Shown: piece after piece, positions 1 through 64,000 of the stretch
How positions within the stretch are numbered: the first letter of the stretch is position 1
Layout of the letters: each line of letters begins with the position of its first letter
Source of the DNA: Armatimonadota bacterium
Lineage (GTDB): Bacteria; Armatimonadota; Fimbriimonadia; Fimbriimonadales; Fimbriimonadaceae
DNA: 64,000 nt
Assembly: GCA_025360125.1 (NCBI GenBank)
Contig: JANYCU010000051.1
Coordinates: forward strand, 62,001 to 126,000
Direction of reading: 5' to 3'
Notes under the pieces: generated by a model
Seen by the model: the letters and a program-made list of their open reading frames with translations, nothing else
Told to the model about the DNA's origin: nothing
Database searches by the model: none
Made by a program: the position numbers and the translations under genes

Positions 1-32
1 GTCAGAAGGACCGGGCCATGAATGATACTCAC
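1..32 (-). CDS. 5' end of a probable TacT-like GNAT acetyltransferase toxin (partial)
   Basis: Only about ten codons are inside the window. A GTG start at 32-30 overlaps the antitoxin stop codon in a GTGA arrangement and opens a frame reading MSIIHGPVLLT that runs off the left edge. The nearby ATG at 19-17 closes after five codons, so it is not the start. In TacA/TacT modules the toxin gene follows the antitoxin with exactly this kind of overlap, and GNAT toxins of the family often begin with a short segment of the form PxxLT before the acetyl-CoA domain. Assignment rests on context and this short N-terminus only; the catalytic domain is not visible. Confidence 0.45.
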   Translation of the reverse strand, partial: MSIIHGPVLL

Positions 33-304
33 TTCTCAAAGACACTCGGAGTAGAAAATAATTCGCGAAGCTGAGGAATGTCTCTCGGTTCTTCTTCTAG
101 TTTTGCAAGCAGCCAATCATATTCCTGTAACGAGACACCAATCACACGCTGATCATCAATGACCGTTCGCGCCGCATCTAAAGATCGAGTCAAAACAAAT
201 TGACTTACATTCATGTTTTGAAGGCGAGCAGCTTCGGCAAGCATAGCTTTCTGGATTGCCGAAGCTCGAATGTTCAATGTTTCTGCTTTAGGTGACGAGT
301 GCAT
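29..304 (-). CDS. DUF1778 (TacA-family) antitoxin
   Basis: A 91-residue protein. The N-terminal half (about 7-45) reads like a ribbon-helix-helix DNA-binding domain of the DUF1778 family: KAETLNIRASAIQKAMLAEA, then AARLQNMNVSQFVL. The C-terminal half (QEYDWLLAKLEEEPRDIPQLRELF) is the extended segment that in TacA proteins wraps and blocks the cognate GNAT toxin. In the family the antitoxin neutralises a tRNA-acetylating toxin and represses the shared promoter. Here it is followed, with a 4-base overlap, by a frame that looks like the toxin start. Family assignment is fairly secure; the toxin is cut by the window edge. Confidence 0.82.
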   Translation of the reverse strand: MHSSPKAETLNIRASAIQKAMLAEAARLQNMNVSQFVLTRSLDAARTVIDDQRVIGVSLQEYDWLLAKLEEEPRDIPQLRELFSTPSVFEK

Positions 305-367
305 ATTAATTTACCAACTAGTTGCATTATACCACATTGTACACACAACGTGAATACATAACGCATT

Positions 368-1753
368 TTAAACAGTTGCCAATCGATAGAGAATCGCCGC
401 GTAGATTCGCGATGCCTTCTTCAATGATTCGATCGCGATTCGCTCATCGGTTTGGTGGGCTTCTCCGTCGCCAAGCCAGCAAGTTCCGACTGAGATGGTG
501 TTCGGCACTGCTCGGGCGTAGGTTCCGCCCCCCATGGTCGCAGGTTCGGTCATATCGCCAGTTTGCTCCCGATAGACATCGACAATGATCTTTACGAGCG
601 GATGGTCGAGCGGGAAGTACAGCGATGGTGAGTCGCGATCGACCGTGAATGACCAGCTTGCTCCGAGCTTCGTCATCTGGGTTTGACACAAAGCGTGAAG
701 GTGCTCCCCTTTCCAGGTGGCGGGGTATCTGACGTTAGCGAGCAAATGAACCGCGCCATCGGAAAACGAAACAACGCCAATGTTGCAGGTTAAGTCTCCG
801 GTAGCGTCATCGCGACCGTGAATGCCGAGCCCAGTTCCACTTGGTTGAAAAGCCATGAGTAGGTCATCGAAGAATTGGCGTTCGGCTAATGGAGCGATGG
901 CGAGCAGGAGTCGGACAATTCGCTCAGCCGCGTTGTCGCCGTAAAAGGGACCCGCTCCGTGGGCAGCCTTGCCGATTGCTTCAATGTTGAGGACGTCTCC
1001 CATCCATGAAAATGTAACGTTTCGATCCCAATTGTCGGCCAGTTTTACTTCGACTTCGGCTTTTGCAGAAGGGCCAACTTTAACCGTAGCGGTAGCAGAG
1101 TCAATAACGATGTTGGGGCGTTGACCACCTGCGAATGACAGGACTTGAAAATCACCCATCGGCACTTTGGCGGAAACGAGCAAGTCACCAATTCCCTTCT
1201 CGCCGTGATAGCAGGGCCATCCTGAATCGGGCGCGATGCCGTATGTCGGCGCTTCTTCGGTCTGGACATATCGCTCGACACAGCCAAATCCACTTTCTTC
1301 ATCGCAGCCAAAGGCTACGCGGAATCGGCAGTTCAAATCAGGGAAACACTCTTTGATCGCGCGCATGGCGTAAAACGACGCGATGGTTGGGCCTTTGTCG
1401 TCGGTTGCTCCCCGTGAGTAAATGTATCCGTTGTCAATTTCGGCCCCAAACGGGTCGTGCTTCCAGCCTGGACCGACGGGGACGACGTCGAGGTGGCCGA
1501 GGGTCATGACCAAGCGTTCGCCCTGGCCAAAATCTGCGTAGCCAAGATGCCCTTCGAGATCCGTGGTCTTCATCCCCACGCTCTGAGAAAGATTGAGCAT
1601 GTAATCGAGGGCTTTTCGGTTCCCTAGGCCATACGGAGCGTTCGGTTCGGCTGGTTCTTCGATGGTATCAATTCGCAAAATATCGCGGGTTGTATTGATG
1701 AGATCTTCCTCGTGGGAAGCGAGCCAATCGTGGAGCTTTGAGATGTCGGACAT
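368..1753 (-). CDS. M20-family metallopeptidase, PepV-like dipeptidase
   Basis: A 461-residue cytoplasmic dizinc peptidase of the M20 family, closest in pattern to PepV-type dipeptidases that cleave broad-specificity dipeptides. Visible metal-site motifs in order: GHLDVVPVGPGW (zinc-binding His plus Asp), RGATDDKGP (bridging Asp), CDEESGFG (catalytic Glu and ligand Glu), APDSGWP (ligand Asp), and near the C-terminus GGGTYARAVPN followed by AHQTDE (ligand His region). The lid domain is inserted between about residues 190 and 330. Length matches PepV. It stands alone; the next gene, galK, is divergent. The exact substrate cannot be read from the sequence. Confidence 0.88.
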   Translation of the reverse strand: MSDISKLHDWLASHEEDLINTTRDILRIDTIEEPAEPNAPYGLGNRKALDYMLNLSQSVGMKTTDLEGHLGYADFGQGERLVMTLGHLDVVPVGPGWKHDPFGAEIDNGYIYSRGATDDKGPTIASFYAMRAIKECFPDLNCRFRVAFGCDEESGFGCVERYVQTEEAPTYGIAPDSGWPCYHGEKGIGDLLVSAKVPMGDFQVLSFAGGQRPNIVIDSATATVKVGPSAKAEVEVKLADNWDRNVTFSWMGDVLNIEAIGKAAHGAGPFYGDNAAERIVRLLLAIAPLAERQFFDDLLMAFQPSGTGLGIHGRDDATGDLTCNIGVVSFSDGAVHLLANVRYPATWKGEHLHALCQTQMTKLGASWSFTVDRDSPSLYFPLDHPLVKIIVDVYREQTGDMTEPATMGGGTYARAVPNTISVGTCWLGDGEAHQTDERIAIESLKKASRIYAAILYRLATV

Positions 1754-1923
1754 TTGCCAACATTCTACTTGGGATTAGTGAGGCGGTGCGAGGCGCAGGT
1801 TGATGGATTTCTCACCTCAGCACCGCTCATCCCATTGATTCCACCAGGATCGATACAAATACCTAGTAACTGTGACAGACTTAGGAGAAATACCGTGTCT
1901 CGATTGGGTATCACCTAACATCA

Positions 1924-3063
1924 ATGTCTGCCGAACTCGCTCTGGAACTGCACAAGAAGTACTTTGGAATCACTCCCAAAGTGCTGACGTTTGCTCCTGG
2001 TCGCATCAATCTTATTGGCGAACATACGGATTACAACGGCGGATTTGTCATGCCCGCCGCAATCGACAAGGGACTTTGGGTTACGGGGCGCATTGTTGAC
2101 GGTGAAACGAAGATGATTTCCAGCATTACGGGGACATCAAAACCGTTCTGTGCCAACACGACCGAGCCAGGAGATTCATCTGGTTGGGCAAAATATCCGG
2201 CCGGAATGGCGTGGGCATTGCGCTCAAAATATGGTCCCATGCCGAACCTTGAGTGCGCGGTTTACAGCACTTTGCCTTCGGGCAGCGGCGTGAGCAGCAG
2301 CGCGGCCATTGAGATGGCATTCGGTATGTTGTGGAAAGCCTTGGTCGGCTTTGAGATGACGGCGAAGGGAATGGCCTTGCTTGGTCAAAAGTGTGAAAAC
2401 GAATATATTGGTGTTAACTGCGGGATCATGGACCAAATGGCATCGGCATGCGGAAAGGCTGACCACGCGATATTTATTGACACTCGGAATCTAGAGATTG
2501 AATATTCTTCGGTTTCCGAACAATATGCCGTAATGCTCTTGGATACGAAAAAGCCCCGAGCTCTAACTGCATCCGCCTATAATGAGCGTCGGAGCCAATG
2601 TGAGGCGGCAGCGACCGCGATGGGAGTCAGTTTCTTACGTGACGCTGATTTGGAGATGCTGCAAACGAACAAGTCTGCCCTCGATGACATTACTTATCGA
2701 CGGGCCCGGCACGTTATTACGGAAAACAATCGTTGCCAGGAATTTCGTTCTGTACTAGATACTGACGATCGCGAAGGCATATTCGCCTTGATGAAAGGCT
2801 CCCATGATTCGCTACGAGACGACTATGAAGTTTCGTGCCCGGAACTCGATGCAATGGCGGAAAGCGCGTGGGTGTCGCCTGGAGTCGTGGGAGCTCGAAT
2901 GACGGGTGCTGGATTTGGCGGAGCGTGCGTTGCCTTGGTTGAAAGAAGTTCGGTTTCCGAATTTTCTAAAATTTGTCTGAAGGGATACAAGGAAAAGACG
3001 GGCAAGGATGGAGATGCCTTAGTTTGCTCAATTGAAGACGGAGCGCGGATTTTGAGTTTTTAG
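1924..3063 (+). CDS. galK: Galactokinase
   Basis: GHMP-superfamily kinase of 379 residues that phosphorylates alpha-D-galactose to galactose-1-phosphate with ATP, the first step of the Leloir pathway in the cytoplasm. The galactokinase signature PGRINLIGEHTDYNGGFVMP lies at about residues 22-41. The phosphate-binding GHMP motif is STLPSGSGVSSSAA (about 113-126), and the C-terminal motif RMTGAGFGGACVAL is near residue 325. The ATG at 1924 is the first start in the frame after an in-frame stop; no clear ribosome binding site precedes it. No other Leloir gene is adjacent. It faces the helical-repeat gene convergently. Confidence 0.95.
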   Translation: MSAELALELHKKYFGITPKVLTFAPGRINLIGEHTDYNGGFVMPAAIDKGLWVTGRIVDGETKMISSITGTSKPFCANTTEPGDSSGWAKYPAGMAWALRSKYGPMPNLECAVYSTLPSGSGVSSSAAIEMAFGMLWKALVGFEMTAKGMALLGQKCENEYIGVNCGIMDQMASACGKADHAIFIDTRNLEIEYSSVSEQYAVMLLDTKKPRALTASAYNERRSQCEAAATAMGVSFLRDADLEMLQTNKSALDDITYRRARHVITENNRCQEFRSVLDTDDREGIFALMKGSHDSLRDDYEVSCPELDAMAESAWVSPGVVGARMTGAGFGGACVALVERSSVSEFSKICLKGYKEKTGKDGDALVCSIEDGARILSF

Positions 3064-3137
3064 GCGTTTATTGGCACTGATACATGAAGCGAGGAATGAG
3101 CCAAATTTATCAGTGTAATACCGCGACACTAACGCAA

Positions 3138-3178
3138 CACGGATAAGCTCAGGTCGTTCCTCCCGGCGCGTATCCGTG
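3138..3178. repeat. Inverted repeat between convergent genes
   Basis: CACGGATA at 3138-3145 and its exact complement TATCCGTG at 3171-3178 enclose 25 bases. It lies between the ends of galK and the convergent gene on the minus strand. There is no T-run on either side, so it is not a classic terminator, but it could form an RNA stem-loop at both 3' ends. Confidence 0.45.
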
Positions 3179-3189
3179 CCACCCGGGCA

Positions 3190-4188
3190 TTATCTTTCAA
3201 ACGCGAAGACTGGCTCAGGCGTGTGGTCGATGGTTCGGCGGAGGATGTCTTCGGCGATGGCAAACGAGAAAATCGCCAGTTGAGGATCAGGTTCATTCTT
3301 GCCATGCTCGCGGAGTTTATGAACAACTTCGTTTGAAAGCTCAGGAACCCATTCGCACACGTGGAAAAGGCCGTGGATTGCTGAGCGGCGACCAACGATG
3401 CTTGGCGACGATAAACATTGAAGTAAGGCCGTATTGCCACGGCGATGCGGCAGGTGTCCGCCCATAACAACGCCCGCTTTATACACCGTGCGCGCGTAGT
3501 CATCGTCTGCATCCATGAGGAGCGTTTTCATGGCCTCGACAGCGTCTACTTCGTCTTGCTCCGAGTTAATAAAGCTTGGCAGGTCCTCGAAGAGATCGAG
3601 CACACACCATTGGGCCGACCTACGCCACGGATGAACTCGGTCGCGAAGGATGTGGCAAAGCGCAGGGAAATAGGATTTTCGATGTTTACTCACTTCAACC
3701 AGCAGGTGGGCCGAATTAGCAACGTCGCGATTCTCGCAATAGAACAACTTTAATATATCGATGGCGGGCAGAGTGCGGATATCCCCTTTGAATCGAGTGG
3801 AATGACCAATCGTCTTGGATATTGCAAATTGCCGTTGAAATAATGGTTCGGCTGAAGATGCCATCGCCTCGAGCATTTCTTCTTCGGTATCGCCTCTTGC
3901 CTCGTTCCATAGATCATCGCATCGACCAAACACTCCAAAGTGAGTCTTGGCAACTTTGACTTTGAACGTCTCGTCATACACGACGAAGGTGGTTTCACCT
4001 GTCCAGTCGCTTCCTAAAACGTGATACTCGTAACTGATCGGATGGGGGGGCCAGTGAAATTTGGCTCGGTGGGGAGGCCTTACGGCTTCGGTCGTCCCGT
4101 AACTTGATGCTGCCAATGTGATGTACTCACGAAGCCCTTTTAGGACTTCGCTTGCATCAAATGGCTTCTCTTTATACAGGCTCGACAT
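3190..4188 (-). CDS. Helical (HEAT-like) repeat protein of unknown function
   Basis: A 332-residue soluble protein with no signal peptide or membrane segment. The first ~150 residues hold a mixed domain (SYEYHVLGSDWTGETTFVVY, then FKVKVAKTHFGVFGRCDDLW). Residues ~160-330 are a run of alpha-helical pairs (ALCHILRDRVHPWRRSAQWC, LLQCLSSPSIVGRRSAIHGL, LSNEVVHKLREH) resembling HEAT or Armadillo repeats, usually protein-binding. I chose the ATG at 4188, not the upstream in-frame start at 4221, because AAAGGAG sits 5 bases before it. The start lies 26 bases downstream of the guaA stop, so the two are probably co-transcribed. No family name can be given with confidence. Confidence 0.7.
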   Translation of the reverse strand: MSSLYKEKPFDASEVLKGLREYITLAASSYGTTEAVRPPHRAKFHWPPHPISYEYHVLGSDWTGETTFVVYDETFKVKVAKTHFGVFGRCDDLWNEARGDTEEEMLEAMASSAEPLFQRQFAISKTIGHSTRFKGDIRTLPAIDILKLFYCENRDVANSAHLLVEVSKHRKSYFPALCHILRDRVHPWRRSAQWCVLDLFEDLPSFINSEQDEVDAVEAMKTLLMDADDDYARTVYKAGVVMGGHLPHRRGNTALLQCLSSPSIVGRRSAIHGLFHVCEWVPELSNEVVHKLREHGKNEPDPQLAIFSFAIAEDILRRTIDHTPEPVFAFER

Positions 4189-4213
4189 TTGTACTCCTTT
4201 AACTACGATACCG

Positions 4214-5734
4214 CTACTCAAGCTCGATCGTTGCGGGCGGTTTACTGGTTAAATCATAAAACACTCGGTTCACGCCGTCAACCTCATTCACGATTCGACT
4301 TGCAACTAGCTCAAGCACGTCAAAAGGAATGTTCACTGCTCGTGCGGTCATTGCGTCCTCACTTTCGACTGCTCTCAACACAATCGGTTGCTCGTATGTC
4401 CGTTCATCACCCATGACGCCGACGCTTTTCACGTCTAGAAGGGCCGCGTAGGACTGCCAAATTCCTCGATTCAGCCCCCTTGATCGCAATTCTGATCGGA
4501 AGATCCAATCGGCATCCTGAACCATCTTCACCCGCTCAGGGGTTACCTCGCCAAGAATTCTGACGCCGAGACCAGGACCAGGGAACGGTTCTCTGTCCAC
4601 CATGTCTTCAGGCAAGCCTAACGCTCGACCAACAGCTCGAACTTCATCCTTGAACAGCCATCGTAGTGGTTCGATCAGCTTCATCCGCATCCAATCGGGC
4701 AGGCCACCGACGTTGTGGTGGGTCTTGATTTTGGCGGCAGTTGGCGAGCCGGATTCAATAACGTCGGGATAGAGGGTGCCTTGGGCGAGCCAGTCGCATC
4801 CTTTAAGTTCGTTCGCATGGTCTTCGAACACCTGGACAAAATTTGCCCCAATCGACTTTCGCTTCGATTCCGGATCTTTGACTCCTTTCAGGCTGCCGAA
4901 GAATCGATCATGTTCGTGGAAGGCAATAAGGTTGCCCTGAAAATGGGTTCCAAAGGTGTCAATGACCTGAGCGGCTTCGCCTTTTCGGAGGAGGCCGTGA
5001 TCAACAAAAACGCAGATTGCCCGTTCGCCAATTGCTTTTATTAGGAGGGCGGCCATGACGGAAGAATCGACTCCGCCAGAGACGGCGCAAAGAACCTTTT
5101 CATTTTCGCCAACTGTGGCCCGAATTTTTTTGATTTCTTCTTCGATGAAGTTTTCGGTGCTCCAGTCTCCCTTCAATCCGGCGACTTGGAGGAAAGCTTC
5201 GATAATCTTTCTTCCATCGGGAGTGTGGGTTACCTCTGGGTGAAATTGAATTCCGTAATATTGACGGGAAACGTCCTCCATTCCCGCAATCGGGCAACTA
5301 TCGGTTGTCGCGGTGATGGTAAAGCCAGCCGGAACCTCGGTGACCTGCGTTCCGTGCGACATCCACACCTGGCCATTGGTCATGGCATGAGTCAAGCCGT
5401 GATGCATCGTCAAGGTTCGTTGGCCATATTCCTTGTGGTCCGCGCCTTCGACTTTGCCGCCCAGTTTGTACGCCATCAGTTGTTGGCCATAGCAAATGCC
5501 AAGGGTGGGAATTCCTTCCAGGCATGTGAAGTCGAGCGTTGGAGAATCAGCATCGAAGACCGATTTTGGCCCACCGCTGAGAATCACTGCGGTGGGCTTT
5601 TCGGTTTGAATCCGTTGGAAGGCTTCCGTCCAAGGCACCATTTCCGAATAAACGTTTTGCTCTCGGACGCGGCGTACAATTAGCTGAGTATATTGTCCGC
5701 CGAAATCGACGACCAGGACTTTTTGATGGGTCAT
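4214..5734 (-). CDS. guaA: GMP synthase (glutamine-hydrolysing)
   Basis: A 506-residue enzyme that aminates XMP to GMP with ATP and glutamine, the last step of GMP synthesis. The N-terminal class I glutamine amidotransferase carries VVDFGGQYTQLIVRRVRE, the nucleophile motif LGICYGQQ (Cys near residue 83) and the catalytic His-Glu in FHPEVTHT. The ATP pyrophosphatase domain has the P-loop-like AVSGGVDSSVMA (about 218-229). The C-terminal dimerisation domain ends in the family tail FYDLTSKPPATIELE. Complete and of normal length. It follows a pseudopilin gene by 40 bases and precedes the helical-repeat gene. Confidence 0.97.
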   Translation of the reverse strand: MTHQKVLVVDFGGQYTQLIVRRVREQNVYSEMVPWTEAFQRIQTEKPTAVILSGGPKSVFDADSPTLDFTCLEGIPTLGICYGQQLMAYKLGGKVEGADHKEYGQRTLTMHHGLTHAMTNGQVWMSHGTQVTEVPAGFTITATTDSCPIAGMEDVSRQYYGIQFHPEVTHTPDGRKIIEAFLQVAGLKGDWSTENFIEEEIKKIRATVGENEKVLCAVSGGVDSSVMAALLIKAIGERAICVFVDHGLLRKGEAAQVIDTFGTHFQGNLIAFHEHDRFFGSLKGVKDPESKRKSIGANFVQVFEDHANELKGCDWLAQGTLYPDVIESGSPTAAKIKTHHNVGGLPDWMRMKLIEPLRWLFKDEVRAVGRALGLPEDMVDREPFPGPGLGVRILGEVTPERVKMVQDADWIFRSELRSRGLNRGIWQSYAALLDVKSVGVMGDERTYEQPIVLRAVESEDAMTARAVNIPFDVLELVASRIVNEVDGVNRVFYDLTSKPPATIELE

Positions 5735-5774
5735 AGACCCTATTTAGTTTGACAGATGGTGCACCCGAAATGCC

Positions 5775-6593
5775 TCAGTTTGCCATTCCGTTCCAGAACT
5801 TGTCTTTCGTTTGTGTCGAGGTGCTCTCTCCTACCAACGAATCGATCGAGACAAATTTGGTGTGTCCATCGAGCCAGTTGACGACCACTTTCTTCGGATC
5901 ATATCGGCCCCACAATTGACCTTGAGTTCGAGCATCAATGCCGATTGCATTCGGGTCAGACGACGCAACTGGTAGCCAGAAGCTTGGGGCATCGATTCGG
6001 TGATATCCGACTGCCCGCCGAACAACTGGTTGGCCAGGAGCGATAATATCTTTTCCGGTGGCTTCGGCAAACATAACGGTTTGAGCAGTGTTGCCAAATG
6101 AAGTGGCAGAGACTCCCGCGTAATCTAACGCGCCAAATGGCCCAGCGGTCGCGACATTCAGATATTTTCGGTTGTACCCGTAGCTGGGGTATGCCCCGGT
6201 CAGATACCAATAGGCACAGCCACCCTTATCGAATCGTCCGAAAGTCGGACAGCCGGAGAAGTGCATTGCGGGATCATCGGCTCGATCGGTTGGATCAAGA
6301 AATAACTCCGTACTCTTCGTGTAGTTCTGTAGAAGCACCGGGTAAAAATAAAACCCGTTAGTTGATGGAATTGACAAATCGGCGGGGTTAAACCAACGAA
6401 GTGGAATCGTCACGTCGTCGTAATCATTCATGTAAAGCAATGTTCCAGTTGCAATTTGCTTCATGTTGCTGATGGTCATGGTCTTTTTGGCCGCTAGTTT
6501 CGCCTGGGCAAATACAGGAAACAAAATGGCCGCAAGAATGGCAATAATGGCGATAACAACAAGGAGTTCAATCAAAGTGAACGCACGCTTCAT
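5775..6593 (-). CDS. Prepilin-type pseudopilin (H-X9-DG/DUF1559-like)
   Basis: A 272-residue secreted protein with a type IV prepilin N-terminus: a short basic leader MKRA, then FTLIELLVVIAIIAILAAIL with the conserved Glu at +5. The following FPVFAQAKLAAKKT and SNMKQIATGTLLYMNDYDD are typical of the large pseudopilin family of Armatimonadota and Planctomycetota, and VNWLDGHTKFVS near the C-terminus is the matching H-X-DG-like tail. It is expected to be cleaved by a prepilin peptidase and to sit in, or be secreted by, a type II/IV pilus-like system. No pilus assembly genes are adjacent, so its partners are unknown. Confidence 0.9.
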   Translation of the reverse strand: MKRAFTLIELLVVIAIIAILAAILFPVFAQAKLAAKKTMTISNMKQIATGTLLYMNDYDDVTIPLRWFNPADLSIPSTNGFYFYPVLLQNYTKSTELFLDPTDRADDPAMHFSGCPTFGRFDKGGCAYWYLTGAYPSYGYNRKYLNVATAGPFGALDYAGVSATSFGNTAQTVMFAEATGKDIIAPGQPVVRRAVGYHRIDAPSFWLPVASSDPNAIGIDARTQGQLWGRYDPKKVVVNWLDGHTKFVSIDSLVGESTSTQTKDKFWNGMAN

Positions 6594-6717
6594 ACAATCA
6601 TGGTGCCGTCAGGGGTAACTATCGGATTCTTCATTTTTGATGAATTTTGCGGGTTATTGACGACAAATCAGTACCTTCGTCATCTATGTATTATTCCCGT
6701 CAAATTCGGTTCATCGT

Positions 6718-7518
6718 TTATAAGCCCACGCCAGAAAACTGCTTAAGTCCCTTAGCCCAGAGGATTTTGGAAACGCCAAAGGCAACGACGATGTACATGG
6801 CTTGAACCAACATTCCGATCCAAATACCTTGGCCTGTTACCCGACCAATGCCGATGTCGACGGGAAGATTGGTGGTGTAATAAAAGGGCAAAACTTTTGC
6901 CAATGACTGGGCCCAACTAGGCAGCATCGCAACTGGAACAACTTGCCCCGACAAGAAGAGCATTGGGAAGTAGTAGAGCTCGAACAGAGCCATCGCCTCT
7001 TCGACAAAGAGAGCGATGAAGCCGAGCATCATAACCGTCGTGAAGCTAAGAAGGTGTCCGAGGATGAGAGCGAGCCAGAATGAAATGCTCCAGTTAAACG
7101 ATACACCCTGAAGGACGTCTCGGTAGAACCACATGAAGGCCAAAAGAAATGGCACACACAGGCTCATTCGGACGATACGCCAGGAAAGATTTCGGAAAAA
7201 ATAGACTTGGTAAACCGATATTGGGCGCACTAACTGAGACGCAAATTGACCATCTTTGATCTCGACGGATAGCTCCCACATGAAATGGCACACCACGAAT
7301 CCGCTCACCATCAGCATCGCAAGGTAGTACTTGACGATGTCGGCTCGACCGAAGCCAGCAACCGTGCTGTTGCCCATCGCGCTCATCCACACCAGCGGCA
7401 TGGTGAACATCGTGAAGGCGTCGGTAAGGATCCAGATCACGCCGTTAACTCGATAGGCAATGCCATCTTTTAAGTAGACGGTGAAAAGGGCGAGCCATTT
7501 TCGAAAGGATGCCAGCAC
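6718..7518 (-). CDS. ABC-2 family transporter permease
   Basis: A 266-residue inner-membrane protein with about six hydrophobic helices (for example FTMPLVWMSAMG, LAMLMVSGFVVCHFMWEL, SLCVPFLLAFMWFY, SFTTVMMLGFIALFVEEAMA, YYFPMLFLSGQVVPVAMLP and a C-terminal pair). The pattern IKDGQFASQLVRPISVYQVY is typical of the ABC_membrane_6 (DUF990-like) permeases, which normally work as two permeases plus one ATPase. Neither the ATPase nor the second permease is beside it here. The start is a GTG at 7518 without an obvious ribosome binding site, lying inside a perfect inverted repeat. The substrate is unknown. Confidence 0.82.
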   Translation of the reverse strand: MLASFRKWLALFTVYLKDGIAYRVNGVIWILTDAFTMFTMPLVWMSAMGNSTVAGFGRADIVKYYLAMLMVSGFVVCHFMWELSVEIKDGQFASQLVRPISVYQVYFFRNLSWRIVRMSLCVPFLLAFMWFYRDVLQGVSFNWSISFWLALILGHLLSFTTVMMLGFIALFVEEAMALFELYYFPMLFLSGQVVPVAMLPSWAQSLAKVLPFYYTTNLPVDIGIGRVTGQGIWIGMLVQAMYIVVAFGVSKILWAKGLKQFSGVGL

Positions 7519-7539
7519 TGGTCAAATTATGACCAGTGC
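7515..7539. promoter_or_regulatory. Inverted repeat overlapping the ABC permease start codon
   Basis: GCACTGGTC (7515-7523), 7 bases, then GACCAGTGC (7531-7539): perfect 9-base arms. The GTG start of the permease (7518-7516) is inside one arm, so the repeat could be an operator or an RNA hairpin that hides the start codon. Confidence 0.5.
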
Positions 7540-7667
7540 AAGAGCGAGTACGAGTGCAAGCAACCGAAAACGCTGTGGATACAAGTGAAAGTCAAGTCAT
7601 TTTCAAGTCTTGTGGTCATAGACAATTGGCCCGCTCGAAAATCCATCTTGACTCGCACTCGCTCTTG
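7539..7667. repeat. Long-range 17-base inverted repeat in the permease-globin gap
   Basis: CAAGAGCGAGTACGAGT at 7539-7555 is matched 16 of 17 by the complement of 7651-7667. The ~95 bases between hold further short CAAGT/ACTTG complements. The second arm ends 5 bases from the globin stop codon. The arms resemble low-complexity CACTTG/CTCGCA sequence also seen near 18.64 kb. Confidence 0.45.
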
Positions 7668-7672
7668 GATTC

Positions 7673-8536
7673 CTAGTTTCCGCCGCTCTTCACGATGTCG
7701 CCGTGAGTTGACGTGATAACCGTGAAGATTTCCCCTTGCTCTTTCGCCGGAACCATGTACTTATCGAGGACGGACTTGAGGATTCCCGCTGCAGACCCCC
7801 ACTGCTTTTCAGTGATGGCTAAATCCTTGTGGGAATCTTTCATCGACTTCCCGGTGTACTTGAACGGCCCACCAGCGGCCATGGCAAGCTGCTCGGTGAC
7901 CAAGTATTTCAGGCCAGCGCCCGTGATCTTGCCCGACGTCAAAGACTTGACAACGTGCGGGTTTTCCAGCTGAGTTTTATCGGTTGCAAGCATGTTGACG
8001 AAGTCGTCCACTACCATCGAGATCGGCGCAATTCCGCCTAGCCTGGCGTAAAGCGATGTTTGGTCCATAAATTTTTCTTTCTCTGCCATCATGGGCTTTG
8101 CCTTCATGAACATTGCGTTGTACTTAGCTTTGAGTTCCATGAAGTCCTTCTTGCTGACGCCAGCTTTTTGGAATGCCATCCATCGAATGTCCCAAGCATG
8201 GTCGCGATCCTTTCTAGAAAGCATAAAGCCCTGGTCGTACGCTGCGACATCAAAAAATGCGGTTTGAGGGCCACCAGCGATATGGGCCAAGTATGCGGTC
8301 AAACCAAACTTGACCAAGGGTTGCGGGGCACCAGAAACGGCCAACTTAAAGTTGTTGTTCTTCAACAACATCATATCAGCCGACTCCATTTCCACACAGT
8401 TGGATGCACCCTGGGCGATCTTGTAAATGCCGCCGAGGCGCTCATAGAGCGACATCTTCATGTCTTGGGCGGAGCCAATCGCCGCCATTGCCGAAATTGT
8501 TAAGGTGACCATAGCGGTCATGTTTGTTCGCTTCAT
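7673..8536 (-). CDS. Exported tandem truncated haemoglobin (group I type)
   Basis: A 287-residue protein with a signal peptide (TAMVTLTISAMAAIGSAQ, probable cleavage near residue 23) and two truncated-globin units. Unit 2 (about 160-283) is clear: SLYARLGGIAPISMVVDDF, QLAMAAGGPFKYTGKSMKDS, proximal His at about 236 in DSHKDLAITEKQW, then EIFTVITSTHGDIV. Unit 1 (about 28-145) begins SLYERLGGIYKI and has AYLAHIAGGPQTA but is degenerate downstream; His113 in RKDRDHAW is only a candidate haem ligand. The B10 position of unit 2, usually Tyr, appears to be Val (DDFVNML). Truncated globins bind O2 or NO; export and duplication are uncommon. It is followed by a 154-base repeat-rich gap. Confidence 0.82.
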   Translation of the reverse strand: MKRTNMTAMVTLTISAMAAIGSAQDMKMSLYERLGGIYKIAQGASNCVEMESADMMLLKNNNFKLAVSGAPQPLVKFGLTAYLAHIAGGPQTAFFDVAAYDQGFMLSRKDRDHAWDIRWMAFQKAGVSKKDFMELKAKYNAMFMKAKPMMAEKEKFMDQTSLYARLGGIAPISMVVDDFVNMLATDKTQLENPHVVKSLTSGKITGAGLKYLVTEQLAMAAGGPFKYTGKSMKDSHKDLAITEKQWGSAAGILKSVLDKYMVPAKEQGEIFTVITSTHGDIVKSGGN

Positions 8537-8619
8537 TGCAATTCAATGAAACCGCGCCGAGCTTAACGAAATATTTCAGCTTTCTGAATGGCTTATGAAT
8601 ACTTAAGGAAGTTCGTTGT

Positions 8620-9309
8620 TCAATCTTCAAACCCAAATCGATAACCAAAACCCCTTAGGGTGTGAATGGCTTTTCTCCCGCTGGCTCGTTCGAGTTTTGA
8701 CCGAAGGCGATAGACGAATACATCGAGACTGTTTGAATTGAACTCATCGTCATAACCCCAAACCGACTCGAAAAGCTGTTCTCGTTCGAGCACTCGCCCT
8801 GCGTTTACGGCAAAGTAGTGCAACAGGCGAAACTCGAGCGCGGTGAGGGCGATTTTTTGCTCGTCAATCGTAGCTGACCTCTGTTTTAGATCAAGCACAA
8901 GCGGCCCCGACCGAATTTGTTCCGCGTCCGATTCTTCTGGTTTGTATTCGGTCGTTCGTCGTAGACATGCTCGAATTCGCGCCAGGAGCTCTCGTGGTTC
9001 AAATGGTTTGGTCATGTAGTCATCGGCACCTACTTCGAGGCCTATGATTTTGTCGAGCAGGTCGCTACGGCTAGTTAGCATGAGAATGGGGAAAGTCCAC
9101 TTCATGCGAATTCGGCGGCATAGCGACACGCCGTCTTCATCGGGCAAACCAAGGTCTAAGATCAGCAGATCAGGGCACTGTTCGGCGATGTGCGTAAAGC
9201 CATCTTTCGCGTTATTCGCCCCTGTCACGGTGAAATTATTCGCCTCGAGCAGTTGGGTGAGGCTCGAAAGCAAGAATGGATCGTCTTCAACTATTAGTAC
9301 TTGGTTCAT
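8620..9309 (-). CDS. OmpR/PhoB-family response regulator
   Basis: A 229-residue two-component transcription regulator. The receiver domain (1-115) has the acidic pocket VEDD (residues 8-10), phospho-acceptor Asp52 in LLILDLGLPDEDG, Thr/Ser switch in LMLTSRSD, and the conserved Lys101 in DDYMTKPFEPRELLARIRA. The C-terminal winged helix (about 130-226) ends GRKAIHTLRGFGYRFGFED, the usual OmpR-type wing. It is encoded downstream of, and overlaps by 4 bases, its sensor kinase, so the two form one signalling pair. Targets are not evident; the nearest divergent gene is a pseudopilin at 11.1 kb. Confidence 0.95.
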   Translation of the reverse strand: MNQVLIVEDDPFLLSSLTQLLEANNFTVTGANNAKDGFTHIAEQCPDLLILDLGLPDEDGVSLCRRIRMKWTFPILMLTSRSDLLDKIIGLEVGADDYMTKPFEPRELLARIRACLRRTTEYKPEESDAEQIRSGPLVLDLKQRSATIDEQKIALTALEFRLLHYFAVNAGRVLEREQLFESVWGYDDEFNSNSLDVFVYRLRSKLERASGRKAIHTLRGFGYRFGFED

Positions 9310-10922
9310 TTTGCCCTCAGAAAAGTTACTTTCATGGTGGTGCCCTTGCCAGGTTCGCTATTGCATTCAATGGTGCCTTTGTGTTCCATGGCAATTTGTT
9401 TACAGCTGTAGAGTCCTAAGCCAAAACCGTTTGATTTTGTGGTGGCAAAAGGCTGAAAAAGTCGCTCGGTCATCTCTTTAGACATTCCTTCGCCAGTATC
9501 CGTGACTTGGAGAATCACCGATGAATCGGTATTCTCAATGGAAACTCGGACGCTACCCTTTGACCGAACGGCATTGAGCGAGTTGAGAAGGAGGTTGACA
9601 ATGAGGTGCTCCAGTCGACCTTCGTCACCCATCACATAGACTGCATCGGTTGGAACGCTTGATTCTAATTTGACCTTGGATATTTCAAATTGAGCCCCGA
9701 TCAGGCTAAGTACCTTTTCGAGAACACTCGATAAATCGAGATGCTCAAGCACGGCTTGGTGTGGCTTGGCATAACTCAGCAAACGGTGAGCCAACACATT
9801 AAATCGTCCAAGGGAGTCTCCGACGTAAGCAAGGGCCTTCTCCGGCTCATCTGCTCCAAGAGATAATTGGACATTGATCGAAGCCAGAATATTTCGGATG
9901 TCGTGAGCAATCGAGGCCGCCAGCGTTCCCGTAACCGCCAGCTTTTCACTTTGAATGAGCTGGTCTTGGGCCATCTTCAGTTCGACGCTTGTATCTCGTA
10001 GTCCAGTTTCGAGGCGATGAATCCTTGATTCCCGCTCAAGCTCAGTGCTGATTCTCATGGCTAGCACCGACAAAAAGTGAAGATCATCCGCGTCGAGGTC
10101 AACTTCTGACTTCGAGTCAAGAATGCACAACGTGCCGATCGCATGTCCGGAGAGATCAAAGATAGGGACCCCTGCATACCTGGTCAATCCGAGGGAAGCA
10201 GGAAAAAGTTCTTTCGCACTTCCGACCTCACGGGCATCCTGAATGATGACGGGTCCTTGTTCAGCGAGGCAGAATTGACAAAACGAATCGACTACGTAGT
10301 TTCCGGCAACATTGGGAGCGCCATCTGGAACTCCACTTACGGTATGAAAACGAAGAAAGTCATCATCCAAAATGGAAAGCATTGCCATGGAATCGTAATA
10401 TTTAGAGATAGCATCGACAATGACCTTCACCACTTTAGTTGGATCGTGGTCGAAGTGGAGAGCAATCTCACTGAGCGCAGCCTGAAATTTCCGCTTGCTA
10501 GCATCCGCACTAATATCCAGGAAAGTCCATAGACGGGCAATAACTGATTTATCCACATCGTGAACAGGGCCAGAATATCGCCTGAGAACCATGTCTGGAT
10601 TCTTGAGGATTAGTTCATCTTCTTGCTCGGTATTCGTGCTTTCATAGACTTGATCGAGGTTCTTTTGCCAGGATTCCAAGTCAACAATTCGGTGTCTAAC
10701 CATCTTTCGAACTGATTCAACATCGTTGCTGACCACGTCGCGGGTCGGAATGCCAAACAGCTCGCCGAATTTGCCGTTACAGATTAAGGACTGATGATTG
10801 AGGTCAGTCACCAGGACCCCATAGTCCACTGCCCCAAGAACCGCTCGCAGGGAGTGTTCTATTTCGAGCGGAAGGAGGTCCCGCATGCTTAATTGTTCCT
10901 GCCTCTCCGACCGTTTTCCCAC
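9306..10922 (-). CDS. PAS-GAF sensor histidine kinase
   Basis: A 538-residue kinase with no membrane helix, so probably cytoplasmic. Domains: PAS (about 20-140, AVDYGVLVTDLNHQSLICNG), GAF (about 150-297, including CQFCLAEQGPVIIQDAREV and YAGVPIFDLSGHAIGTLCIL), a short coiled coil (300-330), the phosphorylation helix with His340 in SIAHDIRNILASINVQL, and a HATPase (about 395-535) with N box LIVNLLLNSLNAV, G1 VTDTGEGM and G2 FGLGLYSCKQIAMEHKG. The frame opens with GTG at 10922; an ATG at 10886 with a distant AGGA is an alternative. It overlaps the regulator gene by 4 bases. The ligand of the GAF or PAS domain is unknown. Confidence 0.93.
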   Translation of the reverse strand: MGKRSERQEQLSMRDLLPLEIEHSLRAVLGAVDYGVLVTDLNHQSLICNGKFGELFGIPTRDVVSNDVESVRKMVRHRIVDLESWQKNLDQVYESTNTEQEDELILKNPDMVLRRYSGPVHDVDKSVIARLWTFLDISADASKRKFQAALSEIALHFDHDPTKVVKVIVDAISKYYDSMAMLSILDDDFLRFHTVSGVPDGAPNVAGNYVVDSFCQFCLAEQGPVIIQDAREVGSAKELFPASLGLTRYAGVPIFDLSGHAIGTLCILDSKSEVDLDADDLHFLSVLAMRISTELERESRIHRLETGLRDTSVELKMAQDQLIQSEKLAVTGTLAASIAHDIRNILASINVQLSLGADEPEKALAYVGDSLGRFNVLAHRLLSYAKPHQAVLEHLDLSSVLEKVLSLIGAQFEISKVKLESSVPTDAVYVMGDEGRLEHLIVNLLLNSLNAVRSKGSVRVSIENTDSSVILQVTDTGEGMSKEMTERLFQPFATTKSNGFGLGLYSCKQIAMEHKGTIECNSEPGKGTTMKVTFLRAK

Positions 10923-11110
10923 AACGACTTAAGATAGCGGTTTCTTGTGCGCAGAGTAAAGGGATTAGCGATATTGTGTAAATTTCGACTCAGTAAATAC
11001 TTGGCAGGCACCCATTAATAGTGGTCAGCCAACGTGAACGAGACATGAATGGTCGCAAAATACGGCATGAAACATAAAGACCTCGGAATCATTACCGATA
11101 ATTCCTAGGA

Positions 11111-11548
11111 ATGAGGCGGAAACGAGGATTTACGCTGGTTGAATTGCTGATCGTCATCATCATCGTGACGGTCCTGGCCAGCATTGCCATTCCAAAATTC
11201 TCCGACTCATCAATTAGAGCCAAAGAGTCTCGCTTGAAGCTCTTTCTGCGTTCGGTGAGGGATGCAACCGATCGCTTTCATAATGACACAGGTTTGTGGC
11301 CCCAAAGTACTGATCTGCTCACCGGAGCAACGCCAACTCAAGGCATTGATGACAATGCAATCCTCCGGCCGATCACTGCAGCCGACTATCACGGCCCCTA
11401 CTTCAATCAGGAATCCTTTGCAGTTGGTATTTCCGGAATCACCAGCATCACGTACGTTAACTTGACGGGTGGCGCACTGAAAGTCGGGTCATGGAAGGTT
11501 ATCAGCTCTGCGACCGCTTCGGACGGAACCGCCTATACCACCTGGTAA
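11111..11548 (+). CDS. GspG-like pseudopilin
   Basis: A 145-residue prepilin: basic leader MRRKRG, then FTLVELLIVIIIVTVLASIA and IPKFSDSSIRAKESRLKLFL, with the Glu at +5 of the mature protein. The length and the segment VRDATDRFHNDTGLWPQSTD, followed by YFNQESFAVG, resemble the major pseudopilin of type II secretion (GspG), which has a short N-terminal helix and a small beta domain. It stands alone, divergent from the sensor kinase and closed by a terminator directly downstream. No prepilin peptidase or secretion ATPase is nearby. GspG-like versus a generic type IV pilin-like protein cannot be settled. Confidence 0.85.
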   Translation: MRRKRGFTLVELLIVIIIVTVLASIAIPKFSDSSIRAKESRLKLFLRSVRDATDRFHNDTGLWPQSTDLLTGATPTQGIDDNAILRPITAADYHGPYFNQESFAVGISGITSITYVNLTGGALKVGSWKVISSATASDGTAYTTW

Positions 11549-11550
11549 AC

Positions 11551-11586
11551 AAAAAAAAGGCCCTGCAATGACTGCAGGGCCTTTTT
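11551..11586. terminator. Bidirectional terminator between the pseudopilin gene and the ribosomal operon
   Basis: Eight A residues at 11551-11558, a perfect 9-base stem GGCCCTGCA (11559-11567) and TGCAGGGCC (11573-11581), loop ATGAC, then five T residues (11582-11586). The T-run ends plus-strand transcription from the pseudopilin gene; the A-run is the U-tract for transcripts of the minus-strand ribosomal operon, whose last gene rplE stops at 11599. Confidence 0.9.
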
Positions 11587-11598
11587 ATGATTGACTCT

Positions 11599-12198
11599 TT
11601 ACTTCTCTCGAAGTGGAAGTCCCATTGCTTTGAGGAACACTCGGGCTTCTTCATCGTTCTTTGCAGTGGTGCAAATCACGATATCCATACCGCGGATTTT
11701 GTCAAAGTTATCGTATGGAATTTCAGGGAAAACCAATTGCTCTTTCAATCCCATGGCGTAGTTGCCTCGACCATCGAATGACTTCACTGAAAGACCCTGG
11801 AAGTCTCGAATTCTCGGGAGAACGACTGATGCGAGTCGATCGAAGAAGTGGTACATTCGATCGCCACGAAGGGTGACCTTACATCCAACTTTCATACCTT
11901 CTCGGAGTTTAAAGTTTGAAATCGCTTTAGTTGCAACAGTTGAAACTGGCTTTTGACCAGCAATGATTTGCATATCTCGAAGGGAGTTTTCGAGGTTCTT
12001 GCTATCCTTGTCGGTTGAACCTGTGCCCATGTTAATGACGATTTTGTCTAATTTCGGAATTTGCATCACGGACTTATATCCGAACTGCTCCTTCAACTTA
12101 GGACAGACTTCTTTTGCATACTTCTCACGAAGACGCGGTTTTGGCAACTTGCCTGTTGGGCCCGTTGCGGCTGCTTCTACTTTTTCTTTTCTTGCCAT
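11599..12198 (-). CDS. rplE: Ribosomal protein L5
   Basis: A 199-residue 50S protein that binds 5S rRNA and the central protuberance. Conserved stretches: [100 protein letters not shown] and [21 protein letters not shown] ~20-residue N-terminal extension rich in Ala, Lys and Pro precedes the core. It is the last gene of this operon: in most bacteria rpsN and rpsH follow, but here a terminator lies 12 bases after the stop. A 52-base gap separates it from rplX. Confidence 0.97.
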
Positions 12199-12250
12199 AA
12201 TTCTTCATGCCTGAGTTCTGACCAGGCTGTCATTTACCGTGGCTTTCGCC

Positions 12251-12652
12251 TTACTTCGATTCTGCGTCTTTGATGGTTTGACCGCTCTTCTTCGCATAGC
12301 GAACAAGCTTGTCTCCCTCTTTCTTTCGCCCAAGTCGGCTTGGTTTGCCAGTCTTGGGGTCGAGTACCATGACGTTTGAGATGTGGAGAGGAGCTGGAAT
12401 CGCAATTCGAGCACTCTTTTCACCCTGATTTTTTGCTTTGCGGTGCTTGATAACCGTATTCAACGGTAGCGGCTGCTCGGCATTTTCAGGATTCTCCTTC
12501 AAGACGATGACCCGGCCTTCTTTGGCGCTAACCGCGGCAACGAAGCCTTCTTGGCCCTTGTCTTTTCCGGCGATGATCATAACCTTGTCGCCTCGGCGAA
12601 TCTTGAGTTTGATCGGATTTGCTAATCTTTTTAAATCTGCTTTGGTTGGCAT
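12251..12652 (-). CDS. rplX: Ribosomal protein L24
   Basis: A 133-residue 50S protein, an assembly initiator that binds near the 5' end of 23S rRNA. The KOW motif region is visible as KLKIRRGDKVMIIAGKDKGQ followed by EGFVAAV; later KHRKAKNQGEKSARIAIPAP and SNVMVLDPKTGKPSRLGRKK match the family core. The C-terminal tail (YAKKSGQTIKDAESK) makes it longer than the usual ~105 residues. Its ATG overlaps the rplN stop by one base (TAATG), which suggests translational coupling. Confidence 0.96.
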   Translation of the reverse strand: MPTKADLKRLANPIKLKIRRGDKVMIIAGKDKGQEGFVAAVSAKEGRVIVLKENPENAEQPLPLNTVIKHRKAKNQGEKSARIAIPAPLHISNVMVLDPKTGKPSRLGRKKEGDKLVRYAKKSGQTIKDAESK

Positions 12653-13023
12653 TACAACACCTCTGGAGCGAGCGAAACAATCTTCATGAAGTTCGCATCG
12701 CGGAGTTCGCGAGCAACTGGGCCAAAAATACGGGTCCCTCGTGGCTCATTGTTGGCGGGGTTGATGACCACGCAGGCGTTTTCATCGAATCGAAGGGTGC
12801 TGCCATCTGCTCGGCGGCAAGCTTTCTTCGTTCGAACGATAACGCATCGTACGACATCTCCCTTTTTGACGGGCATGTTAGGAGTTGCGGTCTTAACTGC
12901 GGCTACGATGAGGTCACCGACGCCACCGTATCGAGGTTGAGAACCTTTTAGTACGCGAATACACATGACTTCGCGTGCTCCTGAGTTATCTGCTACTTTT
13001 AATCGTGAGAATTGTTGAACCAT
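12652..13023 (-). CDS. rplN: Ribosomal protein L14
   Basis: A 123-residue 50S protein of canonical length that bridges to the small subunit near helix 44. Core motifs: [60 protein letters not shown], then [20 protein letters not shown] and [12 protein letters not shown] 99-base gap with a UUCG-capped hairpin separates it from rpsQ upstream, one of only two sizeable gaps in the operon. It is directly followed by rplX. Confidence 0.97.
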
Positions 13024-13093
13024 TTTTGTTCAGTAAGTTTCCTTTTCAGAGGCCATTCAGAACTTTCGTTGAGCGGAGGCTTGAAGTCGAGTT

Positions 13094-13113
13094 CTCCGAA
13101 CCGAAGTCCGGAG
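13094..13113 (-). promoter_or_regulatory. UUCG-capped RNA hairpin in the rpsQ-rplN gap
   Basis: Read on the minus strand: CTCCGGAC, TTCG, GTTCGGAG. This is an 8-pair stem (one G-U pair) closed by a C(UUCG)G tetraloop, an exceptionally stable RNA fold. No T-run follows, so it is not a terminator; processing, mRNA stability or protein binding are possible roles. Confidence 0.6.
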
Positions 13114-13122
13114 AAAATATTG

Positions 13123-13392
13123 TTATTTGACCTTTTCGATGATCTGGGTGACTCGCCATCGTTTGTCTTTCGACAACGGGCGGGTTTCCATAATCTCTAC
13201 GCGGTCTCCTTCATCGCAACCAATAAGGTCGTGCGCTTTGAACTTTTCAGTTCGAATAACGACCTTGCCGTAGAGAGGGTGCTGTACCCGTCGCTCGATT
13301 CGAACGACTACCGTCTTTTGCATTTTATTGCTCACGACGATCCCTACACGGGTTTTACGGTTATTGCGAGGCTCTTGCGTTTCTGCCATCAA
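13123..13392 (-). CDS. rpsQ: Ribosomal protein S17
   Basis: An 89-residue 30S primary binding protein. After a short extension ([11 protein letters not shown]) the family core is plain: [76 protein letters not shown]. The start overlaps the end of rpmC by 4 bases. It is followed by a 99-base gap before rplN. Confidence 0.97.
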
Positions 13393-13595
13393 TTGGTACC
13401 TCGGTTCTTTTCACTTATGACTGTCAGGATTCGAGCGACGTTGTGTCGTCGGATCTTGAAGCTGGCGATATCAGTTAACGATCGGAAAGCGAGGTCTCGT
13501 CGAGCTTTGTACATTGCTGCTTGCTCGGCGGTAACCATTTGCTCCAAATCGGCAACTGATTTATCTCGAAGTTCTTTAGCTTTTAAGTTCTTCAT
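13389..13595 (-). CDS. rpmC: Ribosomal protein L29
   Basis: A 68-residue two-helix 50S protein located at the peptide exit tunnel. The pattern [20 protein letters not shown], then [20 protein letters not shown] and [17 protein letters not shown] matches L29, including the C-terminal arginine-rich helix that begins with the RRxIARxLTV-like motif. It lies 15 bases after rplP and overlaps rpsQ by 4 bases, in the standard order rplP-rpmC-rpsQ. Confidence 0.95.
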
Positions 13596-13610
13596 GTTAT
13601 TTCAGCGCCG

Positions 13611-14102
13611 TTATTCGGCTGCTTCCTCCTTCACTTCTGGCGTGTGATAGTTTCCGCCAATATTGTTCTTTCTCAGTTCTTCCTCAAGATCCGCTTTCGA
13701 ATAGAACTTGCATCGCATTGGCATCTTATAGATGGCCAATCGCATGGCTTCTTTGGCAAGCTCAACCGTGACTCCGTCCATTTCGAACAAGACTCGGCCT
13801 GGCTTGACAACAGCTACCCAGCCTTCGATACCTGCTTTACCCTTACCCATACGGGTTTCGAGTGGCTTCTTGGTATAAGACTTTTGCGGGAAGATTCGAA
13901 TCCAGACCTTTCCACCTCGTTTAATGTGTCGGGTCATGGCAATTCGAGCTGCCTCGATTTGTCGGCTTGTCACCCAAGCTGGTTCCATGGCGACAATGGC
14001 ATATTCGCCAAAGTCAACGTGGTTTCCTTGGGTTGACAGTCCCTTCATTCGACCACGGAACATTTTCCGTCGGCCTTCTTTAACTCGTTTTGGCATCAAC
14101 AT
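13611..14102 (-). CDS. rplP: Ribosomal protein L16
   Basis: A 163-residue 50S protein near the A site and the GTPase centre. Conserved text: [20 protein letters not shown], then [60 protein letters not shown] and [20 protein letters not shown]. The C-terminal ~20 residues ([18 protein letters not shown]) make it slightly longer than usual. The ATG overlaps the rpsC stop by one base. Confidence 0.97.
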
Positions 14103-14941
14103 TAGCTTTCACTTCCTTCAGTGGTAACTTCTGCAACTGGAGCTATCGGAGCGTCTGCAACTGCTTCTACAGCGGCTGGAGCATCTTCAGCTTTTGTCGC
14201 AGCAAAGGCCTTCTTTTCAGGTCGATCTGCGAGGGCCTTCTTTCGTGCTTCTTCTTGTTGAGTCTGCACAATTTGATCAAGCTCTCGAAGTCGCTTCTCA
14301 GGAAGCACTTCGCCTTTATAAATCCAGACTTTACATCCGATGATTCCGTAAACCGTATGAGCTTCGGCAAAACCGTAGTCGATGTCGGCTCGGAGAGTGT
14401 GAAGTGGGATCTTTCCGGTCTTATCTCCTTCTGATCGAGCGATTTCTGAACCGCCCAATCGTCCGGAAACCAAAATCTTGATTCCACGACCATTCAATCG
14501 AGTGACACGAGTCATTGCTTGTCGCATGGCTCGTCGGTGACTAATTCGCTTCTCAAGCTGCGCGCAAACGTTTTCGGCAACGATCTGAGCATCAAGCTCA
14601 GGCTGTCGAACTTCGCTGACGTTGACTTGAACGACCAACGTTTTGTCGGTCTTTCGAACTCGTCGGTTCAGGGTATCGGTCAGTTCGTCAATTCCCTTTC
14701 CTCCGCGGCCAATGATTGCTCCTGGTCGGGCAGTAAAGATGTTGACTTTAAGTCGGTTAGCTGCTCGTTCGATTTCGACTCGACTGACATTACCGAGCCC
14801 TACTCGTCGCTTAATGTACTGTCGAACGTCGTGATCAAGCTTGAGAGCTTCGGCGTATCCTTTTTTCTTGTAGAACCAGTGGCTGTCGTGGCCTCGAATG
14901 ATGCCAACACGCAGACCAACTGGATGAATTTTCTGTCCCAT
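14102..14941 (-). CDS. rpsC: Ribosomal protein S3 with an acidic C-terminal tail
   Basis: A 279-residue 30S protein at the mRNA entry site. The N-terminal domain starts [20 protein letters not shown]; the KH domain carries [17 protein letters not shown]; the C-terminal S3 domain includes [12 protein letters not shown] and [20 protein letters not shown], then [12 protein letters not shown]. The core ends near residue 215. The remaining ~60 residues form a low-complexity Ala/Glu/Pro tail ([20 protein letters not shown]), similar in style to the tail on L22 next door. Its start and stop each overlap a neighbour by one base. Confidence 0.97.
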
Positions 14942-15519
14942 TAGTTTGTGGTCTCCTCGGAGGCATCTGCCCCTTCTGTCACGGGTGTTTCCACCGCTTC
15001 AACGACTTCGGTATGAACCTCTGGTGCAACCTCTTCGGCAGCAACCACTTCTTCGGCTGGGGCCGCCATTACGACTTCCTCTGCTTCAGTTGCTTTTGTC
15101 GGAGCCTTCTTCTTTGCCACCTTTACGGGGCCAAAAGTTGGTCTCGGCTTTGCCTTTGTACCGTGTGGCTTGACTTCAGCCTTTGGTTCATATTCTTCAA
15201 CGACCACTGTTATGTGGCTCGTCTTTTTAACAATTCGATTCGCTCGTCCCATAGATCGGGCTTGAATTCGCTTGAGTCGTGGGCCTTCGTTGACCTCGAT
15301 TCGAGCAATCTTCAATCCTTCTGGGCTCAAGTTGTTATTCTCAGCTGCGTTTGCGACCGCAGAGTTAAGAACTCGTCTCAAATAGAATGCACCTTTGCTG
15401 GTGTGGAATCGAAGCTTATGCACGGCCATAATGGCAGTCATTCCCTTCAATTCGTCGGCGACGATTCGAACCTTTCGAGGTTGAACTCGGACATATTTTG
15501 CTGTTGCGCTTACTTCCAT
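14941..15519 (-). CDS. rplV: Ribosomal protein L22 with a long acidic tail
   Basis: A 192-residue 50S protein; its beta-hairpin lines the exit tunnel. The core (about 1-112) reads [60 protein letters not shown] and [18 protein letters not shown] placed the start at the ATG at 15519, not at the longer frame opening at 15618, because GAGGAA lies just before it and 10 bases separate it from the rpsS stop. Residues ~113-192 are a Lys/Pro then Ala/Glu/Val-rich tail absent from typical 110-residue L22 proteins. Confidence 0.95.
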
Positions 15520-15529
15520 AGTTTCCTCG

Positions 15530-15817
15530 TTATCGGAGCTTAACTCCTCGCTCAGGGATTCCACCTTGGTGGCCCTTATAGGTTCTCGTTGGAGCAAATT
15601 CTCCGAGTTTGTGACCAACCATATTTTCGGTCACAAAAACAGGAACGTGCTTTCGCCCGTCGTGAACCGCAAATGTGTGACCAATCATATCGGGAATGAT
15701 CGTTGATCTGCGACTCCATGTTTTAATTAGATTTTTTGTATCCGACTGATTCATCGCATCCACCTTTTTCATGAGGTGATCATCGACAAAGTAGCCTTTC
15801 TTTAATGATCTTGCCAT
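15530..15817 (-). CDS. rpsS: Ribosomal protein S19
   Basis: A 95-residue 30S head protein of canonical length. It shows [20 protein letters not shown], then [40 protein letters not shown] and [13 protein letters not shown]. It contacts S13 and the A-site finger in ribosomes of known structure. A 97-base gap containing a GNRA-capped hairpin separates it from rplB; rplV follows after 10 bases. Confidence 0.97.
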
Positions 15818-15882
15818 TTATTTTCCTGTGTTAACCTTCGCCTGAACTTTTCCAGAACGGGCAGTGCACTAGGAGTTGTCCA

Positions 15883-15898
15883 GTCCCATTGCTGGGAC
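15883..15898 (-). promoter_or_regulatory. GNRA-capped hairpin in the rplB-rpsS gap
   Basis: On the minus strand GTCCCA, GCAA, TGGGAC: a perfect 6-pair stem with a GCAA tetraloop. There is no T-run after it. It lies in the second of the two large gaps of the ribosomal operon, so a processing or regulatory role is possible but unproven. Confidence 0.5.
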
Positions 15899-15914
15899 CG
15901 AACGAACTCAAACT

Positions 15915-16748
15915 TTACTTTTTGTTACGTCTCCTAACAATGAAGCGATCCGTTCGCTTATTGCTTCGAGTCTTCTGACCAAGAGCCTTGTTGCCCCAAC
16001 GGTCAACAGGTCCTTTCTTTCGTCCGACTGGCGACTTCGCTTCACCACCACCGTGCGGGTGGTCTCGTGGGCTCTTTACAACACCACGAACGTGAGGCTT
16101 GCGACCAAGATTTCTGGCTTTTCCAGCTTTACCGAGCGATTCGTTTTCGTGCTCAGCATTACCGACTTCACCGACCGTTGCTCGGCAAGTGTTGTGAACC
16201 ATTCTCATTTCGCCTGACGGCATTCGAAGCGTAACGTACGTTCCTTCTTTAGCCATTACTTGAGCAGATGTACCAGCGGACCGGACCATCTGACCGCCTC
16301 GTGCAGGCTGAATCTCAACGTTATGAACCAAAGTACCCAGGGGGATGTTTTGGAGTTCAAGGCAGTTACCCGGTAGGATGTCTGCGCCTGGACCGCTCAA
16401 AATCTTTGCGCCTACCTCAAGGTTTCTTGCCGCAAGAATGTATCGCTTTTCGCCATCAGTGTAGTGAAGGAGGGCGATTCGGCACGTTCGGTTTGGATCG
16501 TATTCGATCGCGGCTACTTGTGCAATTACGCCATCTTTCTGTCGCTTAAAGTCGATGATTCGATATCGTCGCTTGTTTCCACCACCACGGTTTGCCATCG
16601 TGAGACGGCCGTAGCTGTTTCGACCACCTGATTTTGTCAGGGGTGCAAGCAAGGACTTTTCTGGCTTCCCTTTCGTTACTTCCGAGTAGGTCGAAACGGA
16701 CTGGAACCTTCGTCCTGGCGATGTTGGTTTTAATCTTACAACTGGCAT
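15915..16748 (-). CDS. rplB: Ribosomal protein L2
   Basis: A 277-residue 50S protein needed for subunit association and peptidyl transfer. Visible: [80 protein letters not shown], and the C-terminal signature [20 protein letters not shown], with the conserved His that lies near the peptidyl transferase centre. Canonical length. It starts one base after the rplW stop codon. Confidence 0.98.
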
Positions 16749-16749
16749 A

Positions 16750-17091
16750 TTAGACTCCGTAATCCTCCAGCATCTGACCTACCGCCAACGTGATAATGGC
16801 TTTCTTACGATCTGGCTCATAGCCAGTGCTCTTACCACGTCGTCGCTTTTTGCCGAGAACCTTAATCGTTCGGACTGAGGTCACGTTAATGCCTTCGCCC
16901 TTCTTCTTTCCATCGTTATAAAGCGCTTCAATAGCCGCTTTGATTTGAATCTTGTTCGAATCCTTCTTGACAATGAATGTGTATTTGCGAACAATCTTCT
17001 CTTCGTCTTTGATCTTTGGATCGCCGTACGAAAGAGCGACTGACTTTTCGGTCAAGTGAGGAGCAACAATGATCTCGTAAGGATTAATCAT
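16750..17091 (-). CDS. rplW: Ribosomal protein L23
   Basis: A 113-residue protein at the exit tunnel and a docking site for trigger factor and SRP. The core reads [60 protein letters not shown] and [11 protein letters not shown]. The insert between the first two elements ([14 protein letters not shown]) makes it a little longer than the usual ~95 residues. Its ATG overlaps the end of rplD by 4 bases. Confidence 0.96.
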
Positions 17092-17759
17092 TTAGCCCAA
17101 ACCTCCTCGATGCGGCTGAGCGCATCTTTTACGATCACGACCTTATGAGCGACCAATACGTCTCGAGTCGAGAACGCCTGGGTCTTCGGTCCTTCTTCAC
17201 CTTTCTTGACGCTGGCTGGAGCAGTTCGCAGCTCAACGGTCTTCAGGTTCCTAAAACTCTTTGTCATAACGTCGTCGACTTCAGTCAAGATGACCAAAAC
17301 TCGTCGCGTATCGGCCAATCCAAGGGCGGTAAGGAATGCAATTGCATCCTTCGTCTTTGGTGAGCCGAAAGCGATCTTGTCAACAACAGTGACGTTTCCG
17401 GCTTCGAAGTGCATAGCCAACGCACTCAAGATAGCAGCTCGCTTCTCTTGCTTGTTAACCTTCTTCGAATAGTCCCGAGGCTTGACCGCAAGCGCCATAC
17501 CACCGTGGGCATAGTGCGGAGCGCGGATCGTACCTTGCCGAGCGTTACCTGTCTTCTTTTGCTTGTAAGGCTTTCGACCACCACCACGTGTTTCACTTCG
17601 TGTCTTGGCGCTCTGCGTTCCTTGTCGTGAGTTTGCTTCTTCAGCAACGACTGTTCGGTGGATAGTTGTGTGGCTAGCGTTGATGCTAGTCAAAGCTGCG
17701 CTTAGATCGTGCGATCCAACTTTCTTACCGGCTTTGTCTTTAATTTCGATAGCAGCCAT
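17088..17759 (-). CDS. rplD: Ribosomal protein L4
   Basis: A 223-residue 50S protein whose extended loop reaches the exit tunnel; in Escherichia coli it also represses its own operon. Motifs: SRQGTQSAKTRSETRGGGRK, PYKQKKTGNARQGTIRAPHY, then GGMALAVKPRDYSKKVNKQE, KRAAILSALAMHF, and the C-terminal Rossmann-like part ending RDVLVAHKVVIVKDALSRIE. One-base overlap with rplC upstream and a 4-base overlap with rplW downstream. Confidence 0.97.
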   Translation of the reverse strand: MAAIEIKDKAGKKVGSHDLSAALTSINASHTTIHRTVVAEEANSRQGTQSAKTRSETRGGGRKPYKQKKTGNARQGTIRAPHYAHGGMALAVKPRDYSKKVNKQEKRAAILSALAMHFEAGNVTVVDKIAFGSPKTKDAIAFLTALGLADTRRVLVILTEVDDVMTKSFRNLKTVELRTAPASVKKGEEGPKTQAFSTRDVLVAHKVVIVKDALSRIEEVWAK

Positions 17760-18385
17760 TATTTGCTCACCTTATTGATAACCACGAGGGCTCCGTTAGG
17801 ACCGGGGACGCTGCCGTCGATCAAGAGCAAATTTCTCTCGGCATCGACTTTAACGACCTTCAAGCCTTTCTGAGTAACTTGTGCGTCACCCATGTGGCCG
17901 GGTCCTCGCTTACCTTTGAAAACTCTTTGTGGTCCAGTTGCGCCGTTTGAAAGCGGCCGTCGGTGAGTCATGTAGCCGTGAGTCATTTGTTGACCCTTAA
18001 AGTGATATCGCTTGACACCACCGGCAAAACCTCGCCCCTTACTAAATCCGGTAACCGTCACTGGCTCGCCGTCGGCAAAGATGTCGACTAGAATTTCTTG
18101 AGCGAGCTCAAAACCATCCGTCGTCTCAACTCGAAACTCGCGGAGAGTTCGGAGGTTCTTACCAACGCCGGCTTTTTTGAGGTGGCCGAACTTGGGGAAT
18201 GTCAATTGTTTTTCTTTAGCGTCACCGTAACCGACCTGGATTGCAGAGTAACCGTCAACGTCATCAGTTTTGATCTGAGTAACGTAGACAGGCCCTGCTT
18301 CCACGACGGTAACGGGCACCATTTTGCCCACACCGTTAAAGATGTGAGTCATGCCTATTTTTCGTCCTAAGATGCCTGGAAGCAT
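17759..18385 (-). CDS. rplC: Ribosomal protein L3
   Basis: A 208-residue 50S protein that starts 23S rRNA folding. Motifs: GILGRKIGMTHIFNGVGKMV, PVTVVEAGPVYVTQIKT, VTGFSKGRGFAGGVKRYHFK, GQQMTHGYMTHRRPLSNGAT and KGRGFAGG-type loop with the glutamine (GQQ) methylated in many bacteria. It is the first gene of the operon here. The usual leading gene rpsJ is absent from the 300 bases upstream, where a candidate promoter and a hairpin lie. Only a weak GGGAAAA precedes the start. Confidence 0.97.
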   Translation of the reverse strand: MLPGILGRKIGMTHIFNGVGKMVPVTVVEAGPVYVTQIKTDDVDGYSAIQVGYGDAKEKQLTFPKFGHLKKAGVGKNLRTLREFRVETTDGFELAQEILVDIFADGEPVTVTGFSKGRGFAGGVKRYHFKGQQMTHGYMTHRRPLSNGATGPQRVFKGKRGPGHMGDAQVTQKGLKVVKVDAERNLLLIDGSVPGPNGALVVINKVSK

Positions 18386-18516
18386 ATAATTTTTCCCGCT
18401 TCAACGCGTCGTTCGACATGTCGGATTCGTCTTGAATCACTGACGTTGCCCTACAATTCGGAGTAAATCTGAACGGGGTCGCCCTGCCAAACGCGCTACG
18501 AAGCACGTTTATTTCT

Positions 18517-18531
18517 CCGCGCACAGCGCGG
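18517..18531 (-). promoter_or_regulatory. Leader hairpin of the ribosomal operon
   Basis: CCGCGC, TGT, GCGCGG on the minus strand: a perfect 6-pair GC stem with a three-base loop, close to the predicted transcription start of the rplC operon and about 130 bases before rplC. It may stabilise the 5' end or take part in feedback control; neither is shown. Confidence 0.45.
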
Positions 18532-18541
18532 CGAATCAATA

Positions 18542-18571
18542 GTTATACCCAATGAACGTGGGTTAGGGCAA
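18542..18571 (-). promoter_or_regulatory. Candidate promoter of the ribosomal protein operon
   Basis: Minus strand: -35 TTGCCC (18571-18566), 18-base spacer, -10 TATAAC (18547-18542). The predicted start near 18535 would give a leader of about 150 bases before rplC. The region holds no rpsJ or tufA reading frame. Confidence 0.5.
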
Positions 18572-18634
18572 GGGCGAGGATTGATTAATTTGGAGACTCG
18601 CGAAGGTTGCTCCCTCAGAACTCATTACTATGCG

Positions 18635-18660
18635 CTTGCACTTGCACTTGCACTTCGCAC
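18635..18660. repeat. Short CTTGCA tandem repeat
   Basis: Three perfect CTTGCA units (18635-18652) run into CTTCGCAC (18653-18660). It lies in the divergent gap upstream of the small membrane protein gene and resembles the CAAGAGCGAGT/GAGTGCAAG sequence at 7.54-7.67 kb. The rest of the 300-base gap holds only the promoter and hairpin listed separately. Confidence 0.5.
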
Positions 18661-18685
18661 TTCTCTACTACTGCTAAACTGAATC

Positions 18686-18997
18686 GTGGGAATCCCAGAC
18701 AAGTTGAGTCAATGGCTGAGTTCTGGCGGGGCTTATTACCTCATTGCCTTTCTCTGGCTTTTGACCGCCCTATTTTTTATGGGTCGAGCCAAAGGCATCG
18801 GACGTGAGTTGAGCACCAGCAACGATGGTTGCTACTTGATGATTAGCACCACGATCTTCACCATGATCGGCGGAGCAATCGGGCTGCTTCTCTTCCAAAA
18901 GTTCTTCCCTTGGTTCATTCTCTCCTCTCTCGCAGGTTGCATTTTGGCCCCGTGGCTCGTCTGCCGCAAATTCCAGCGGGGTCAAACCAAGTTTTGA
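18686..18997 (+). CDS. Small three-helix membrane protein of unknown function
   Basis: A 103-residue protein starting at GTG (18686). Hydrophobic segments at about 17-33 (YYLIAFLWLLTALFFMG), 52-70 (LMISTTIFTMIGGAIGLLLF) and 74-92 (FPWFILSSLAGCILAPWLV) suggest three membrane helices; the C-terminal tail CRKFQRGQTKF is basic and probably cytoplasmic. It is followed one base later by a lipoprotein gene, so the two are likely one transcription unit. I recognise no family. Confidence 0.6.
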   Translation: MGIPDKLSQWLSSGGAYYLIAFLWLLTALFFMGRAKGIGRELSTSNDGCYLMISTTIFTMIGGAIGLLLFQKFFPWFILSSLAGCILAPWLVCRKFQRGQTKF

Positions 18998-18998
18998 C

Positions 18999-20081
18999 AT
19001 GTCACTCAAAAACCTTTCGATTCTGGTTTTGCTCGTCACCTTAGCTGGTTGCAAAGGCAAATTGCCGAAAACGCTGCTACCGACAACGCCGATCAAACCT
19101 GGCTCGTACTCAATGGTCGCGTTGGGAATGGCGGCTCCTCCCTTCGGTGATGAGATGGTTTTCGGGTTCGACCCCAAAATCGATGGGCAAAAAGAGGATA
19201 TTTATATAGTGTCGAATGGATTGGCGCAAGACAATACTCCTCCGTTTTTTTACCACCTCAAGTTGTATCCAAAGGTTCGATGGGTTCAGTTCATCAAGCC
19301 GGACCAGACCGAACATACACTCAAGCGAATTAAAGAACTTAAGATGAAAGGCGAGACAACTGAAGGTCTGACCGTCTTCCAGTTTGACCACAAAAAGCGT
19401 CGGCTCTACTGGAAGCATCGTGACGGCATGGGCGAGTTCATCATCGTTCGGGATGGAAGGATTTATGCCTATTCAGAAGAAAAGAATCTTGAACATACAA
19501 TTGGTTCAATTCTGGGGGGCACCTACGATTCTAGAAAGGTCCAGGCACTGAGAAGGGCGGACGAACTTCAATGGAAAACTTTCCTTTCCTTATGGCAGCC
19601 TGCAGTCAATCCCTACTCAAGTGGCAAAATTTCGTTCAGTGAATTCACTCACCGTGTTGCACCGCTGTTTTCGAAACTTGCATCGAAGCAAAGAAGTTAT
19701 CTTCTCAACAATTATCTTTGGCTGGCCGAATGCCGCCCGTTGGCCGACATTGAGTCAATCCTCAAGATCAGTCATCCCGATGACGAATTGATGTCATTTG
19801 ACCTATCCGTTGACATCGCAAAACATGAAGGGCACCACGAATGTCGACTTCGCGTTCTTGAGGAATTCAAACTAGCCATTAAAGACCCCCTCATCGGTGG
19901 TCGCCCGGAGGTCTGCAAGCAATTGGCCGAAGTTGCCATTGATTTTGATCGCAAAAAGGATGCAGTGAGGCTTCTCAAGCTCATGATCGAGTCACCAACT
20001 TTGAAGCCCCGGTATGCCAGAGTTTGGCGCGACTCCTTTTTAGGAGACTACGACAACCTCATGTGGCGAGCAACCCACTAA
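18999..20081 (+). CDS. Predicted lipoprotein of unknown function
   Basis: A 360-residue protein with a lipoprotein signal: LSILVLLVTLAGC, with the lipobox TLAGC and Cys at about residue 18. The first half appears beta-rich (SYSMVALGMAAPPFGDEMVF, YHLKLYPKVRWVQFIKPDQT); the second half (from ~170) is alpha-helical, with LQWKTFLSLWQPAVN and repeated Lys/Leu helices ending RYARVWRDSFLGDYDNLMW. It starts one base after the small membrane protein stop codon, suggesting coupling. It converges on pdhB. No domain recognised; location at a membrane is inferred from the lipobox. Confidence 0.72.
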   Translation: MSLKNLSILVLLVTLAGCKGKLPKTLLPTTPIKPGSYSMVALGMAAPPFGDEMVFGFDPKIDGQKEDIYIVSNGLAQDNTPPFFYHLKLYPKVRWVQFIKPDQTEHTLKRIKELKMKGETTEGLTVFQFDHKKRRLYWKHRDGMGEFIIVRDGRIYAYSEEKNLEHTIGSILGGTYDSRKVQALRRADELQWKTFLSLWQPAVNPYSSGKISFSEFTHRVAPLFSKLASKQRSYLLNNYLWLAECRPLADIESILKISHPDDELMSFDLSVDIAKHEGHHECRLRVLEEFKLAIKDPLIGGRPEVCKQLAEVAIDFDRKKDAVRLLKLMIESPTLKPRYARVWRDSFLGDYDNLMWRATH

Positions 20082-20140
20082 TCACGTTACGTTGTAGAGG
20101 GCAAGATGCTTGGCAGCTTTGTTCCTCCCCTCCATATTTA

Positions 20141-21136
20141 CTAGCCGATCTTGTGAACAGCTTTGACGACGTCTTCTTCGCTTGGGATGCAGAGCAGCTC
20201 AAGGTTCCGAGCGTAAGGCATCGGCACGTTCAAACCGCCAACGCGACCAATCGGAGCGTCGAGATCGTTAAAGCAGTCTTCCTGAATGCGAGCCGCTATC
20301 TCGGCACCAAAGCCGCCGCTTCGCCAGTCTTCATAAGTGACGACCGCGCGGTGCGTTTTGCGAACTGAATTGTAAATCGTTTCAGTATCCAACGGCAACA
20401 AGGTCCGAACGTCAACGACTTCGGCGTCGATTCCATCCTTTGCCAGCAATTCCGCGGCGGCAAGGTTCACTTGCGTCATTCGCGAATAACCGATGAGGGA
20501 AATGTCCTTCCCTTCCTTAAGAATCTGCGATTTGCCGATGGGAACCGTGAAGTTCTGATCTTCAGGAATGACGCCCTTGAGCGTGTACAAACCTGGGTTC
20601 TCGTAAAAAATGACAGGGTTATCGTCGGCGATGGCCGACTTCATCATTCCGTAGGCATCCAGCGTTGTTGCCGGAGCAACGACCTTCAGGCCAGGAACGT
20701 GGGCATACCATCCGTCCATCGAGTGCGAGTGCTGAGCCGAAAGCTGCTTAGCCGCGCCACCCGGACCGCGGAAGACGATTGGGCATTTGACTTCCCCGTT
20801 CGTCATGTAATGAACCTTCGCCGCGTGGTTGATAATTTGGTCCAAGGCCAAGATCGAGAACGACATCGTCATGAACTCGACGATAGGTCGGAGTCCGGCC
20901 ATCGCCGCGCCAATGCCGATTCCGGTAAAGCCGCACTCGGTGATCGGAGTATCAAGAATTCGATAGTTGTACTGGTCTTGACGACTCCCAAACTTCTCGA
21001 CAAAGCCACGGGTTACCTTAAACGTTCCTTGGTACCGTCCAATGTCCTCACCCATGATGAAGACCTCAGGGTTCTTCAACATTTCTTCCTCAATGCTTTG
21101 ATTCAAAGCGTCTCGGTAAGTTGTTTCAATGCCCAT
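20141..21136 (-). CDS. pdhB: Pyruvate dehydrogenase E1 component, beta subunit
   Basis: A 331-residue transketolase-like subunit. With the alpha subunit and thiamine diphosphate it decarboxylates pyruvate and acetylates the E2 lipoyl domain. Visible: YRDALNQSIEEEMLKNPEVF, IMGEDIGRYQGTFKVTRGF, the cofactor-side stretch RILDTPITECGFTGIGIGAA, QLSAQHSHSMDGWYAHVPGL and the transketolase C-terminal part LSLIGYSRMTQVNLAAAELL. The start overlaps the pdhA stop by one base. No E2 or E3 gene is in the window. A branched-chain oxo-acid E1 is the main alternative, but the sequence fits pyruvate dehydrogenase better. Confidence 0.92.
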   Translation of the reverse strand: MGIETTYRDALNQSIEEEMLKNPEVFIMGEDIGRYQGTFKVTRGFVEKFGSRQDQYNYRILDTPITECGFTGIGIGAAMAGLRPIVEFMTMSFSILALDQIINHAAKVHYMTNGEVKCPIVFRGPGGAAKQLSAQHSHSMDGWYAHVPGLKVVAPATTLDAYGMMKSAIADDNPVIFYENPGLYTLKGVIPEDQNFTVPIGKSQILKEGKDISLIGYSRMTQVNLAAAELLAKDGIDAEVVDVRTLLPLDTETIYNSVRKTHRAVVTYEDWRSGGFGAEIAARIQEDCFNDLDAPIGRVGGLNVPMPYARNLELLCIPSEEDVVKAVHKIG

Positions 21137-22152
21137 TAGTGTCCCATCTCCGGTTTCATATCGCTGTAAATGTTGTCGTAAACCTCATCAGGTTCGGGAT
21201 GCGGACTTGCATCCGCCTCAATGTAAATCTTTTCGACCTCTTCGATAAGCTCCTCATCCATGGCATCGTACTTCTCTTCAGTGAGGTACCCAAGTTCCAT
21301 CATTTGCTTTTTGAGTCGAGCAATCGGGTCACGAGTCCAGGCCAAATCTTCTTCCTCTTTCGTTCGATAAAGCTGTCGGTCGTTATCAGCCGCGCCGTGT
21401 CCAGAGTATCGATAGGTCATGACTTCGATCCAAGCTGGTCGTTGTTCCTTTCGACACCACTCGACGATTTCGGTGGCTTGTCGCTTCATTTGAATGACAT
21501 CCATTCCATCAATTCGCTCGGAGCGAATATCGAACGGCAAGCCGCGCTTCCAAAGTTCTTTGTCTGACGCGTGGTATTCCAAGCGGGTACCCATCGCAAA
21601 CTCGTTATTCTCGATGATGAAGACGCAAGGGATGTCCCACAGCGAAGCCATGTTCAAGGTTTCGAATACGACGCCCTGGTTTGAGGCACCATCACCCATG
21701 AAATTCAAGCAGACACGGTCTTCGCCTCGGTAACGGGCAGCGAAGGCTAATCCAGCTCCGAGAGGAACGTGACCACCCACGATTCCCCAGCCGCCATAAA
21801 ATCCATTCTTGGGATCGTAGATGTGCATTGAGCCACCCTTTCCACCAGCGGTACCACAGCTTCGGCCCATGACTTCGCCAAGAACTGCCACGGGTGGAGT
21901 TCCGAGCAGAAGGGCGTGAGCGTGGTCACGGTAAGCAGTGATGACATAGTCGTAACCCTTTCGGATAGCCTTCATCCAGCCCACGGCGAGCGCCTCCATG
22001 CCGATGTAAACGTGCATATAACCGCCGGCTTTGCCTTCTCGGTATACGCGGTTGCACTTTTCTTCAAAGTGACGGATAAACAGCATGTCACGCAAGTGCT
22101 CTTCGAGCTCAGCTGCGCTTTCGGTGATCTTGTAATCGGCTTTGTTGGCCAC
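21136..22152 (-). CDS. pdhA: Pyruvate dehydrogenase E1 component, alpha subunit
   Basis: A 338-residue subunit binding thiamine diphosphate. Motifs: MLFIRHFEEKCNRVYREGKA, the substrate-side AYRDHAHALLLG, GGKGGSMHIYD, then FYGGWGIVGGHVPLGAGLAF, and the ThDP motif GDGASNQGVVFETLNMASLW ending near ENN. The phosphorylation-loop region is RYSGHGAADN. I prefer a GTG start at 22152, preceded by GAGG, over a TTG at 22200 without a ribosome binding site. The gene is translationally coupled to pdhB and divergent from the HD-GYP regulator. Confidence 0.93.
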   Translation of the reverse strand: MANKADYKITESAAELEEHLRDMLFIRHFEEKCNRVYREGKAGGYMHVYIGMEALAVGWMKAIRKGYDYVITAYRDHAHALLLGTPPVAVLGEVMGRSCGTAGGKGGSMHIYDPKNGFYGGWGIVGGHVPLGAGLAFAARYRGEDRVCLNFMGDGASNQGVVFETLNMASLWDIPCVFIIENNEFAMGTRLEYHASDKELWKRGLPFDIRSERIDGMDVIQMKRQATEIVEWCRKEQRPAWIEVMTYRYSGHGAADNDRQLYRTKEEEDLAWTRDPIARLKKQMMELGYLTEEKYDAMDEELIEEVEKIYIEADASPHPEPDEVYDNIYSDMKPEMGH

Positions 22153-22393
22153 TCTTAGTCCTCGGATTATCGTTCGGTTTTGCGGGACTCCGTTGTCCAA
22201 ACCATCGCAAAGGATACCCCGAATCGGACGCGCTCCTCCTGCCTATCTTGGCTGGCAATCGCCCGATAAATTTGCGGAGGCGTTAAGTATTGGCGAAGTA
22301 ATGCCGATAAAACTGTTAGAGTTATCAAATTCAAGATGGATTCGGTCCCGGGGTGGGATTTGAATTCAAATTGAACGGGCGAAGTAGGTCACC

Positions 22394-23446
22394 ATGACCA
22401 ATCCACTACGGCTATCAAGTTCGAGAATTGCAATCGTTGACGACGAGTCGGCGAATGTATTACTCCTTGAGCGTCTTTTGATCCAGCTTGGCTACAACAA
22501 CATCGAATCCTTTACGAATCCGGAAGAGGCGTTGACTCGAATTCTCGATCCAAACGTCGATCTCGTTTTGTTGGATATTCAAATGCCGCGTTTCTCTGGC
22601 TTTGATATTCTCGAAAAAATTCGCGAGAATAGCCTCGACAATGAATTTCGCCCCGTCATGGTTTTGACCGCCGACGCGACACCAGCAACGAAACGGAAAG
22701 CACTCGCTCTCGGTGCTGACGACTTCTTAACCAAACCATTCGAAGCGTATGAAGTTGCCCTTCGAGTCAAGAACCTTTTACGTACCCGTCAACTTTACAA
22801 AGAACTTACCCTCGAAAACGATCTGCTTGAGCAACGCGTACTTGAACGAACCAAAGACCTAGAGGCCGTTCAGATCGAAATCGTCGATCGGCTTGGCCTT
22901 GCGACAGAGTATCGCGATGACGATACGAAGGCGCACACCGTTCGGGTGGGAGAGCTTGCCTCAAATCTTGCCCGAACCCTCGATTTACCGGAAAAATTTG
23001 TTCATCTCATTCGACTCGCGGCTCCGCTCCATGACATCGGCAAAATCGGAATTTCGGACTTAATCTTGCTCAAAGAAGGAAAGCTGACCGACGATGAGTA
23101 CAACACAATGAAGAAGCATTGTGAAATTGGAGCTTCCATCTTGTCCGGCAGCAATTCAGAAATCCTTCAGCTCGCCCAAGAAATTGCCATCTCTCACCAT
23201 GAACGATGGGACGGACGCGGTTACCCCAACAATTTGTCCGGCGAAGACATTCCTTTGGCGGGGCGAATCGTTTCGGTCGTCGACGTCTTTGACGCATTGA
23301 CTCATGAACGAACCTATAAGAAAGCTTGGTCAGTTGAAGACGCCATCGCGGAAATTCGAAAGAATGCCGGAACGCAATTTGATCCGACGATTGTTACCGC
23401 GCTTTTGACACTTTTTCCGTTCATTGATCAAAGAATTGCCGCTTAG
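22394..23446 (+). CDS. Response regulator with HD-GYP cyclic-di-GMP phosphodiesterase domain
   Basis: A 350-residue RpfG-like regulator. The receiver domain (about 10-125) has VDDE, phospho-acceptor Asp61 in LVLLDIQMPRFSGFD and Lys114 in DDFLTKPFEAYE. A short coiled coil (130-160) leads to the HD-GYP domain (about 165-345): His181, the HDIGK motif at about 213, then ISHHERWDGRGYP at about 266-278. Members with these residues hydrolyse cyclic di-GMP and control motility, adhesion or secretion. The sensor kinase is not adjacent. It reads divergently from pdhA across a 240-base gap with no other feature. Confidence 0.95.
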   Translation: MTNPLRLSSSRIAIVDDESANVLLLERLLIQLGYNNIESFTNPEEALTRILDPNVDLVLLDIQMPRFSGFDILEKIRENSLDNEFRPVMVLTADATPATKRKALALGADDFLTKPFEAYEVALRVKNLLRTRQLYKELTLENDLLEQRVLERTKDLEAVQIEIVDRLGLATEYRDDDTKAHTVRVGELASNLARTLDLPEKFVHLIRLAAPLHDIGKIGISDLILLKEGKLTDDEYNTMKKHCEIGASILSGSNSEILQLAQEIAISHHERWDGRGYPNNLSGEDIPLAGRIVSVVDVFDALTHERTYKKAWSVEDAIAEIRKNAGTQFDPTIVTALLTLFPFIDQRIAA

Positions 23447-23489
23447 TGGCAAGCACAATCTTCGAAAAATCTATTAAGATGAAAGGGCA

Positions 23490-24305
23490 ATGTCCCTTTG
23501 TTCTTTGATCCTGCTTTCCGCCATCATCAAGCCACGCCCGATGCCGTTCCTCATGAGCGTTCAGGCATGGTCGTTTAATCCGTATTCGGCCTTCGAGTCG
23601 GTAGAACGCGCCGCCGAAGCTGGCTCAAAAAACATCGAATTCTTTCCTGGACAAAAGCTCAAGCCGGGTTCTGGCTCAGGCATGGGTCCTGGACTGAGCG
23701 CGGGCGAAGTCACCGAACTTCGAGCTCAACTCGACAAATTTGGCGTAACCCCCGTTGCATTTGGCGTAGTGAGTATTGATTCTGACTACAACAAGGCAAA
23801 GCCATTGTTCGAGTGGGCGAAGATGATGGGAATCAAGGTTCTCAACACCGAATCGACAGATTCGATCGATACGATTGAGAAGCTCGTGAAGGAGTTTGAT
23901 ATTAAAGTTGGCTTTCACAACCATCCTCGCCAGCCCAAGAATCCAAATTACAAAATGTGGGACCCCAACTTTGTGTATAGCGTGGTGAAGAACCGGGATG
24001 TTCGGATTGGTTCGTGTGCTGACATCGGACACTGGGTTCGCAGTGAATTGAAGCCAATCGACGCCCTCAACGCTCTCCATGGTCGCGTCGTGAGCAGCCA
24101 CCTCAAGGACCTCAACAAGTTTGGTGAAGGCGCGCAAGACGTTCCGTACGGAACGGGTGTCTCAGATATTCCCGCCGTGCTTTCGTATTACGATAAGATT
24201 GGACTTAAGGGCAGTGTCTCGGTTGAATATGAGTATCGCTATGAAGCAAACGTCAACTTTGTCGCCCAGTGCATCGGATTTGTCCGAGGGTATTACGGCA
24301 AATGA
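23490..24305 (+). CDS. Sugar phosphate isomerase/epimerase-like TIM-barrel protein
   Basis: A 271-residue member of the xylose isomerase-like TIM-barrel (AP endonuclease 2) superfamily. Signals: SAFESVERAAEAGSKNIEFF, RAQLDKFGVTPVAFGVVSID, then VGFHNHPRQPKNPNYK with a metal-binding His, SCADIGHWVRSELKPIDALN (Asp, His) and VSSHLKDLNKF, with a late Glu in VSVEYEYRYE. These match the divalent metal site of sugar isomerases or epimerases. Length is normal. The first 20 residues (MSLCSLILLSAIIKPRPMPF) could be a weak export signal; an internal ATG at 23541 is an alternative start. Substrate unknown. The DUF1684 gene follows 29 bases later. Confidence 0.8.
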   Translation: MSLCSLILLSAIIKPRPMPFLMSVQAWSFNPYSAFESVERAAEAGSKNIEFFPGQKLKPGSGSGMGPGLSAGEVTELRAQLDKFGVTPVAFGVVSIDSDYNKAKPLFEWAKMMGIKVLNTESTDSIDTIEKLVKEFDIKVGFHNHPRQPKNPNYKMWDPNFVYSVVKNRDVRIGSCADIGHWVRSELKPIDALNALHGRVVSSHLKDLNKFGEGAQDVPYGTGVSDIPAVLSYYDKIGLKGSVSVEYEYRYEANVNFVAQCIGFVRGYYGK

Positions 24306-24334
24306 TTTTGGCCTCCTTTTGGTAAAGTGAAATT

Positions 24335-25201
24335 ATGAGCATGATCCTATCCGCGTTAGTAATGGCCTCCCTAATTCAGACTCCGCAGAGCTATCTCACC
24401 GAAGCTCTGAAATGGCGCGTTGATCGTGAAACGGCTCTGAAACGGACCGACGGGTGGCTTTCGGTGGCAGGCCTGGTTTGGGTTACCGAAGGTGACAGCT
24501 CAATTGGCTCAAAGAAAAGCAGCAAAATTGCAATCTCTGGCATTCCTGCAGAAGTTGGAAAGTTGACGATCACCAAACGAAAAGCCTTGCTTACCGTTAA
24601 TCCGGGCGTCGACGTTAAGGTCAACGGAATGGCGGTCACGGGTACTGTTGCGGTCAAGACCGACGCCGACGGGGTTGCTGACGCAGTTCAATTTGGATCG
24701 CAATCGTTCAAAGTGATTGTTCGAGGGGCAAGAATTGGGGCGAGAATCTTTGATTCAAACAGCACTTTCATGAAAGAATTCTCTGGTTGCCACTGGTATC
24801 CGGTGAACGAGAATTTTCGAATCAAGGCAAAGTACACCGCTTATACGCCGCCTCGCAAGGTCAATATTACGAACATTCTCGGCGATGTTGATTCAGTCGC
24901 TGTGCCGGGCTATGTTGAATTTGTGATCGACGGAAAGTCGTGTCAGCTTGATGCGCAAGAGGAAGGCGACACCCTGTTCTTCAATTTCAAAGACTTTACG
25001 AGTGGGACGATCACTTACCCGGCTGGTCGATTCCTAAACGTTCCAAAGCCGGTCGACGGATTTGTCGACCTTGACTTCAATAAAGCGATCAATCCGCCGT
25101 GCGCGTTCACGTCGTTCGCGACGTGCCCATTGCCACCGAGCTCCAACATCCTCAAGGTCCGAATCTCTGCGGGTGAATTGAATCATCATCCAGCGAAGTA
25201 A
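24335..25201 (+). CDS. DUF1684 domain protein
   Basis: A 288-residue protein of the DUF1684 family, whose biochemical role is unknown. Hallmarks: RTDGWLSVAGLVWVTEGDSS, IGSKKSS, the central REFSGCHWYPVNENFR-like stretch (KEFSGCHWYPVNENFRIKAK), TYPAGRFLNVPKP and the signature DLDFNKAINPPCAFTSFATC followed by PLPP and ISAGELNHH. A weak N-terminal signal (MSMILSALVMASLIQTPQSY) suggests export. It probably shares a transcript with the TIM-barrel gene upstream. It converges on the lipoprotein pair. Confidence 0.88.
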   Translation: MSMILSALVMASLIQTPQSYLTEALKWRVDRETALKRTDGWLSVAGLVWVTEGDSSIGSKKSSKIAISGIPAEVGKLTITKRKALLTVNPGVDVKVNGMAVTGTVAVKTDADGVADAVQFGSQSFKVIVRGARIGARIFDSNSTFMKEFSGCHWYPVNENFRIKAKYTAYTPPRKVNITNILGDVDSVAVPGYVEFVIDGKSCQLDAQEEGDTLFFNFKDFTSGTITYPAGRFLNVPKPVDGFVDLDFNKAINPPCAFTSFATCPLPPSSNILKVRISAGELNHHPAK

Positions 25202-25261
25202 GCGGAAGAAGCGAAGGAAGTTGGCCGGGCTCAAGCCATCTTGGGTTAGAGGTCCCTTGCT

Positions 25262-25621
25262 TTATGGCGGAGGAACCAAGCCCGGAGGTGGTGACACATC
25301 TACAAAACTCACAAACCTGCCTTCCTGAAAATGCACAAAGTAAATCTTCTCCGGGCCATCACTATAAGAAAGAATAAAGTACCCGGGCTTCTTAATGAGC
25401 TTGCTATATTCCGGATCAGTTTCCGTGTCAGTTGTAGGTGCCCCAATTGCAGCAATTACTTCTGCTTTCGTCATCCCAACCTTTAATTTTGCTTCCATCT
25501 TTGTGAAATCATATGGCGGTCGCGGTGCAGCCGTTTGTGCGATGCTGGGTGCTGGCCCGGGCTTTCCGCAAGCAAAGAGGAGTGCAACAGCGACAATAAT
25601 TAGTGCGGTTTGACGTTTCAT
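25262..25621 (-). CDS. Small lipoprotein, BamE/SmpA-like fold (paralogue 1)
   Basis: A 119-residue predicted lipoprotein: ALIIVAVALLFAC with Cys at about 18, then a Pro-rich linker (GKPGPAPSIAQTAAPRPPYD) and a small domain KLKVGMTKAEVIAAIGAPTT with TDTETDPEYSKLIKKPGYFI. The VGMTKxEVxxxxGxP pattern is the one seen in BamE/SmpA and related beta-lactamase-inhibitor-like folds. It is clearly paralogous to the next gene (25723-26040), and the two lie in tandem in the same direction. Role unknown; outer-membrane or periplasmic location is inferred. Confidence 0.7.
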   Translation of the reverse strand: MKRQTALIIVAVALLFACGKPGPAPSIAQTAAPRPPYDFTKMEAKLKVGMTKAEVIAAIGAPTTDTETDPEYSKLIKKPGYFILSYSDGPEKIYFVHFQEGRFVSFVDVSPPPGLVPPP

Positions 25622-25722
25622 AGTGTGACCTGCGTCGTTTGAATGGAATCGTACCCAACGATGCTGGAGCCGGGAAGTCTAAAAGCGGTATCGATGAAAT
25701 GGACCTCACCAACCACATTGTC

Positions 25723-26040
25723 CTATGGCATACGGCCGAGGCCATTTGGTGGATCTATATTATCGACTCTGGCAACCTGATTCTCTCTAAAAGACACCGT
25801 CAACACTTTAGGCAGATCGCGGTATGCGAGAATGAAGTATCCCGGCCTCCTATTGTCGCGAAATTGCGGATCGGTTTCGGTGTCGTCATCTGGATTCCCA
25901 ATCGCTGCAATGACTTCTGGTTTCGTCATGCCGACCTTTATTTTTGCTGCCATCTTTGCAAGGTCGCGAGGCGGGGCGGGCTTTCCGCAAGCAGTTAGTA
26001 GAAGCAAAGCAACGAGAGTTTGAGCGAGTGATACTTTCAA
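25723..26040 (-). CDS. Small lipoprotein, BamE/SmpA-like fold (paralogue 2)
   Basis: A 105-residue paralogue of the preceding gene: lipobox in TLVALLLLTAC (LTAC), shorter linker, then KIKVGMTKPEVIAAIGNPDD and DTETDPQFRDNRRPGYFILA. The two proteins share the VGMTK-EVIAAIG block and the PGYFILxYxD block. Upstream DNA also matches: GAATCGTACCCAA occurs near 25648 and near 26078, so the duplicated unit includes the leader. Function unknown. Confidence 0.68.
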   Translation of the reverse strand: MKVSLAQTLVALLLLTACGKPAPPRDLAKMAAKIKVGMTKPEVIAAIGNPDDDTETDPQFRDNRRPGYFILAYRDLPKVLTVSFRENQVARVDNIDPPNGLGRMP

Positions 26041-26163
26041 ATTGTCACCTTTACGTCAGCACTTGCTTGATTGATTGAATCGTACCCAATCGTCAAAATA
26101 TTGTGGGCCAAAAGATCACATGCCCAATGTGGAAGTCTTAAGGTGGAACCCTTGTGGTTTGAG

Positions 26164-26604
26164 ATGTGTTCTGGAATTGTGGATCCCTCGCCAAAGCGGA
26201 AAATGATGCCATCCGGGGTGTGGTGGATGGGAATCATCCCGTTCTTCACCGTCATGGTGATGGCCGTCTCGTACGCCGTGATGATGGTTTCCGTTTACGC
26301 AAGTCACTCCGACAGTTATCGTGATCCATTCTCTTACCCAACACCAATTCAGCTCTACATCCTTTGGGTGGCCCTACCATTCTGCACAATCATTCTCTGG
26401 ACATTCTTCGCTCCCTACCGCAGGGTCTATGCAGCGATGGCGGCGGGGGCAGTTTATGCAACCCCATGTTGGCTAAGTGCCGGACTTTATTTTGATCAAC
26501 CGGACGCTAACATTGGCCCGACTCAATTTGTCCACATGCTCATCGGATGCGCTTTGCCAACTCTTGTTTTCGCAATCATGGATCGAAAACGATCAAGGCC
26601 ATAA
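26164..26604 (+). CDS. Small multi-helix membrane protein of unknown function
   Basis: From the ATG at 26164 this is a 146-residue protein with about four hydrophobic segments: WWMGIIPFFTVMVMAVSYAV continuing MMVSVY, IQLYILWVALPFCTIILWTF, YAAMAAGAVYATPCWLSAGL and FVHMLIGCALPTLVFAIM, with a basic end DRKRSRP. The frame is open up to a TTG at 26071, but that stretch consists of DNA duplicated upstream of the neighbouring lipoprotein gene, so the extra residues are probably not translated. An ATG pair at 26203-26208 after GCGGAAA is another possible start. No family recognised. Confidence 0.5.
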   Translation: MCSGIVDPSPKRKMMPSGVWWMGIIPFFTVMVMAVSYAVMMVSVYASHSDSYRDPFSYPTPIQLYILWVALPFCTIILWTFFAPYRRVYAAMAAGAVYATPCWLSAGLYFDQPDANIGPTQFVHMLIGCALPTLVFAIMDRKRSRP

Positions 26605-27013
26605 TGATCATTTGCAAGCCATTGACGTGGGCGGGGTTATCTCGTGTGGCACCGGAGACGCGAAGCGTCCAAACCGATCACTGCGTTGATTGTAGTGAAG
26701 CTGGGAGAAACCAATGCCTGTAAGTCGGACGTATTGTCACAATACCAAGTGTGTCAGTAGCTCGAAGTCTGTCCCTGCTTAAGCTCGGAGCTATGCACAT
26801 TGTCGCTTAAACAGGCCACCCCTTACTTAGAATTTTTACCCTGCCCACGCAGTGGCTCGCCGACGCATCCGCCTTCGCCCCCGGGGCTGATTCCTCATTC
26901 GATCTTGCTACCTGGCTTCGGCGGACCGTCGGGAGGTCGGAGCGAGTGCCACGAGACAACCCGGTCCATGCTAGTGGCTAGCCAATGACCTGCTGAATTG
27001 ATCCTTGCTATAG
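26605..27013. other. Intergenic region without a recognisable gene
   Basis: About 410 bases. I see no convincing reading frame, tRNA or terminator. The stretch at 26850-26970 is GC-richer than its surroundings (GTGGCTCGCCGACGCATCCG and similar) and could be decayed coding sequence, but no product can be named. Confidence 0.3.
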
Positions 27014-27478
27014 TCATTTTTCGCTCACTTGGGCCCAAAGTTCATCGAGCCTGGAGCCGCAGGAGTGACCGAAGAGTTCTTCGTTATTTCCTGGACGGAT
27101 GTGTATATACAATACATTCTCCTTACCATTCTCGAAATATTTGAGTCCCACAGCTGGTTCCCTCGGAACGATTTGCATAGCGTTGCTCATCTTGATGAGG
27201 GCAGAATTGGTTGTCTTTGATGATTGGAGAGCGTCAAATAATTGCTTTGCCTCGAATATGTTTCTTGATTCGATCTTGCCTCCATTTGCCACTTTATCAC
27301 CACCCACAACGACGAAACCAGTCAATGAGGCGCGACTAATCCTCGAAAGGGTTCTTACTACGTCAATCCTTGGTGAACCTGGTTCGAGTGGCACAGGAGC
27401 AGACAAGAATGCGTTGCGCCCGAAGTAGCATGCTAGAACAATAAGTACTCCAACTAAAATTACTTTGGCAATTTTCAT
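27014..27478 (-). CDS. Membrane-anchored or exported protein of unknown function
   Basis: A 154-residue protein with one N-terminal hydrophobic segment (IAKVILVGVLIVLACYFG), either an uncleaved anchor or a signal. The rest is soluble: RIDVVRTLSRISRASLTGFV, VGGDKVANGGKIESRNIFEA, then KYFENGKENVLYIHIRPGNN and a C-terminal helix RLDELWAQVSEK. Base composition resembles its neighbours. It stands alone between two gene-free stretches, and no family is recognised. Confidence 0.55.
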   Translation of the reverse strand: MKIAKVILVGVLIVLACYFGRNAFLSAPVPLEPGSPRIDVVRTLSRISRASLTGFVVVGGDKVANGGKIESRNIFEAKQLFDALQSSKTTNSALIKMSNAMQIVPREPAVGLKYFENGKENVLYIHIRPGNNEELFGHSCGSRLDELWAQVSEK

Positions 27479-27908
27479 GGTAATCCAACAACTATGCCTG
27501 ACAACTCGGCTCGCTGGAAGGGCATTCCAGAACTAATATCATGGCCAGCAAAATTGATTGAACCCCACGGCGAGCCACTGTGTGGGCGGGATACTTTTGG
27601 ATAATAAAAACCTAACCCGGGTGGCACGGTTAGCGACCCCTGCGAAGCTGAGAGTTAACCGTGAGAAACCTTTGAGAGTGCTGGTCACTTTGCCTAATCT
27701 AACTCCAGTTCGTAAGTGGAGAAGGTCAGATAATGAGAGTGGCCAAACTCATTGATGAAGTTGCGAGTTTTGCGTTTCTTGGCTTGATTCACAATTGCCT
27801 GGTTTTACCCTTCATTACACAGGCAACTCCCAACTTCGTAGACGTCGCTGCCAGTGCCACCCGGATTCGTTTTCCAAAACTACCCATCTCACGCCGTGAC
27901 TTGCCGAC
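27479..27908. other. Intergenic region downstream of the dcw cluster
   Basis: About 430 bases with no convincing gene. It holds a small dyad CTAACC/GGTTAG around 27612-27632 enclosing CGGGTGGCAC, and the string GTGCCACCCGG recurs near 27855 and near 3177, hinting at a short dispersed element. Frames through it read opposite ftsZ and show no known motif. Confidence 0.3.
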
Positions 27909-27939
27909 AAAAAAAGCCCTCAACATTTTGTTGAGAGCT
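27909..27939 (-). terminator. Rho-independent terminator of the dcw cluster
   Basis: Minus strand: AGCTCTCAACA (27939-27929), loop AAA, TGTTGAGGGCT (27925-27915), then a run of T residues to 27909. The stem has 11 pairs including one G-U. It starts 18 bases after the ftsZ stop codon and closes the 18-kb cluster. Confidence 0.92.
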
Positions 27940-27957
27940 TTCTTCTTGATGACTAGT

Positions 27958-29160
27958 TTAGTTCTGTCGATTGCGATGCTCTCGGATGAAAGCCGGAATA
28001 TCCAAGTCGGATTCATCGAACAGATCGGATGCTTCTTGCGTTTTTCGCTCGAACATTCGTTCTTTGGCCGCAGCTACCACGTCGGCGCTGGTTGCAACTG
28101 GAATTTCTGGTTCGACCGACGAAGCCGCTGGCGTTACTGGCCCCGTCGTTCGCTCGGTGTTTACCGAAACGCGGGTTGGCATCGCTGGCTCTTCTTTCTC
28201 GATGACTGGCTTTTCGGTTGACTTGTACGGATTGAACTCCGTTGCAAGGACGGTGATTCGAACGGTAGCTTCAAGGGAAGGATCAACGACAGTTCCGAAG
28301 ATGATGTTGACTTCTTCTTGGTCACACAGCGATTGGATGTATTCCATGGCTTCGCTCGTCTCGGCCAAAGTGAGGTCGTCGCTGCTGGTGATATTGACCA
28401 AAAGGCCCTTTGCACCGTGAATCGTCTGCTCAAGCAATGGCGACGAAGTCGCGCCTTGAGCGGCTTGAAGCGCTCGGTGCTCGCCCACGCCGTAGCCAAT
28501 ACCCATCAAGGCAGGACCAGCGTCCTTCATAATCGCGCGGACGTCGGCAAAGTCGACGTTGATCTGACCAGGAATTGTAATAATATCGGAGATACCTTGG
28601 ACGCCTTGTCGAAGGACATCGTCAGCAACGCGGAAGGCTTCACTGAGGGTCGTCTTCTTTTCGACAACATTTAAAAGCTTATCGTTGGGGATGGTGATGA
28701 TCGTATCACAGCGTCCCATGAGCGAATCGACGCCAATGGAGGCAAGCCGCTCCCGCTTTGGTCCTTCAAATCGAAATGGTCGGGTTACTACGCCGACGGT
28801 CAATGCGCCAAGCTCTTGAGCAATTTCGGCGACCACTGGGGCTGCGCCAGTTCCGGTTCCGCCGCCCATTCCAGCAGTAATGAAAACCATGTCGGCTCCA
28901 TCAAGCGCCTTTCGGATTTCGCTTTTGCTTTCTTCGGCCGCAATTTTGCCTTGTTCTGGGTTTCCGCCCGCACCAAGTCCACGAGTTGAGTTGACTCCAA
29001 GTTGCACTTTTTTAGGCGCACTACTCAGGTCAAGTACTTGAACATCCGTGTTCATAGCGATGAATTCGACACCCTTGATGCCACTTTCGATCATTCGTTC
29101 AACGGCATTTCCACCACCGCCGCCGACGCCGACCACTTTAATTACAGCGTTTCCAGTCAC
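27958..29160 (-). CDS. ftsZ: Cell division protein FtsZ
   Basis: A 400-residue tubulin-like GTPase that forms the division ring. Visible: [34 protein letters not shown], the tubulin signature [20 protein letters not shown] (about 97-116), the T7 loop [15 protein letters not shown], and a variable linker from ~315. The conserved C-terminal peptide [16 protein letters not shown] (about 385-400) binds FtsA and other partners. It is the last gene of the cluster, 85 bases after ftsA, and is followed by a strong terminator. Confidence 0.98.
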
Positions 29161-29245
29161 ACAATCACCCTTGTTCTAAATCTAGAACGACTTTACATGA
29201 TAGCAAGTTTCTTATGTGGAAAACTTGTGGACAAATGTGGATAAC

Positions 29246-30454
29246 CTAATTTTTGCCACTAAACATTGACCAAAGGCCTTTTGCCCGGTCCTGCCAGCTA
29301 TCCGATTTTGAGATTGGGGATAGGTCTTCGGAGGTCTGCAAAACAAAGCTTATCGCTCCAATCGCGGCTGCAAGCCCAACCTGAGGCTTACCATTTTTGA
29401 TGTTTGGCTCCACGATTCGAACTGGCATACCATTAAGCGCAGCCGAGAATAATTCTTTTGATTTGGGAAGTTGGGTTGCCCCGCCCGTCAAAATGACACC
29501 CGCTTCCAATACGCCGCCGTAGCCAGATTTTTCAACGTGTTGCCGAATCAGTTTGGCCACTTCCTTCATGCGGCTCTCAATAATTTCGCAAAGGACCTTG
29601 CGCTGCATGGGCCGCGCGGTTGGCTGGCCAAGTTGGTGAACTTCAATCGCTTCTTTTTCGCTGATCCCATCAGCGAAGGCACAACCGTATCCGATTTTGA
29701 GTCGCTCTGCTTCATCAAAATCGCAGTTGAGCAATTGGCTGAGGTCGTTAGTGACATTGTTGCCTCCAACCGGAATACAGACAGAATGGGCCAAGGCACC
29801 ATTCACGAAAATCGAAACATCCGTTTTCGAAGCCCCCATGTCAATGACGACGGTTCCCTTATCAAGGTCGGTTTGGCCAACGACTCCGAGGCCGGAAGCA
29901 AGCGGGCCAAAAATGAACTGTTCGACTTCACGGCCTGACATCTTGACCGCTTCTTCGAAATTTTGAACGTGATTCGCCATTCCCGTTACCATGTAGCTGA
30001 TGACTTCAAGCTTGGCACCGCTCATTCCGACTGGCTTGGACACACTTCGTACTTCGTCCACTCGAAATTCTCGTGGAATGGTTTGGATCAGCACGCGATC
30101 GGGGGGAAAGATGCCGGACTTGCTATGGTTCACAACTTCCATCACGTCTTGATTCGTGATGGCTCGATTCTTCGGAATGATCGGCTTAAATCCTTGAACC
30201 GACGATCCTTCTAATTGAGGTCCGGAAATAACCAAAGCAACTTCGTTGATCTCTGATCTACCAATATCTTGAGCCAAGTGTCGGAGAGCTGAATCTACGG
30301 ATCGAGATGCCGCTGCAAGATCGACAATCGCGCCCTTCTTCACGCCATGACAGTCGGCGGTGACTAAGCCGAGAATTTCAATCCGTTGACCTTCGCCAAT
30401 TTCAGCGGCGATCGCCACAACTTTTGTTGAGCCAATTTCGACGATGGTTACCAT
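29246..30454 (-). CDS. ftsA: Cell division protein FtsA
   Basis: A 402-residue actin-like ATPase that tethers FtsZ to the membrane. Motifs: TIVEIGSTKVVAIAAEIGEG (phosphate 1), the SHS2 (1C) domain containing LVISGPQLEGSSVQGF, phosphate 2 VVIDMGASKTDVSIFVNGAL, AHSVCIPVGGNNVTNDLSQL, and adenosine motif GVILTGGATQLPKSKELF. The C-terminal amphipathic helix (SWQDRAKGLWSMFSG) is the membrane-targeting sequence. It begins 7 bases after the sbp stop codon and precedes ftsZ. Confidence 0.96.
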   Translation of the reverse strand: MVTIVEIGSTKVVAIAAEIGEGQRIEILGLVTADCHGVKKGAIVDLAAASRSVDSALRHLAQDIGRSEINEVALVISGPQLEGSSVQGFKPIIPKNRAITNQDVMEVVNHSKSGIFPPDRVLIQTIPREFRVDEVRSVSKPVGMSGAKLEVISYMVTGMANHVQNFEEAVKMSGREVEQFIFGPLASGLGVVGQTDLDKGTVVIDMGASKTDVSIFVNGALAHSVCIPVGGNNVTNDLSQLLNCDFDEAERLKIGYGCAFADGISEKEAIEVHQLGQPTARPMQRKVLCEIIESRMKEVAKLIRQHVEKSGYGGVLEAGVILTGGATQLPKSKELFSAALNGMPVRIVEPNIKNGKPQVGLAAAIGAISFVLQTSEDLSPISKSDSWQDRAKGLWSMFSGKN

Positions 30455-30461
30455 TTTTTGT

Positions 30462-30896
30462 TTACTCTACACCCTCAGCCGTGCTCAGGGCACCGCTTTG
30501 GCTACTTTCTTTCTGTGCGTCAGCTTCTTGCTTTTGACGCTTGAATCTTGAAATCATATCCAAATATCCTTGCAATAGATAGCGCCGGATAAGGCTGAGA
30601 TTATTGAATATTCTCATCCCCATGACCAAAGCGACGACCACAAAGAGGTCAATTCCGATCTTGTACCCGAGAATCGCAATGGCAAATGCGATGACGGTGT
30701 TGGTCACAAATCCCGTCACAAAAACGTCGTTCTGAAACTTTCCTTCGTAGCCGGAACGAATGCCACCGAGCACCGTATCAAGCCCCGCCAAACAAGCGAC
30801 AGCAATGTACCGGGCGCTAATGCCAAATGCGTGGAGGTGGAGCGCATTCGCAATCGCGATTCCAATAGCAAAAAACAGGATAGGAATGAGAATCAT
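30462..30896 (-). CDS. sbp: Small basic protein Sbp (DUF1290)
   Basis: A 144-residue membrane protein of the DUF1290/Sbp family: ILIPILFFAIGIAIANALHL, then ARYIAVACLAGLDTVLGGIR, FQNDVFVTGFVTNTVIAFAI, AILGYKIGIDLFVVVALVMG and MRIFNNLSLIRRYLL. Three to four membrane helices and a charged C-terminal tail are predicted. In Actinobacteria and Firmicutes this family sits beside DUF881 genes near ftsZ, as here. Its biochemical role is not established. The start overlaps the DUF881 gene by 4 bases. Confidence 0.88.
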   Translation of the reverse strand: MILIPILFFAIGIAIANALHLHAFGISARYIAVACLAGLDTVLGGIRSGYEGKFQNDVFVTGFVTNTVIAFAIAILGYKIGIDLFVVVALVMGMRIFNNLSLIRRYLLQGYLDMISRFKRQKQEADAQKESSQSGALSTAEGVE

Positions 30897-31642
30897 TTCG
30901 TTGAGACCTTTGGAACTTCAGCTGACTTCAGCGACGTAGCCCCAAGATAAGCTGGAACTCGAATCTTGCTTTCTTTGGTGACTTGAATCATGGCTGGGTT
31001 CGAGTTGGCAATATTACTCATGATCGACCCCGTAGTGGTGAATCCTCCGTAGAGCACGTCTTGCTTTCCGATGGCCAAAATCACGAATGGAACTGCAACC
31101 TTGACGCCGTCCACAAGGATCGTCGGTCCCGCACATCGAATGCTGCTCGTAGAAACAAGGCGCTGTCCATTGATCGAGATCCCTTCTGCCCCGCAGGCAA
31201 ACAATTCGTTAGCGACACTGAGAATGTCAACGTCATGGATCAGGTCATCATTCCCGCCAATTACGCTCGACTTCGGATTGTCTCGCAAAGTGACTTTAAT
31301 ACCGGGACCTTCTAGTTCGGTCAAACCAGCAAAAGCCTTTGCATCTTGCAATTGGTCGTTCAGTGCGCTCTCACCATTGGTATTATTCGAAAGGGCTTTT
31401 TCGAGGCTCGTTGCCTTCTTTCGAAGTGAGTCCACTTCGCTTTGAAGGTCTTGATATTTGACAAGGTCGATCACGCTCTCTGAATAGGTTCTCTGCTCAC
31501 CGGGTGATAGGGTGCGATAAATTGAATTCTGGTTCTCTTTGGTCAACCATGCGGCGTAAAACATGACGCCTAGAACAGTCGATAAGAGACTTACCGGTAA
31601 GACCCATTTCGTATTGTGAATTTTGACAAACGGATTAACCAC
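30893..31642 (-). CDS. DUF881 division-cluster protein
   Basis: A 249-residue bitopic protein: one N-terminal membrane helix (WVLPVSLLSTVLGVMFYAAW), a coiled coil at about 62-90 (LQSEVDSLRKKATSLEKAL), then the DUF881 extracytoplasmic domain: LEGPGIKVTLRDNPKS, HDVDILSVANELFACGAEGI, SINGQRLVSTSSIRCAGPTI and VILAIGKQDVLYGGF. A GTG start overlaps the ftsQ stop. DUF881 proteins are found next to sbp and ftsZ in several phyla; one proposed link is to the divisome, but the function is not established. Confidence 0.88.
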   Translation of the reverse strand: MVNPFVKIHNTKWVLPVSLLSTVLGVMFYAAWLTKENQNSIYRTLSPGEQRTYSESVIDLVKYQDLQSEVDSLRKKATSLEKALSNNTNGESALNDQLQDAKAFAGLTELEGPGIKVTLRDNPKSSVIGGNDDLIHDVDILSVANELFACGAEGISINGQRLVSTSSIRCAGPTILVDGVKVAVPFVILAIGKQDVLYGGFTTTGSIMSNIANSNPAMIQVTKESKIRVPAYLGATSLKSAEVPKVSTK

Positions 31643-32402
31643 TTTCCTTCTTCCTTTGCTTGAACTGCGGATGACTCGGAATCATCATATTGATCGAGAG
31701 ATTGTTCTTAAACATGTCAGGCTGATCGATAAGCACCTGTTTAAGTTTCTCAACTTTTTCCGGCAATAGGTCCCAAGTTCCTAATATGGCGATTCCGCTA
31801 TTCATATTTAAGCACACGCCACCCGATTCTTGGACTTCAATTTCGATCTGATTTGCCCCAGTAAGCGTTTCCGGGAATGTTGTCCGTACCATTTGAGCCA
31901 GTTCTGCAATTTGCTTATAATTAATTACGCCGGATAAGGCCACGACAGTTACCTTAATTTTGGCCTGAAGCAACACGCTCGGCATCGGCAATTTCTCCTC
32001 TGGATCAGTAAAAACCACACCATCTTCGTCAATAAAAGCCTGCTTTGACCCGGCTATCGAAGCGACCGCCTTTCGGTACACCAGAATAAGCCTTCCGACT
32101 CCGAAAACATTGCGCCGAAAGTCAGCACTCTTGATCCTCGATTCATTGGTAAAGGGGGCTTCAATCACTCGCGGATCGACCTTAAGCGCTGGTACGCCCT
32201 TGATTTCTCCCGCTAATTTGTTGAGCCTCAGTCTTTCCGAATCTCGGACTCCTTCAAGGTTGATTGACCTGATCGCCGTCAGCTTAGAAGAGAAACACGC
32301 AATCACCAGATTAGACAAAAGTAAGACGACAAAAACAGGACCCCAATTGACTCGTTTTCGGGTCCGTAAGCGCTTTCGACTTAACTTACGTTTTTGCTCC
32401 AT
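31635..32402 (-). CDS. ftsQ: FtsQ/DivIB-like division protein
   Basis: From the ATG at 32402 this is a 255-residue bitopic protein: a basic cytoplasmic tail (KRKLSRKRLRTRKRVNWG), one membrane helix (PVFVVLLLSNLVIACF), a POTRA domain (LTAIRSINLEGVRDSERLRL, NKLAGEIKGVPALKVDPRVI, LILVYRKAVASIAG) and a beta domain with FIDEDGVVFTDPEEKLPMPS. It follows the murC-ddl gene with a 17-base overlap, the usual place for ftsQ. Sequence identity to classical FtsQ is low, so the call relies on architecture and position. It would link FtsL, FtsI and FtsW at the septum. Confidence 0.85.
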   Translation of the reverse strand: MEQKRKLSRKRLRTRKRVNWGPVFVVLLLSNLVIACFSSKLTAIRSINLEGVRDSERLRLNKLAGEIKGVPALKVDPRVIEAPFTNESRIKSADFRRNVFGVGRLILVYRKAVASIAGSKQAFIDEDGVVFTDPEEKLPMPSVLLQAKIKVTVVALSGVINYKQIAELAQMVRTTFPETLTGANQIEIEVQESGGVCLNMNSGIAILGTWDLLPEKVEKLKQVLIDQPDMFKNNLSINMMIPSHPQFKQRKKESG

Positions 32403-34740
32403 GACGTTTAATGGCATCCTCAACAATCATTTGACAGAGCCTTTCGAATGGAATGCCTGCGGCGTGAGCCGAGTTTGGTAGAAGCGAAGTCGTGGTCATG
32501 CCTGGCAGCGTGTTGACCTCAAGAACATAGAACTCCCCGTCGCGAACCATCATGTCGGTGCGGCTCGCACCCGAGCATCCGAGCATATTGTGAGCAAGAA
32601 GTGCGATCCTTTGAGCTTCGAAGAGCATGTCTGGCTCCATCCGGGCAGGACAAATTTCAGTCGTTGCGCCGACGGTGTATTTGTTGGCAAAATCATATTC
32701 GCCGTCGAGTGGGCAAATCTCAACTGGCGGGAGTGCCTCGCCACAAAGCACCGGAACCGATATCTCCATTCCCATCACCCACTCCTCGATCAAGGCACCG
32801 CCCGGATACTGCAGAGCTTTTCTAAGGCCTTCTTTAAGTTCTTTTTCTGTGTGAGCAAAGGAGAGGCCCACCGTACTGCCTTCTTGGTTCGGCTTGACTA
32901 CGGCAGGGATCTGGATCGTGATCTCATCTTGAGTGCATTGAACGAGCTGACCTTTTGGAACTTGAATACCAACAGTAGAGAGCAACTGCTTCGTTCGATT
33001 CTTATCCATCGCAAGCGCGCTCGCCACAATGTTTGAGCCCGTATACGGAATATGAAGCAGTTCGAACAATCCCTGCACCGCTCCGTCTTCGGCATGCGTT
33101 CCATGAACGGCCAAGAAGGCCACGTCGGGCCGAATCGAACCTGTGAATTCGAGCAAACTTCCCTTTCGCAGAAGCAACTCGGTAACATCGTATTTCTCAA
33201 CGTCGTAGCCACATTTTTCTAACGCTTTGGCGATGCAGTTGCCACTCAAAATGGAAACTTCACGTTCGCTGCTGTCTCCACCGTAGATGACTGCGACCGA
33301 AATCTTTGATCGTGCATCCCGTTCAATCTCGCGAATCAGTTCAGTCGGAAACTCGTGAATGTTGCCCGCGCCCATTCCGCACACAACGTCACCAGATTTG
33401 AGACCTGCTTTGACGATCCTCGGCAGCAAATGCCTTGACGGAACATACTGCATCGGGACCGTCAATTTCTCGGCAATTCTGACGCTACTCACGCCAGGAA
33501 TCGGAGCTTCGCGAGCAGGATAGATGTCGGTAATGTAGACAAAATCCGCATTATCAAGGGCCCTTGGAAATTCGTTGAGATGCTCGAGAGTTCTTGAATA
33601 GAGATGGGGTTGGAAGGCGACAACAATCCGCCGACCAGGATATTTTTGGCGAAGAGCCTGAATTGAGGCGGAAATTTCAGAAGGGTGATGCGCATAGTCA
33701 TCAACCACCGCAATTGGGCCATCCATCAGCACCTGCAGACGCCGCTCCGCACCGTTGAATCGGGCAATACCCATCTCAACCATGCCCAAATCAGCCACCA
33801 AATCATCGGTATTGAGCAAGGAAGCTGCGGTCAAAGCCCCGGTCGCATTCATTCGATTATGGTCGCCCGGCAGGTTCAAACTAAGAGCTCGTCCCGCCTC
33901 GGTATTCTTGGCGTCTATGCCCATCTCGAACTTGTTGGACATCTGCTGAAGCCAAGTGTCACTCAATCCATACGGCATGCATCGAACATCGGTCAGTTCG
34001 GCCACTTCAGCGGCCCCTCGGTCATCGGCGCAGTAGACCAGACCACCGTTGGGAGGAATCTTACTCACGAACCGAACCATGCTGTCGCGCAGGTTTTCAT
34101 ATGTTCCGTGATAATCCAAGTGATCAGGTTCCAGGTTAGTCAACACGACGATATACGGATCAATGTCGACATAGGCTTCATACGCTTCGCACGCTTCGAC
34201 CACGGCATATTTGCCTGTCCCTTCCCGAATGGGGCCATTCCAATCAATGACGGCTGCCCCGACAACAACAAGAGGATCGAGACCAGCAGCGATCAGCCCC
34301 GCGCCAAGCATTCCCGTTGTGGTGGTCTTACCGTGTGTTCCCGTAATAGCGATGACTTTGTATGGACGAAGGAGCCAACCAAGAGCTTGGGATCGGCGGA
34401 AAATGGGGATTCCCAGTTTGCGAGCCTCTGCCACTTCGGGCGAACGATCAATGTCGATAGCATCGGTGACAATAAGAGCCACCTTTTCGGCACGCTGAGA
34501 GAATGCAAAGACCGGAATTCCAGAATGTCCTATGGAAACGTCATGACCTTCGTCGGATAACCGAGTCGTTTCTTGGGAGGAAACCGCGTCGGTCCCGGCG
34601 ACGGCAAACTTTCGGTGCGACAACATTCGGGCGAGCGCGCTCATCCCGGCCCCGCCGATACCGACCAAGAAGAATGCCCGACAAGGATCAAGAGCCTCTG
34701 TCGGTGCAAACGATGATTCGATTTCGCTTCGCCTCCGCAT
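32386..34740 (-). CDS. murC-ddl: Fused UDP-N-acetylmuramate-L-alanine ligase and D-alanine-D-alanine ligase (MurC-Ddl)
   Basis: One 784-residue frame joins two wall enzymes. MurC (about 20-475) adds L-Ala to UDP-MurNAc: FFLVGIGGAGMSALARML, ATP motif AITGTHGKTTTTGML (about 131-145), LEPDHLDYHGTYENLRDSMV, and VDDYAHHPSEISASIQAL. Ddl (about 478-784) makes D-Ala-D-Ala: SVAVIYGGDSSEREVSILSG, FLAVHGTHAEDGAVQGLFEL, the ATP-grasp part AVVKPNQEGSTVGLSFA and EVNTLPGMTTTSLLP. Both active sites look intact. Such fusions are known from Chlamydiae. No murB is in the cluster. It lies 7 bases after murG. Confidence 0.95.
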   Translation of the reverse strand: MRRRSEIESSFAPTEALDPCRAFFLVGIGGAGMSALARMLSHRKFAVAGTDAVSSQETTRLSDEGHDVSIGHSGIPVFAFSQRAEKVALIVTDAIDIDRSPEVAEARKLGIPIFRRSQALGWLLRPYKVIAITGTHGKTTTTGMLGAGLIAAGLDPLVVVGAAVIDWNGPIREGTGKYAVVEACEAYEAYVDIDPYIVVLTNLEPDHLDYHGTYENLRDSMVRFVSKIPPNGGLVYCADDRGAAEVAELTDVRCMPYGLSDTWLQQMSNKFEMGIDAKNTEAGRALSLNLPGDHNRMNATGALTAASLLNTDDLVADLGMVEMGIARFNGAERRLQVLMDGPIAVVDDYAHHPSEISASIQALRQKYPGRRIVVAFQPHLYSRTLEHLNEFPRALDNADFVYITDIYPAREAPIPGVSSVRIAEKLTVPMQYVPSRHLLPRIVKAGLKSGDVVCGMGAGNIHEFPTELIREIERDARSKISVAVIYGGDSSEREVSILSGNCIAKALEKCGYDVEKYDVTELLLRKGSLLEFTGSIRPDVAFLAVHGTHAEDGAVQGLFELLHIPYTGSNIVASALAMDKNRTKQLLSTVGIQVPKGQLVQCTQDEITIQIPAVVKPNQEGSTVGLSFAHTEKELKEGLRKALQYPGGALIEEWVMGMEISVPVLCGEALPPVEICPLDGEYDFANKYTVGATTEICPARMEPDMLFEAQRIALLAHNMLGCSGASRTDMMVRDGEFYVLEVNTLPGMTTTSLLPNSAHAAGIPFERLCQMIVEDAIKRHGAKT

Positions 34741-34747
34741 AAATTTG

Positions 34748-35797
34748 TTACTGTGCCGCGTTCTTGACTTCCGACCAAATGTGGAATGTCGCGTTTGGCA
34801 TATCCCATTCTGACAGAGCCAAAGCAGCGGATTCCTGCTTGTTTTTATCTTTCAGCCAAACATTGATTTGACTCGCCAATTCTTCGACCGTGCAAGTCTC
34901 TTGGTTGGCGATGGTTGAGGCCCCCATTTGTTCGAATTCTTGGGCGTTTCGGAGCTGGTGATTGTCGGCCGACGTTGGCAGAGGAACCAGAATCGACGGC
35001 AAACGAGCCATTGCAAATTCGCTTACACCACTCCCGCTTCGAGCGATCGCCAAAGTCGCGGTTTGGTAAACCGATGCCATAACGTCAGCCTCAAAATAAG
35101 GCCGCATGTCATACCGATCTTCGATCCCCGAAATCAAATGTCTGGCTCCTTCGAACTGTGCCTTTCCTGCCGAGTGGAGAACCTCAACGCCTTCCAACAT
35201 TCGAGCGGCTTGGGGAACCATTTCATTCAGGTACTTGGCTCCGCCTGATCCGCCCAGAACAACGATCAGATTCTCTTCGGGATTTCGCCTCGAAATGGCG
35301 TTTCTTAATTCGGATCGAACCGGGTGTCCGGTGCGGATCACATTGCCCTGAAGAATATCTTTGGTTGCTCTAAAGGTCGAAGTAATCACCTTGGCGTAGT
35401 CGGCGAACATGCGAAGCGATCGTCCGGGAATCGTGTCGCAAGCGTGAATCGCAAGCGGAACGCCAAGAAGTTTTGCCGCGCGCATCACTGGTGCCGAGCT
35501 GTATCCCCCGGTCGAAAAGACGACATCTGGCTTCATCGCCAGCATCATCTTCTTTGCCGCCACCGATGCTCGCATCAGTTTTGCGAGGGCAACAACCCCA
35601 GCTAAAGATTTGTAGCTATACACCGGGACTGAGTCGAAACCGTGAAAGCGAAACCCACGCTGAGCGCAGGCGTCACCTTCCATGCCTCGGTTCGAACCGA
35701 AGTACACCAGGTCCGACTCCTCTTGGGCGAGGGTGGCTACCTCAAGTGCGGGATAGACGTGACCGCCAGTTCCACCGCCGGTTATGATTACTCTCAA
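34748..35797 (-). CDS. murG: Lipid II synthase MurG (UDP-GlcNAc transferase)
   Basis: A 349-residue membrane-associated GT28 glycosyltransferase that adds GlcNAc to lipid I. Visible: VIITGGGTGGHVYPALEVAT (glycine-rich loop), FSTGGYSSAPVMRAAKLLGV, LAIHACDTIPGRSLRMFADY, LIVVLGGSGGAKYLNEMVPQ, and the donor-binding SGSGVSEFAMARLPSILVPL. The longest frame begins at 35884, but the family N-terminus starts at a TTG at 35797 preceded by GGAGG inside the ftsW coding region. This gives a 56-base overlap with ftsW and suggests coupling. Confidence 0.95.
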   Translation of the reverse strand: MRVIITGGGTGGHVYPALEVATLAQEESDLVYFGSNRGMEGDACAQRGFRFHGFDSVPVYSYKSLAGVVALAKLMRASVAAKKMMLAMKPDVVFSTGGYSSAPVMRAAKLLGVPLAIHACDTIPGRSLRMFADYAKVITSTFRATKDILQGNVIRTGHPVRSELRNAISRRNPEENLIVVLGGSGGAKYLNEMVPQAARMLEGVEVLHSAGKAQFEGARHLISGIEDRYDMRPYFEADVMASVYQTATLAIARSGSGVSEFAMARLPSILVPLPTSADNHQLRNAQEFEQMGASTIANQETCTVEELASQINVWLKDKNKQESAALALSEWDMPNATFHIWSEVKNAAQ

Positions 35798-36962
35798 CCG
35801 CAACCTCCATAGTTGGTTCTGCAGCAACCGATAGTCGGTCGCAGATGCCGAGGGCAAGCCAAATTGCGATAAGGCTTGAGCCACCAGCCGAAATGAAAGG
35901 AAACGGAATACCGATGGATGGCAACGTCGCGTTAGCCATCATCAGGTTCGTACAGGCCTGAATAGCGAGCCACCAAGCGGTGCCGCTCAGCACCAAGACC
36001 TTAAATCGATCTTTTTGCCGCTTGGCTGCAGTCAACAATTTGAAGGAAATTGCACCAACAAGCAACAGGCAAATTCCCGGCCCCCAGACTCCACACTCTT
36101 CACCGACCGTCGCCATGATGTAGTCGCTGGTAGTAGCGGGGAGCAAATACTTCGCCCGACCGTTACCAAAACCCACTCCGACCAGCTTTCCGCTGACCAT
36201 CGCAAGTTCGCTGTTGATCGGCTGGTAAGTCTCGTCGTTGATGTATTCCCTCTCCCATCGATGCGGATGGACGAGGAATCGCTTGACCCGGTAAGGCTCC
36301 TTCCAGACGAACGCGCCGAGCCCAACGATCATGACCAGGCTAATGGTTGAAACCGACCGCCAAGTGATTGGAGCGGAAATAAAAAGCGCAAACGACGACG
36401 CAAGAATGACACTAGCCGTTCCAAGGTCTTTCTCTCGTTCGATCAAGAAGAGAGCAGCAAGAATAATGAAAGCGGGCCAAAGACGATCGAGCTTCGGAAC
36501 CAGAACCTGGTTTACCCATCCGCGATGCTTCTTTCTCTGTTCCCAGGTTGATGCCCATGGCTTCTTTTTCGCCAAAGCGTAGGCAAGGTACAGAATTGCG
36601 GCCACCTTCATGAACTCGGCTGGCTGCAGTTTCATCGCCTCGACCCCGATCCACCGTTTCGCGCCATTTTGAGAGACGCCCACCACTTCGACCGCGATGA
36701 GGGAAAGGAAAGTGACGCCCATGATCCATGGCGCCCATTTCTTGAGTTTTTCAGCACTGACTCGACGAATGGTAAAGAAGCCGACAATGCCAGCCGCGAG
36801 CATGAAAATTTGAGTATAGAAGGCTCTTGGGATGAGCTGACCGCCTTTGCTACTTTGAGCATAGCCAGCATCTAAAATGAAAACAAGACCGAGAGCGCTT
36901 GCGCACAGGGCTAACCAAAAAATGGTCGTGTCGGTATGGGTTCGATTCCGTTCGTTTTTCAT
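35742..36962 (-). CDS. ftsW: Septal peptidoglycan polymerase FtsW
   Basis: A 406-residue SEDS-family protein with about ten membrane helices, the septal glycan polymerase acting with FtsI. Marks: FWLALCASALGLVFILDAGY, VGVSQNGAKRWIGVEAMKLQ followed by PAEFMKVAAILYLAYAL, LIEREKDLGTASVILASSFA, SGKLVGVGFGNGRAKYLLPA, TTSDYIMATVGEECGVWGPG and LPSIGIPFPFISAGGSSLIA. The ATG at 36962 overlaps the murD stop (ATGA); an upstream TTG at 36971 is unlikely. The RodA paralogue is excluded mainly by its place in the dcw cluster. Confidence 0.95.
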   Translation of the reverse strand: MKNERNRTHTDTTIFWLALCASALGLVFILDAGYAQSSKGGQLIPRAFYTQIFMLAAGIVGFFTIRRVSAEKLKKWAPWIMGVTFLSLIAVEVVGVSQNGAKRWIGVEAMKLQPAEFMKVAAILYLAYALAKKKPWASTWEQRKKHRGWVNQVLVPKLDRLWPAFIILAALFLIEREKDLGTASVILASSFALFISAPITWRSVSTISLVMIVGLGAFVWKEPYRVKRFLVHPHRWEREYINDETYQPINSELAMVSGKLVGVGFGNGRAKYLLPATTSDYIMATVGEECGVWGPGICLLLVGAISFKLLTAAKRQKDRFKVLVLSGTAWWLAIQACTNLMMANATLPSIGIPFPFISAGGSSLIAIWLALGICDRLSVAAEPTMEVAVESNHNRRWNWRSRLSRT

Positions 36963-38281
36963 TCCGTCCAATCCATGACGTACGACTTAAAGACGTCGCC
37001 ACGGTGTCGGAAGTCTCGGAATTGGTCCATGCTGGCACATCCTGGTACGAGCATGACGATTTCACCATCCTTGGCTTCAGTCGTTGCGGCGTCAAACGCC
37101 TCTTTCATGGTACTCCAAACCTGGTAATTTCCACCTAATTCTTGGTTAATTTGTGCTGCGTCGCGACCAAATAATTGGATGTTGATTTGCTTCGAATCGA
37201 AGAAGGTTTTGAGGTCGGCAAAACTCAGGTCCTTGTTGACCCCACCGATAAGGGCGTGGACCCTGGTTGGAATGCACTGGAGCGACGCTTTAACTGCCGC
37301 CGGATTCGTACACATCGAGTTGTTAATGAAGGTAATTCCGCGCTTCTTCGCCACGAACTCCATCCGGTGGCTGAGCCCCTCAAAGTTCTTGAGGGCGTTG
37401 AGAATCGTCTCTTCACTTCCCGGTTCGCAGACGGCGTGCGCCAACGTTGCCGCAATCCCGATATTCATCATGTTATGGTCGCCCATGATCTTGAATTCGT
37501 TGGCTTTGAGTTGACGACCAAAAATGTGCAGGATTCGGTCTTCGTAAAAGAAGTCGGCGAAGCGATACCGAAACTCTTGAGTCTTCGCCTTCGTCTTAAC
37601 TGCAGTTCCGTACGGAAAGACGGCGAGGTCATTTTCATCCATCGCCCGGAAGATCTTGAGCTTGGAGCCGACGTACTGACCAACCGAATCGTATCGGTCG
37701 AGGTGATCGTTGGCGATACTCGTGATGGCGGCGGCTTTCGGCTTGAACTCTTTGACCCATTCGAGTTGAAAGGAGCTAATTTCAGCTACGAGGACCTGGT
37801 CAGGCGTTGAGTTGAGCGCAGCGGTGGTGAGTGGCTGCTCGGGCAGTCCGGATCCGAAGATGTTTCCGCACATGACCGCGTCTTTGCCCGTCGCCCGAAT
37901 GGCGATGGTGGTCATCGCGACGGTCGTACTCTTGCCATTTGTTCCTGTAATGGCGATGATCGGAGCCTTGGAAATTCGGTAGGCAAATTCGATCTCGCTA
38001 ATGACCTCTGTTCCTTCAGATGTGAGCGCTTGGAGGGCAGGGTGACGGTGATCTATAGCGGGATTCGCGACAACGTATTCGACACTCTGGCTCTTGAGAG
38101 TTAAGGGAAAGGCTTCACCAAGCACCAATTTCGCCCCAAACTTCTCGGCTTCGTCGATGAGTTCGGGCTTCGAAATTCTTTCCCGAGGATTCTCGTCGAA
38201 AACGATGGCCTGTTTACCGAGCTTTTGCAAGGCCTCCGCAACCGCGAGTCCGCTCCGCCCGAGTCCGAAGATGGCAATCAT
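36959..38281 (-). CDS. murD: UDP-N-acetylmuramoyl-L-alanine-D-glutamate ligase
   Basis: A 440-residue Mur ligase that adds D-Glu to UDP-MurNAc-L-Ala. Visible: IAIFGLGRSGLAVAEALQKL, P-loop IIAITGTNGKSTTVAMTTIA (about 112-131), SIANDHLDRYDSVGQYVGSK, FEGLSHRMEFVAKKRGITFI and NNSMCTNPAAVKASL, with a C-terminal domain ending LVPGCASMDQFRDFRHRGDV. MurD normally shows a SKGTN or DSKATN-type motif; here the equivalent is NNSMCTNP, a small deviation. A repeat-filled gap of about 510 bases separates it from mraY, the only large break in the cluster. Confidence 0.95.
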   Translation of the reverse strand: MIAIFGLGRSGLAVAEALQKLGKQAIVFDENPRERISKPELIDEAEKFGAKLVLGEAFPLTLKSQSVEYVVANPAIDHRHPALQALTSEGTEVISEIEFAYRISKAPIIAITGTNGKSTTVAMTTIAIRATGKDAVMCGNIFGSGLPEQPLTTAALNSTPDQVLVAEISSFQLEWVKEFKPKAAAITSIANDHLDRYDSVGQYVGSKLKIFRAMDENDLAVFPYGTAVKTKAKTQEFRYRFADFFYEDRILHIFGRQLKANEFKIMGDHNMMNIGIAATLAHAVCEPGSEETILNALKNFEGLSHRMEFVAKKRGITFINNSMCTNPAAVKASLQCIPTRVHALIGGVNKDLSFADLKTFFDSKQINIQLFGRDAAQINQELGGNYQVWSTMKEAFDAATTEAKDGEIVMLVPGCASMDQFRDFRHRGDVFKSYVMDWTE

Positions 38282-38351
38282 GGAGTTACACCGGTGAGAT
38301 TAATACAGAATTCGCGACGATTTGCAGCAAAGCAGGCTTTGCAGTTTGAAA

Positions 38352-38460
38352 GCTCAAGCAGGCTTGAGCACTCCCAAAGGAGTAGTGACTTTTTGGGAGT
38401 GGAGGAACGAAGTTCCCAGGGACCTGTTCGCGCTTTGGCCTGGAGGAACAAAGTTCCCAG
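38352..38460. repeat. Nested palindromes and a repeated 19-mer in the murD-mraY gap
   Basis: GCTCAAGC/GCTTGAGC (38352-38369), ACTCCCAAA/TTTGGGAGT (38370-38378 with 38392-38400), and two near-identical 19-mers GGAGGAACGAAGTTCCCAG (38401-38419) and GGAGGAACAAAGTTCCCAG (38442-38460), each with an internal GGAAC/GTTCC dyad. Frames through this stretch have no known motif. Confidence 0.7.
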
Positions 38461-38501
38461 AGCCTGCTTCGCTGCTCCGATAATCCATAACTCAATGACA
38501 C

Positions 38502-38648
38502 TCATTTCACAAATGCGACGATGGTGATTGCCGCCATCGAGAAGATCAGTTGTAGCAGGGCGAATACGAATACAACGCGAGTTTCGGGCCAGCCCGCTTG
38601 CATGATTGATGATCCTAACCTTCTTTTCACAAATGCAACGATCGTGAT
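38502..38648 (-). pseudogene. Partial duplicate copies of the mraY 3' end
   Basis: 38502-38597 encodes AGWPETRVVFVFALLQLIFS then MAAITIVAFVK and a stop, almost the same as the last 31 residues of MraY (38793-38888). Of 31 codons, 8 differ only synonymously and just the last two change amino acid (AR to VK). A third, shorter copy at 38625-38648 encodes ITIVAFVK in the same frame, 22 of 24 bases identical to copy 2. The copies are separated from mraY by repeats. They are unlikely to make a functional protein; they look like scars of insertion or recombination at the mraY end. Confidence 0.8.
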
Positions 38649-38694
38649 GTTCCCTATGGTCAAGTTCAATCGAAGAGGCCCAAAGGGTCGGTAG

Positions 38695-38725
38695 TATGTC
38701 AGCCCAGCCCGCAGGGCTGGGTAAG
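38695..38725. repeat. Dispersed palindromic element, copy 1
   Basis: TATGTCAGCCCAGCCCGCAG then GGCTGGGTAAG. The core CCCAGCCCGCAGGGCTGGG is a hairpin. The flanks TATGTCAGCCCAG and GGGCTGGGTAAG recur at 52017-52067 with a different loop, which identifies a repeat family. Confidence 0.65.
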
Positions 38726-38792
38726 ATTGCACATTCCTTCAAGGGCTGAAAGTCCGACGTAATTCTTGCCTTTGACAAACGTTCGACAATTT

Positions 38793-39809
38793 TCATCTGG
38801 CAAACGCGACAATGGTGATTGCAGCCATCGAGAAGATCAGTTGCAGAAGGGCGAAGACGAAGACGACGCGAGTTTCGGGCCAGCCCGCTTTTTCGAATGC
38901 ATGATGAATGGGGGTGTAGGGAAAGATTTTTTTCTTGCGAAGTTTGACCGAGGCGATTTGGAGCGGGACAGGGACAAGCTCGGCAACCATCATGAGCGAC
39001 CAGAGGGCAAACGCGACGTAAAAAATCGGATCCGTGGCATATTGAATACTGTGCGGATCAAAAGTTACTCCTGACACCGGTTGGTACGTGATATTAGGAT
39101 TGGGAAAAGTGGAAAGAAACCAGAATCCACCTAGTAAGGCTCCAATTGGCAACGACCCTACGTCACCCATGAAGACCTTGGCCTTTGGGGCGTTCCAAAA
39201 CAGAAACGGAATGGCCGCCCCGAGAATAATGAAAATGAGTGAAGTTGAGTGGGCTAGGCCAGTAAGGTTTGTGGCAGATGAAAGACCGAACATACCTAAA
39301 AGCAAGCCGAGCAATAAGGTCCCGGCAAGGCCGTCGAGTCCATCACTGAAGTTGTACGCGTTTGCGAAGAAAAGGATAACAAACGTGCCAATACCTATCG
39401 AAATAGGTGTAGAAATTCCACCCATGAGCAGCGGAATGACGGCTGCGACCCCCTGCATGAGAATTTTTTGCTTCCAACCGAGTCCTCGTTTGCCAGGCAT
39501 CAATTTGGGAATGACATAGTCATCGACAAATCCAATCAGAGCAAACAAAACAATAAGAACTACAATCGGAACGATACTTGCATTCCATTTCACGAAGGGG
39601 ATCGCGCCTAAAACTCCAGCCAAGATGATCAACCCGCCCATCGTGGGGGTTCCTTGCTTCGCTTGGTGACCCTCGGGCGCAAACTGAGAAACCGTTTGCT
39701 TCGATTTCATCATCGCCAACAGTCGCATGATCGGAAATGAAAGCACGCCGCTAATGATCAAGGCGATCCAGAAGCCCTTCATGTCTTCGCTCGATAACGA
39801 AAAATTCAA
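38793..39809 (-). CDS. mraY: Phospho-N-acetylmuramoyl-pentapeptide transferase MraY
   Basis: A 338-residue polytopic enzyme (about ten helices) that transfers phospho-MurNAc-pentapeptide to undecaprenyl phosphate, forming lipid I. Marks: EGHQAKQGTPTMGGLIILAG, ALIGFVDDYVIPK with the Asp pair, NAYNFSDGLDGLAGTLLLGL, IPFLFWNAPKAKVFMGDVGS, LPIGALLGGFWFLSTF, and PIHHAFEKAGWPETRVVFVF, the HHH-like loop. Complete; ATG overlaps the murF stop in an ATGA. Its 3' end is duplicated just downstream. Confidence 0.96.
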   Translation of the reverse strand: MNFSLSSEDMKGFWIALIISGVLSFPIMRLLAMMKSKQTVSQFAPEGHQAKQGTPTMGGLIILAGVLGAIPFVKWNASIVPIVVLIVLFALIGFVDDYVIPKLMPGKRGLGWKQKILMQGVAAVIPLLMGGISTPISIGIGTFVILFFANAYNFSDGLDGLAGTLLLGLLLGMFGLSSATNLTGLAHSTSLIFIILGAAIPFLFWNAPKAKVFMGDVGSLPIGALLGGFWFLSTFPNPNITYQPVSGVTFDPHSIQYATDPIFYVAFALWSLMMVAELVPVPLQIASVKLRKKKIFPYTPIHHAFEKAGWPETRVVFVFALLQLIFSMAAITIVAFAR

Positions 39810-41143
39810 AACGCCCGCTCCATTTCCAATGACCTGCTTCCCTTTACCAAAATCGTGTCCCCTTCCTTCGCAAATCCCAGCTTCGACTTCAATTCATCGA
39901 GCGATGAAATGCGCTCGAAACGACTGGAATCGCCACCGCGGCGCAAAAATTCTTGCTCGATAAACTGGGTTTCGTCTCCAAAGACGAAAATGTGGTCAAC
40001 TTTGGACCGCGAAAGTCGCCGACCAACCGCCCGATGTCCTTCCTCGCTTTCGTGACCGAGCTCTCGCATCGTGCCCAAAACAGCCACCCGAACTCCATCG
40101 CAAGGAACTTCTTCCAGCGTCTGGATTGCCGCCAGAACGGCTGGTGGATTGGAATTGTAGTTGTCCATCACCAGCGTCGCACCCTGAAACTCTTTGATTT
40201 CCATGCGCATCGGCGGCAACTTTGCTGACTCAATTCCCTTAGCCGCATCCTCCAGCGAAACCCCCGCCTCGGTCGCCGCCATAATCGCCGCCGCGACATT
40301 GTTCGCAATATGACGACCAACCGTCGGCATCACCAACGACCATTTTCGCCCATCAAGAACGCCTTCGACCTGTGCAGAATTCCAATTCAAAGGTTGGTAA
40401 CCCGTCACTTGGCAGTCGGCATTGCCGCCCGATCCAAATGTTCGAATTTTTCGATCTCCAGCAGTGGAAATCAGGTTGCCAAGGTACTCGTCTTCGGAAA
40501 ACAAAACCGCAACCCCATCATCAGGAAGCTCCAAGAGCATCTCGCCTTTCGCTTTGGCAATCCCCTCGCGGCTTTCGACCAGTTCGACGTGCGAGTATCC
40601 AATGTTCGTCACCACGCCAATCGTCGGCTTATTGAAAGCTGCAAGATGGGCAATCTGACCAAAGCCCCGCATCCCCATCTCGGTGACTACCACCTTCGTT
40701 TCCGGAATCAAATCGGGCCAAAGCAACGGTCCCGTGAACTCAGAATTGCGGTTCCCTTCGGTCTTCAGAACATTGCCAAGAGCAGCGCATGCTGATGCGG
40801 TGAACTCCTTTGTCGTGGTTTTCCCAGCACTGCCCGTGATTCCAATCACCGGACCATGAAATTCTTGACGAAATGACAATGCCATCCGGGCCAACGCTTC
40901 GACCACATTGTCAACCAAAATGTACCGACCGTGGATCGGCCTTTCAACCAGCGCAGCCACGGCACCCGCCGCAAAAGCTGACGGCACAAAATCGTGCCCA
41001 TCAACCCGCTCGCCCTTGATCGCGACAAAAATGTTCCTAGGTCTGATCTCTCTGTTGTCGGTACAGAATCCAGAAGCCACGGCATCAACTCCAAAAAGTT
41101 GTCCACCCAACCGGACGGCAAAGTCCGAAAGACTATGATCCAT
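39806..41143 (-). CDS. murF: UDP-N-acetylmuramoyl-tripeptide-D-alanyl-D-alanine ligase
   Basis: A 445-residue Mur ligase that adds D-Ala-D-Ala to the UDP-MurNAc-tripeptide. Motifs: FCTDNREIRPRNIFVAIKGE, RVDGHDFVPSAFAAGAVAAL, P-loop VIGITGSAGKTTTKEFTASA, TEGNRNSEFTGPLLWPDLIP, VVTEMGMRGFGQIAHLAAFN, LVMDNYNSNPPAVLAAIQTL and VAVLGTMRELGHESEEGHRA. I chose the ATG at 41143, which overlaps the murE stop by 11 bases, over the upstream frame start at 41197. Works with the Ddl half of the fusion gene in the same cluster. Confidence 0.95.
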   Translation of the reverse strand: MDHSLSDFAVRLGGQLFGVDAVASGFCTDNREIRPRNIFVAIKGERVDGHDFVPSAFAAGAVAALVERPIHGRYILVDNVVEALARMALSFRQEFHGPVIGITGSAGKTTTKEFTASACAALGNVLKTEGNRNSEFTGPLLWPDLIPETKVVVTEMGMRGFGQIAHLAAFNKPTIGVVTNIGYSHVELVESREGIAKAKGEMLLELPDDGVAVLFSEDEYLGNLISTAGDRKIRTFGSGGNADCQVTGYQPLNWNSAQVEGVLDGRKWSLVMPTVGRHIANNVAAAIMAATEAGVSLEDAAKGIESAKLPPMRMEIKEFQGATLVMDNYNSNPPAVLAAIQTLEEVPCDGVRVAVLGTMRELGHESEEGHRAVGRRLSRSKVDHIFVFGDETQFIEQEFLRRGGDSSRFERISSLDELKSKLGFAKEGDTILVKGSRSLEMERAF

Positions 41144-42593
41144 CGAGCACCTCGCGGGCAATCTCCCGATCATCGAGATGGACCTTTTGGCGGCCAATGA
41201 TTTGGTAGTTCTCGTGTCCTTTTCCGGCGATCACGACGGTATCTCCTGGGTTTGCGTTCCGAATGGCGAAATAAATGGCTTCAATTCTGTCCTCAATCAG
41301 GACGAATTCTTTGCCCCGTTTGATTCCCGCTTCCACCTGTTTCAGAATCGAAACTGGGTCTTCGGTGCGAGGATTATCGCTTGTAATGACCGTCATATCG
41401 GACCGCTGTGACGCGACCGCCGCCATAATTGGCCGTTTCGTAGCATCCCGGTCTCCCCCGCAACCAAAGACGGTGATCAATTTCCCATCGGTCAAAGGGC
41501 GAGCGGCTTCCAAAAGCTTTTCTAAGGCGTCCGGAGTGTGGGCATAGTCGATGATGACGCCAATTCCTCGATTATTCAAGATCGACTCAAATCGCCCCGG
41601 CACCGGAGTGGCACCCTGAACCGCTGTTGCGACGTCGTCCAACGAGTATCCTAGGCCCAGCAAAGCCGAACAAGCGCACACTAGGTTCGAAACGTTGTAA
41701 CTCCCGGCCAAAGACGACGTCGCCATTCGAGTTTCTTCGTGATAGGTTAAGGTCAGTTCGATTCCGTCTATCGCTACTTTGGATGCGGTTCCGATCAATT
41801 CGGCGGCGGGTCGTCCTTGGGTTGAATAGCCAATTGACTCACTGGGGAATTTTAGCTTCCAGGCGGCGGCGGTCGAGTCGTCCACGTTAAAGCAGCCAAA
41901 TATTGGTCCAAATTCTGAGAAGAGTCGCCATTTGGCCTCAGCGTAGTCCGCAAAGTTTCCGTGGAAATCGAGGTGATCCTGAGTCAGATTCGTCATCACT
42001 GCCACATCAAACTCAATTCCTTCCACCCGCTTTTGCGCCAAAGCGTGAGACGAGACTTCGATAGCTAGTGCCTGAACCCCTGCGTCGCGAGCTTCGGCGA
42101 GAAGATTATAAAGGTCAACCACGAATGGAGTCGTGTTTTGAAGTTCGACGGAGTGCCCAGGGTATTGAAAACCGAGCGTCCCTAAATAAGCTGCTTTTGA
42201 ACCGAGCGCAGCCAGCATATCTCGCAATATCCAAGCCGTTGTTGTCTTTCCATTCGTCCCGGTGACCCCAATCACCTTCATCGAAGCCGACGGACTGTCG
42301 GTAATGGTTTTGCATAAGCGCCAGAGTTGATTCTCGTAATCGTGCAAGAACAGCCCCGCACAATTCGAACAGTGAGCAAGCCCATCTTGAGAAAAAACAA
42401 CCGCTCCAACTGCCCCCGCTTCGATTGCCGTCGCGATGAACTGATAGGAATCAGTGTTGGCCGATGGCATCGCTACGAACATATCGCCAGGTTTGACTTT
42501 GCGGGAGTCCATGACAAGGCGGGAAACTTCGGCATCTCCGTGGAGAGCGTAGTCGTGAATGCCAGATCGTAGACAGAGTTCAGTGAGGGTCAA
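41133..42593 (-). CDS. murE: UDP-N-acetylmuramoyl-L-alanyl-D-glutamate-2,6-diaminopimelate (or lysine) ligase
   Basis: A 486-residue Mur ligase that adds the third amino acid. Motifs: MDSRKVKPGDMFVAMPSANT, P-loop VIGVTGTNGKTTTAWILRDM, NTTPFVVDLYNLLAEARDAG, AIEVSSHALAQKRVEGIEFD, VMTNLTQDHLDFHGNFADYA, VIIDYAHTPDALEKLLEAAR and TSDNPRTEDPVSIL. In the last motif the DNPR sequence is the one associated with meso-diaminopimelate ligases, so a Dap-type wall is likely, though this is inference. It starts 84 bases after the ftsI stop. Confidence 0.95.
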   Translation of the reverse strand: MTLTELCLRSGIHDYALHGDAEVSRLVMDSRKVKPGDMFVAMPSANTDSYQFIATAIEAGAVGAVVFSQDGLAHCSNCAGLFLHDYENQLWRLCKTITDSPSASMKVIGVTGTNGKTTTAWILRDMLAALGSKAAYLGTLGFQYPGHSVELQNTTPFVVDLYNLLAEARDAGVQALAIEVSSHALAQKRVEGIEFDVAVMTNLTQDHLDFHGNFADYAEAKWRLFSEFGPIFGCFNVDDSTAAAWKLKFPSESIGYSTQGRPAAELIGTASKVAIDGIELTLTYHEETRMATSSLAGSYNVSNLVCACSALLGLGYSLDDVATAVQGATPVPGRFESILNNRGIGVIIDYAHTPDALEKLLEAARPLTDGKLITVFGCGGDRDATKRPIMAAVASQRSDMTVITSDNPRTEDPVSILKQVEAGIKRGKEFVLIEDRIEAIYFAIRNANPGDTVVIAGKGHENYQIIGRQKVHLDDREIAREVLDGS

Positions 42594-42677
42594 GGTTTTC
42601 CTGTAGTTGAATTATGAACGGAGGTGGCCACCAATTGACCATGATGCTCACCTCCCGGAGAATTTCGCCCTCTCTGC

Positions 42678-44414
42678 CTATTTATGGGCAGCAGCAGCTG
42701 GCATCGCCTGATTCAACTGGTGCGATAGTGGAATGCGCAGATTCTTGATCACCGACTGAGCAACTCGCGTAAACACCGGACCCGCGACGTCAGCACCGTA
42801 AAACTTGCCGCCTTTTGGATTATTTACCATGACCAAAACGACCGCCTGTGGGTCCTTAGCTGGAATCATGCCCACAAAGTTCGAAACGTGGCCACTCGTC
42901 ACTCCTTTTCCAAGTTTTTGCGCGGTGCCCGTCTTTCCGCCAAGGTCATATCCTTCGATACGCATGTTTCGTCCAGTCCCCTTTTCCATAACGGCGTGCA
43001 TGCATTCAAGGGTGTAATCGCACGATTCTTTCGAAAGCACTTGCTTTGAAGCCGATTTTGGCTTTTGATCGACGCCATCAATTGATCGAATGAGCTTCAG
43101 TGGAATTCGGTATCCACCGTTAGCAATTGTGCAAAAAGCTCGAGTCAGAGTTAAAGGAGTGACGTTCATTGACTGACCATAGCCCCATTCTGCCAATTGA
43201 AGTCGGGGTGCGCCACGATCTGGAACAATCATGTTCTTAACTTCACCGAAAATTTCGAGATTCGATTTTTCTCGCAATCCGAGGTCTCCAAGGTAGTCAA
43301 GGAATTTCTCGTTCCCAATCTTCAGCGCCCACTGTGCAGCTGTGACGTTGCAGCTTTTGGCAATGGCGTCTTCAGCATCAACAACTCCATGCGAACCGTG
43401 ACTTTTGTCGCAGTGAATGGTTGATTTCGAATTAATCGCATACGCGCCAGTGCAGTTCCAGTGCATCCCGTCGCGGACAACGCCATCATTTACGGCCTTT
43501 GCTAGGGTCAAAATCTTAAAGGTCGAACCGGGCTCTAAAACTTCTTTATATGCCGGATTCTTACCGTCCCACTTTGATTGAGCCGCATCGTCAGGATTTG
43601 CATTGGGCCAAGTAGCAATTGCGTAAATTTCGCCCGTTTTCGGATTTGCAACCACCGCAACCCCGTCATCGGCCTTGTTGGACTCGACTGCTTCACGAAT
43701 GGCCAGTGCTGCGCTTGTCTGAATGTTTGAATCAATCGTCGTGACGACTTTTGAGCCGTCTTTTCGCAAGACTTCAGGTTCATATGATCGAAGCGGAAGC
43801 AAGTCACCATTATTATCTTGCAGGCCACGCTGACGACCATTGACGCCTTGAAGGACGTCGTTTAAACTGGCTTCAAGCCCGATCCTCACTGCATTTTTGG
43901 GGTCGCCGGGTTGTTGCCGTTGGATTCCAACCAAGGAACTTGCATTTTGGCCGAGGGGATACGTTCGATCTTGAGCGGAGTCAACTGATACGCCATCAGC
44001 CGACCAATCTTTCTTAATGGCTAAAACTCGTTTGCGCTGCTCGGGTGTCAATGCCGTTGGCCATGAACGTGTACCTTTTTCTCGGTCAGCAAATTCCAAA
44101 GCGGGAATGCCAGTTGCTTCAGAAAGGGCAATTCCGAATCCCGGAACCCGGGGGATTTTACCAAAATTGATGGTTAATACGAATGAATTCGCGTCGGTCG
44201 CCAATGGGGTCATATCCCGACAATAGATCGTGCCTCGCTTGGCGGTATCGATTTTTTCGACCACATATTTGTGAACTTTGTCGGCAAGTTCGGTGGTCTT
44301 TTCAGCTTCAAATCCTTGGAGCTTTATTTGCGAAAGCCCAGCAAAGCCAAAAAGTCCAGCCATGCAAAATATGGCCGGATTAATGGAGTAGATTTTTTTA
44401 CTTTTCCGCGACAT
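42678..44414 (-). CDS. ftsI: Septal transpeptidase FtsI (penicillin-binding protein)
   Basis: A 578-residue class B penicillin-binding protein. One membrane helix (AIFCMAGLFGFAGLSQI), a dimerisation domain (RGTIYCRDMTPLATDANSFV), then the transpeptidase: SxxK in EVLEPGSTFKILTL (Ser297, Lys300), SxN as SCN (about 354), and KTG in LGGKTGTAQKLG (about 494). No C-terminal PASTA domain. The ATG at 44414 follows AGGAAG and overlaps ftsL by 17 bases; a TTG further upstream is less likely. Crosslinks septal peptidoglycan with FtsW. Confidence 0.95.
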   Translation of the reverse strand: MSRKSKKIYSINPAIFCMAGLFGFAGLSQIKLQGFEAEKTTELADKVHKYVVEKIDTAKRGTIYCRDMTPLATDANSFVLTINFGKIPRVPGFGIALSEATGIPALEFADREKGTRSWPTALTPEQRKRVLAIKKDWSADGVSVDSAQDRTYPLGQNASSLVGIQRQQPGDPKNAVRIGLEASLNDVLQGVNGRQRGLQDNNGDLLPLRSYEPEVLRKDGSKVVTTIDSNIQTSAALAIREAVESNKADDGVAVVANPKTGEIYAIATWPNANPDDAAQSKWDGKNPAYKEVLEPGSTFKILTLAKAVNDGVVRDGMHWNCTGAYAINSKSTIHCDKSHGSHGVVDAEDAIAKSCNVTAAQWALKIGNEKFLDYLGDLGLREKSNLEIFGEVKNMIVPDRGAPRLQLAEWGYGQSMNVTPLTLTRAFCTIANGGYRIPLKLIRSIDGVDQKPKSASKQVLSKESCDYTLECMHAVMEKGTGRNMRIEGYDLGGKTGTAQKLGKGVTSGHVSNFVGMIPAKDPQAVVLVMVNNPKGGKFYGADVAGPVFTRVAQSVIKNLRIPLSHQLNQAMPAAAAHK

Positions 44415-44757
44415 AGACTTCCTGTCTAACAATTAGGGCGTACTTTCGAATAAATCCGCGCTGAGTTGCCCACTCTTCAACAGACTCTTGAGACTTGTCG
44501 GAGGATTCAGCCGTTTTGAGAGACCGGTTCTCTTCGCGAAGTGCCAAAAGGGGCTTCGACATGGTTTTGACTTGAGCCCGTTGACCTTCCGCCAAAATAT
44601 TCCCGCTCAGCGACAACACAAAGTTGCCGAGAATGAATACGGCGAAGAAAACCACGGTTCCTTGCAGGACCATGGGTACGGCTTGACTTCGGGCTCGCGA
44701 TGGAACTCGAACTCGTTGTTGCGGCCTACCGCGACGAATAATTGCTGTTGCGTTCAT
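44398..44757 (-). CDS. ftsL: FtsL-like division protein
   Basis: A 119-residue bitopic protein: an Arg-rich cytoplasmic part (IIRRGRPQQRVRVPSRARSQ), a membrane helix (VVFFAVFILGNFVLSLSG) and a periplasmic coiled coil (KPLLALREENRSLKTAESSD) ending EEWATQRGFIRKYALIV. This matches FtsL/DivIC architecture. Position between rsmH and ftsI is the classical ftsL position. It starts within the rsmH coding end (32-base overlap) after AAGGAAA. FtsL sequences are poorly conserved, so the call is by architecture and context. Confidence 0.87.
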   Translation of the reverse strand: MNATAIIRRGRPQQRVRVPSRARSQAVPMVLQGTVVFFAVFILGNFVLSLSGNILAEGQRAQVKTMSKPLLALREENRSLKTAESSDKSQESVEEWATQRGFIRKYALIVRQEVYVAEK

Positions 44758-45685
44758 GATGACTTTCCTTGTCTGATGTTTTTATAATTGCCCGGAGCTT
44801 GGCCGATCGGCTTCTTGCGTTTCGCCTCACTTCGGATTCGGTCGGGCCAACTGGCTTCTTTTCCAATTGGTGAAATCCTTCTTCTACTAATTTCGAAAAT
44901 GCGTTTTTGACGATGCGGTCTTCCCCACTGTGATAGCTTAGGACAACTAAGCATCCACCGGGCTTAAGGGCTCTTGCCGCATTCTCAAGCGCCTCGTCCA
45001 ACCCCTCCAACTCTGAGTTGGCCATAATTCTGACTGCTTGGAATGTCCGAGTGGCCGGGTGAATCCGTTTGTCCCTTGCGCCAAAAGGAATAGCTGCAAG
45101 GACACATTCAACCAAGTCGTCCGTCATTCTCAGCGGCTGATCCTTTCGTCGCTCAACAATCTTCTTCGCGATGGCGCGAGCCCATCGCTCGTCCCCATAT
45201 TCAAGCAATCCGTCTTCGATCGCTTGTGGCGACAAGCGATTCAAGAGAGCTGCCGCTGGTTCGCCACGAGTTCGGTCCATTCTCATATCAAGAGGACCGT
45301 TCTGCTTAAACGTGATTCCCCGGGTCGGATCCTCTATTTGTGCCGAGTTGAGACCCAGGTCAAGCAGAATCCCGTTTGGCTTGATCGAATACTCCTGCAG
45401 CGCCATCGTCATCTCTCGATAGTCCGAATGAATAAAGTGAACGGTGACCCCAGATGGACTTCCGATTCGATCCCGAGCAATCGCCAGCATCGATTCATCC
45501 CAATCCAGCCCAACCAAGGTTCCACCGGGCCGAATCGCATCAATAAAGTGGAGCGAGTGCCCACCAAGACCGAGAGTTCCGTCAACAACACAATCGCCAG
45601 GTTTGAGTGAAAGAGCACGCAAGACTTCCTGGACCATAACTGGTTCGTGGGGAAAAGCTCTTGGTTCAATCATCACTACACTCAT
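44726..45685 (-). CDS. rsmH: 16S rRNA m4C1402 methyltransferase RsmH (MraW)
   Basis: A 319-residue S-adenosylmethionine-dependent methyltransferase acting on 16S rRNA C1402. Marks: FPHEPVMVQEVLRALSLKPG, VVDGTLGLGGHSLHFIDAIR (SAM loop), LVGLDWDESMLAIARDR, GILLDLGLNSAQIEDPTRGI, TFKQNGPLDMRMDRTRG, and the late AVRIMANSELEGLDEALENA plus LVVLSYHSGEDRIVKNAF. The ATG overlaps the mraZ stop by 4 bases. Standard second gene of dcw clusters. Confidence 0.96.
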   Translation of the reverse strand: MSVVMIEPRAFPHEPVMVQEVLRALSLKPGDCVVDGTLGLGGHSLHFIDAIRPGGTLVGLDWDESMLAIARDRIGSPSGVTVHFIHSDYREMTMALQEYSIKPNGILLDLGLNSAQIEDPTRGITFKQNGPLDMRMDRTRGEPAAALLNRLSPQAIEDGLLEYGDERWARAIAKKIVERRKDQPLRMTDDLVECVLAAIPFGARDKRIHPATRTFQAVRIMANSELEGLDEALENAARALKPGGCLVVLSYHSGEDRIVKNAFSKLVEEGFHQLEKKPVGPTESEVRRNARSRSAKLRAIIKTSDKESHHERNSNYSSR

Positions 45686-46221
45686 TGGCCTGGTGCAAGA
45701 AGCCCTTCTAGCCTCCGCAGTTCTTGTTCTTCTTCAAATGCTCTCTTCCTTAAGGTGTCAAGGTCATCCCGTTGACTCGCCATAAACTTCACCGGGCTCT
45801 CGAGATAATTTGCGTAAGCGGCCCCTGAAAGCACCCGAAATTCCCGCCCGCTGGCGATGATAACGCCATCTGCTTTGAAATCTAGTCCAGTCAGCTTCCT
45901 AAGGTCAGCCGGAATACTTAATCGATTGGCACTGTCTACTTCGACTTGACGAGCGTTTGAGTAAATCGCAATGAAATACTCGGTCGCGTGCGCGTTGTCA
46001 GGAGAGAATCGCTTTTTAGCGTCGTTCTGGATCTTATTGAAAACCGTAGCCGGATAGAGTCGCATTACTTTGCTGACATCACAGACCAACATGACGTCGG
46101 TTCCGAGCGCATCGCGGATTTCCTTTTGGAGAGCAATCCTGCCCTTATCATCTACTTTGACGGGCTCATGACGATTGACAAGCAAATCGAGATCTGGATC
46201 CCTTTTAATTTTTTCTGCCAT
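45682..46221 (-). CDS. mraZ: Transcriptional regulator MraZ
   Basis: A 179-residue protein with two AbrB-like MraZ domains: VDDKGRIALQKEIRDAL (about 21-37) and VDSANRLSIPADLRKLTGL (about 95-113), each followed by a DxR-like loop. The N-terminal 20 and the C-terminal 40 residues (charged, RKRAFEEEQELRRLEGLL) extend the usual ~145-residue protein. In other bacteria MraZ binds TGGG repeats in its own promoter and controls the dcw cluster. It heads the cluster here, about 125 bases after a predicted start of transcription. Confidence 0.95.
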   Translation of the reverse strand: MAEKIKRDPDLDLLVNRHEPVKVDDKGRIALQKEIRDALGTDVMLVCDVSKVMRLYPATVFNKIQNDAKKRFSPDNAHATEYFIAIYSNARQVEVDSANRLSIPADLRKLTGLDFKADGVIIASGREFRVLSGAAYANYLESPVKFMASQRDDLDTLRKRAFEEEQELRRLEGLLAPGQ

Positions 46222-46352
46222 CTTCGCCTACCCATCACTTTTGAAATTTGCGGGCAGGGGAGAACGCATCCTTGCGACCACCTGCCCTAAGTTTTTGAGT
46301 CAGCACCCCAGCCTTCTCAATCCGCCTCCAACACCCGGAGTTGAATGAGATG

Positions 46353-46382
46353 ATTGTACAGGGGCAAATTCCCACTGGTCAA
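46353..46382 (-). promoter_or_regulatory. Promoter of the dcw cluster
   Basis: Minus strand -35 TTGACC (46382-46377), 18-base spacer, -10 TACAAT (46358-46353). The predicted start is near 46346, giving a ~125-base leader to mraZ. The spacer is almost filled by the dyad GTGGGAATTTGCCCC (46375-46361), so a repressor bound there would block RNA polymerase. Confidence 0.75.
46361..46375 (-). promoter_or_regulatory. Candidate MraZ operator, copy 1
   Basis: GTGGGAATTTGCCCC between the -35 and -10 of the dcw promoter. Known MraZ proteins recognise TGGG-containing repeats; this site has one TGGG and its near-complement CCCC. A second, similar dyad lies at 46559-46573. Binding is inferred. Confidence 0.5.
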
Positions 46383-46442
46383 CCCTTTTTTTCCACTTTT
46401 TTAAGAAATATTAAGCAATTAGTGAGCTTTTACTAGTTAGTC

Positions 46443-46457
46443 TAGTTAATTTAACTA
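46443..46457. other. AT-rich dyad in the mraZ upstream region
   Basis: TAGTTAATTTAACTA is a perfect palindrome with a single central base, in an AT-rich stretch (46383-46560) that has no gene. It could be a binding site for an unknown regulator. Confidence 0.35.
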
Positions 46458-46558
46458 CACACATGTATCTTTTTGTCTACTATTATGTGAATTCAAGACT
46501 CTCAATATCTTCGTTGACACTCAATTTGAGGTGAAATTCGAACCCAAAAATTGACGAT

Positions 46559-46573
46559 GTGGGAAATTTACCC
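46559..46573 (+). promoter_or_regulatory. Candidate MraZ operator, copy 2
   Basis: GTGGGAAATTTACCC on the plus strand, preceded by TTGACGAT. It matches the dyad in the dcw promoter spacer (which follows TTGACCA) but has no good -10 at the right distance. It lies about 200 bases upstream of the first copy and in the opposite orientation. Confidence 0.45.
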
Positions 46574-46594
46574 ATTCTATGGTCATTTACGCAT

Positions 46595-46626
46595 AAAAAA
46601 GCCGCCAGATATTCAATCCGACGGCT
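46595..46626 (-). terminator. Rho-independent terminator on the minus strand
   Basis: Minus strand AGCCGTC (46626-46620), about 13-base loop, GGCGGCT (46606-46600), then six T residues (46600-46595 region). The stem has six pairs and one mismatch. No long gene on this strand precedes it, but a 34-codon frame ends 25 bases upstream. Confidence 0.7.
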
Positions 46627-46651
46627 AATAGCTGAAATCTTTGGCCTCGGC

Positions 46652-46756
46652 CTACAACAAGTGACGCCGCTCTTTCAAAGCTTGCTTAACCAAAGCTCCG
46701 ACCGAAAGCGTTCCTGTCGCGATGACCGATATCGTTGCGAGAATTGTCCAAATCAT
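46652..46756 (-). CDS. Candidate 34-residue single-helix membrane protein
   Basis: Reads MIWTILATISVIATGTLSVG then ALVKQALKERRHLL and TAG. A hydrophobic helix of about 22 residues is followed by a basic tail, the pattern of small bitopic membrane proteins. GGAG lies 10 bases before the ATG, a slightly long spacing, and a rho-independent terminator follows 25 bases after the stop with no other gene to serve. No homologue is recalled. Could be a small regulator of an envelope complex; that is speculation. Confidence 0.5.
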   Translation of the reverse strand: MIWTILATISVIATGTLSVGALVKQALKERRHLL

Positions 46757-46867
46757 AGCTTTTCAGCTCCATACACCTAATTCCCTGAACCTTCATCAAA
46801 AACCCTGGTACCAACCCCAGAGTTCACAATCATAATAATATTTGTGGATTCATTGCTTTTGGAAGTC

Positions 46868-48784
46868 ATGTCAGAGCGAGTTGTCATCTACGACGGCGCG
46901 ACGGGCACCCAATTTCAGGCGGCTGGGCTAACCGCCGATGACTTCGTGCTGGATCCATCCAAACTGACTGGCAAGCTCAAGGAAACCGCAGAGCGGCTCA
47001 ACGGAACTTCCCTCGAAGGTTGTAACGAACTTTTGGTTGCCACTCGCCCCGATGTGGTCGAGGCGGTCCACGATTCGTACTATGCCGCAGGATCCGATCT
47101 TGGAGAAACGATCACCTTTGGTACCACATCCATTGTTCTCGCCGAGTACGACATTCCCGAACTGGTTTATGACCTCAGTGTCCTCAGCGCCCAAATTGCT
47201 CGCAAGAGTGCCGATAAGTTCTCAACAAAGGATAAGCCCCGATTTGTCGTTGGCGGAGTCGGGCCGGGTACCAAGCTCATCAGCCTCGGGCAAGCGACTT
47301 GGAAGGAAATGGAATCGACCTACTGCGACGCCTATACTGGGCTCATCGTGGGCGGCTCTGACGCCCTCCTGGTCGAAACGACTCAAGACCTACTGATGGT
47401 CAAAGCTGCCATTGTTTCCGCCAACCGAGCCATGGCCGAAACGGGCAAAACACTTCCCCTCTTTGTCCAGGTAACCATGGAGCAAACCGGAACCATGCTC
47501 CTGGGCTCGGAAATTGGCGCCGCGCTCAACATGATCGAGTCATTCCCTAGCGTTACTGCTTTTGGCTTGAATTGCGCAACTGGTCCGGTCGAAATGGCTC
47601 AGCATGTCCGATTCTTGGGCCAAAACTCCACGCGGCCCATCGCGGTCCAACCAAACGCGGGTCTGCCAATGATGGAGAAGGGGAAAGCCGTCTACAAACT
47701 CACTCCCGAGGAACTCGTCCATCATCACACAGTTTTTGTGGAACAGTACGGCGTTGCGATGGCGGGCGGATGTTGCGGAACCACTCCCGCGCATATTAAG
47801 GCTCTCAGCGAAGCCCTCGGTGGACATAAGCACACTGCACCTGCGCATTGGATCAAGAAGCGCAACCTCTACTCTGGCTTTAATTTCGCGAACGACTCCG
47901 TCGAAAAAATGGAAGGGAAAAACTTGGTTGGTTGCTCCAGCCTGTACCAGTTCCAACCGTACCATCAAGACAGTTCAATGCTCATCGTTGGCGAAAAGAC
48001 CAACGCCAACGGAAGCAAAGCCTTTCGTGATTTGCTCGCGACCGAAAACTGGGAAGGCCTCACGGAGCTCGCTCGAGAGTTAGAGGGCGAAGGTTCGCAC
48101 GTGCTCGACGTTTGTGCGGCCTACGTGGGTCGGAACGAGGAACGCGACATGCAGCACCTCCTGAGCCACTACAATCGGCACATCACAGTTCCGATCATGA
48201 TTGACTCCACCGAAGCCAATGTCATCGAAGTTGCCCTCCAAACCCTTGGCGGTAAGCCAATCGTCAATTCCATCAACTTTGAAGATGGCGAAGAGCGGAC
48301 GAAGAAAGCCCTTGACCTTTGCAGCAAGTATGGGGCCGCGATTGTTGCCCTCACCATCGATGAAGAAGGCATGGCCAAGCCAGCCAAAAAGAAAATGGAA
48401 ATCGTTGACCGGATTATTGCCAAAACGCGAGAAGCCGGAATCGCTGATCACGACGTCTTCATTGATTGTTTGACCTTCACTTTAGGAAGCGGCGACGAGG
48501 AGTTTCGGGAAAGCGCGATTGAAACCATTGAAGCAATTCGATTGCTGAAAGAGAAATATCCCATGGTCAATTCGATCCTTGGCGTCAGCAACGTAAGTTT
48601 CGGGCTCAAACCAGCCCTCCGCCAAGTGCTGAACAGCACGTTCTTGCATTATGCCCGCGAGGCAGGACTGACGTCAGCGATTGTGCATTTCAGCAAGATT
48701 CTGCCGGACACAAAGATTGACACCGAGGTTTGGAAAATCGCGTCCGACTTGGTTTACAATCGTCGTGTATTTACCAACGCATAA
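46868..48784 (+). CDS. metH: Short methionine synthase: homocysteine and folate modules only
   Basis: A 638-residue protein with the first two modules of cobalamin-dependent methionine synthase. Homocysteine module (about 1-320): VVIYDGATGTQFQAAGL, then zinc cysteines in GLNCATGP and MAGGCCGTTPAHIKALSE. Pterin-binding TIM barrel (about 360-630): IVGEKTNANGSKAFRDLLAT, SHVLDVCAAYVGRNEERDM, IMIDSTEANVIEVALQTLGG, KPIVNSINFEDGE and SILGVSNVSFGLKPALRQVL. It stops where the cobalamin-binding cap would begin; neither that nor the activation domain follows in any frame. I prefer the ATG at 46868 (GGAAGT before it) to GTG at 46844. Confidence 0.92.
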   Translation: MSERVVIYDGATGTQFQAAGLTADDFVLDPSKLTGKLKETAERLNGTSLEGCNELLVATRPDVVEAVHDSYYAAGSDLGETITFGTTSIVLAEYDIPELVYDLSVLSAQIARKSADKFSTKDKPRFVVGGVGPGTKLISLGQATWKEMESTYCDAYTGLIVGGSDALLVETTQDLLMVKAAIVSANRAMAETGKTLPLFVQVTMEQTGTMLLGSEIGAALNMIESFPSVTAFGLNCATGPVEMAQHVRFLGQNSTRPIAVQPNAGLPMMEKGKAVYKLTPEELVHHHTVFVEQYGVAMAGGCCGTTPAHIKALSEALGGHKHTAPAHWIKKRNLYSGFNFANDSVEKMEGKNLVGCSSLYQFQPYHQDSSMLIVGEKTNANGSKAFRDLLATENWEGLTELARELEGEGSHVLDVCAAYVGRNEERDMQHLLSHYNRHITVPIMIDSTEANVIEVALQTLGGKPIVNSINFEDGEERTKKALDLCSKYGAAIVALTIDEEGMAKPAKKKMEIVDRIIAKTREAGIADHDVFIDCLTFTLGSGDEEFRESAIETIEAIRLLKEKYPMVNSILGVSNVSFGLKPALRQVLNSTFLHYAREAGLTSAIVHFSKILPDTKIDTEVWKIASDLVYNRRVFTNA

Positions 48785-48882
48785 TGTGACTCTTTTGGAC
48801 TAGGTTTCAGACAAGCTTCCGCTATACTGAGGCTGTTTTTCGAGATCGAATCTATTGGATCGATCATTTTTTGGACTTTCTT

Positions 48883-49659
48883 ATGAAAACTCTATTCTTC
48901 GCAACATCCATTTTGGCTTTTGCAAGTTCGGCAAATGCAACGATTTACGTTTGGATCGACGGCCAGACCAACGACATTTCTGGTGGTACGTCATACAGCA
49001 ATTACCTTGAAAACACCAACGTAATCTTGACGGACGACAAAGTCGTTCACAGCGGAGACCTCTCCAACGCAACATTTGGTTCGTCGAGTTCGATGGGCAC
49101 CCTGAAGTCCTACGCAAACGTAGACACAACCGCACTGAGCCTCCCATTTCTGCCCGAAGCCTGGTCACGAGCCCAATATCGAGATTCGATCACCGTCGGC
49201 GGCACTGGGCAAGTGACCCTCAAATTCTCAATGCCAACATCGGGTACTTACAAACCAGGTAGCTACAATGCCCTCGAGTTGGCAACTTTGCAAGTGAGCA
49301 CCGATGCTGGCGCGCTTTCCCAGCCGCTCATCGACTTCATCTATAAGTCAAGAATGAACAGCGGCGTACTGACCGTTGATAACGATTCAACTGTTGGCGA
49401 AATCACGGTTGATGCGGGAACAAAGATCTCCCTCGTTGGATACCTTACAACCAAGGCGACAACTAACCGACAAAATTCGTCTGCTCTGATGTCGGGCGTC
49501 GATTTCAGCCACACCTCAGAGTCGTTCATTGAGGTCATGACCCCCGGCGGAACATTGACTTCACAAAGTGGACACAACTACTCGCCCGTCCCTGAACCAG
49601 CATCGCTCGTCGTGCTTGGCCTCGGACTTGCTTTCTTTGTTCGACGACGAAAGGCCTAG
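48883..49659 (+). CDS. PEP-CTERM sorting-signal protein
   Basis: A 258-residue exported protein. Signal peptide TLFFATSILAFASSANA, a beta-rich middle (TGQVTLKFSMPTSGTYKPGS, LTVDNDSTVGEITVDAGTK), and a C-terminal PEP-CTERM tail: SPVPEPASLVVLGLGLAFFV followed by RRRKA. Such tails are cut by an exosortase during export to the cell surface or matrix. I placed the start at ATG 48883; the upstream in-frame TTG at 48871 adds four residues. Upstream, GATCGA/TCGATC followed by T residues (48842-48871) may end the metH transcript. Function unknown. Confidence 0.87.
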   Translation: MKTLFFATSILAFASSANATIYVWIDGQTNDISGGTSYSNYLENTNVILTDDKVVHSGDLSNATFGSSSSMGTLKSYANVDTTALSLPFLPEAWSRAQYRDSITVGGTGQVTLKFSMPTSGTYKPGSYNALELATLQVSTDAGALSQPLIDFIYKSRMNSGVLTVDNDSTVGEITVDAGTKISLVGYLTTKATTNRQNSSALMSGVDFSHTSESFIEVMTPGGTLTSQSGHNYSPVPEPASLVVLGLGLAFFVRRRKA

Positions 49660-49677
49660 TTCTCGATCTCTCAAAAT

Positions 49678-49713
49678 CCCGATCAGACATACCTGATCGG
49701 GTTTCAGCTTTTT
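49678..49713 (+). terminator. Terminator after the PEP-CTERM gene
   Basis: CCCGATCAG (49678-49686), loop ACATAC, CTGATCGGG (49693-49701), then TTTCAGCTTTTTC. Perfect 9-base stem, 18 bases after the stop codon. Confidence 0.85.
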
Positions 49714-49812
49714 CTTCTCCACTACTTCTTTGCTACTTAGCTTCCCTGCTTCTTTGCTAACAGCTTCCCGGCTAACAGCTAATAGCTCTCCTTTCGGTAT
49801 CCTAGACAAATC

Positions 49813-50517
49813 ATGTTTGCCAGTCTCACCGTGGCCCTTGTTATGTCTCAATCCGCCCTCAAAATCGAAGATGTGAAGCTCGGAACGGGCGAAGCAGTAA
49901 AGCTCTATGATGTCGTTGAAGCCGAATACACTGGCTCACTAACCAACGGAAAAGTCTTTGATTCGAACGTCGGTAAGAACGCTCCGTTTCACTTTCAGGT
50001 TGGAATTGGCAAGGTCATCACTGGCTGGGATCAAGGATTTATCGGCATGAAAATGGGCGGCGAGCGCAACCTAACTATTCCGCCCGAACTTGCCTACGGC
50101 GATCGCGCGATGGGCGACGCCATTCCCGCAAACTCGACTCTGAAGTTCTCTGTCAAGCTCCTCAAAGTTTTGCCCAGCGCAAAAATCACCATCGAAAAAC
50201 CAGGAACGGGCGACCCAATCAAGTTGACTCAGTTTATCGACTGCAAGATCAGCGTCAAGACATCAGCTGGCAAAGAACTTGCCGACCCAACGAAAGAATC
50301 AAAACTACAACTCAGCCGGGGAATGTTGCCCTGGATCAACCAGGCGGTTGGTGGCATCAAGGTTGGCGAGAAGCGAAAAGTCGTGATCAATTACGCAGTC
50401 GCCTATGGCGACAAAGGCTTCCCACCCGTCGATCAAGATGGACAGAAAGCTGGATCGCAAATTCCGCCAAAATCCGACCTTACCGTCGAAATCGAAGCGC
50501 TGAAGTTCAGCAACTAA
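49813..50517 (+). CDS. FKBP-type peptidyl-prolyl isomerase with a degenerate second domain
   Basis: A 234-residue protein. FKBP domain 1 (about 22-120) has the catalytic pocket residues in order: Tyr and Asp in EAEYTGSLTNGKVFD, the VITGWDQGF strand with Trp72, AYGDRAMGDAIPANSTLKFS with Tyr95, Ile104 and the final Phe. A second FKBP-like unit (about 125-234: GMLPWINQAVGGIKVGEKRK, NYAVAYGDKGFPPVDQDGQK) lacks the first Tyr/Phe-Asp pair and is probably inactive. The N-terminus (MFASLTVALVMSQSA) is a weak signal. The Clp N-domain gene follows after 5 bases, so the folding and proteolysis-linked genes are likely co-transcribed. Confidence 0.9.
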   Translation: MFASLTVALVMSQSALKIEDVKLGTGEAVKLYDVVEAEYTGSLTNGKVFDSNVGKNAPFHFQVGIGKVITGWDQGFIGMKMGGERNLTIPPELAYGDRAMGDAIPANSTLKFSVKLLKVLPSAKITIEKPGTGDPIKLTQFIDCKISVKTSAGKELADPTKESKLQLSRGMLPWINQAVGGIKVGEKRKVVINYAVAYGDKGFPPVDQDGQKAGSQIPPKSDLTVEIEALKFSN

Positions 50518-50522
50518 CCGTC

Positions 50523-51293
50523 ATGTGGCAGCGATTCAGTGAGCGAGCTCGAAAGGTTGTCTTCTACGCCCAAGAAGAGGCGCAATATTACGGTGACGGT
50601 TATGTCTCGACCGAGCATCTTTTGCTTGGGTTGATGCGGGAAAAAGACAGCCTTGCGATCAGAATTCTCGAAAACTTGGAAGTCGACCCGACCAAGTTAG
50701 AACAAGACGTAAGAAGTCAACTACCAAAGGGCGACGCGAGACCTAATCAAGATATGACGCTAACCCCTCGGGCAAAGCGGGTAATTGATTGCGCTTACGA
50801 CGAAGCTCGAAACTTGAATAATAACTACATCGGCACCGAGCACCTCTTGCTGGGGCTTCTCCGGGAACATGACGGACTCGCTGGGCGAGTCCTGGAATCG
50901 AATGGAGTGTCCTTAGAGCAGACTCGCAAGACGACGATGGACATGCAAGACCCAGAACGGAATGTCGAATTCATTTCAAAACCAAATCCACACAAGCCAC
51001 AAGATTGGCTTTACCAAATGACCATGATGCGGGTGAAGGAATGGGCAACTTGGGGCAATCAGATCGGGGTCGGAGAATTCCCAATCGTCGATGAAATCGC
51101 CGATCTCCGCTCCACTCTCGAAAACTCAGTCTCGGCAATGGAACGAAACCTTTTGCTCGCCCTCTGCCTCGAAATCAGCGAAGGTGGCTCGCTCGAAGAG
51201 AGCGAGAACTGGAAAAAGCTCCGACTCACCAAGGATCAAGCCGACGCGATGGCGCAGATCGGAGCCGAGCTTCGGAAGCTGATGGAGTCATAG
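50523..51293 (+). CDS. Stand-alone Clp N-domain (ClpC N-terminus-like) protein
   Basis: A 256-residue protein with the double Clp R repeat that begins ClpC/ClpA: repeat 1 FSERARKVVFYAQEEAQYYG, VSTEHLLLGLMREKDSLAIR; repeat 2 LTPRAKRVIDCAYDEARNLN, YIGTEHLLLGLLREHDGLAG (to about residue 140). The rest (~150-256) is helical with SEGGSLEESENWKKLRLTKD and no AAA+ Walker motifs. In ClpC this domain binds substrates, adaptors and phosphoarginine. Without an ATPase it may be an adaptor or decoy for a Clp machine encoded elsewhere; that is inference. A paralogue follows one base later. Confidence 0.85.
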   Translation: MWQRFSERARKVVFYAQEEAQYYGDGYVSTEHLLLGLMREKDSLAIRILENLEVDPTKLEQDVRSQLPKGDARPNQDMTLTPRAKRVIDCAYDEARNLNNNYIGTEHLLLGLLREHDGLAGRVLESNGVSLEQTRKTTMDMQDPERNVEFISKPNPHKPQDWLYQMTMMRVKEWATWGNQIGVGEFPIVDEIADLRSTLENSVSAMERNLLLALCLEISEGGSLEESENWKKLRLTKDQADAMAQIGAELRKLMES

Positions 51294-51294
51294 C

Positions 51295-51792
51295 ATGTGG
51301 GACAGATTGACCCCCGGGGCCCAAGACTCAATACTCCGAACTAATGAAATTGCAGTCCAGTATAAGTCTCAATGGGTGAGTACGGAGCATCTGCTATTGG
51401 GTCTGTTGCACGAAGACAAGTACACCTACGCAACATCACCAGGACAATTGAAAGTTATCCTGAGAACCGACAATTTTGATTTAGATTCTCCTGCCATAAG
51501 AGTTCTGGTTGCCCTTGGAGTCAATTTGCGACAGATGAAAGATGAATTAATTTCAAGTCTGATCCCAATTAATGAAAATGGAGAAACGGTGGAAAATCTT
51601 CAATTGTCGCAACGTGGAAAGCACGTCATAGATCTAGCCTATGATGAGGCAATGAGCTTAATGGCTAAGAGTATAGGGACGGAACACATCCTCCTTGGTC
51701 TCATTCGGGAGTATGATGGCTTGGCCGCCCAAGTATTAAGAAAAGCCGGCCTTAATCTTGAAGGCGTGCGCGGTGCAATTGAGAGAAACTAG
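51295..51792 (+). CDS. Second stand-alone Clp N-domain protein
   Basis: A 165-residue paralogue of the preceding protein, reduced to the two Clp R repeats: LTPGAQDSILRTNEIAVQYK, VSTEHLLLGLLHEDKYTYAT and QLSQRGKHVIDLAYDEAMSL, IGTEHILLGLIREYDGLAAQ. Repeat 1 carries an insertion of about 20 residues (SPGQLKVILRTDNFDL) after the helix. No C-terminal extension and no ATPase domain. The ATG is one base after the upstream stop, in the same operon as the FKBP gene. Base composition is a little more AT-rich than its neighbour. Confidence 0.83.
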   Translation: MWDRLTPGAQDSILRTNEIAVQYKSQWVSTEHLLLGLLHEDKYTYATSPGQLKVILRTDNFDLDSPAIRVLVALGVNLRQMKDELISSLIPINENGETVENLQLSQRGKHVIDLAYDEAMSLMAKSIGTEHILLGLIREYDGLAAQVLRKAGLNLEGVRGAIERN

Positions 51793-51890
51793 GTCGCGAT
51801 TGAAATTCACCGCGAGCTGAATCTTCACTTCAATCAAAAAGGTACTCCAATGAGCCCGGACGCTTCGGCGCCTAGTCGCCCAGTAAGTAA

Positions 51891-51956
51891 GTCAAAAAAG
51901 TAAAAGTCCGAGGAGCGACGAACGCCCCAAACTTTCGAAAACATTGAAACCGCGAC
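51891..51956. repeat. 66-base direct repeat, unit a
   Basis: This unit and 52071-52136 are about 85% identical (10 differences in 66 bases) and lie exactly 180 bases apart. Shared core: AAAAGTCC, AGGAGCGACG, CGCCCCAAACT and CGCGAC. The minus-strand frame through both gives a repeated VWGxRRSxDFYF peptide, probably fortuitous. The whole gap 51793-52177 holds repeats and no other gene. Confidence 0.7.
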
Positions 51957-52016
51957 TAACACTCGATTGACACTGCAAAGCGTTGAACGTCCGGAACCTG
52001 GCCTGAAGGGCCAATA

Positions 52017-52067
52017 TATGTCAGCCCAGTCTGGAGCTTCGCATTGCGAAGCGAAGGGCTGGGTAAG
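52017..52067. repeat. Dispersed palindromic element, copy 2
   Basis: TATGTCAGCCCAG (52017-52029) and GGGCTGGGTAAG (52056-52067) enclose a perfect hairpin GCTTCGC/GCGAAGC (52036-52052). The same outer flanks occur at 38695-38725 with a shorter loop. Directly joined to repeat unit b. Confidence 0.68.
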
Positions 52068-52070
52068 AAA

Positions 52071-52136
52071 GTCGATAAAGTAAAAGTCCAAGGAGCGACG
52101 AGCGCCCCAAACTGTCGAACTCATTAAAGTCGCGAC
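52071..52136. repeat. 66-base direct repeat, unit b
   Basis: Second copy of the unit at 51891-51956. It follows the palindromic element without a gap; the order palindrome plus tail suggests one composite repeat. A trace of the tail (AAAGTCCGACG) also follows the copy at 38.7 kb. Confidence 0.7.
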
Positions 52137-52177
52137 CCGGCGATTATCGCCGCATCGAAAATTTGATCTGAAAAATC

Positions 52178-52714
52178 CTATTTATACGCATTCGCGCACA
52201 AAACCTGAACGCCGTGCGAAAAGCCGTAATTCACATCGACCTTCGAGAATCCAACATGCTGCAGCAAGTAGCAAAGCCGATGAGCTGTGTAGCCCCACTT
52301 ATGGTACAAACCGTCGTTGTGCTGGTCACCCCAAAGGGACATTGAATAAAGCCCCCATCGGTGGTTCGTGTGATATTCGTTCGTCACATCGGTGTACATA
52401 TTTGGCTCGGGAGCGCCAAGGAATTGCGCCGCGCACCAAGCAATATCTGGGACTTCGATATAGGCCATGCCGCCGGGCTTCAGCACACGCTGAATCTCGC
52501 GACACAAGGTTTCGCCGTCCTTAAATCCAAAATGTTCAAGCACGTGGCTAAGCAAGACTTCATCGGCCGCATCGTTATTAAACGGTAGAACCGGAAAATC
52601 GGCTTGGACAACAGACTGGTCGGCCGGGAACTTGTCAACATTCGTCCAACCTGGGCGAACGTCGCTACCACAGCCTAAATTGAGTCTGACAACGTCGATG
52701 GATTGCTGTACCAC
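52178..52714 (-). CDS. Class I SAM-dependent methyltransferase
   Basis: A 178-residue Rossmann methyltransferase: motif I LNLGCGSDVRPGWTNVDKFP, acidic motif II near VVQADFPVLPF, the LLSHVLEHF post-motif and motif III REIQRVLKPGGMAYIEVPDI. The C-terminal part (WGYTAHRLCYLLQHVGFSKV) resembles small methyltransferases of polysaccharide or natural-product clusters. The acceptor is unknown. It stands between a repeat region and a secreted protein gene in the same direction. Confidence 0.85.
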   Translation of the reverse strand: MVQQSIDVVRLNLGCGSDVRPGWTNVDKFPADQSVVQADFPVLPFNNDAADEVLLSHVLEHFGFKDGETLCREIQRVLKPGGMAYIEVPDIAWCAAQFLGAPEPNMYTDVTNEYHTNHRWGLYSMSLWGDQHNDGLYHKWGYTAHRLCYLLQHVGFSKVDVNYGFSHGVQVLCANAYK

Positions 52715-52753
52715 ACTAAGATTCTAGGTATTTTTACCAGGATCGTTAGGTCG

Positions 52754-53368
52754 CTATTTCAAAACGATGGACTTCGCCATCGCATCAAAAATTGGCTTTT
52801 GCGTCTTTTCCCGATCAAGCAGCGTCGTCATCGTACAAATATAGGCGTTGCTACCCTTTATCATCATGTAGCCAAAGATCTTAAAATTGATACTTACGCC
52901 CTCGCCCATCGAAACCGGAAGCTCGCCCCAATAGGACAAGGTTTTCCCCGCTGGAAGATCGATCACTTTCGAACCCGGATTCTTCATTCCGGTTTGCTTA
53001 AAGACCTCGGTGGCCACGTCGGGATACAGGTCGGGAGTCAAACCCGAATCTTTAATTGTCGTCACGTTGATGTTGTTGAGCCCCTTGGACGCATCGCTGG
53101 CATAGTCAAACAAGTAAAGATCAAACTTATTCGCTGGTGCGTCGTACATCTTCGCCATCTTCGGGTTGTTCGCTTTGATCTTCTCAACCGCAGCTTTGCT
53201 TGATGCGTCATTGGGGTCGGCATTTCCCCACCCTTTTGGTGCAATGATCGAAAACTTCCCGTCCTTGGTGACAAATGGCTTCCAGTCGGTCGTCACAACC
53301 GCAGACTGTTGGGCACATGCGCACGCGGTAACGGTGGCTAAAACGAAGATGGGCAGTTTTCGGTTCAT
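52754..53368 (-). CDS. Exported protein of unknown function, possible lipoprotein
   Basis: A 204-residue protein with the N-terminal signal KLPIFVLATVTACACAQQ. VTAC (Cys16) fits a lipobox, though AQQ cleavage by signal peptidase I is also possible. The mature part (WKPFVTKDGKFSIIAPKGWG, GKTLSYWGELPVSMGEGVSI, NFKIFGYMMIKGSNAYICTM, IFDAMAKSIVLK) resembles the PsbP/MOG1-like fold often written for secreted proteins with a GFSIxxPxGW start. Function unknown. Confidence 0.68.
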   Translation of the reverse strand: MNRKLPIFVLATVTACACAQQSAVVTTDWKPFVTKDGKFSIIAPKGWGNADPNDASSKAAVEKIKANNPKMAKMYDAPANKFDLYLFDYASDASKGLNNINVTTIKDSGLTPDLYPDVATEVFKQTGMKNPGSKVIDLPAGKTLSYWGELPVSMGEGVSINFKIFGYMMIKGSNAYICTMTTLLDREKTQKPIFDAMAKSIVLK

Positions 53369-53423
53369 TTCAATCCTTTTCGATGAGACTCATATATACA
53401 GACGAGGAAATGGCTCAATGGCT

Positions 53424-54590
53424 TCAGAGCTTGACCCAAGTTCGCGAGTCGTGACTTCGCTCGACCGCATCCAGAACCCGTTGGTTCTCGTACCCATCCA
53501 CCATGTCAGGACTAATCGGCTTCCCTTCCACCATGTTGGTGACCGCATCGGCAACCAAGTTTACAAACGTATGCTCGTAACCAATGATGTGCCCGGCGGG
53601 CCAATAGTGCCCAGCATAAGGGTGGCTGCCGTCGGTGGCTTGAATCAGTCGGAAACCCTGAAGGTCACCCGGGTCATCGTTGTTGTAATACTCCAGCTCG
53701 TTCATCTTCTCAAGATTGAACACAACCGATCCCTTCGAGCCGTTGATTTCAAACGAGTTTTTGTTTTTCCGTCCAACCGCAAATCGAGTTGCTTCAAACG
53801 TCCCGAGCGCACCATTTTTGAACTTGGCCAGGAACATCGCGGCATCGTCGACGGTTACGTCGCCCATCTGGGTACTTGCCTTCGCGCCAAGGTTCGCATC
53901 AATCTCGCCCGCAAGCGGTCGCTGCTTGATGAAGGTGTGGAGCAATCCGCACACTTCGTCAAACTCGCCCACCAAATGCCGTCCAAGGTCAATAATGTGC
54001 GCATTGATGTCGCCATGAGTTCCCGAACCCGCGACTTCCTTTTGCAGCCGCCAAACCAACGGGAAATTCGGATCAGCGATCCAGTCTTGCAGGTACACCG
54101 CCCGGAAGTGGTAAATCGTGCCCAACTTCCCTTCCATGATCATCTTTTTCGCCAAGGCAACAGCGGGGGCCTTGCGATAGTTATGGAACACGGCGTGGGC
54201 GACCTTCGCTTCCAAAACCGCATCCATCATCGCTTTGGCTTCAGCGAGGGTATTGCCAATTGGCTTCTCGCACCAAACCGCTTTCCCAGCTTTGGCCGCA
54301 GCAATCGCTATTTCCGCGTGCAGGTTCCCCGGAGTCGAGATATCGATGACGTCAATCTCCGGATTCGCGATTACCTTGCGCCAATCAGTCTCATAATTAT
54401 CCCAGCCAAACGTCTCGGCCGCTTTCTTAACCGCCCCCTCGTTTCGTCCGCAAATCGTGTGCATTCGAATATCGGCGGGCAGGTCAAAGAAGCGATTGGC
54501 TTGGCGGTAAGCATTGCTGTGCGCCTTGCCCATAAATTGGTAGCCGATCAGACCGATGTTGAGAACTGGTTTGGACATAGATAGACTCAT
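53424..54590 (-). CDS. Gfo/Idh/MocA-family oxidoreductase
   Basis: A 388-residue NAD(P)-dependent sugar or inositol dehydrogenase-like protein. N-terminal Rossmann domain: LNIGLIGYQFMGKAHSNAYR, VIDISTPGNLHAEIAIAAAK, AGKAVWCEKPIGNTLAEAKA with the conserved EKP lysine. C-terminal domain: FHNYRKAPAVALAKKMIMEG, GDINAHIIDLGRHLVGEFDE (His-Asp pair) and a final GYENQRVLDAVERS. Substrate cannot be deduced. An internal ATG at 54578 is an equally good start. Divergent from the toxin-antitoxin pair. Confidence 0.9.
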   Translation of the reverse strand: MSLSMSKPVLNIGLIGYQFMGKAHSNAYRQANRFFDLPADIRMHTICGRNEGAVKKAAETFGWDNYETDWRKVIANPEIDVIDISTPGNLHAEIAIAAAKAGKAVWCEKPIGNTLAEAKAMMDAVLEAKVAHAVFHNYRKAPAVALAKKMIMEGKLGTIYHFRAVYLQDWIADPNFPLVWRLQKEVAGSGTHGDINAHIIDLGRHLVGEFDEVCGLLHTFIKQRPLAGEIDANLGAKASTQMGDVTVDDAAMFLAKFKNGALGTFEATRFAVGRKNKNSFEINGSKGSVVFNLEKMNELEYYNNDDPGDLQGFRLIQATDGSHPYAGHYWPAGHIIGYEHTFVNLVADAVTNMVEGKPISPDMVDGYENQRVLDAVERSHDSRTWVKL

Positions 54591-54673
54591 TTTGAGCGTG
54601 CCGAGCTGTGATTAGCAACCATTCTGGCCACATTTGCGCTTCTGATTTTCCAGCACTGATGTATTCTATAAAT

Positions 54674-54889
54674 ATGGAGAACCTTGTCCAACGTGACCCG
54701 GACATCTTGAGCGGCATGCCCGTATTTAGTGGTACGAGGGTTCCTGTGAAGAATCTCTTCGATTATTTATCCGCCGGGAGTTCTATTGACGAGTTTGTCG
54801 ATGACTTTCCTACGGTCGGTCACGATACGGTCGTCAACTTCCTAAAACAACTGGAACTTCAAACGACAACTATTGATCCTGCGGCATGA
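54674..54889 (+). CDS. DUF433 antitoxin
   Basis: From the ATG at 54674 a 71-residue protein: MENLVQRDPDILSGMPVFSG then TRVPVKNLFDYLSAGSSIDE, FVDDFPTVGHDTVVNFLKQL. The DPxIxxGxPVxxGTRVPV block is the DUF433 signature, a small helix-turn-helix domain now regarded as the antitoxin of DUF433/DUF5615 modules. The frame stays open upstream to 54608, but the family starts near MENL. The stop overlaps the toxin start (ATGA). Confidence 0.88.
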   Translation: MENLVQRDPDILSGMPVFSGTRVPVKNLFDYLSAGSSIDEFVDDFPTVGHDTVVNFLKQLELQTTTIDPAA

Positions 54890-55203
54890 GTGTCCTGCTC
54901 GACGAATGTTTACCCAGGAAGCTAAGCGTCCATCTAGTTGGACATGAAGTGTTAACCGTTCCGCAGGCAGGATGGGCTGGTCTAAAAAACGGAAAGTTAC
55001 TTGCAGCAGCGCAAGATTCGTTTGATGTCTTTGTCACCATTGACCAAAATCTAGTGGCCCAACAGAATGTCTCGAACATTCAGATAGCAGTGATCGTACT
55101 GGAGTCAATATCAAATGAACTCGAGCATTTGGTACCGCTGGTTCCTCAATTACTTTCAGTTCTTAAAGAACCAAGTCTGACGGGAATTTACAGAGTTCGC
55201 TAA
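54886..55203 (+). CDS. DUF5615 PIN-like toxin
   Basis: A 105-residue PIN-like nuclease toxin partner. Conserved acidic residues lie in MSVLLDECLPRKLSVHLVGH, the middle segment VPQAGWAGLKNGKLLAAAQD, and FDVFVTIDQNLVAQQN, the typical DUF5615 pattern (LLDExLP, GWxGLKNGxLL, VxTxDQNL). Predicted to be an Mg-dependent RNase held inactive by the DUF433 protein. Four-base overlap with the antitoxin gene; it converges on accA and ends 3 bases before its stop codon region. Confidence 0.86.
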   Translation: MSVLLDECLPRKLSVHLVGHEVLTVPQAGWAGLKNGKLLAAAQDSFDVFVTIDQNLVAQQNVSNIQIAVIVLESISNELEHLVPLVPQLLSVLKEPSLTGIYRVR

Positions 55204-56183
55204 AACAGCACAGTCTCGAACTCGCCCATCTTGCGGAACTTTGCAAATCTATCAGCCCTGACCTCGGCCGGAGACATCTTGTCCAGCTCCGCCAAATGCT
55301 TCACAATCGCGTCCTTCACCGTCGCAAACGCCTCAATCGGTGTTCGATGCGCGCCACCAATTGGCTCAGGCAAAATCTCATCAATAAGTCCGAATGACTG
55401 GGCACTCTCCGCCGTCAGCTTCAATGCACGGGCCGCCTCAGCGCCTCGCTCAGGCATTCGCCACAGAATCGCCGCACACCCTTCGGGTGGGATAACGCTA
55501 TAAACCGAATACTGCAGCATCAAAACCCGCGACGCAGCCGCAATTCCGATTGCTCCGCCCGATCCGCCTTCTCCAATAATGACGGCGATGGACGGAACAG
55601 AAAGCTCGAACATCTTCATCGTCGAAGCCGCAATCGCCTCTGAGATTCCACGGGATTCGCTTTCCACGCCCGGGTCAGCCGCCGGAGTATCGACTAGGCT
55701 AATCACAGGCATTTGATATCGTTCGGCCATCTCAAACAGTCGAATCGCTTTTCGATATCCCTCGGGCTTTGCCATCGCAAAGTTTCGGAATTGGCGCTCG
55801 TGAATGTTTCGACCCTTTTGGTGTCCGACGATCATCACGGGTCGCCCGTCAAACGTGGCCGGACCGCCAATGATCGCGTTATCCGCAAACCCGTTTCGGT
55901 CGCCTTGCAGTTCGACAAAATCTTGAAACAAGGCTGTGACATAGTCAAGCGTGTACGGCCGCTTTTCGGCCCGAGCAATCAGAACCTTTTCCCAGTCTCC
56001 AACATTGCTATACAGGGCCTTCAAAAACTTATCCCGACCGACTTCCAGCTTGACGATCTGATCTTCTAATAACGCTTTGTCCGAAGCAACTTGCTCCTTC
56101 CGGGCTCGCTCTTTGGCATTAACAATGAATTTCTCGAGTTCAATTAACTCGCTTTCCCACTCATTGTGCGTCTTTGCGCTCAT
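55200..56183 (-). CDS. accA: Acetyl-CoA carboxylase carboxyltransferase, alpha subunit
   Basis: A 327-residue subunit that, with AccD, moves CO2 from biotin to acetyl-CoA for fatty acid synthesis. Marks: ERPYTLDYVTALFQDFVELQ-like stretch (RPYTLDYVTALFQDFVELQG), GHQKGRNIHERQFRNFAMAK, PEGYRKAIRLFEMAERYQMP, VISLVDTPAADPGVESESRG, ISEAIAASTMKMFELSVPSI, VIIGEGGSGGAIGIAAASRV and YSVIPPEGCAAILWRMPERG. Canonical length. ATG overlaps the accD stop by 4 bases. Confidence 0.97.
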   Translation of the reverse strand: MSAKTHNEWESELIELEKFIVNAKERARKEQVASDKALLEDQIVKLEVGRDKFLKALYSNVGDWEKVLIARAEKRPYTLDYVTALFQDFVELQGDRNGFADNAIIGGPATFDGRPVMIVGHQKGRNIHERQFRNFAMAKPEGYRKAIRLFEMAERYQMPVISLVDTPAADPGVESESRGISEAIAASTMKMFELSVPSIAVIIGEGGSGGAIGIAAASRVLMLQYSVYSVIPPEGCAAILWRMPERGAEAARALKLTAESAQSFGLIDEILPEPIGGAHRTPIEAFATVKDAIVKHLAELDKMSPAEVRADRFAKFRKMGEFETVLF

Positions 56184-57001
56184 TTGGCACCCCCTTCAAC
56201 AAAAAGGTGGCCGCCCAATGTCTTCACCAAGGATATTAACACGCTTCTCATCTCCTTTCTTGGCACAATCGTATCAATCATTCCGTGCTTTAGGCAAAAT
56301 TCCGCCGTTTGGAAGTCATCCGGTACTTTGCTGACTCCCGCTTGTTTCGAAACCCTGGCTCCCGCAAACCCGACCAGCGCTTTTGGCTCGGCGATGATGA
56401 CATCCGCAACCGAAGCATATGAGGCCAAGACTCCAGCCATCGTCGGATCGGTAAACACCGCGATGTAAGGGATTCCCGCTTCGCGGCACTGCTGCACGGC
56501 GGCTGTAGTTTTCGCCATCTGCATCAAACTCAAAAGGCCTTCTTGCATTCGGGCTCCACCCGAGGCACAAAAAATGATGACCGGGCATTTTTCTTTCACG
56601 CCGCGCTCAAGGGCTCGAGTTACCTTTTCGCCGTTGACGGACCCCATCGAACCACCCATGAATGAAAAATCCGCAACGGCAATGCTGACGGGCATCTCGG
56701 CGAGCTTTGCTCGTCCAACTGTCATTGAGTCAAATTTTTGGGTCTTCTCTTCGGCAAGTCTTAGCTTGTCGATGTAGTCGGGGAATTCAAGCGGATTGCC
56801 CGATCGAAGATCGGTATCGAGCTCCTCGAAGGAATCCTCGTCAAATGTCCATTTGATCCGAGTCTCGGCAGAAATTCGGTGATGATGTCCGCAATACGTG
56901 CAGACCCGAAGGTTCTGATCGAAATCGATAGAAAAGAGGATTTTCTTACAGGACTGGCACTGTAAAAATGCCTCAGATTGCTTCATTTCCTTCGCACTCA
57001 A
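56180..57001 (-). CDS. accD: Acetyl-CoA carboxylase carboxyltransferase, beta subunit
   Basis: A 273-residue subunit. The N-terminal four-Cys zinc ribbon is CQSCKKILFSIDFDQNLRVC and TYCGHHHR (Cys at about 15, 18, 34, 37). The crotonase-like core shows ALERGVKEKCPVIIFCASGG, ARMQEGLLSLMQMAKTTAAV, and YIAVFTDPTMAGVLASYASV followed by IIAEPKALVGFAGARV. It forms one transcription unit with accA. The acetyl-CoA acceptor site is complete. The OGG1-like gene lies 26 bases upstream. Confidence 0.97.
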   Translation of the reverse strand: MSAKEMKQSEAFLQCQSCKKILFSIDFDQNLRVCTYCGHHHRISAETRIKWTFDEDSFEELDTDLRSGNPLEFPDYIDKLRLAEEKTQKFDSMTVGRAKLAEMPVSIAVADFSFMGGSMGSVNGEKVTRALERGVKEKCPVIIFCASGGARMQEGLLSLMQMAKTTAAVQQCREAGIPYIAVFTDPTMAGVLASYASVADVIIAEPKALVGFAGARVSKQAGVSKVPDDFQTAEFCLKHGMIDTIVPRKEMRSVLISLVKTLGGHLFVEGGAK

Positions 57002-57027
57002 CGCAGGTTATGGTACCACTTCCAGAG

Positions 57028-57894
57028 CTAGCCGCGTTCCCGATACCGCTCCATGTTGTCCACAAAAAGGAATTGGTGAGCCACCCCCGCAAGTTCGCCG
57101 AAGCGGTCTCGCAACGCATCCGCAACAGTTTCATATTTTTTGTCCGTCAGCGTTGTCCCTACCCAATCTGGATGGTAGAGGCGGGTTAAGACTTGCCATA
57201 TGTGGGTATCGACGGGAACCGACTCGCCAAAATCGAAGGCGTACAGGCAAATGCAGTCAGCGAGCTTCTTGCCAACTCCCGGCAAGGCAACAAGTTCCTT
57301 TCGGGCGTCTTCGTAAGCACCCCTGGCCAGATCATCGAGATAAGCTTCGCCGCCATTTGAATACAGGATCTGAGCAACTTTCGGAATTGTCGCTCCTCGG
57401 TAGCCAAATCCGTTTGATCGTAGGTCCTGTTCCGAAACTTCCGCAAGCCGCTCAATCGTCGGAAACCCTTCGTCCGCGTAACCTGCTAAGTGCCACACCA
57501 TGCTCGTGATTCGATTGATGTGGTTACAACTCGAGCACAAGAAACTAAACAAGACTTCGGTCTTGCTATTGGCGCGAAGCATCCGCAGGCCTGCCCGTTG
57601 AGCCAAAAACGGCTCAATCTCGGGACCGAGCTTAATCAAAGTCTGGTGGAGCTTGACGTGACCCGTGTCAAGTCGGAAGAGAGATTTGAACTCGATTATA
57701 GTTTGGTTCGATTTAACTTCAAATCGGTTCTCTGCAAGTGGCGTTATTTCGAACCAATGTTGACCATCGTGGACCTTCCGTCTATCTCCACTCGATGTCC
57801 ATCGAAACATTTGTCCGCTATTCGCGATGCGTTCCAGATCGACCGGGATATCGTTGATGGTTACAATGAAATTGGTCACGTACAGATGAAACAT
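57028..57894 (-). CDS. OGG1-like 8-oxoguanine DNA glycosylase
   Basis: A 288-residue HhH-GPD glycosylase of the eukaryote-like OGG1 branch, which removes 8-oxoguanine and can nick DNA. N-terminal domain: DLERIANSGQMFRW; the helix-hairpin-helix and active site is ELVALPGVGKKLADCICLYA then FGESVPVDTHIWQV, with catalytic Lys in VGKKLAD and catalytic Asp in PVDTH, both as in human OGG1. The frame opens at 58077 inside the next gene, but CGAGGT before the ATG at 57894 and the family N-terminus favour this start. It differs from the usual bacterial MutM. Confidence 0.88.
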   Translation of the reverse strand: MFHLYVTNFIVTINDIPVDLERIANSGQMFRWTSSGDRRKVHDGQHWFEITPLAENRFEVKSNQTIIEFKSLFRLDTGHVKLHQTLIKLGPEIEPFLAQRAGLRMLRANSKTEVLFSFLCSSCNHINRITSMVWHLAGYADEGFPTIERLAEVSEQDLRSNGFGYRGATIPKVAQILYSNGGEAYLDDLARGAYEDARKELVALPGVGKKLADCICLYAFDFGESVPVDTHIWQVLTRLYHPDWVGTTLTDKKYETVADALRDRFGELAGVAHQFLFVDNMERYRERG

Positions 57895-57943
57895 ACCTCG
57901 GGCAACGCACAGGTCGGTCCCGAGGTGTCTCTCGCTTGAATGT

Positions 57944-60900
57944 TTATTTTCCTCCGTCGCTATCCTTGGGCCGGTTAAAGTCTGAGGCACCGCTCGTTCT
58001 AAATTGTCCGCCCGTGGGGTTTTCCACCAGCAGGTCCATGATGTCTCCAACCGTGGGGTACATCGCGGTCTGAGCAAAGATCAGGCTGCTCTGCCGAACC
58101 GGATTGATCCGAGGGCTTCTTGTAAACCAACCGATAAGGGGCACCGTCGGGAAGATATCGCGCAGGATTGGTAAACCACCCGAAGTCTTCTCGGCCCGTC
58201 CCAGCATATAGTTGTTCTCAAAACTCGAAATCTCGCTGATGTCTAAGTTCGAAATTTGGACCTCCGTATTGACGGTGTGGCGATCAATCCTCGCAGATTG
58301 AAGTTGAGTAGTCCCGTTCGGCTCTTGAATGTTTGTTGCCTGCGCATAGTCCAATCTGAACGTAATGCCTTGTCCCGAAGGATTGAATATCGGATTGACT
58401 TTAAAGCTGCCTCCGGTTCCGATGCTGTAAATTTCTCCTCGATCTTCTTTGGGCATGTCCAAGAGGGAGCTAAGCAGGGCTCCGAAGGTTCCGAATCCCA
58501 GCTTGTTGTTCTTCATTACTGCACTGGTTGCAGCACCGTCGATCAACGCTTTTGCCGCTGAATTGTTAGAAGATTCATCCACTGTTGGCTTTTGTGTCGG
58601 AGCGAGCGATTTGAGAATGGACAGCAGAGCCGCCGATTCACCGACGACATTTTGCTCGTCACCAACCTGAACGTTTGCACTTCCTGTCACTTCGACGCGA
58701 GCGAGCAATCGATTGCTGGCAAGGATCGATTTGCGCTCATAACCACCGAACGAGATGCCACGAACCGAAGTAGCCGCGCGAACTCGTGTGAGCATAGGTT
58801 CGACAAAGAATTTGTCGAAGTCCGTTTCGAAGGTTTCCATAAACCTCTTGATCATCTGATCGGCGGCGGCGACGCGAGGCGTGGCAGTGGAAAGGGATTC
58901 ACTTTCTTCGAGCCTGTCGGCAAGGCGATTCAGTCTCGTAGCGTCGTCCGGGCCAGGCTCTGCTACACTCGTCATGTCAGCCCTGTAGTGAACCAACCCT
59001 TTCGCAAATTTTATGATCTCCAATTCTTCTGAGGGAATTGGTTCGGCTTTGCCTCTAATTTTATTTCCAATATAGTAAGCCGTTCTGCGAAGTTCGCTCG
59101 CCAAATTCCGTCGTATCTTTGCCCGCAATCCGTAAAGGATTTCGAGCTGATTCGAAGAGACTTCGTCGTTCGCAAGAATGCCGCTCCCGACCAAGACTCC
59201 CCCCTGCATCCAGCTTGAATCTGCACCTGCTCCTGAAAATGGATTGGCGCCGAAAACCGAACGAGGGAATAGTGGATACGGGGCAAATTTCTTTGCATCC
59301 GCGAACTCTGGCTCGTTGTGAGCTTGGTTGCCAAATTGCCGAATCGTCGCCACCGCAAAATCAAAAATCTGCTTGTTCGCTTCGTTGGCCGGATCCTTTA
59401 CACCTGCAATATCGTGGTTCAGCTTTGCATCGTAATAGAGCTGTTCGGCAAAGTCGTGAAGTATGCGTTCACGAGAATCTTTCGATACCAGACTCATTAC
59501 AAACAACATCTCGCCCAGAGTGGTCACCTTAGCCGGATCAGGAACAGTGAGACTACACAAGTAACGATTTGATCGGCAATTGGAAACCTTTTTGACCTCA
59601 GTACCGCTGATGAGATAAGTGTAGAGAGACTGAATGCTATTGTGGAGTCGCATCGTTAGAACTTCAATATCACCATCTGGAACGGTGTGTAATTTGGGTT
59701 CAACGTGTTTGCAGGGACAATCCGAAGACTTACACGTACATTTAGTGCCTTTCCGTCCAACTCCCGCACATTTGCATTCTTTGTCGGAGCACTTTTGAAA
59801 GTTAGCGTCACAGTTGTAAGCTCGGACAAGTTCATCGCAAACACTGTCTGGGTCATCATGATGGCCCCGAACGACCTCATATGCCTCACTAAAGACGCGC
59901 TTAAATGCTTTACCCTCAGGTTTCACATTGAAGAAGTTGTCTAGATAGGCAGCAATAACTTGGTCGCTATTGGCCCTTCGCTGAACTACCGTGGCTAAAT
60001 ATGCCGCTCGTGTTGCCACCAGCCTAAATCGGGCAAAGGCGAATTTTGCAGCCTTCTGGTTAGCTGCCTGAACATTTCGATCTTCGGTTTTACTACCTTT
60101 GAAGTACTGCTGGGCAGACTTCAATTCAGTAGCAGCGTCGGCGATCAATGCCGAAAGCTCCTCAAGTTCAACTAACGTTCGATTGATCCTCCATGCATCT
60201 CGGTCAAGGCCAGAAACTCCAAGCGTTGCTTGAACCTCAGCACTGTACACCTGTGCGCGGTGGTACCCACCGTAATCTCTACTTCTATCAACAACGCCGA
60301 CACTTGGGCCAGTCTTCTGATGACTGTCATATAGCCTCGAAGCTCGCTCGCATCGACCGACTTCCGCCGTAATCGCATTCCGAAGTGTGTCCTGCACGAT
60401 TCCCATCGAAGCCTTCGCATCCCGAAGCGCTCCGGTTATGTTTGCCATTGCATTAGCCATGGCTTGAGGGTCTTGACCGTTCACCTGTAATGTGTGCAAG
60501 GTAATTCGGGCTTGCGGCGTCGGTCGATCAAACAGAGCGATCATGTCCTTGACCATCGTCACATTACGCTTCGGTCCGCGAAGAACGATGACCTTTGACC
60601 GCGGGAAAATCACCAGTCGAACGCCTCGGGCAGCCGACCCTGCATCTCGAAACCCTGGTGCAAGATAGATTGGCTCGTTTTGTACGTAGCCACCAAATGC
60701 TTCCGCTTCATCCGAAGCTAAGCCAGGCATTCCAAGTCGAATCACGTTGAGGGCCTTCGACTTCTCAAGCAAGGCACTCTCGGCATTTTCTATCTTCGAG
60801 GGAGCGTCGTCCTTCTCGGTAGTGAGGGCAGTTGCTTGATTGTCTAACTTCGTTTTTTCGATTTCCGCTGCCGTCTTTTTTTTAGTTGTTTCGCTAGTAC

Positions 60901-62572
60901 TCTTTGCCAGTGCTTCTTGGCGGTCGGTCAGAAGCTTCTTCTGTTTATTGAGCTCGGCTTTTTGCGCTTCCGTACTGCTCGTCAACTTTCCGTCGATACC
61001 TTTGATTTGATCAGATATCTTCTTGTCTTCATCCGAGTTCGATGCTAGCCGGCTGGTGTACCTCGCAATCTCCTTGTCTTTGTTTGCTGTTTCTTTGTTT
61101 AATTTTGTGATGGTATCACGCAATGTCAATAAACGAGACTGGAGTTCGTTGCGCTCCGCACTCGTAACAAAAATGTCGGCCTCCAGTTTACGCAACTCGT
61201 TTTTCTTTTGCGAAGCGACTTTATCGGCACTTATCGAGTTGGGGTTCAACAAAATGAAATCTTCTCGAGGGCGAAGTGAATTAGCTATCGCCATCGGATT
61301 TGGGTAGTAGAACAATCGAACTTGATCGACGATAGTGTCGTCGGAAGCGCCCTCCAACCAATCTTCAAGCGAGATAAGTTGGTTCTGAAATGCCTCTAGT
61401 GAGCTTGGAAGGGCATAACTAAAGTTAGGGGTCGCACATTTCACAGCCTCAACAAATGACTTATTTAAAGAGCTTACGCAAGCGTCCAGTGTCCTCCCTT
61501 CTCTGTTCACCACTGTAAGGTCCACGACCTCAGAATTCTTTGCCACTTTGAGTCGGCCCTTGATGGCTTCGGTTTGAACTGGCAGATATTTGTTAGCTAA
61601 ACACTCGCTTGCCACATATGAGGCCGTGATGGATTTTATGGATTCTTTTACCGCGTCGGTAAGTTCCTTGTACACTGTTGCAACCGAGCGATCGCCATTA
61701 AAGGCAAATTGTTCAAATGAACGGAGATCCATAATGAACGTCAATGGGCTAACATATTCATCGAGATTTACTGAGGCCGTCCTAAGATAGTCAGCTACAT
61801 CGGAATTCGATGCTAGCTCGTAATTTGGAGTTGCAGGATATGTACCGATTGCCTTGGCAAATTTAGCTTGTTCAGTTAAAAGCGACTTGATATCGTCGAT
61901 GACTTTCTTAGTTCGAAGATGCAGGACACAGTTTTCTGCCGAAGCCGTCGCTTCAAGTTTCTTGGTAAAGAAGTTTTGCTGAAGTGATGCTAAGTCTTTG
62001 GTCAGTTGCTCATTGCCGATTTTTCCATCTTCTTTTTGTTTTTTGAAGGAGTCCAGATTTCCGTCTAATTTCGTTTTGTCGGCTACAAGCTTGTCGTGCG
62101 CGATCTTTTGGGATTTGTAAGATTCTGAGGCCGTATCGGTTACCCCGTCGAGTCTCGTTTGGGATTCATCGACCTCTTTTTTCTTTCCATCGCTGGCCGA
62201 TTGAGCTTCCGATATTTTGCCGTCAATTGCCTTATAATCGGCGATCGACACAAGAACCTGGTTCGTCAAATCGACGACCGCACCTTCAATTTTTATGTCC
62301 GAGGTATCGAGCTTCTTAACAACACTTGTAATCGCTACAAGTCTTTCGCGAGCAGTGGCAGGTTCAGGCTTGGGCGGATACGCTAACAATTCTTCATAGT
62401 TCTTGATCGTATCCGTAACCTGTTGATGAAGACCTCTCGTCTGGACGAACTCAATCCTCACCTTCGTTACTGGTTCACGACGCGAGCCATGAACGTGAAT
62501 CGAAGCACAGACGGTGACCATCGCCATCGCGGCAATAGAAATTGTTACAAAAGATTTCGAATAGAAACGCAT
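57944..62572 (-). CDS. Giant secretin-like protein with coiled coils and a Cys-rich insert
   Basis: A 1542-residue exported protein. Parts: signal peptide (about 1-28, SFVTISIAAMAMVTVCASIH); coiled coil 1 (115-210, Lys/Asp/Glu-rich); helical region (215-435); coiled coil 2 (450-610); a secretin N-domain-like unit (650-700: VRLVIFPRSKVIVLRGPKRN then VTMVKDMIALFDRPTPQARI); helical region; cysteine cluster 912-954 with nine Cys (CTC, CPC and CKC pairs, metallothionein-like); helical region; and a secretin C-domain-like end (1280-1515: ISSFENNYMLGRAEKTSGGL, PILRDIFPTVPLIGWFTRSP, SSLIFAQTAMYPT). Secretins form outer-membrane pores for type II, III or IV systems; they are usually 400-750 residues. 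Pore function is inferred. Confidence 0.72.
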   Translation of the reverse strand: MRFYSKSFVTISIAAMAMVTVCASIHVHGSRREPVTKVRIEFVQTRGLHQQVTDTIKNYEELLAYPPKPEPATARERLVAITSVVKKLDTSDIKIEGAVVDLTNQVLVSIADYKAIDGKISEAQSASDGKKKEVDESQTRLDGVTDTASESYKSQKIAHDKLVADKTKLDGNLDSFKKQKEDGKIGNEQLTKDLASLQQNFFTKKLEATASAENCVLHLRTKKVIDDIKSLLTEQAKFAKAIGTYPATPNYELASNSDVADYLRTASVNLDEYVSPLTFIMDLRSFEQFAFNGDRSVATVYKELTDAVKESIKSITASYVASECLANKYLPVQTEAIKGRLKVAKNSEVVDLTVVNREGRTLDACVSSLNKSFVEAVKCATPNFSYALPSSLEAFQNQLISLEDWLEGASDDTIVDQVRLFYYPNPMAIANSLRPREDFILLNPNSISADKVASQKKNELRKLEADIFVTSAERNELQSRLLTLRDTITKLNKETANKDKEIARYTSRLASNSDEDKKISDQIKGIDGKLTSSTEAQKAELNKQKKLLTDRQEALAKSTSETTKKKTAAEIEKTKLDNQATALTTEKDDAPSKIENAESALLEKSKALNVIRLGMPGLASDEAEAFGGYVQNEPIYLAPGFRDAGSAARGVRLVIFPRSKVIVLRGPKRNVTMVKDMIALFDRPTPQARITLHTLQVNGQDPQAMANAMANITGALRDAKASMGIVQDTLRNAITAEVGRCERASRLYDSHQKTGPSVGVVDRSRDYGGYHRAQVYSAEVQATLGVSGLDRDAWRINRTLVELEELSALIADAATELKSAQQYFKGSKTEDRNVQAANQKAAKFAFARFRLVATRAAYLATVVQRRANSDQVIAAYLDNFFNVKPEGKAFKRVFSEAYEVVRGHHDDPDSVCDELVRAYNCDANFQKCSDKECKCAGVGRKGTKCTCKSSDCPCKHVEPKLHTVPDGDIEVLTMRLHNSIQSLYTYLISGTEVKKVSNCRSNRYLCSLTVPDPAKVTTLGEMLFVMSLVSKDSRERILHDFAEQLYYDAKLNHDIAGVKDPANEANKQIFDFAVATIRQFGNQAHNEPEFADAKKFAPYPLFPRSVFGANPFSGAGADSSWMQGGVLVGSGILANDEVSSNQLEILYGLRAKIRRNLASELRRTAYYIGNKIRGKAEPIPSEELEIIKFAKGLVHYRADMTSVAEPGPDDATRLNRLADRLEESESLSTATPRVAAADQMIKRFMETFETDFDKFFVEPMLTRVRAATSVRGISFGGYERKSILASNRLLARVEVTGSANVQVGDEQNVVGESAALLSILKSLAPTQKPTVDESSNNSAAKALIDGAATSAVMKNNKLGFGTFGALLSSLLDMPKEDRGEIYSIGTGGSFKVNPIFNPSGQGITFRLDYAQATNIQEPNGTTQLQSARIDRHTVNTEVQISNLDISEISSFENNYMLGRAEKTSGGLPILRDIFPTVPLIGWFTRSPRINPVRQSSLIFAQTAMYPTVGDIMDLLVENPTGGQFRTSGASDFNRPKDSDGGK

Positions 62573-62649
62573 GATTTCCCCACATGCCTGAAAAATAAAC
62601 CTTAACGCACTTATTCAGACAAAATAATCAAACAAAGATTACTGTAGAG

Positions 62650-62678
62650 GTTCTAACACGTCTAATGTAAAATGTCAA
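62650..62678 (-). promoter_or_regulatory. Promoter of the giant secretin-like gene
   Basis: Minus strand: consensus -35 TTGACA (62678-62673), 17-base spacer, -10 TAGAAC (62655-62650). Predicted start about 70 bases upstream of the ATG at 62572, which is preceded by GTGGGGA. The remainder of the 290-base gap 62573-62860 shows no gene; CCCTC/GAGGG complements near 62.83-62.85 kb lie after ligA but lack a T-run. Confidence 0.65.
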
Positions 62679-62860
62679 TAGGTCATTTTCTTTGTGAGCC
62701 AAATCGTGAGCAAAAACATTGCTTCTTCATTAACAGTTGCTCTCTTCTTCGAGCTGCTACTTAGGCAAAACAAAGTCATAGGATCGTAAACATGCGACGA
62801 CTTTGCCGACATCGATATTTGATTTTTGGTTCCCTCCTTTAAAGGGAGTAAGAGGGTTCT

Positions 62861-64000
<1,140 letters not shown>

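Follow-up and report, generated by a model that had tools for sequence, protein, structure and literature searches.

The window, by which we mean the whole 64-kb stretch of DNA analysed here (C25:62001-126000, within a genome of 4.13 Mb), carries on its minus strand a 287-aa reading frame (7673..8536) whose Pfam match and AlphaFold model indicate a truncated globin of two units that is probably exported. Directly upstream of it is the gene for an OmpR/PhoB-type response regulator (8620..9309, minus strand; Pfam Response_reg and Trans_reg_C), the best NCBIfam models for which are MtrA/PhoB, under their cut-offs. This regulator gene shares a 4-bp overlap with a gene that Pfam identifies as encoding a histidine kinase with a GAF domain (9306..10922, minus strand). 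Four 11-bp units (TTCATAAGCCA, TTCAGAAAGCT, GAAATATTTCG and TTAAGCTCGGC) upstream of the globin gene (8556..8599, minus strand) form a candidate response-regulator site.

The first-pass annotation had described a signal peptide and two globin units in one chain, and the features predicted from the reading frame bear this out. Residues 1-23 (8468..8536, minus strand) form a putative signal peptide, likely cut between GSA and QD, as judged from hydrophobicity, AxA-like motifs and low pLDDT; its hydrophobic 12-mer has a mean of 2.0 and two of the first six residues are basic. A hydrophobic leader is found at the N-terminus of all 12 homologues, as are AxA-like cleavage motifs by a rule of our own making rather than SignalP, and such leaders point to a Sec-type export route through the inner membrane. 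Unit 1 spans residues 29-160 (8057..8452, minus strand) and has Asp101 at F8, Cys47 at B9 and 11 methionines. Unit 2 spans residues 161-287 (7676..8056, minus strand) and has His236 at F8, Val180 at B10, Leu209 at E7, Val213 at E11 and Ala249 at G8. The Pfam globin model (Bac_globin) matched unit 2 alone (residues 161-281, 31.9 bits, cut-off 21), and an NCBIfam search of the 287-aa chain gave no match. Unit 1 was recovered in the same reading frame by the family profile (residues 31-137; 33.6 bits in one search, E 1.5e-8 in another). The chain's best matches in a PDB sequence search, over residues 158-282, were the group I truncated haemoglobins of S. benthica and M. tuberculosis.

In the full-length AlphaFold model (mean pLDDT 90.2, pTM 0.85) the sole stretch with pLDDT below 50 is residues 1-22. 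Unit 2 is predicted to adopt a two-over-two globin fold and matched 1s56 (M. tuberculosis HbN; Z 18.3, rmsd 1.6, 122 residues), and unit 1, when modelled alone (pLDDT 89.2, pTM 0.81), is likewise predicted to be a globin, with a match to HbN in entry 5ab8 (Z 14.8, rmsd 2.5, 115 residues). The upper matches of the fold searches were truncated haemoglobins for unit 1 alone, and truncated haemoglobins followed by other globins across the searches, a reading of upper matches that leaves room for folds other than globin. Both units have helices at the A, B, C, E, F, G and H places (our own lettering) and an extra helix before E (residues 61-69 in unit 1 and 193-200 in unit 2). Structure prediction, which the first-pass annotation had proposed as a check, points in a model without haem to the group I truncated-haemoglobin fold in both units, and the pTM of 0.85 suggests that the two have a defined mutual packing.

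When unit 2 was aligned with solved group I proteins, His236 fell at their proximal histidine and Val180 at their B10 residue. F8 of unit 2 is histidine in all 12 two-unit genes, in agreement with the earlier statement that this unit retains the proximal ligand. The G8 position was placed by the residue numbers of HbN. The topological names come from alignment to S. benthica HbN, for which PMC11904497 gives Phe(B10)21, Met(E10)45 and His(F8)69. Unit 2 further carries Gly167-168 after helix A, Gly222-Pro224 after helix E and Asp186 at B16, which together with His236 correspond to the group I feature list of a proximal histidine at F8, GG after helix A, GGP after helix E and Asp at B16 (PMC4720485). 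Val180 does align to B10, as had been noted, but its presence there is not unusual: all 12 two-unit genes have V, I or A at B10 of unit 2, and all 72 close single-unit relatives (71 distinct single-unit proteins and L118) have I or V there together with His at F8, while 18 of 19 distant single-unit relatives have Tyr at B10. We therefore reject the idea that Val-B10 sets this protein apart, such a residue being general in its subfamily.

The remainder of the pocket has the same character, E7 being L or I and E11 being V or L in unit 2 of all 12 genes. Hydrophobic residues at B10, E7, E11 and G8 are the marks of TrHbN-2 (PMC11904497), and Val180, Leu209, Val213 and Ala249 place hydrophobic residues at all four positions. 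By its pocket residues, unit 2 would fall with TrHbN-2 among the group I truncated haemoglobins, and it is apparently able to hold haem. The CD1 residue in TrHbN-2 is Phe and rarely Tyr, and the peroxide reactivity of S. benthica HbN has been tied to a Tyr at CD1 (PMC11904497); this Tyr is not seen at the aligned place in unit 2, which has no aromatic residue there, in a region that is gapped relative to the solved structures. Fast O2 loss has been tied to hydrophobic distal pockets (PMC4720485), and in flavohaemoglobin NO binding is unaffected by TyrB10, which does influence O2 binding and NO scavenging (PMC3820574). From these data and the hydrophobic pocket we infer that unit 2 would be a weak O2 binder yet able to bind NO, and reactivity with NO, CO and peroxide is what the pocket by itself would suggest.

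At the place of unit 2's His236, unit 1 has Asp101 and so lacks a proximal histidine, which upholds the view that unit 1 is degenerate at its haem site. Across the 12 two-unit genes, unit 1 has H at F8 in five (G051a, G051b, G040, G035 and G135), D in G000, G002 and G009, E in G138 and G033, Q in G026 and C in G130. The Phe at B9 of unit 1 has been replaced by C in G033, G000, G002 and G009, by A in two genes and by H in one. In a tree of 57 rows all 12 unit 1s form one group (support 99/94), within which the seven that lack the histidine form one clade (99/96), a pattern that fits a single loss, although the tree program flags long branches of the unit 1s, that of G138 foremost. Ten of the genes have 5-13 methionines in unit 1, while G040 has 4 and G135 has 19; unit 2 has 1-6. 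A Met-rich stretch covers unit 1 and the linker at 8057-8110 and is likewise seen in unit 1 of relatives. Met-rich sequence occurs in some periplasmic proteins that handle copper or oxidants.

If unit 1 were merely decaying toward loss and had no role, its sequence identity would be expected to fall below that of unit 2, as it does in all seven pairs compared, and F8 to vary freely once the histidine had gone, as is also the case. The unit 1 frame is nevertheless open in 12 of 12 genes, and its fold is confidently predicted. Its dN/dS values, where finite, were 0.15, 0.30 and 0.12 (three of seven pairs, the others being saturated), compared with 0.03-0.24 for unit 2 (six of seven pairs, the remaining one being saturated). 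All three pairs that include the window's gene were saturated for unit 1, so that the case for constraint on this copy rests on a pN of 0.27-0.33, well below its pS of 0.77-0.78. New shared residues have also arisen, such as the Cys at B9 in four genomes. Decay without a role is thus improbable in our view, and we prefer to see unit 1 as a domain that has been kept after losing its haem ligand.

To examine distribution, we searched 291 genomes of the phylum with profile A1, built from eight units. Matches at E 0.001 or better occurred in 34 of them, and 12 genes in 11 genomes had two units in one frame. Nine of these genomes belong to family f1 (G000, G002, G009, G026, G033, G035, G130, G135 and G138); the others are G040 (f5) and G051 (f2), the latter with two genes. 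The search for the same layout in related genomes that the first-pass annotation called for thus succeeded, and recurrence in 12 genes is more than chance would give, although detection of two-unit genes is favoured by a profile built from such genes. All 11 of these genomes belong to one order, apparently Fimbriimonadales in Armatimonadota. The two genes of G051 (L023 and L024, on C2 and C3) are 90% identical, lie near contig ends and each precede a similar dehydrogenase-like gene, as in a duplicated segment.

A wider scan with one genome per species kept 80 of 102 confirmed loci, of which seven were two-unit and 73 single-unit (71 distinct proteins). Hosts of the single-unit relatives include Planctomycetota, Verrucomicrobiota, Acidobacteriota, Bacteroidota, Ignavibacteria, Melainabacteria and others. 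A hydrophobicity rule of our own assigned a leader to 15 of the 71 and none to the other 56; since tandem truncated haemoglobins have also been reported, the earlier statement that such globins are normally single-domain and cytoplasmic needs to be softened. Three proteins from Melainabacteria (L034, L035 and L036; 325-359 aa) combine a leader and one unit with a long C-terminal extension. Many leaderless singles (among L037-L093) have an 'AHH' motif before helix E, a possible distal ligand, which is missing from the two-unit family. The genome that holds the window also encodes, outside it, a second, leaderless truncated globin (L001; C25:25366-25701, 89.6 bits) within a 330-aa protein in which, by eye, ankyrin-like repeats seem to follow the globin.

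The neighbourhoods of these genes bear on whether the protein might be a haem carrier, with unit 2 taking up haem and passing it on outside the cytoplasm and unit 1 docking a membrane partner. The leader, a pocket without a ligand-stabilising residue, and a unit 1 that has the fold and not the haem ligand would all suit such a protein. However, inspection by eye of the neighbouring genes listed at the two-unit loci revealed no haem-uptake or haem-export gene, and the neighbourhoods vary beyond one genus; no gene neighbour is common to all 12 loci. At one locus (L138, in G130) the globin gene stands tail to tail with a gene (4567-5886) whose product contains several CxxC(H)-like motifs. A carrier role seems improbable to us as well, and a haem protein under probable two-component control remains our preferred reading.

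Kinase, regulator and globin genes stand in a row in four of the 11 two-unit genomes (G000, G002, G009 and G138, in the last of which about 500 bp separate regulator from globin). The adjacent pair is absent from the other seven, and in G018, G006 and G005 a kinase-regulator pair occurs without the globin. At E 1e-60 or better, homologues of the kinase were found in nine of nine two-unit f1 genomes versus 25 of 76 others (P 1.3e-4, with kinship ignored), the match being partial and in longer frames in five of the nine (G026, G033, G035, G130 and G135). Both the gene row and this association would be expected if the exported globin were a sensor accessory that responds to a gas and signals back to the adjoining pair, but the linkage has a simpler explanation, namely that the pair regulates the globin. 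Moreover, the domains of the kinase are GAF, HisKA and HATPase by Pfam, with no periplasmic domain reported, which leaves little chance of contact between the kinase and an exported globin. We regard a sensory role as highly improbable and return to the globin as a probable target of the pair.

The promoters of the family add to this picture. Direct repeats of the form TTCAT-N6-TTCAG, with an 11-bp period, are present at 11 of the 12 two-unit genes, some 40-80 bp upstream of the start codon, an observation that is new here. Summed over the 12 regions, the best two-unit score was 115 at period 11, compared with 89, 88, 90 and 87 at periods 9, 10, 12 and 13; this contrast between periods is the fairer test because the consensus was drawn from the scored promoters themselves. 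By region, the score was 10 out of 10 in nine, 9 in two and 7 in G040, whose locus lacks the repeat; in G026 the best-scoring place differs from the repeat picked by eye. Random 160-bp windows of the same loci (n=6000) reached 9 in 2.5% of cases and 10 in 0.6%, and within the 64 kb a score of 10 occurred at just two places besides the array. Direct repeats at a helical period thus lie beside an OmpR-type regulator gene at this locus. OmpR/PhoB-family promoter boxes typically consist of 11-bp direct repeats, the Streptomyces PHO box being an example, and we consider it likely from these promoter sequences that the family shares a two-component control switch. The box is also present at loci without an adjacent pair, which suggests an unlinked regulator there. 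In five genomes (G000, G002, G009, G033 and G026) a GGTTTCAT motif lies between repeats and start codon; it is possibly a promoter element or a further, out-of-phase repeat.

Attempts to extend the box to a regulon were unproductive. The bare repeat pattern had 15 matches in its own genome versus 4 for a reversed control, but most of the 15 are inside reading frames, and a three-repeat pattern had 5 matches versus 4 for its control. Another intergenic triple repeat, at C18:13282, precedes a gene for a secreted-looking 396-aa protein, in the first 150 residues of which no Pfam family was found. Upstream of the kinase genes of seven genomes the repeat scores were 9, 7, 8, 7, 10, 7 and 6, indicating patchy presence. 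As for a general phosphate (Pho) box, the genome's own pstS-like gene is a weak match (36 bits, cut-off 205) with a best two-unit score of 7, so the repeats are not evidently such a box.

On this evidence, the reading that we favour, and to which we give about an even chance of being correct, is that of an exported haem protein under two-component regulation, with low O2 affinity and reactivity toward NO, CO or peroxide, in which unit 1 is a haem-less partner domain. A Sec-type leader would send the protein over the inner membrane, where unit 2 would bind haem b via His236. Because its pocket is wholly aliphatic (Val180, Leu209, Val213 and Ala249), unit 2 should bind O2 weakly, with rapid exchange, and it might still bind NO or CO and react with peroxide. 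Unit 1 would stem from a duplication that took place before the families of the order diverged; its haem ligand would have been lost in the clade that holds the window's genome, and it would have been kept as a folded haem-less partner packed on unit 2 with a structural, docking or redox role. The GAF-type kinase and the OmpR-type regulator would switch transcription via the 11-bp direct repeats, and the most likely job would be on-demand defence or buffering of the envelope against NO or oxidants. A role against self-made NO is weakened and the cell's own copper nitrite reductase is not supported as the source, as that enzyme scored above cut-off in one of 291 genomes and in none of the 11 two-unit genomes. 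Hydrophobic B10, E7 and E11 residues would suit O2 transport and storage (PMC11904497), but with fast O2 loss predicted (PMC4720485) and half of the exported protein haem-less, an O2 store or carrier in the envelope is a poor candidate and very doubtful.

A bolder, rather unlikely version of the preferred reading is that, once duplicated in tandem and exported, a haem globin is becoming a non-haem subunit, through a single ligand loss, repurposing of unit 1 and a dedicated two-component switch. The kept residues would then be the Cys at B9 and the Met-rich face and linker of unit 1. If so, unit 1 might be a regulatory, electron-handling or copper-handling partner of unit 2, and the protein a periplasmic pair of one haem globin and one repurposed globin fold.

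Unusual as it is, the window's protein makes sense as one of a known kind, and the parts worth following are its leader, the retained haem-less unit and the promoter box. TrHbN-2, for which some 1500 sequences are mentioned, has been termed little studied (PMC11904497), and leader, constrained haem-less copy and box together give a handle on its natural job. The regulator and its signal can be sought, and G040 and G051, with two apparent haem sites, can be compared with one-site descendants. A search of the open-licence literature found no description of a two-unit or exported globin of such a kind.

Several known systems resemble parts of this locus. The repeats share with OmpR/PhoB promoter boxes a short TTCA-like core that recurs every 11 bp upstream of a start codon. 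Multidomain truncated haemoglobins with tandem globin units have reportedly been described by Hade et al. in 2017, and the likeness, judged by title alone, is that of tandem units in one chain. M. tuberculosis HbN (TrHbN-1; PDB 1idr and 1s56) is similar to unit 2 in fold, with the Z of 18.3 given above, but it holds O2 by TyrB10 and GlnE11 (PMC3493545), both of which are missing in unit 2. S. benthica HbN is a TrHbN-2 that holds haem without Tyr-B10 and is peroxide-reactive (PMC11904497). It is a single-unit protein, in contrast to the window's two-unit protein with a leader, and the portions of PMC11904497 drawn on here do not mention a signal peptide or the periplasm; in the window's protein helices C and E are also further apart in sequence, with the extra helix at 193-200. 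In other respects S. benthica HbN (PDB 8ugz and 7tt9) is a close counterpart: among PDB entries the family profile matches it best, it ties for best fold match of unit 2, and it shares with unit 2 the proximal histidine and the hydrophobic B10, E7, E11 and G8.

Follow-up and report, generated by a model that had tools for sequence, protein, structure and literature searches.

The window analysed here is a 64,000-nucleotide stretch of contig C25 in a 4.1-Mb Armatimonadota assembly (G000). Open-reading-frame analysis placed a gene for an orphan secretin-like protein of 1542 residues at positions 57944–62572 on its minus strand, to which the coordinates of all protein features given below also refer. 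The frame starts with ATG, contains no internal stop codon, has gene-like GC at its codon positions and is preceded by a ribosome-binding-like GGGGA; the genome holds one copy. Residues 1 to about 29 (62486–62572) read as an N-terminal export signal. Sec signals are clearer in the long-type relatives described below than in the window protein, and export signals occur throughout the family. A possible promoter (TTGACA, 17 nt, TAGAAC) lies upstream at 62650–62678. The first-pass annotation had credited the gene with its own consensus promoter, which was overstated: the TTGACA at 62678–62673 is perfect, but the −10 element is TAGAAC and the promoter scan listed zero sites upstream of the gene.

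The surrounding genes are ligA, an HhH-GPD glycosylase gene (49 bp downstream of the secretin gene), accD and accA. Contig C25 carries no T2SSE ATPase and no further secretin match, and neither a partner gene nor an N0 (STN) domain nor a pilotin was found for the window secretin, in agreement with the earlier remark that no secretion machinery lies nearby. The neighbourhoods of the long-type relatives likewise hold no cluster of ATPase or inner-membrane partner genes. Being unlinked to such genes, the window protein stands, by gene context, outside the secretin sets of the T2SS, T4P and T3SS. The two pseudopilin genes noted previously are present as isolated pilin-like genes (N_methyl, N-terminal methylation motif) at 5775–6593 and 11111–11548, unlinked to an assembly machine. 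Elsewhere in G000, four ordinary secretins were found beside PilM/PilN/PilO-type genes, together with ten T2SSE-family hits, none of them on C25. Four pil-type operons in one Armatimonadota genome (L061, L062, L063 and L064) each contain their own secretin, whose last ring domain carries an insert rich in Gly, Gln and Asn. A second orphan secretin-like protein of G000, of the short form (658 residues; L065:5632–7608, contig C44), has a Gly/Pro/Gln-rich loop in its ring domain and a lip block of 252 residues.

Secretin homology

As a single sequence, the window protein gave no match to Pfam Secretin and matched Secretin_N at residues 644–687 with E = 3e-5, which is under the gathering cut-off and covers profile positions 26–69 only. 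Family profiles reached further. With a profile of the C-terminal domain built from 27 Armatimonadota rows, the window protein leading, the 21 best PDB sequence matches were all solved secretins; InvG came out best (4.3e-7) in this search, followed by PilQ (1e-6) and GspD (3e-6). With the ten long proteins as its only members, a profile failed to find the PDB secretins; these were found once a family of shorter orphan proteins from the phylum had been added. The profile of this short family reached GspD at 1.3e-10 through its ring and barrel domains together, its ring part aligned with the N3 domain of pIV (pIV residues 107–177), and most of its members passed the Pfam Secretin cut-off. The C-terminal domains of the long and short families were aligned by hhalign at 99.3% (E = 1.4e-20, 269 columns).

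Two fold models were calculated, both of monomers and both within residues 412–1542. The first (1109 residues, 10-row alignment) had its barrel mostly below pLDDT 50, and its structural comparison (VIA) listed generic coiled-coil hairpins alone, which were not counted as evidence of relationship. The second was made with a shorter construct and the 27-row alignment, which contained no canonical secretin, and had a mean pLDDT of 66. The 28 best rows of its VIA comparison were secretins with Z scores of 5.7–8.6, the next, unrelated row scoring 5.4; in Foldseek, secretins took ranks 1–25 with probabilities of up to 0.99, the best E value being only 0.008. By homology, as judged from family profiles and predicted fold, the window protein is confirmed as a distant and divergent member of the secretin superfamily, and the earlier identification stands.

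Within the homologous C-terminal secretin domain, the inner-barrel strands and an enlarged gate segment, partly helical in the model, are assigned by fold model and segment comparison to residues 1282–1387 (58412–58729), and the outer-barrel strands by hhalign, profile and fold model to residues 1388–1506 (58055–58411). The C-terminal secretin-like motifs noticed at first reading are present: in the alignment, PILRDIFPTVPLIGWF (residues 1468–1483; 58124–58171) corresponds to the VPxLgdIPxxGxLF / AHL motif conserved among secretins, with which LPILRDIFPTVPLIGWF of the window protein aligns. The AHL-type motif and the outer-barrel strands are conserved in the long and short families alike.

Split ring domain, enlarged lip block and cysteine cluster

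An N3/NolW-type ring domain lies directly ahead of the barrel, interrupted by 208 residues. Its first half (strand 1 and helix 1, residues 416–439; 61256–61327) was located by the fold model and a Pfam test, and its second half (residues 648–699; 60476–60631), recognized by Pfam Secretin_N and the fold model, ends in the first strand of the secretin domain. Between them, residues 440–647 (60632–61255) are predicted by AlphaFold to form an antiparallel coiled-coil hairpin with helices at 444–530 and 535–631 (pLDDT mostly 75–89), for which a length of about 13 nm was calculated (87 residues × 1.5 Å). When the two halves of the window protein were rejoined, the Pfam score was 28.9, above the cut-off, against 26.8 for the second half by itself; with the first half reversed as a control it was 26.2 and did not pass the cut-off. 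For L039 the rejoined score was 30.9 against 24.8 and 25.6, a modest gain of about 2 and about 6 bits, respectively. On these scores and the model, residues 416–439 and 648–699 are taken as one ring domain interrupted by a coiled coil. The NolW-type ring previously placed at 650–700 is real, but that piece is only half of it.

Each of the eight complete long proteins, that of the window included, has 195–278 residues at the same site. In the short orphans L045, L047 and L048 the ring domain runs unbroken over 76–80 residues. All four ordinary secretins of G000 have Gly/Gln/Asn-rich loops at this site, at which InvG also has a variable N3 loop (PMC6155069). A loop here is thus already known from other secretins, and the novelty lies in the predicted rigid coiled coil that fills it.

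Preceding the ring, a helical region (residues about 36–411; 61340–62467), defined from Pfam and the comparison of relatives, has no Pfam match and would stand in place of the N0/N1/N2 rings; for N0/STN no Pfam match was obtained up to E = 10. Its length is comparable in most of the long relatives; the 974-residue protein of G023 lacks it. Both coiled coils of the first-pass annotation were recovered, residues 112–245 (61838–62239) and 454–609 matching SMC-type helix-rich models with heptad bias. The roughly 1000 residues that it described as foreign to ordinary secretins are also present, but the long coiled coil sits inside the ring domain and not merely before it.

Residues 700–1281 (58730–60475) make up a 582-residue, mostly helical block, placed in the beta-lip segment from the fold model, segment lengths and the position of the lip in pIV (PMC8563730); the model shows helices only, at low confidence. 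From the first barrel strand to the inner-barrel motif there are 386–855 residues in the long family (582 in the window protein), 218–314 in the short family and 50–65 in the ordinary secretins of G000. The beta-lip of secretins lies between outer-barrel strands 1 and 2, and the equivalent segment of pIV contains the extracellular part of the barrel, residues 199–234 (PMC8563730). The gate segment is enlarged too, at 63–106 residues (99 in the window protein) versus 40–43 in the ordinary secretins of G000, and is partly helical in the model. The ring-domain insert, the enlarged lip and the enlarged gate are present in 8/8 complete long proteins. In several short orphans (L045:7391–10084, L047 and L082–L085) about 80 extra residues, alpha/beta-like by eye, lie within the gate segment. 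Since solved secretins build their extracellular beta-lip from this segment, residues 700–1281 would not belong to a periplasmic stalk; by topology, and by analogy with those structures, the block would be on the outward-facing lip side or would stand in for the lip that normally crosses the membrane. A long periplasmic stalk, as had been supposed, therefore does not describe the protein on its own, and with the lip apparently replaced the protein may not cross the outer membrane.

The block includes a cysteine cluster at residues 912–954 (59711–59839), with nine cysteines, among them three CxC pairs, at positions 912, 921, 928, 933, 935, 945, 947, 952 and 954, exactly as first claimed. When the 17 cysteines of the protein were placed at random in 20,000 trials, nine never fell within any 43 residues (maximum seven); the clustering is not due to chance. 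The cluster is unique to the window protein: the other nine long-type proteins, that of the same-genus genome G017 included, never have more than three cysteines in any 43 residues, although all of these are distant relatives (even their barrel domains are only 32–42% identical to that of the window protein). Absence from close relatives had been named beforehand as a sign that the cluster is not functional, and the result counts against this part of the proposal, with the reservation that none of the proteins compared is a close relative. For the metallothionein-like, metal-binding module proposed earlier, no support was found beyond the cysteines themselves, and an extracytoplasmic disulfide-rich loop is an equally possible explanation.

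Relatives and distribution

Among 291 Armatimonadota genomes searched, long-type proteins were found in ten, from five families and including G000. Eight are complete, that of the window and seven from other Armatimonadota; these share the order of parts and both inserts, and the enlarged lip is common to the shorter orphan secretins of the phylum as well. The distribution is patchy: the long form is present in 4/113 genomes of the class of the window, and ordinary secretins in 10/10 genomes tested. A match in G033 was dropped because it was located in a CHAT/TPR-like protein. A wider contig scan returned relatives from Armatimonadota alone, the named ones being Armatimonadetes/Fimbriimonadaceae MAGs, but its peptide patterns missed known relatives and so do not prove restriction to the phylum. 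No relatives were found by tblastn of plasmids and phages, and none were confirmed on viral contigs.

In a tree of the barrel domain, in which the deeper nodes are weak, the window protein groups with those of G133, G134, G151 and G156 (support 0.95). Because these belong to other families and the same-genus G017 protein is not among them, transfer or old paralogy of the long form is suggested. G017 also contains a 144-residue remnant of a second long-type secretin (L011:3074–3508), which is nearer to the G023 protein than to the complete copy in G017.

At the G023 locus (L010:4798–7279) the long secretin gene overlaps a gene for 174 residues, which in turn overlaps a gene for a 654-residue alpha/beta-hydrolase, seemingly as an operon, and a SIR2-like frame, recognized by eye, lies further downstream. 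In G133 (L040:2163–6890) a gene for a 1575-residue patatin/DUF3376 protein lies about 32 bp downstream of the long secretin gene. Among 15 genomes tested, DUF3376 was found in G133 and G000 only, in the latter on another contig; as it is adjacent only in G133 and absent from the other eight long-form genomes, this candidate partner was rejected as a coincidence. A T2SS has been reported in Armatimonadetes (PMC6668835). The open-paper literature yielded no description of an orphan secretin or of a secretin with a coiled-coil insert, and the proteins appear to form a small, undescribed lineage, so far found only in Armatimonadota.

Comparison with known secretins and possible roles

InvG (SctC, type III), which scored best against the C-terminal profile, is also among the best structural matches (Z = 8.1–8.3). 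Its insertion is of about 50 residues and partly disordered, whereas that of the window protein is of 208 residues and predicted to be a coiled coil; further features that set InvG apart are its beta-lip, its N0/N1 rings, its S domain and its ring partner in the inner membrane. The window protein shares with GspD/PulD and PilQ the barrel domain, the NolW-type ring and the VPxLgdIPxxGxLF-like motif, but it lacks a gene cluster, and an N0 domain was not detected in it. Like the window protein, pIV of f1 has a single N3-type ring directly ahead of the barrel; it is otherwise compact, with an N0 domain and a lip of 36 residues. The N3 and Gate 1 loops of pIV are directed into the pore (PMC8563730). 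The short Armatimonadota orphans such as L065 have the barrel, the enlarged lip and the ring domain and, where looked at, also lie outside pil-type operons, but they have neither the coiled-coil ring insert nor the long-type N-terminal coiled coil, and whose lip is shorter.

We give about even odds (0.5) to the reading that the protein is an exported, divergent secretin, most likely ring-forming and held at the outer membrane by its secretin barrel and AHL-type motif, where it would work on its own, either as a gated or capped channel for a putative substrate or as a ring-shaped assembly platform. Homology, order of parts, the split ring domain, the size and conservation of the inserts and the orphan status are direct results; ring formation, membrane crossing and gating are extrapolated from known secretins. 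Its three altered loops lie at sites which, in solved secretins, face the interior of the pore or the outside of the cell. The N3-ring loop would carry the rigid hairpin, and the hairpins of the multimer may fill or extend the periplasmic vestibule, replacing the N0–N2 rings and the inner-membrane partner; the large, mostly helical domain in place of the beta-lip may cap or line the outer mouth, and the gate loop would be lengthened and partly helical. A more specific version is doubtful: the ring of N3 hairpins would form a plug or a tunnel of helices, resembling TolC in its effect, and with a helical domain taking the place of the beta-lip the channel would be independent of type II, III and IV machinery.

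The main rival, which we hold to be rather unlikely, is a ring or scaffold of secretin origin which has ceased to span the outer membrane, its barrel anchoring it at the inner leaflet or forming a periplasmic ring and its helical modules binding peptidoglycan, enzymes or substrate. It is favoured by the replacement of the lip by mostly helical residues in the long and the short proteins, and the hairpin resembles, though not specifically, extracytoplasmic coiled-coil proteins such as EnvC and RipA; retention of the AHL-type motif and outer-barrel strands across both families argues against it. Service as an alternative secretin for one of the unlinked type IV pilus or type II-like machines of G000 is somewhat less probable still. 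The T2SSE-family hits and pil-operon secretins of this genome and the pilin-like genes in the window would fit, but each of the four pil-type operons already has a secretin of its own beside it, no N0 domain was detected to which a PilP/GspC-like partner could bind, and the long form is rare in a class in which ordinary secretins were found in every genome tested; a spare exit port for a pilus-type machine is possible but unsupported. That the gene is an accidental fusion, an assembly error or a non-functional frame is very improbable and already largely refuted by the relatives: decay does happen, as the G017 remnant shows, and the distribution is patchy, but eight complete proteins share one order of parts, and the frame has gene-like codon-position GC and no stops.

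Secretins are usually seen as the exit ports of larger machines. Unlinked secretins at the level of a phylum, with structured modules in the N3 loop, lip and gate, are natural tests of the roles of these loops, and the same lineage lets one ask if an inner-membrane motor is indispensable to a working secretin. Its members also show that whole branches of secretins are nearly invisible to standard domain models.
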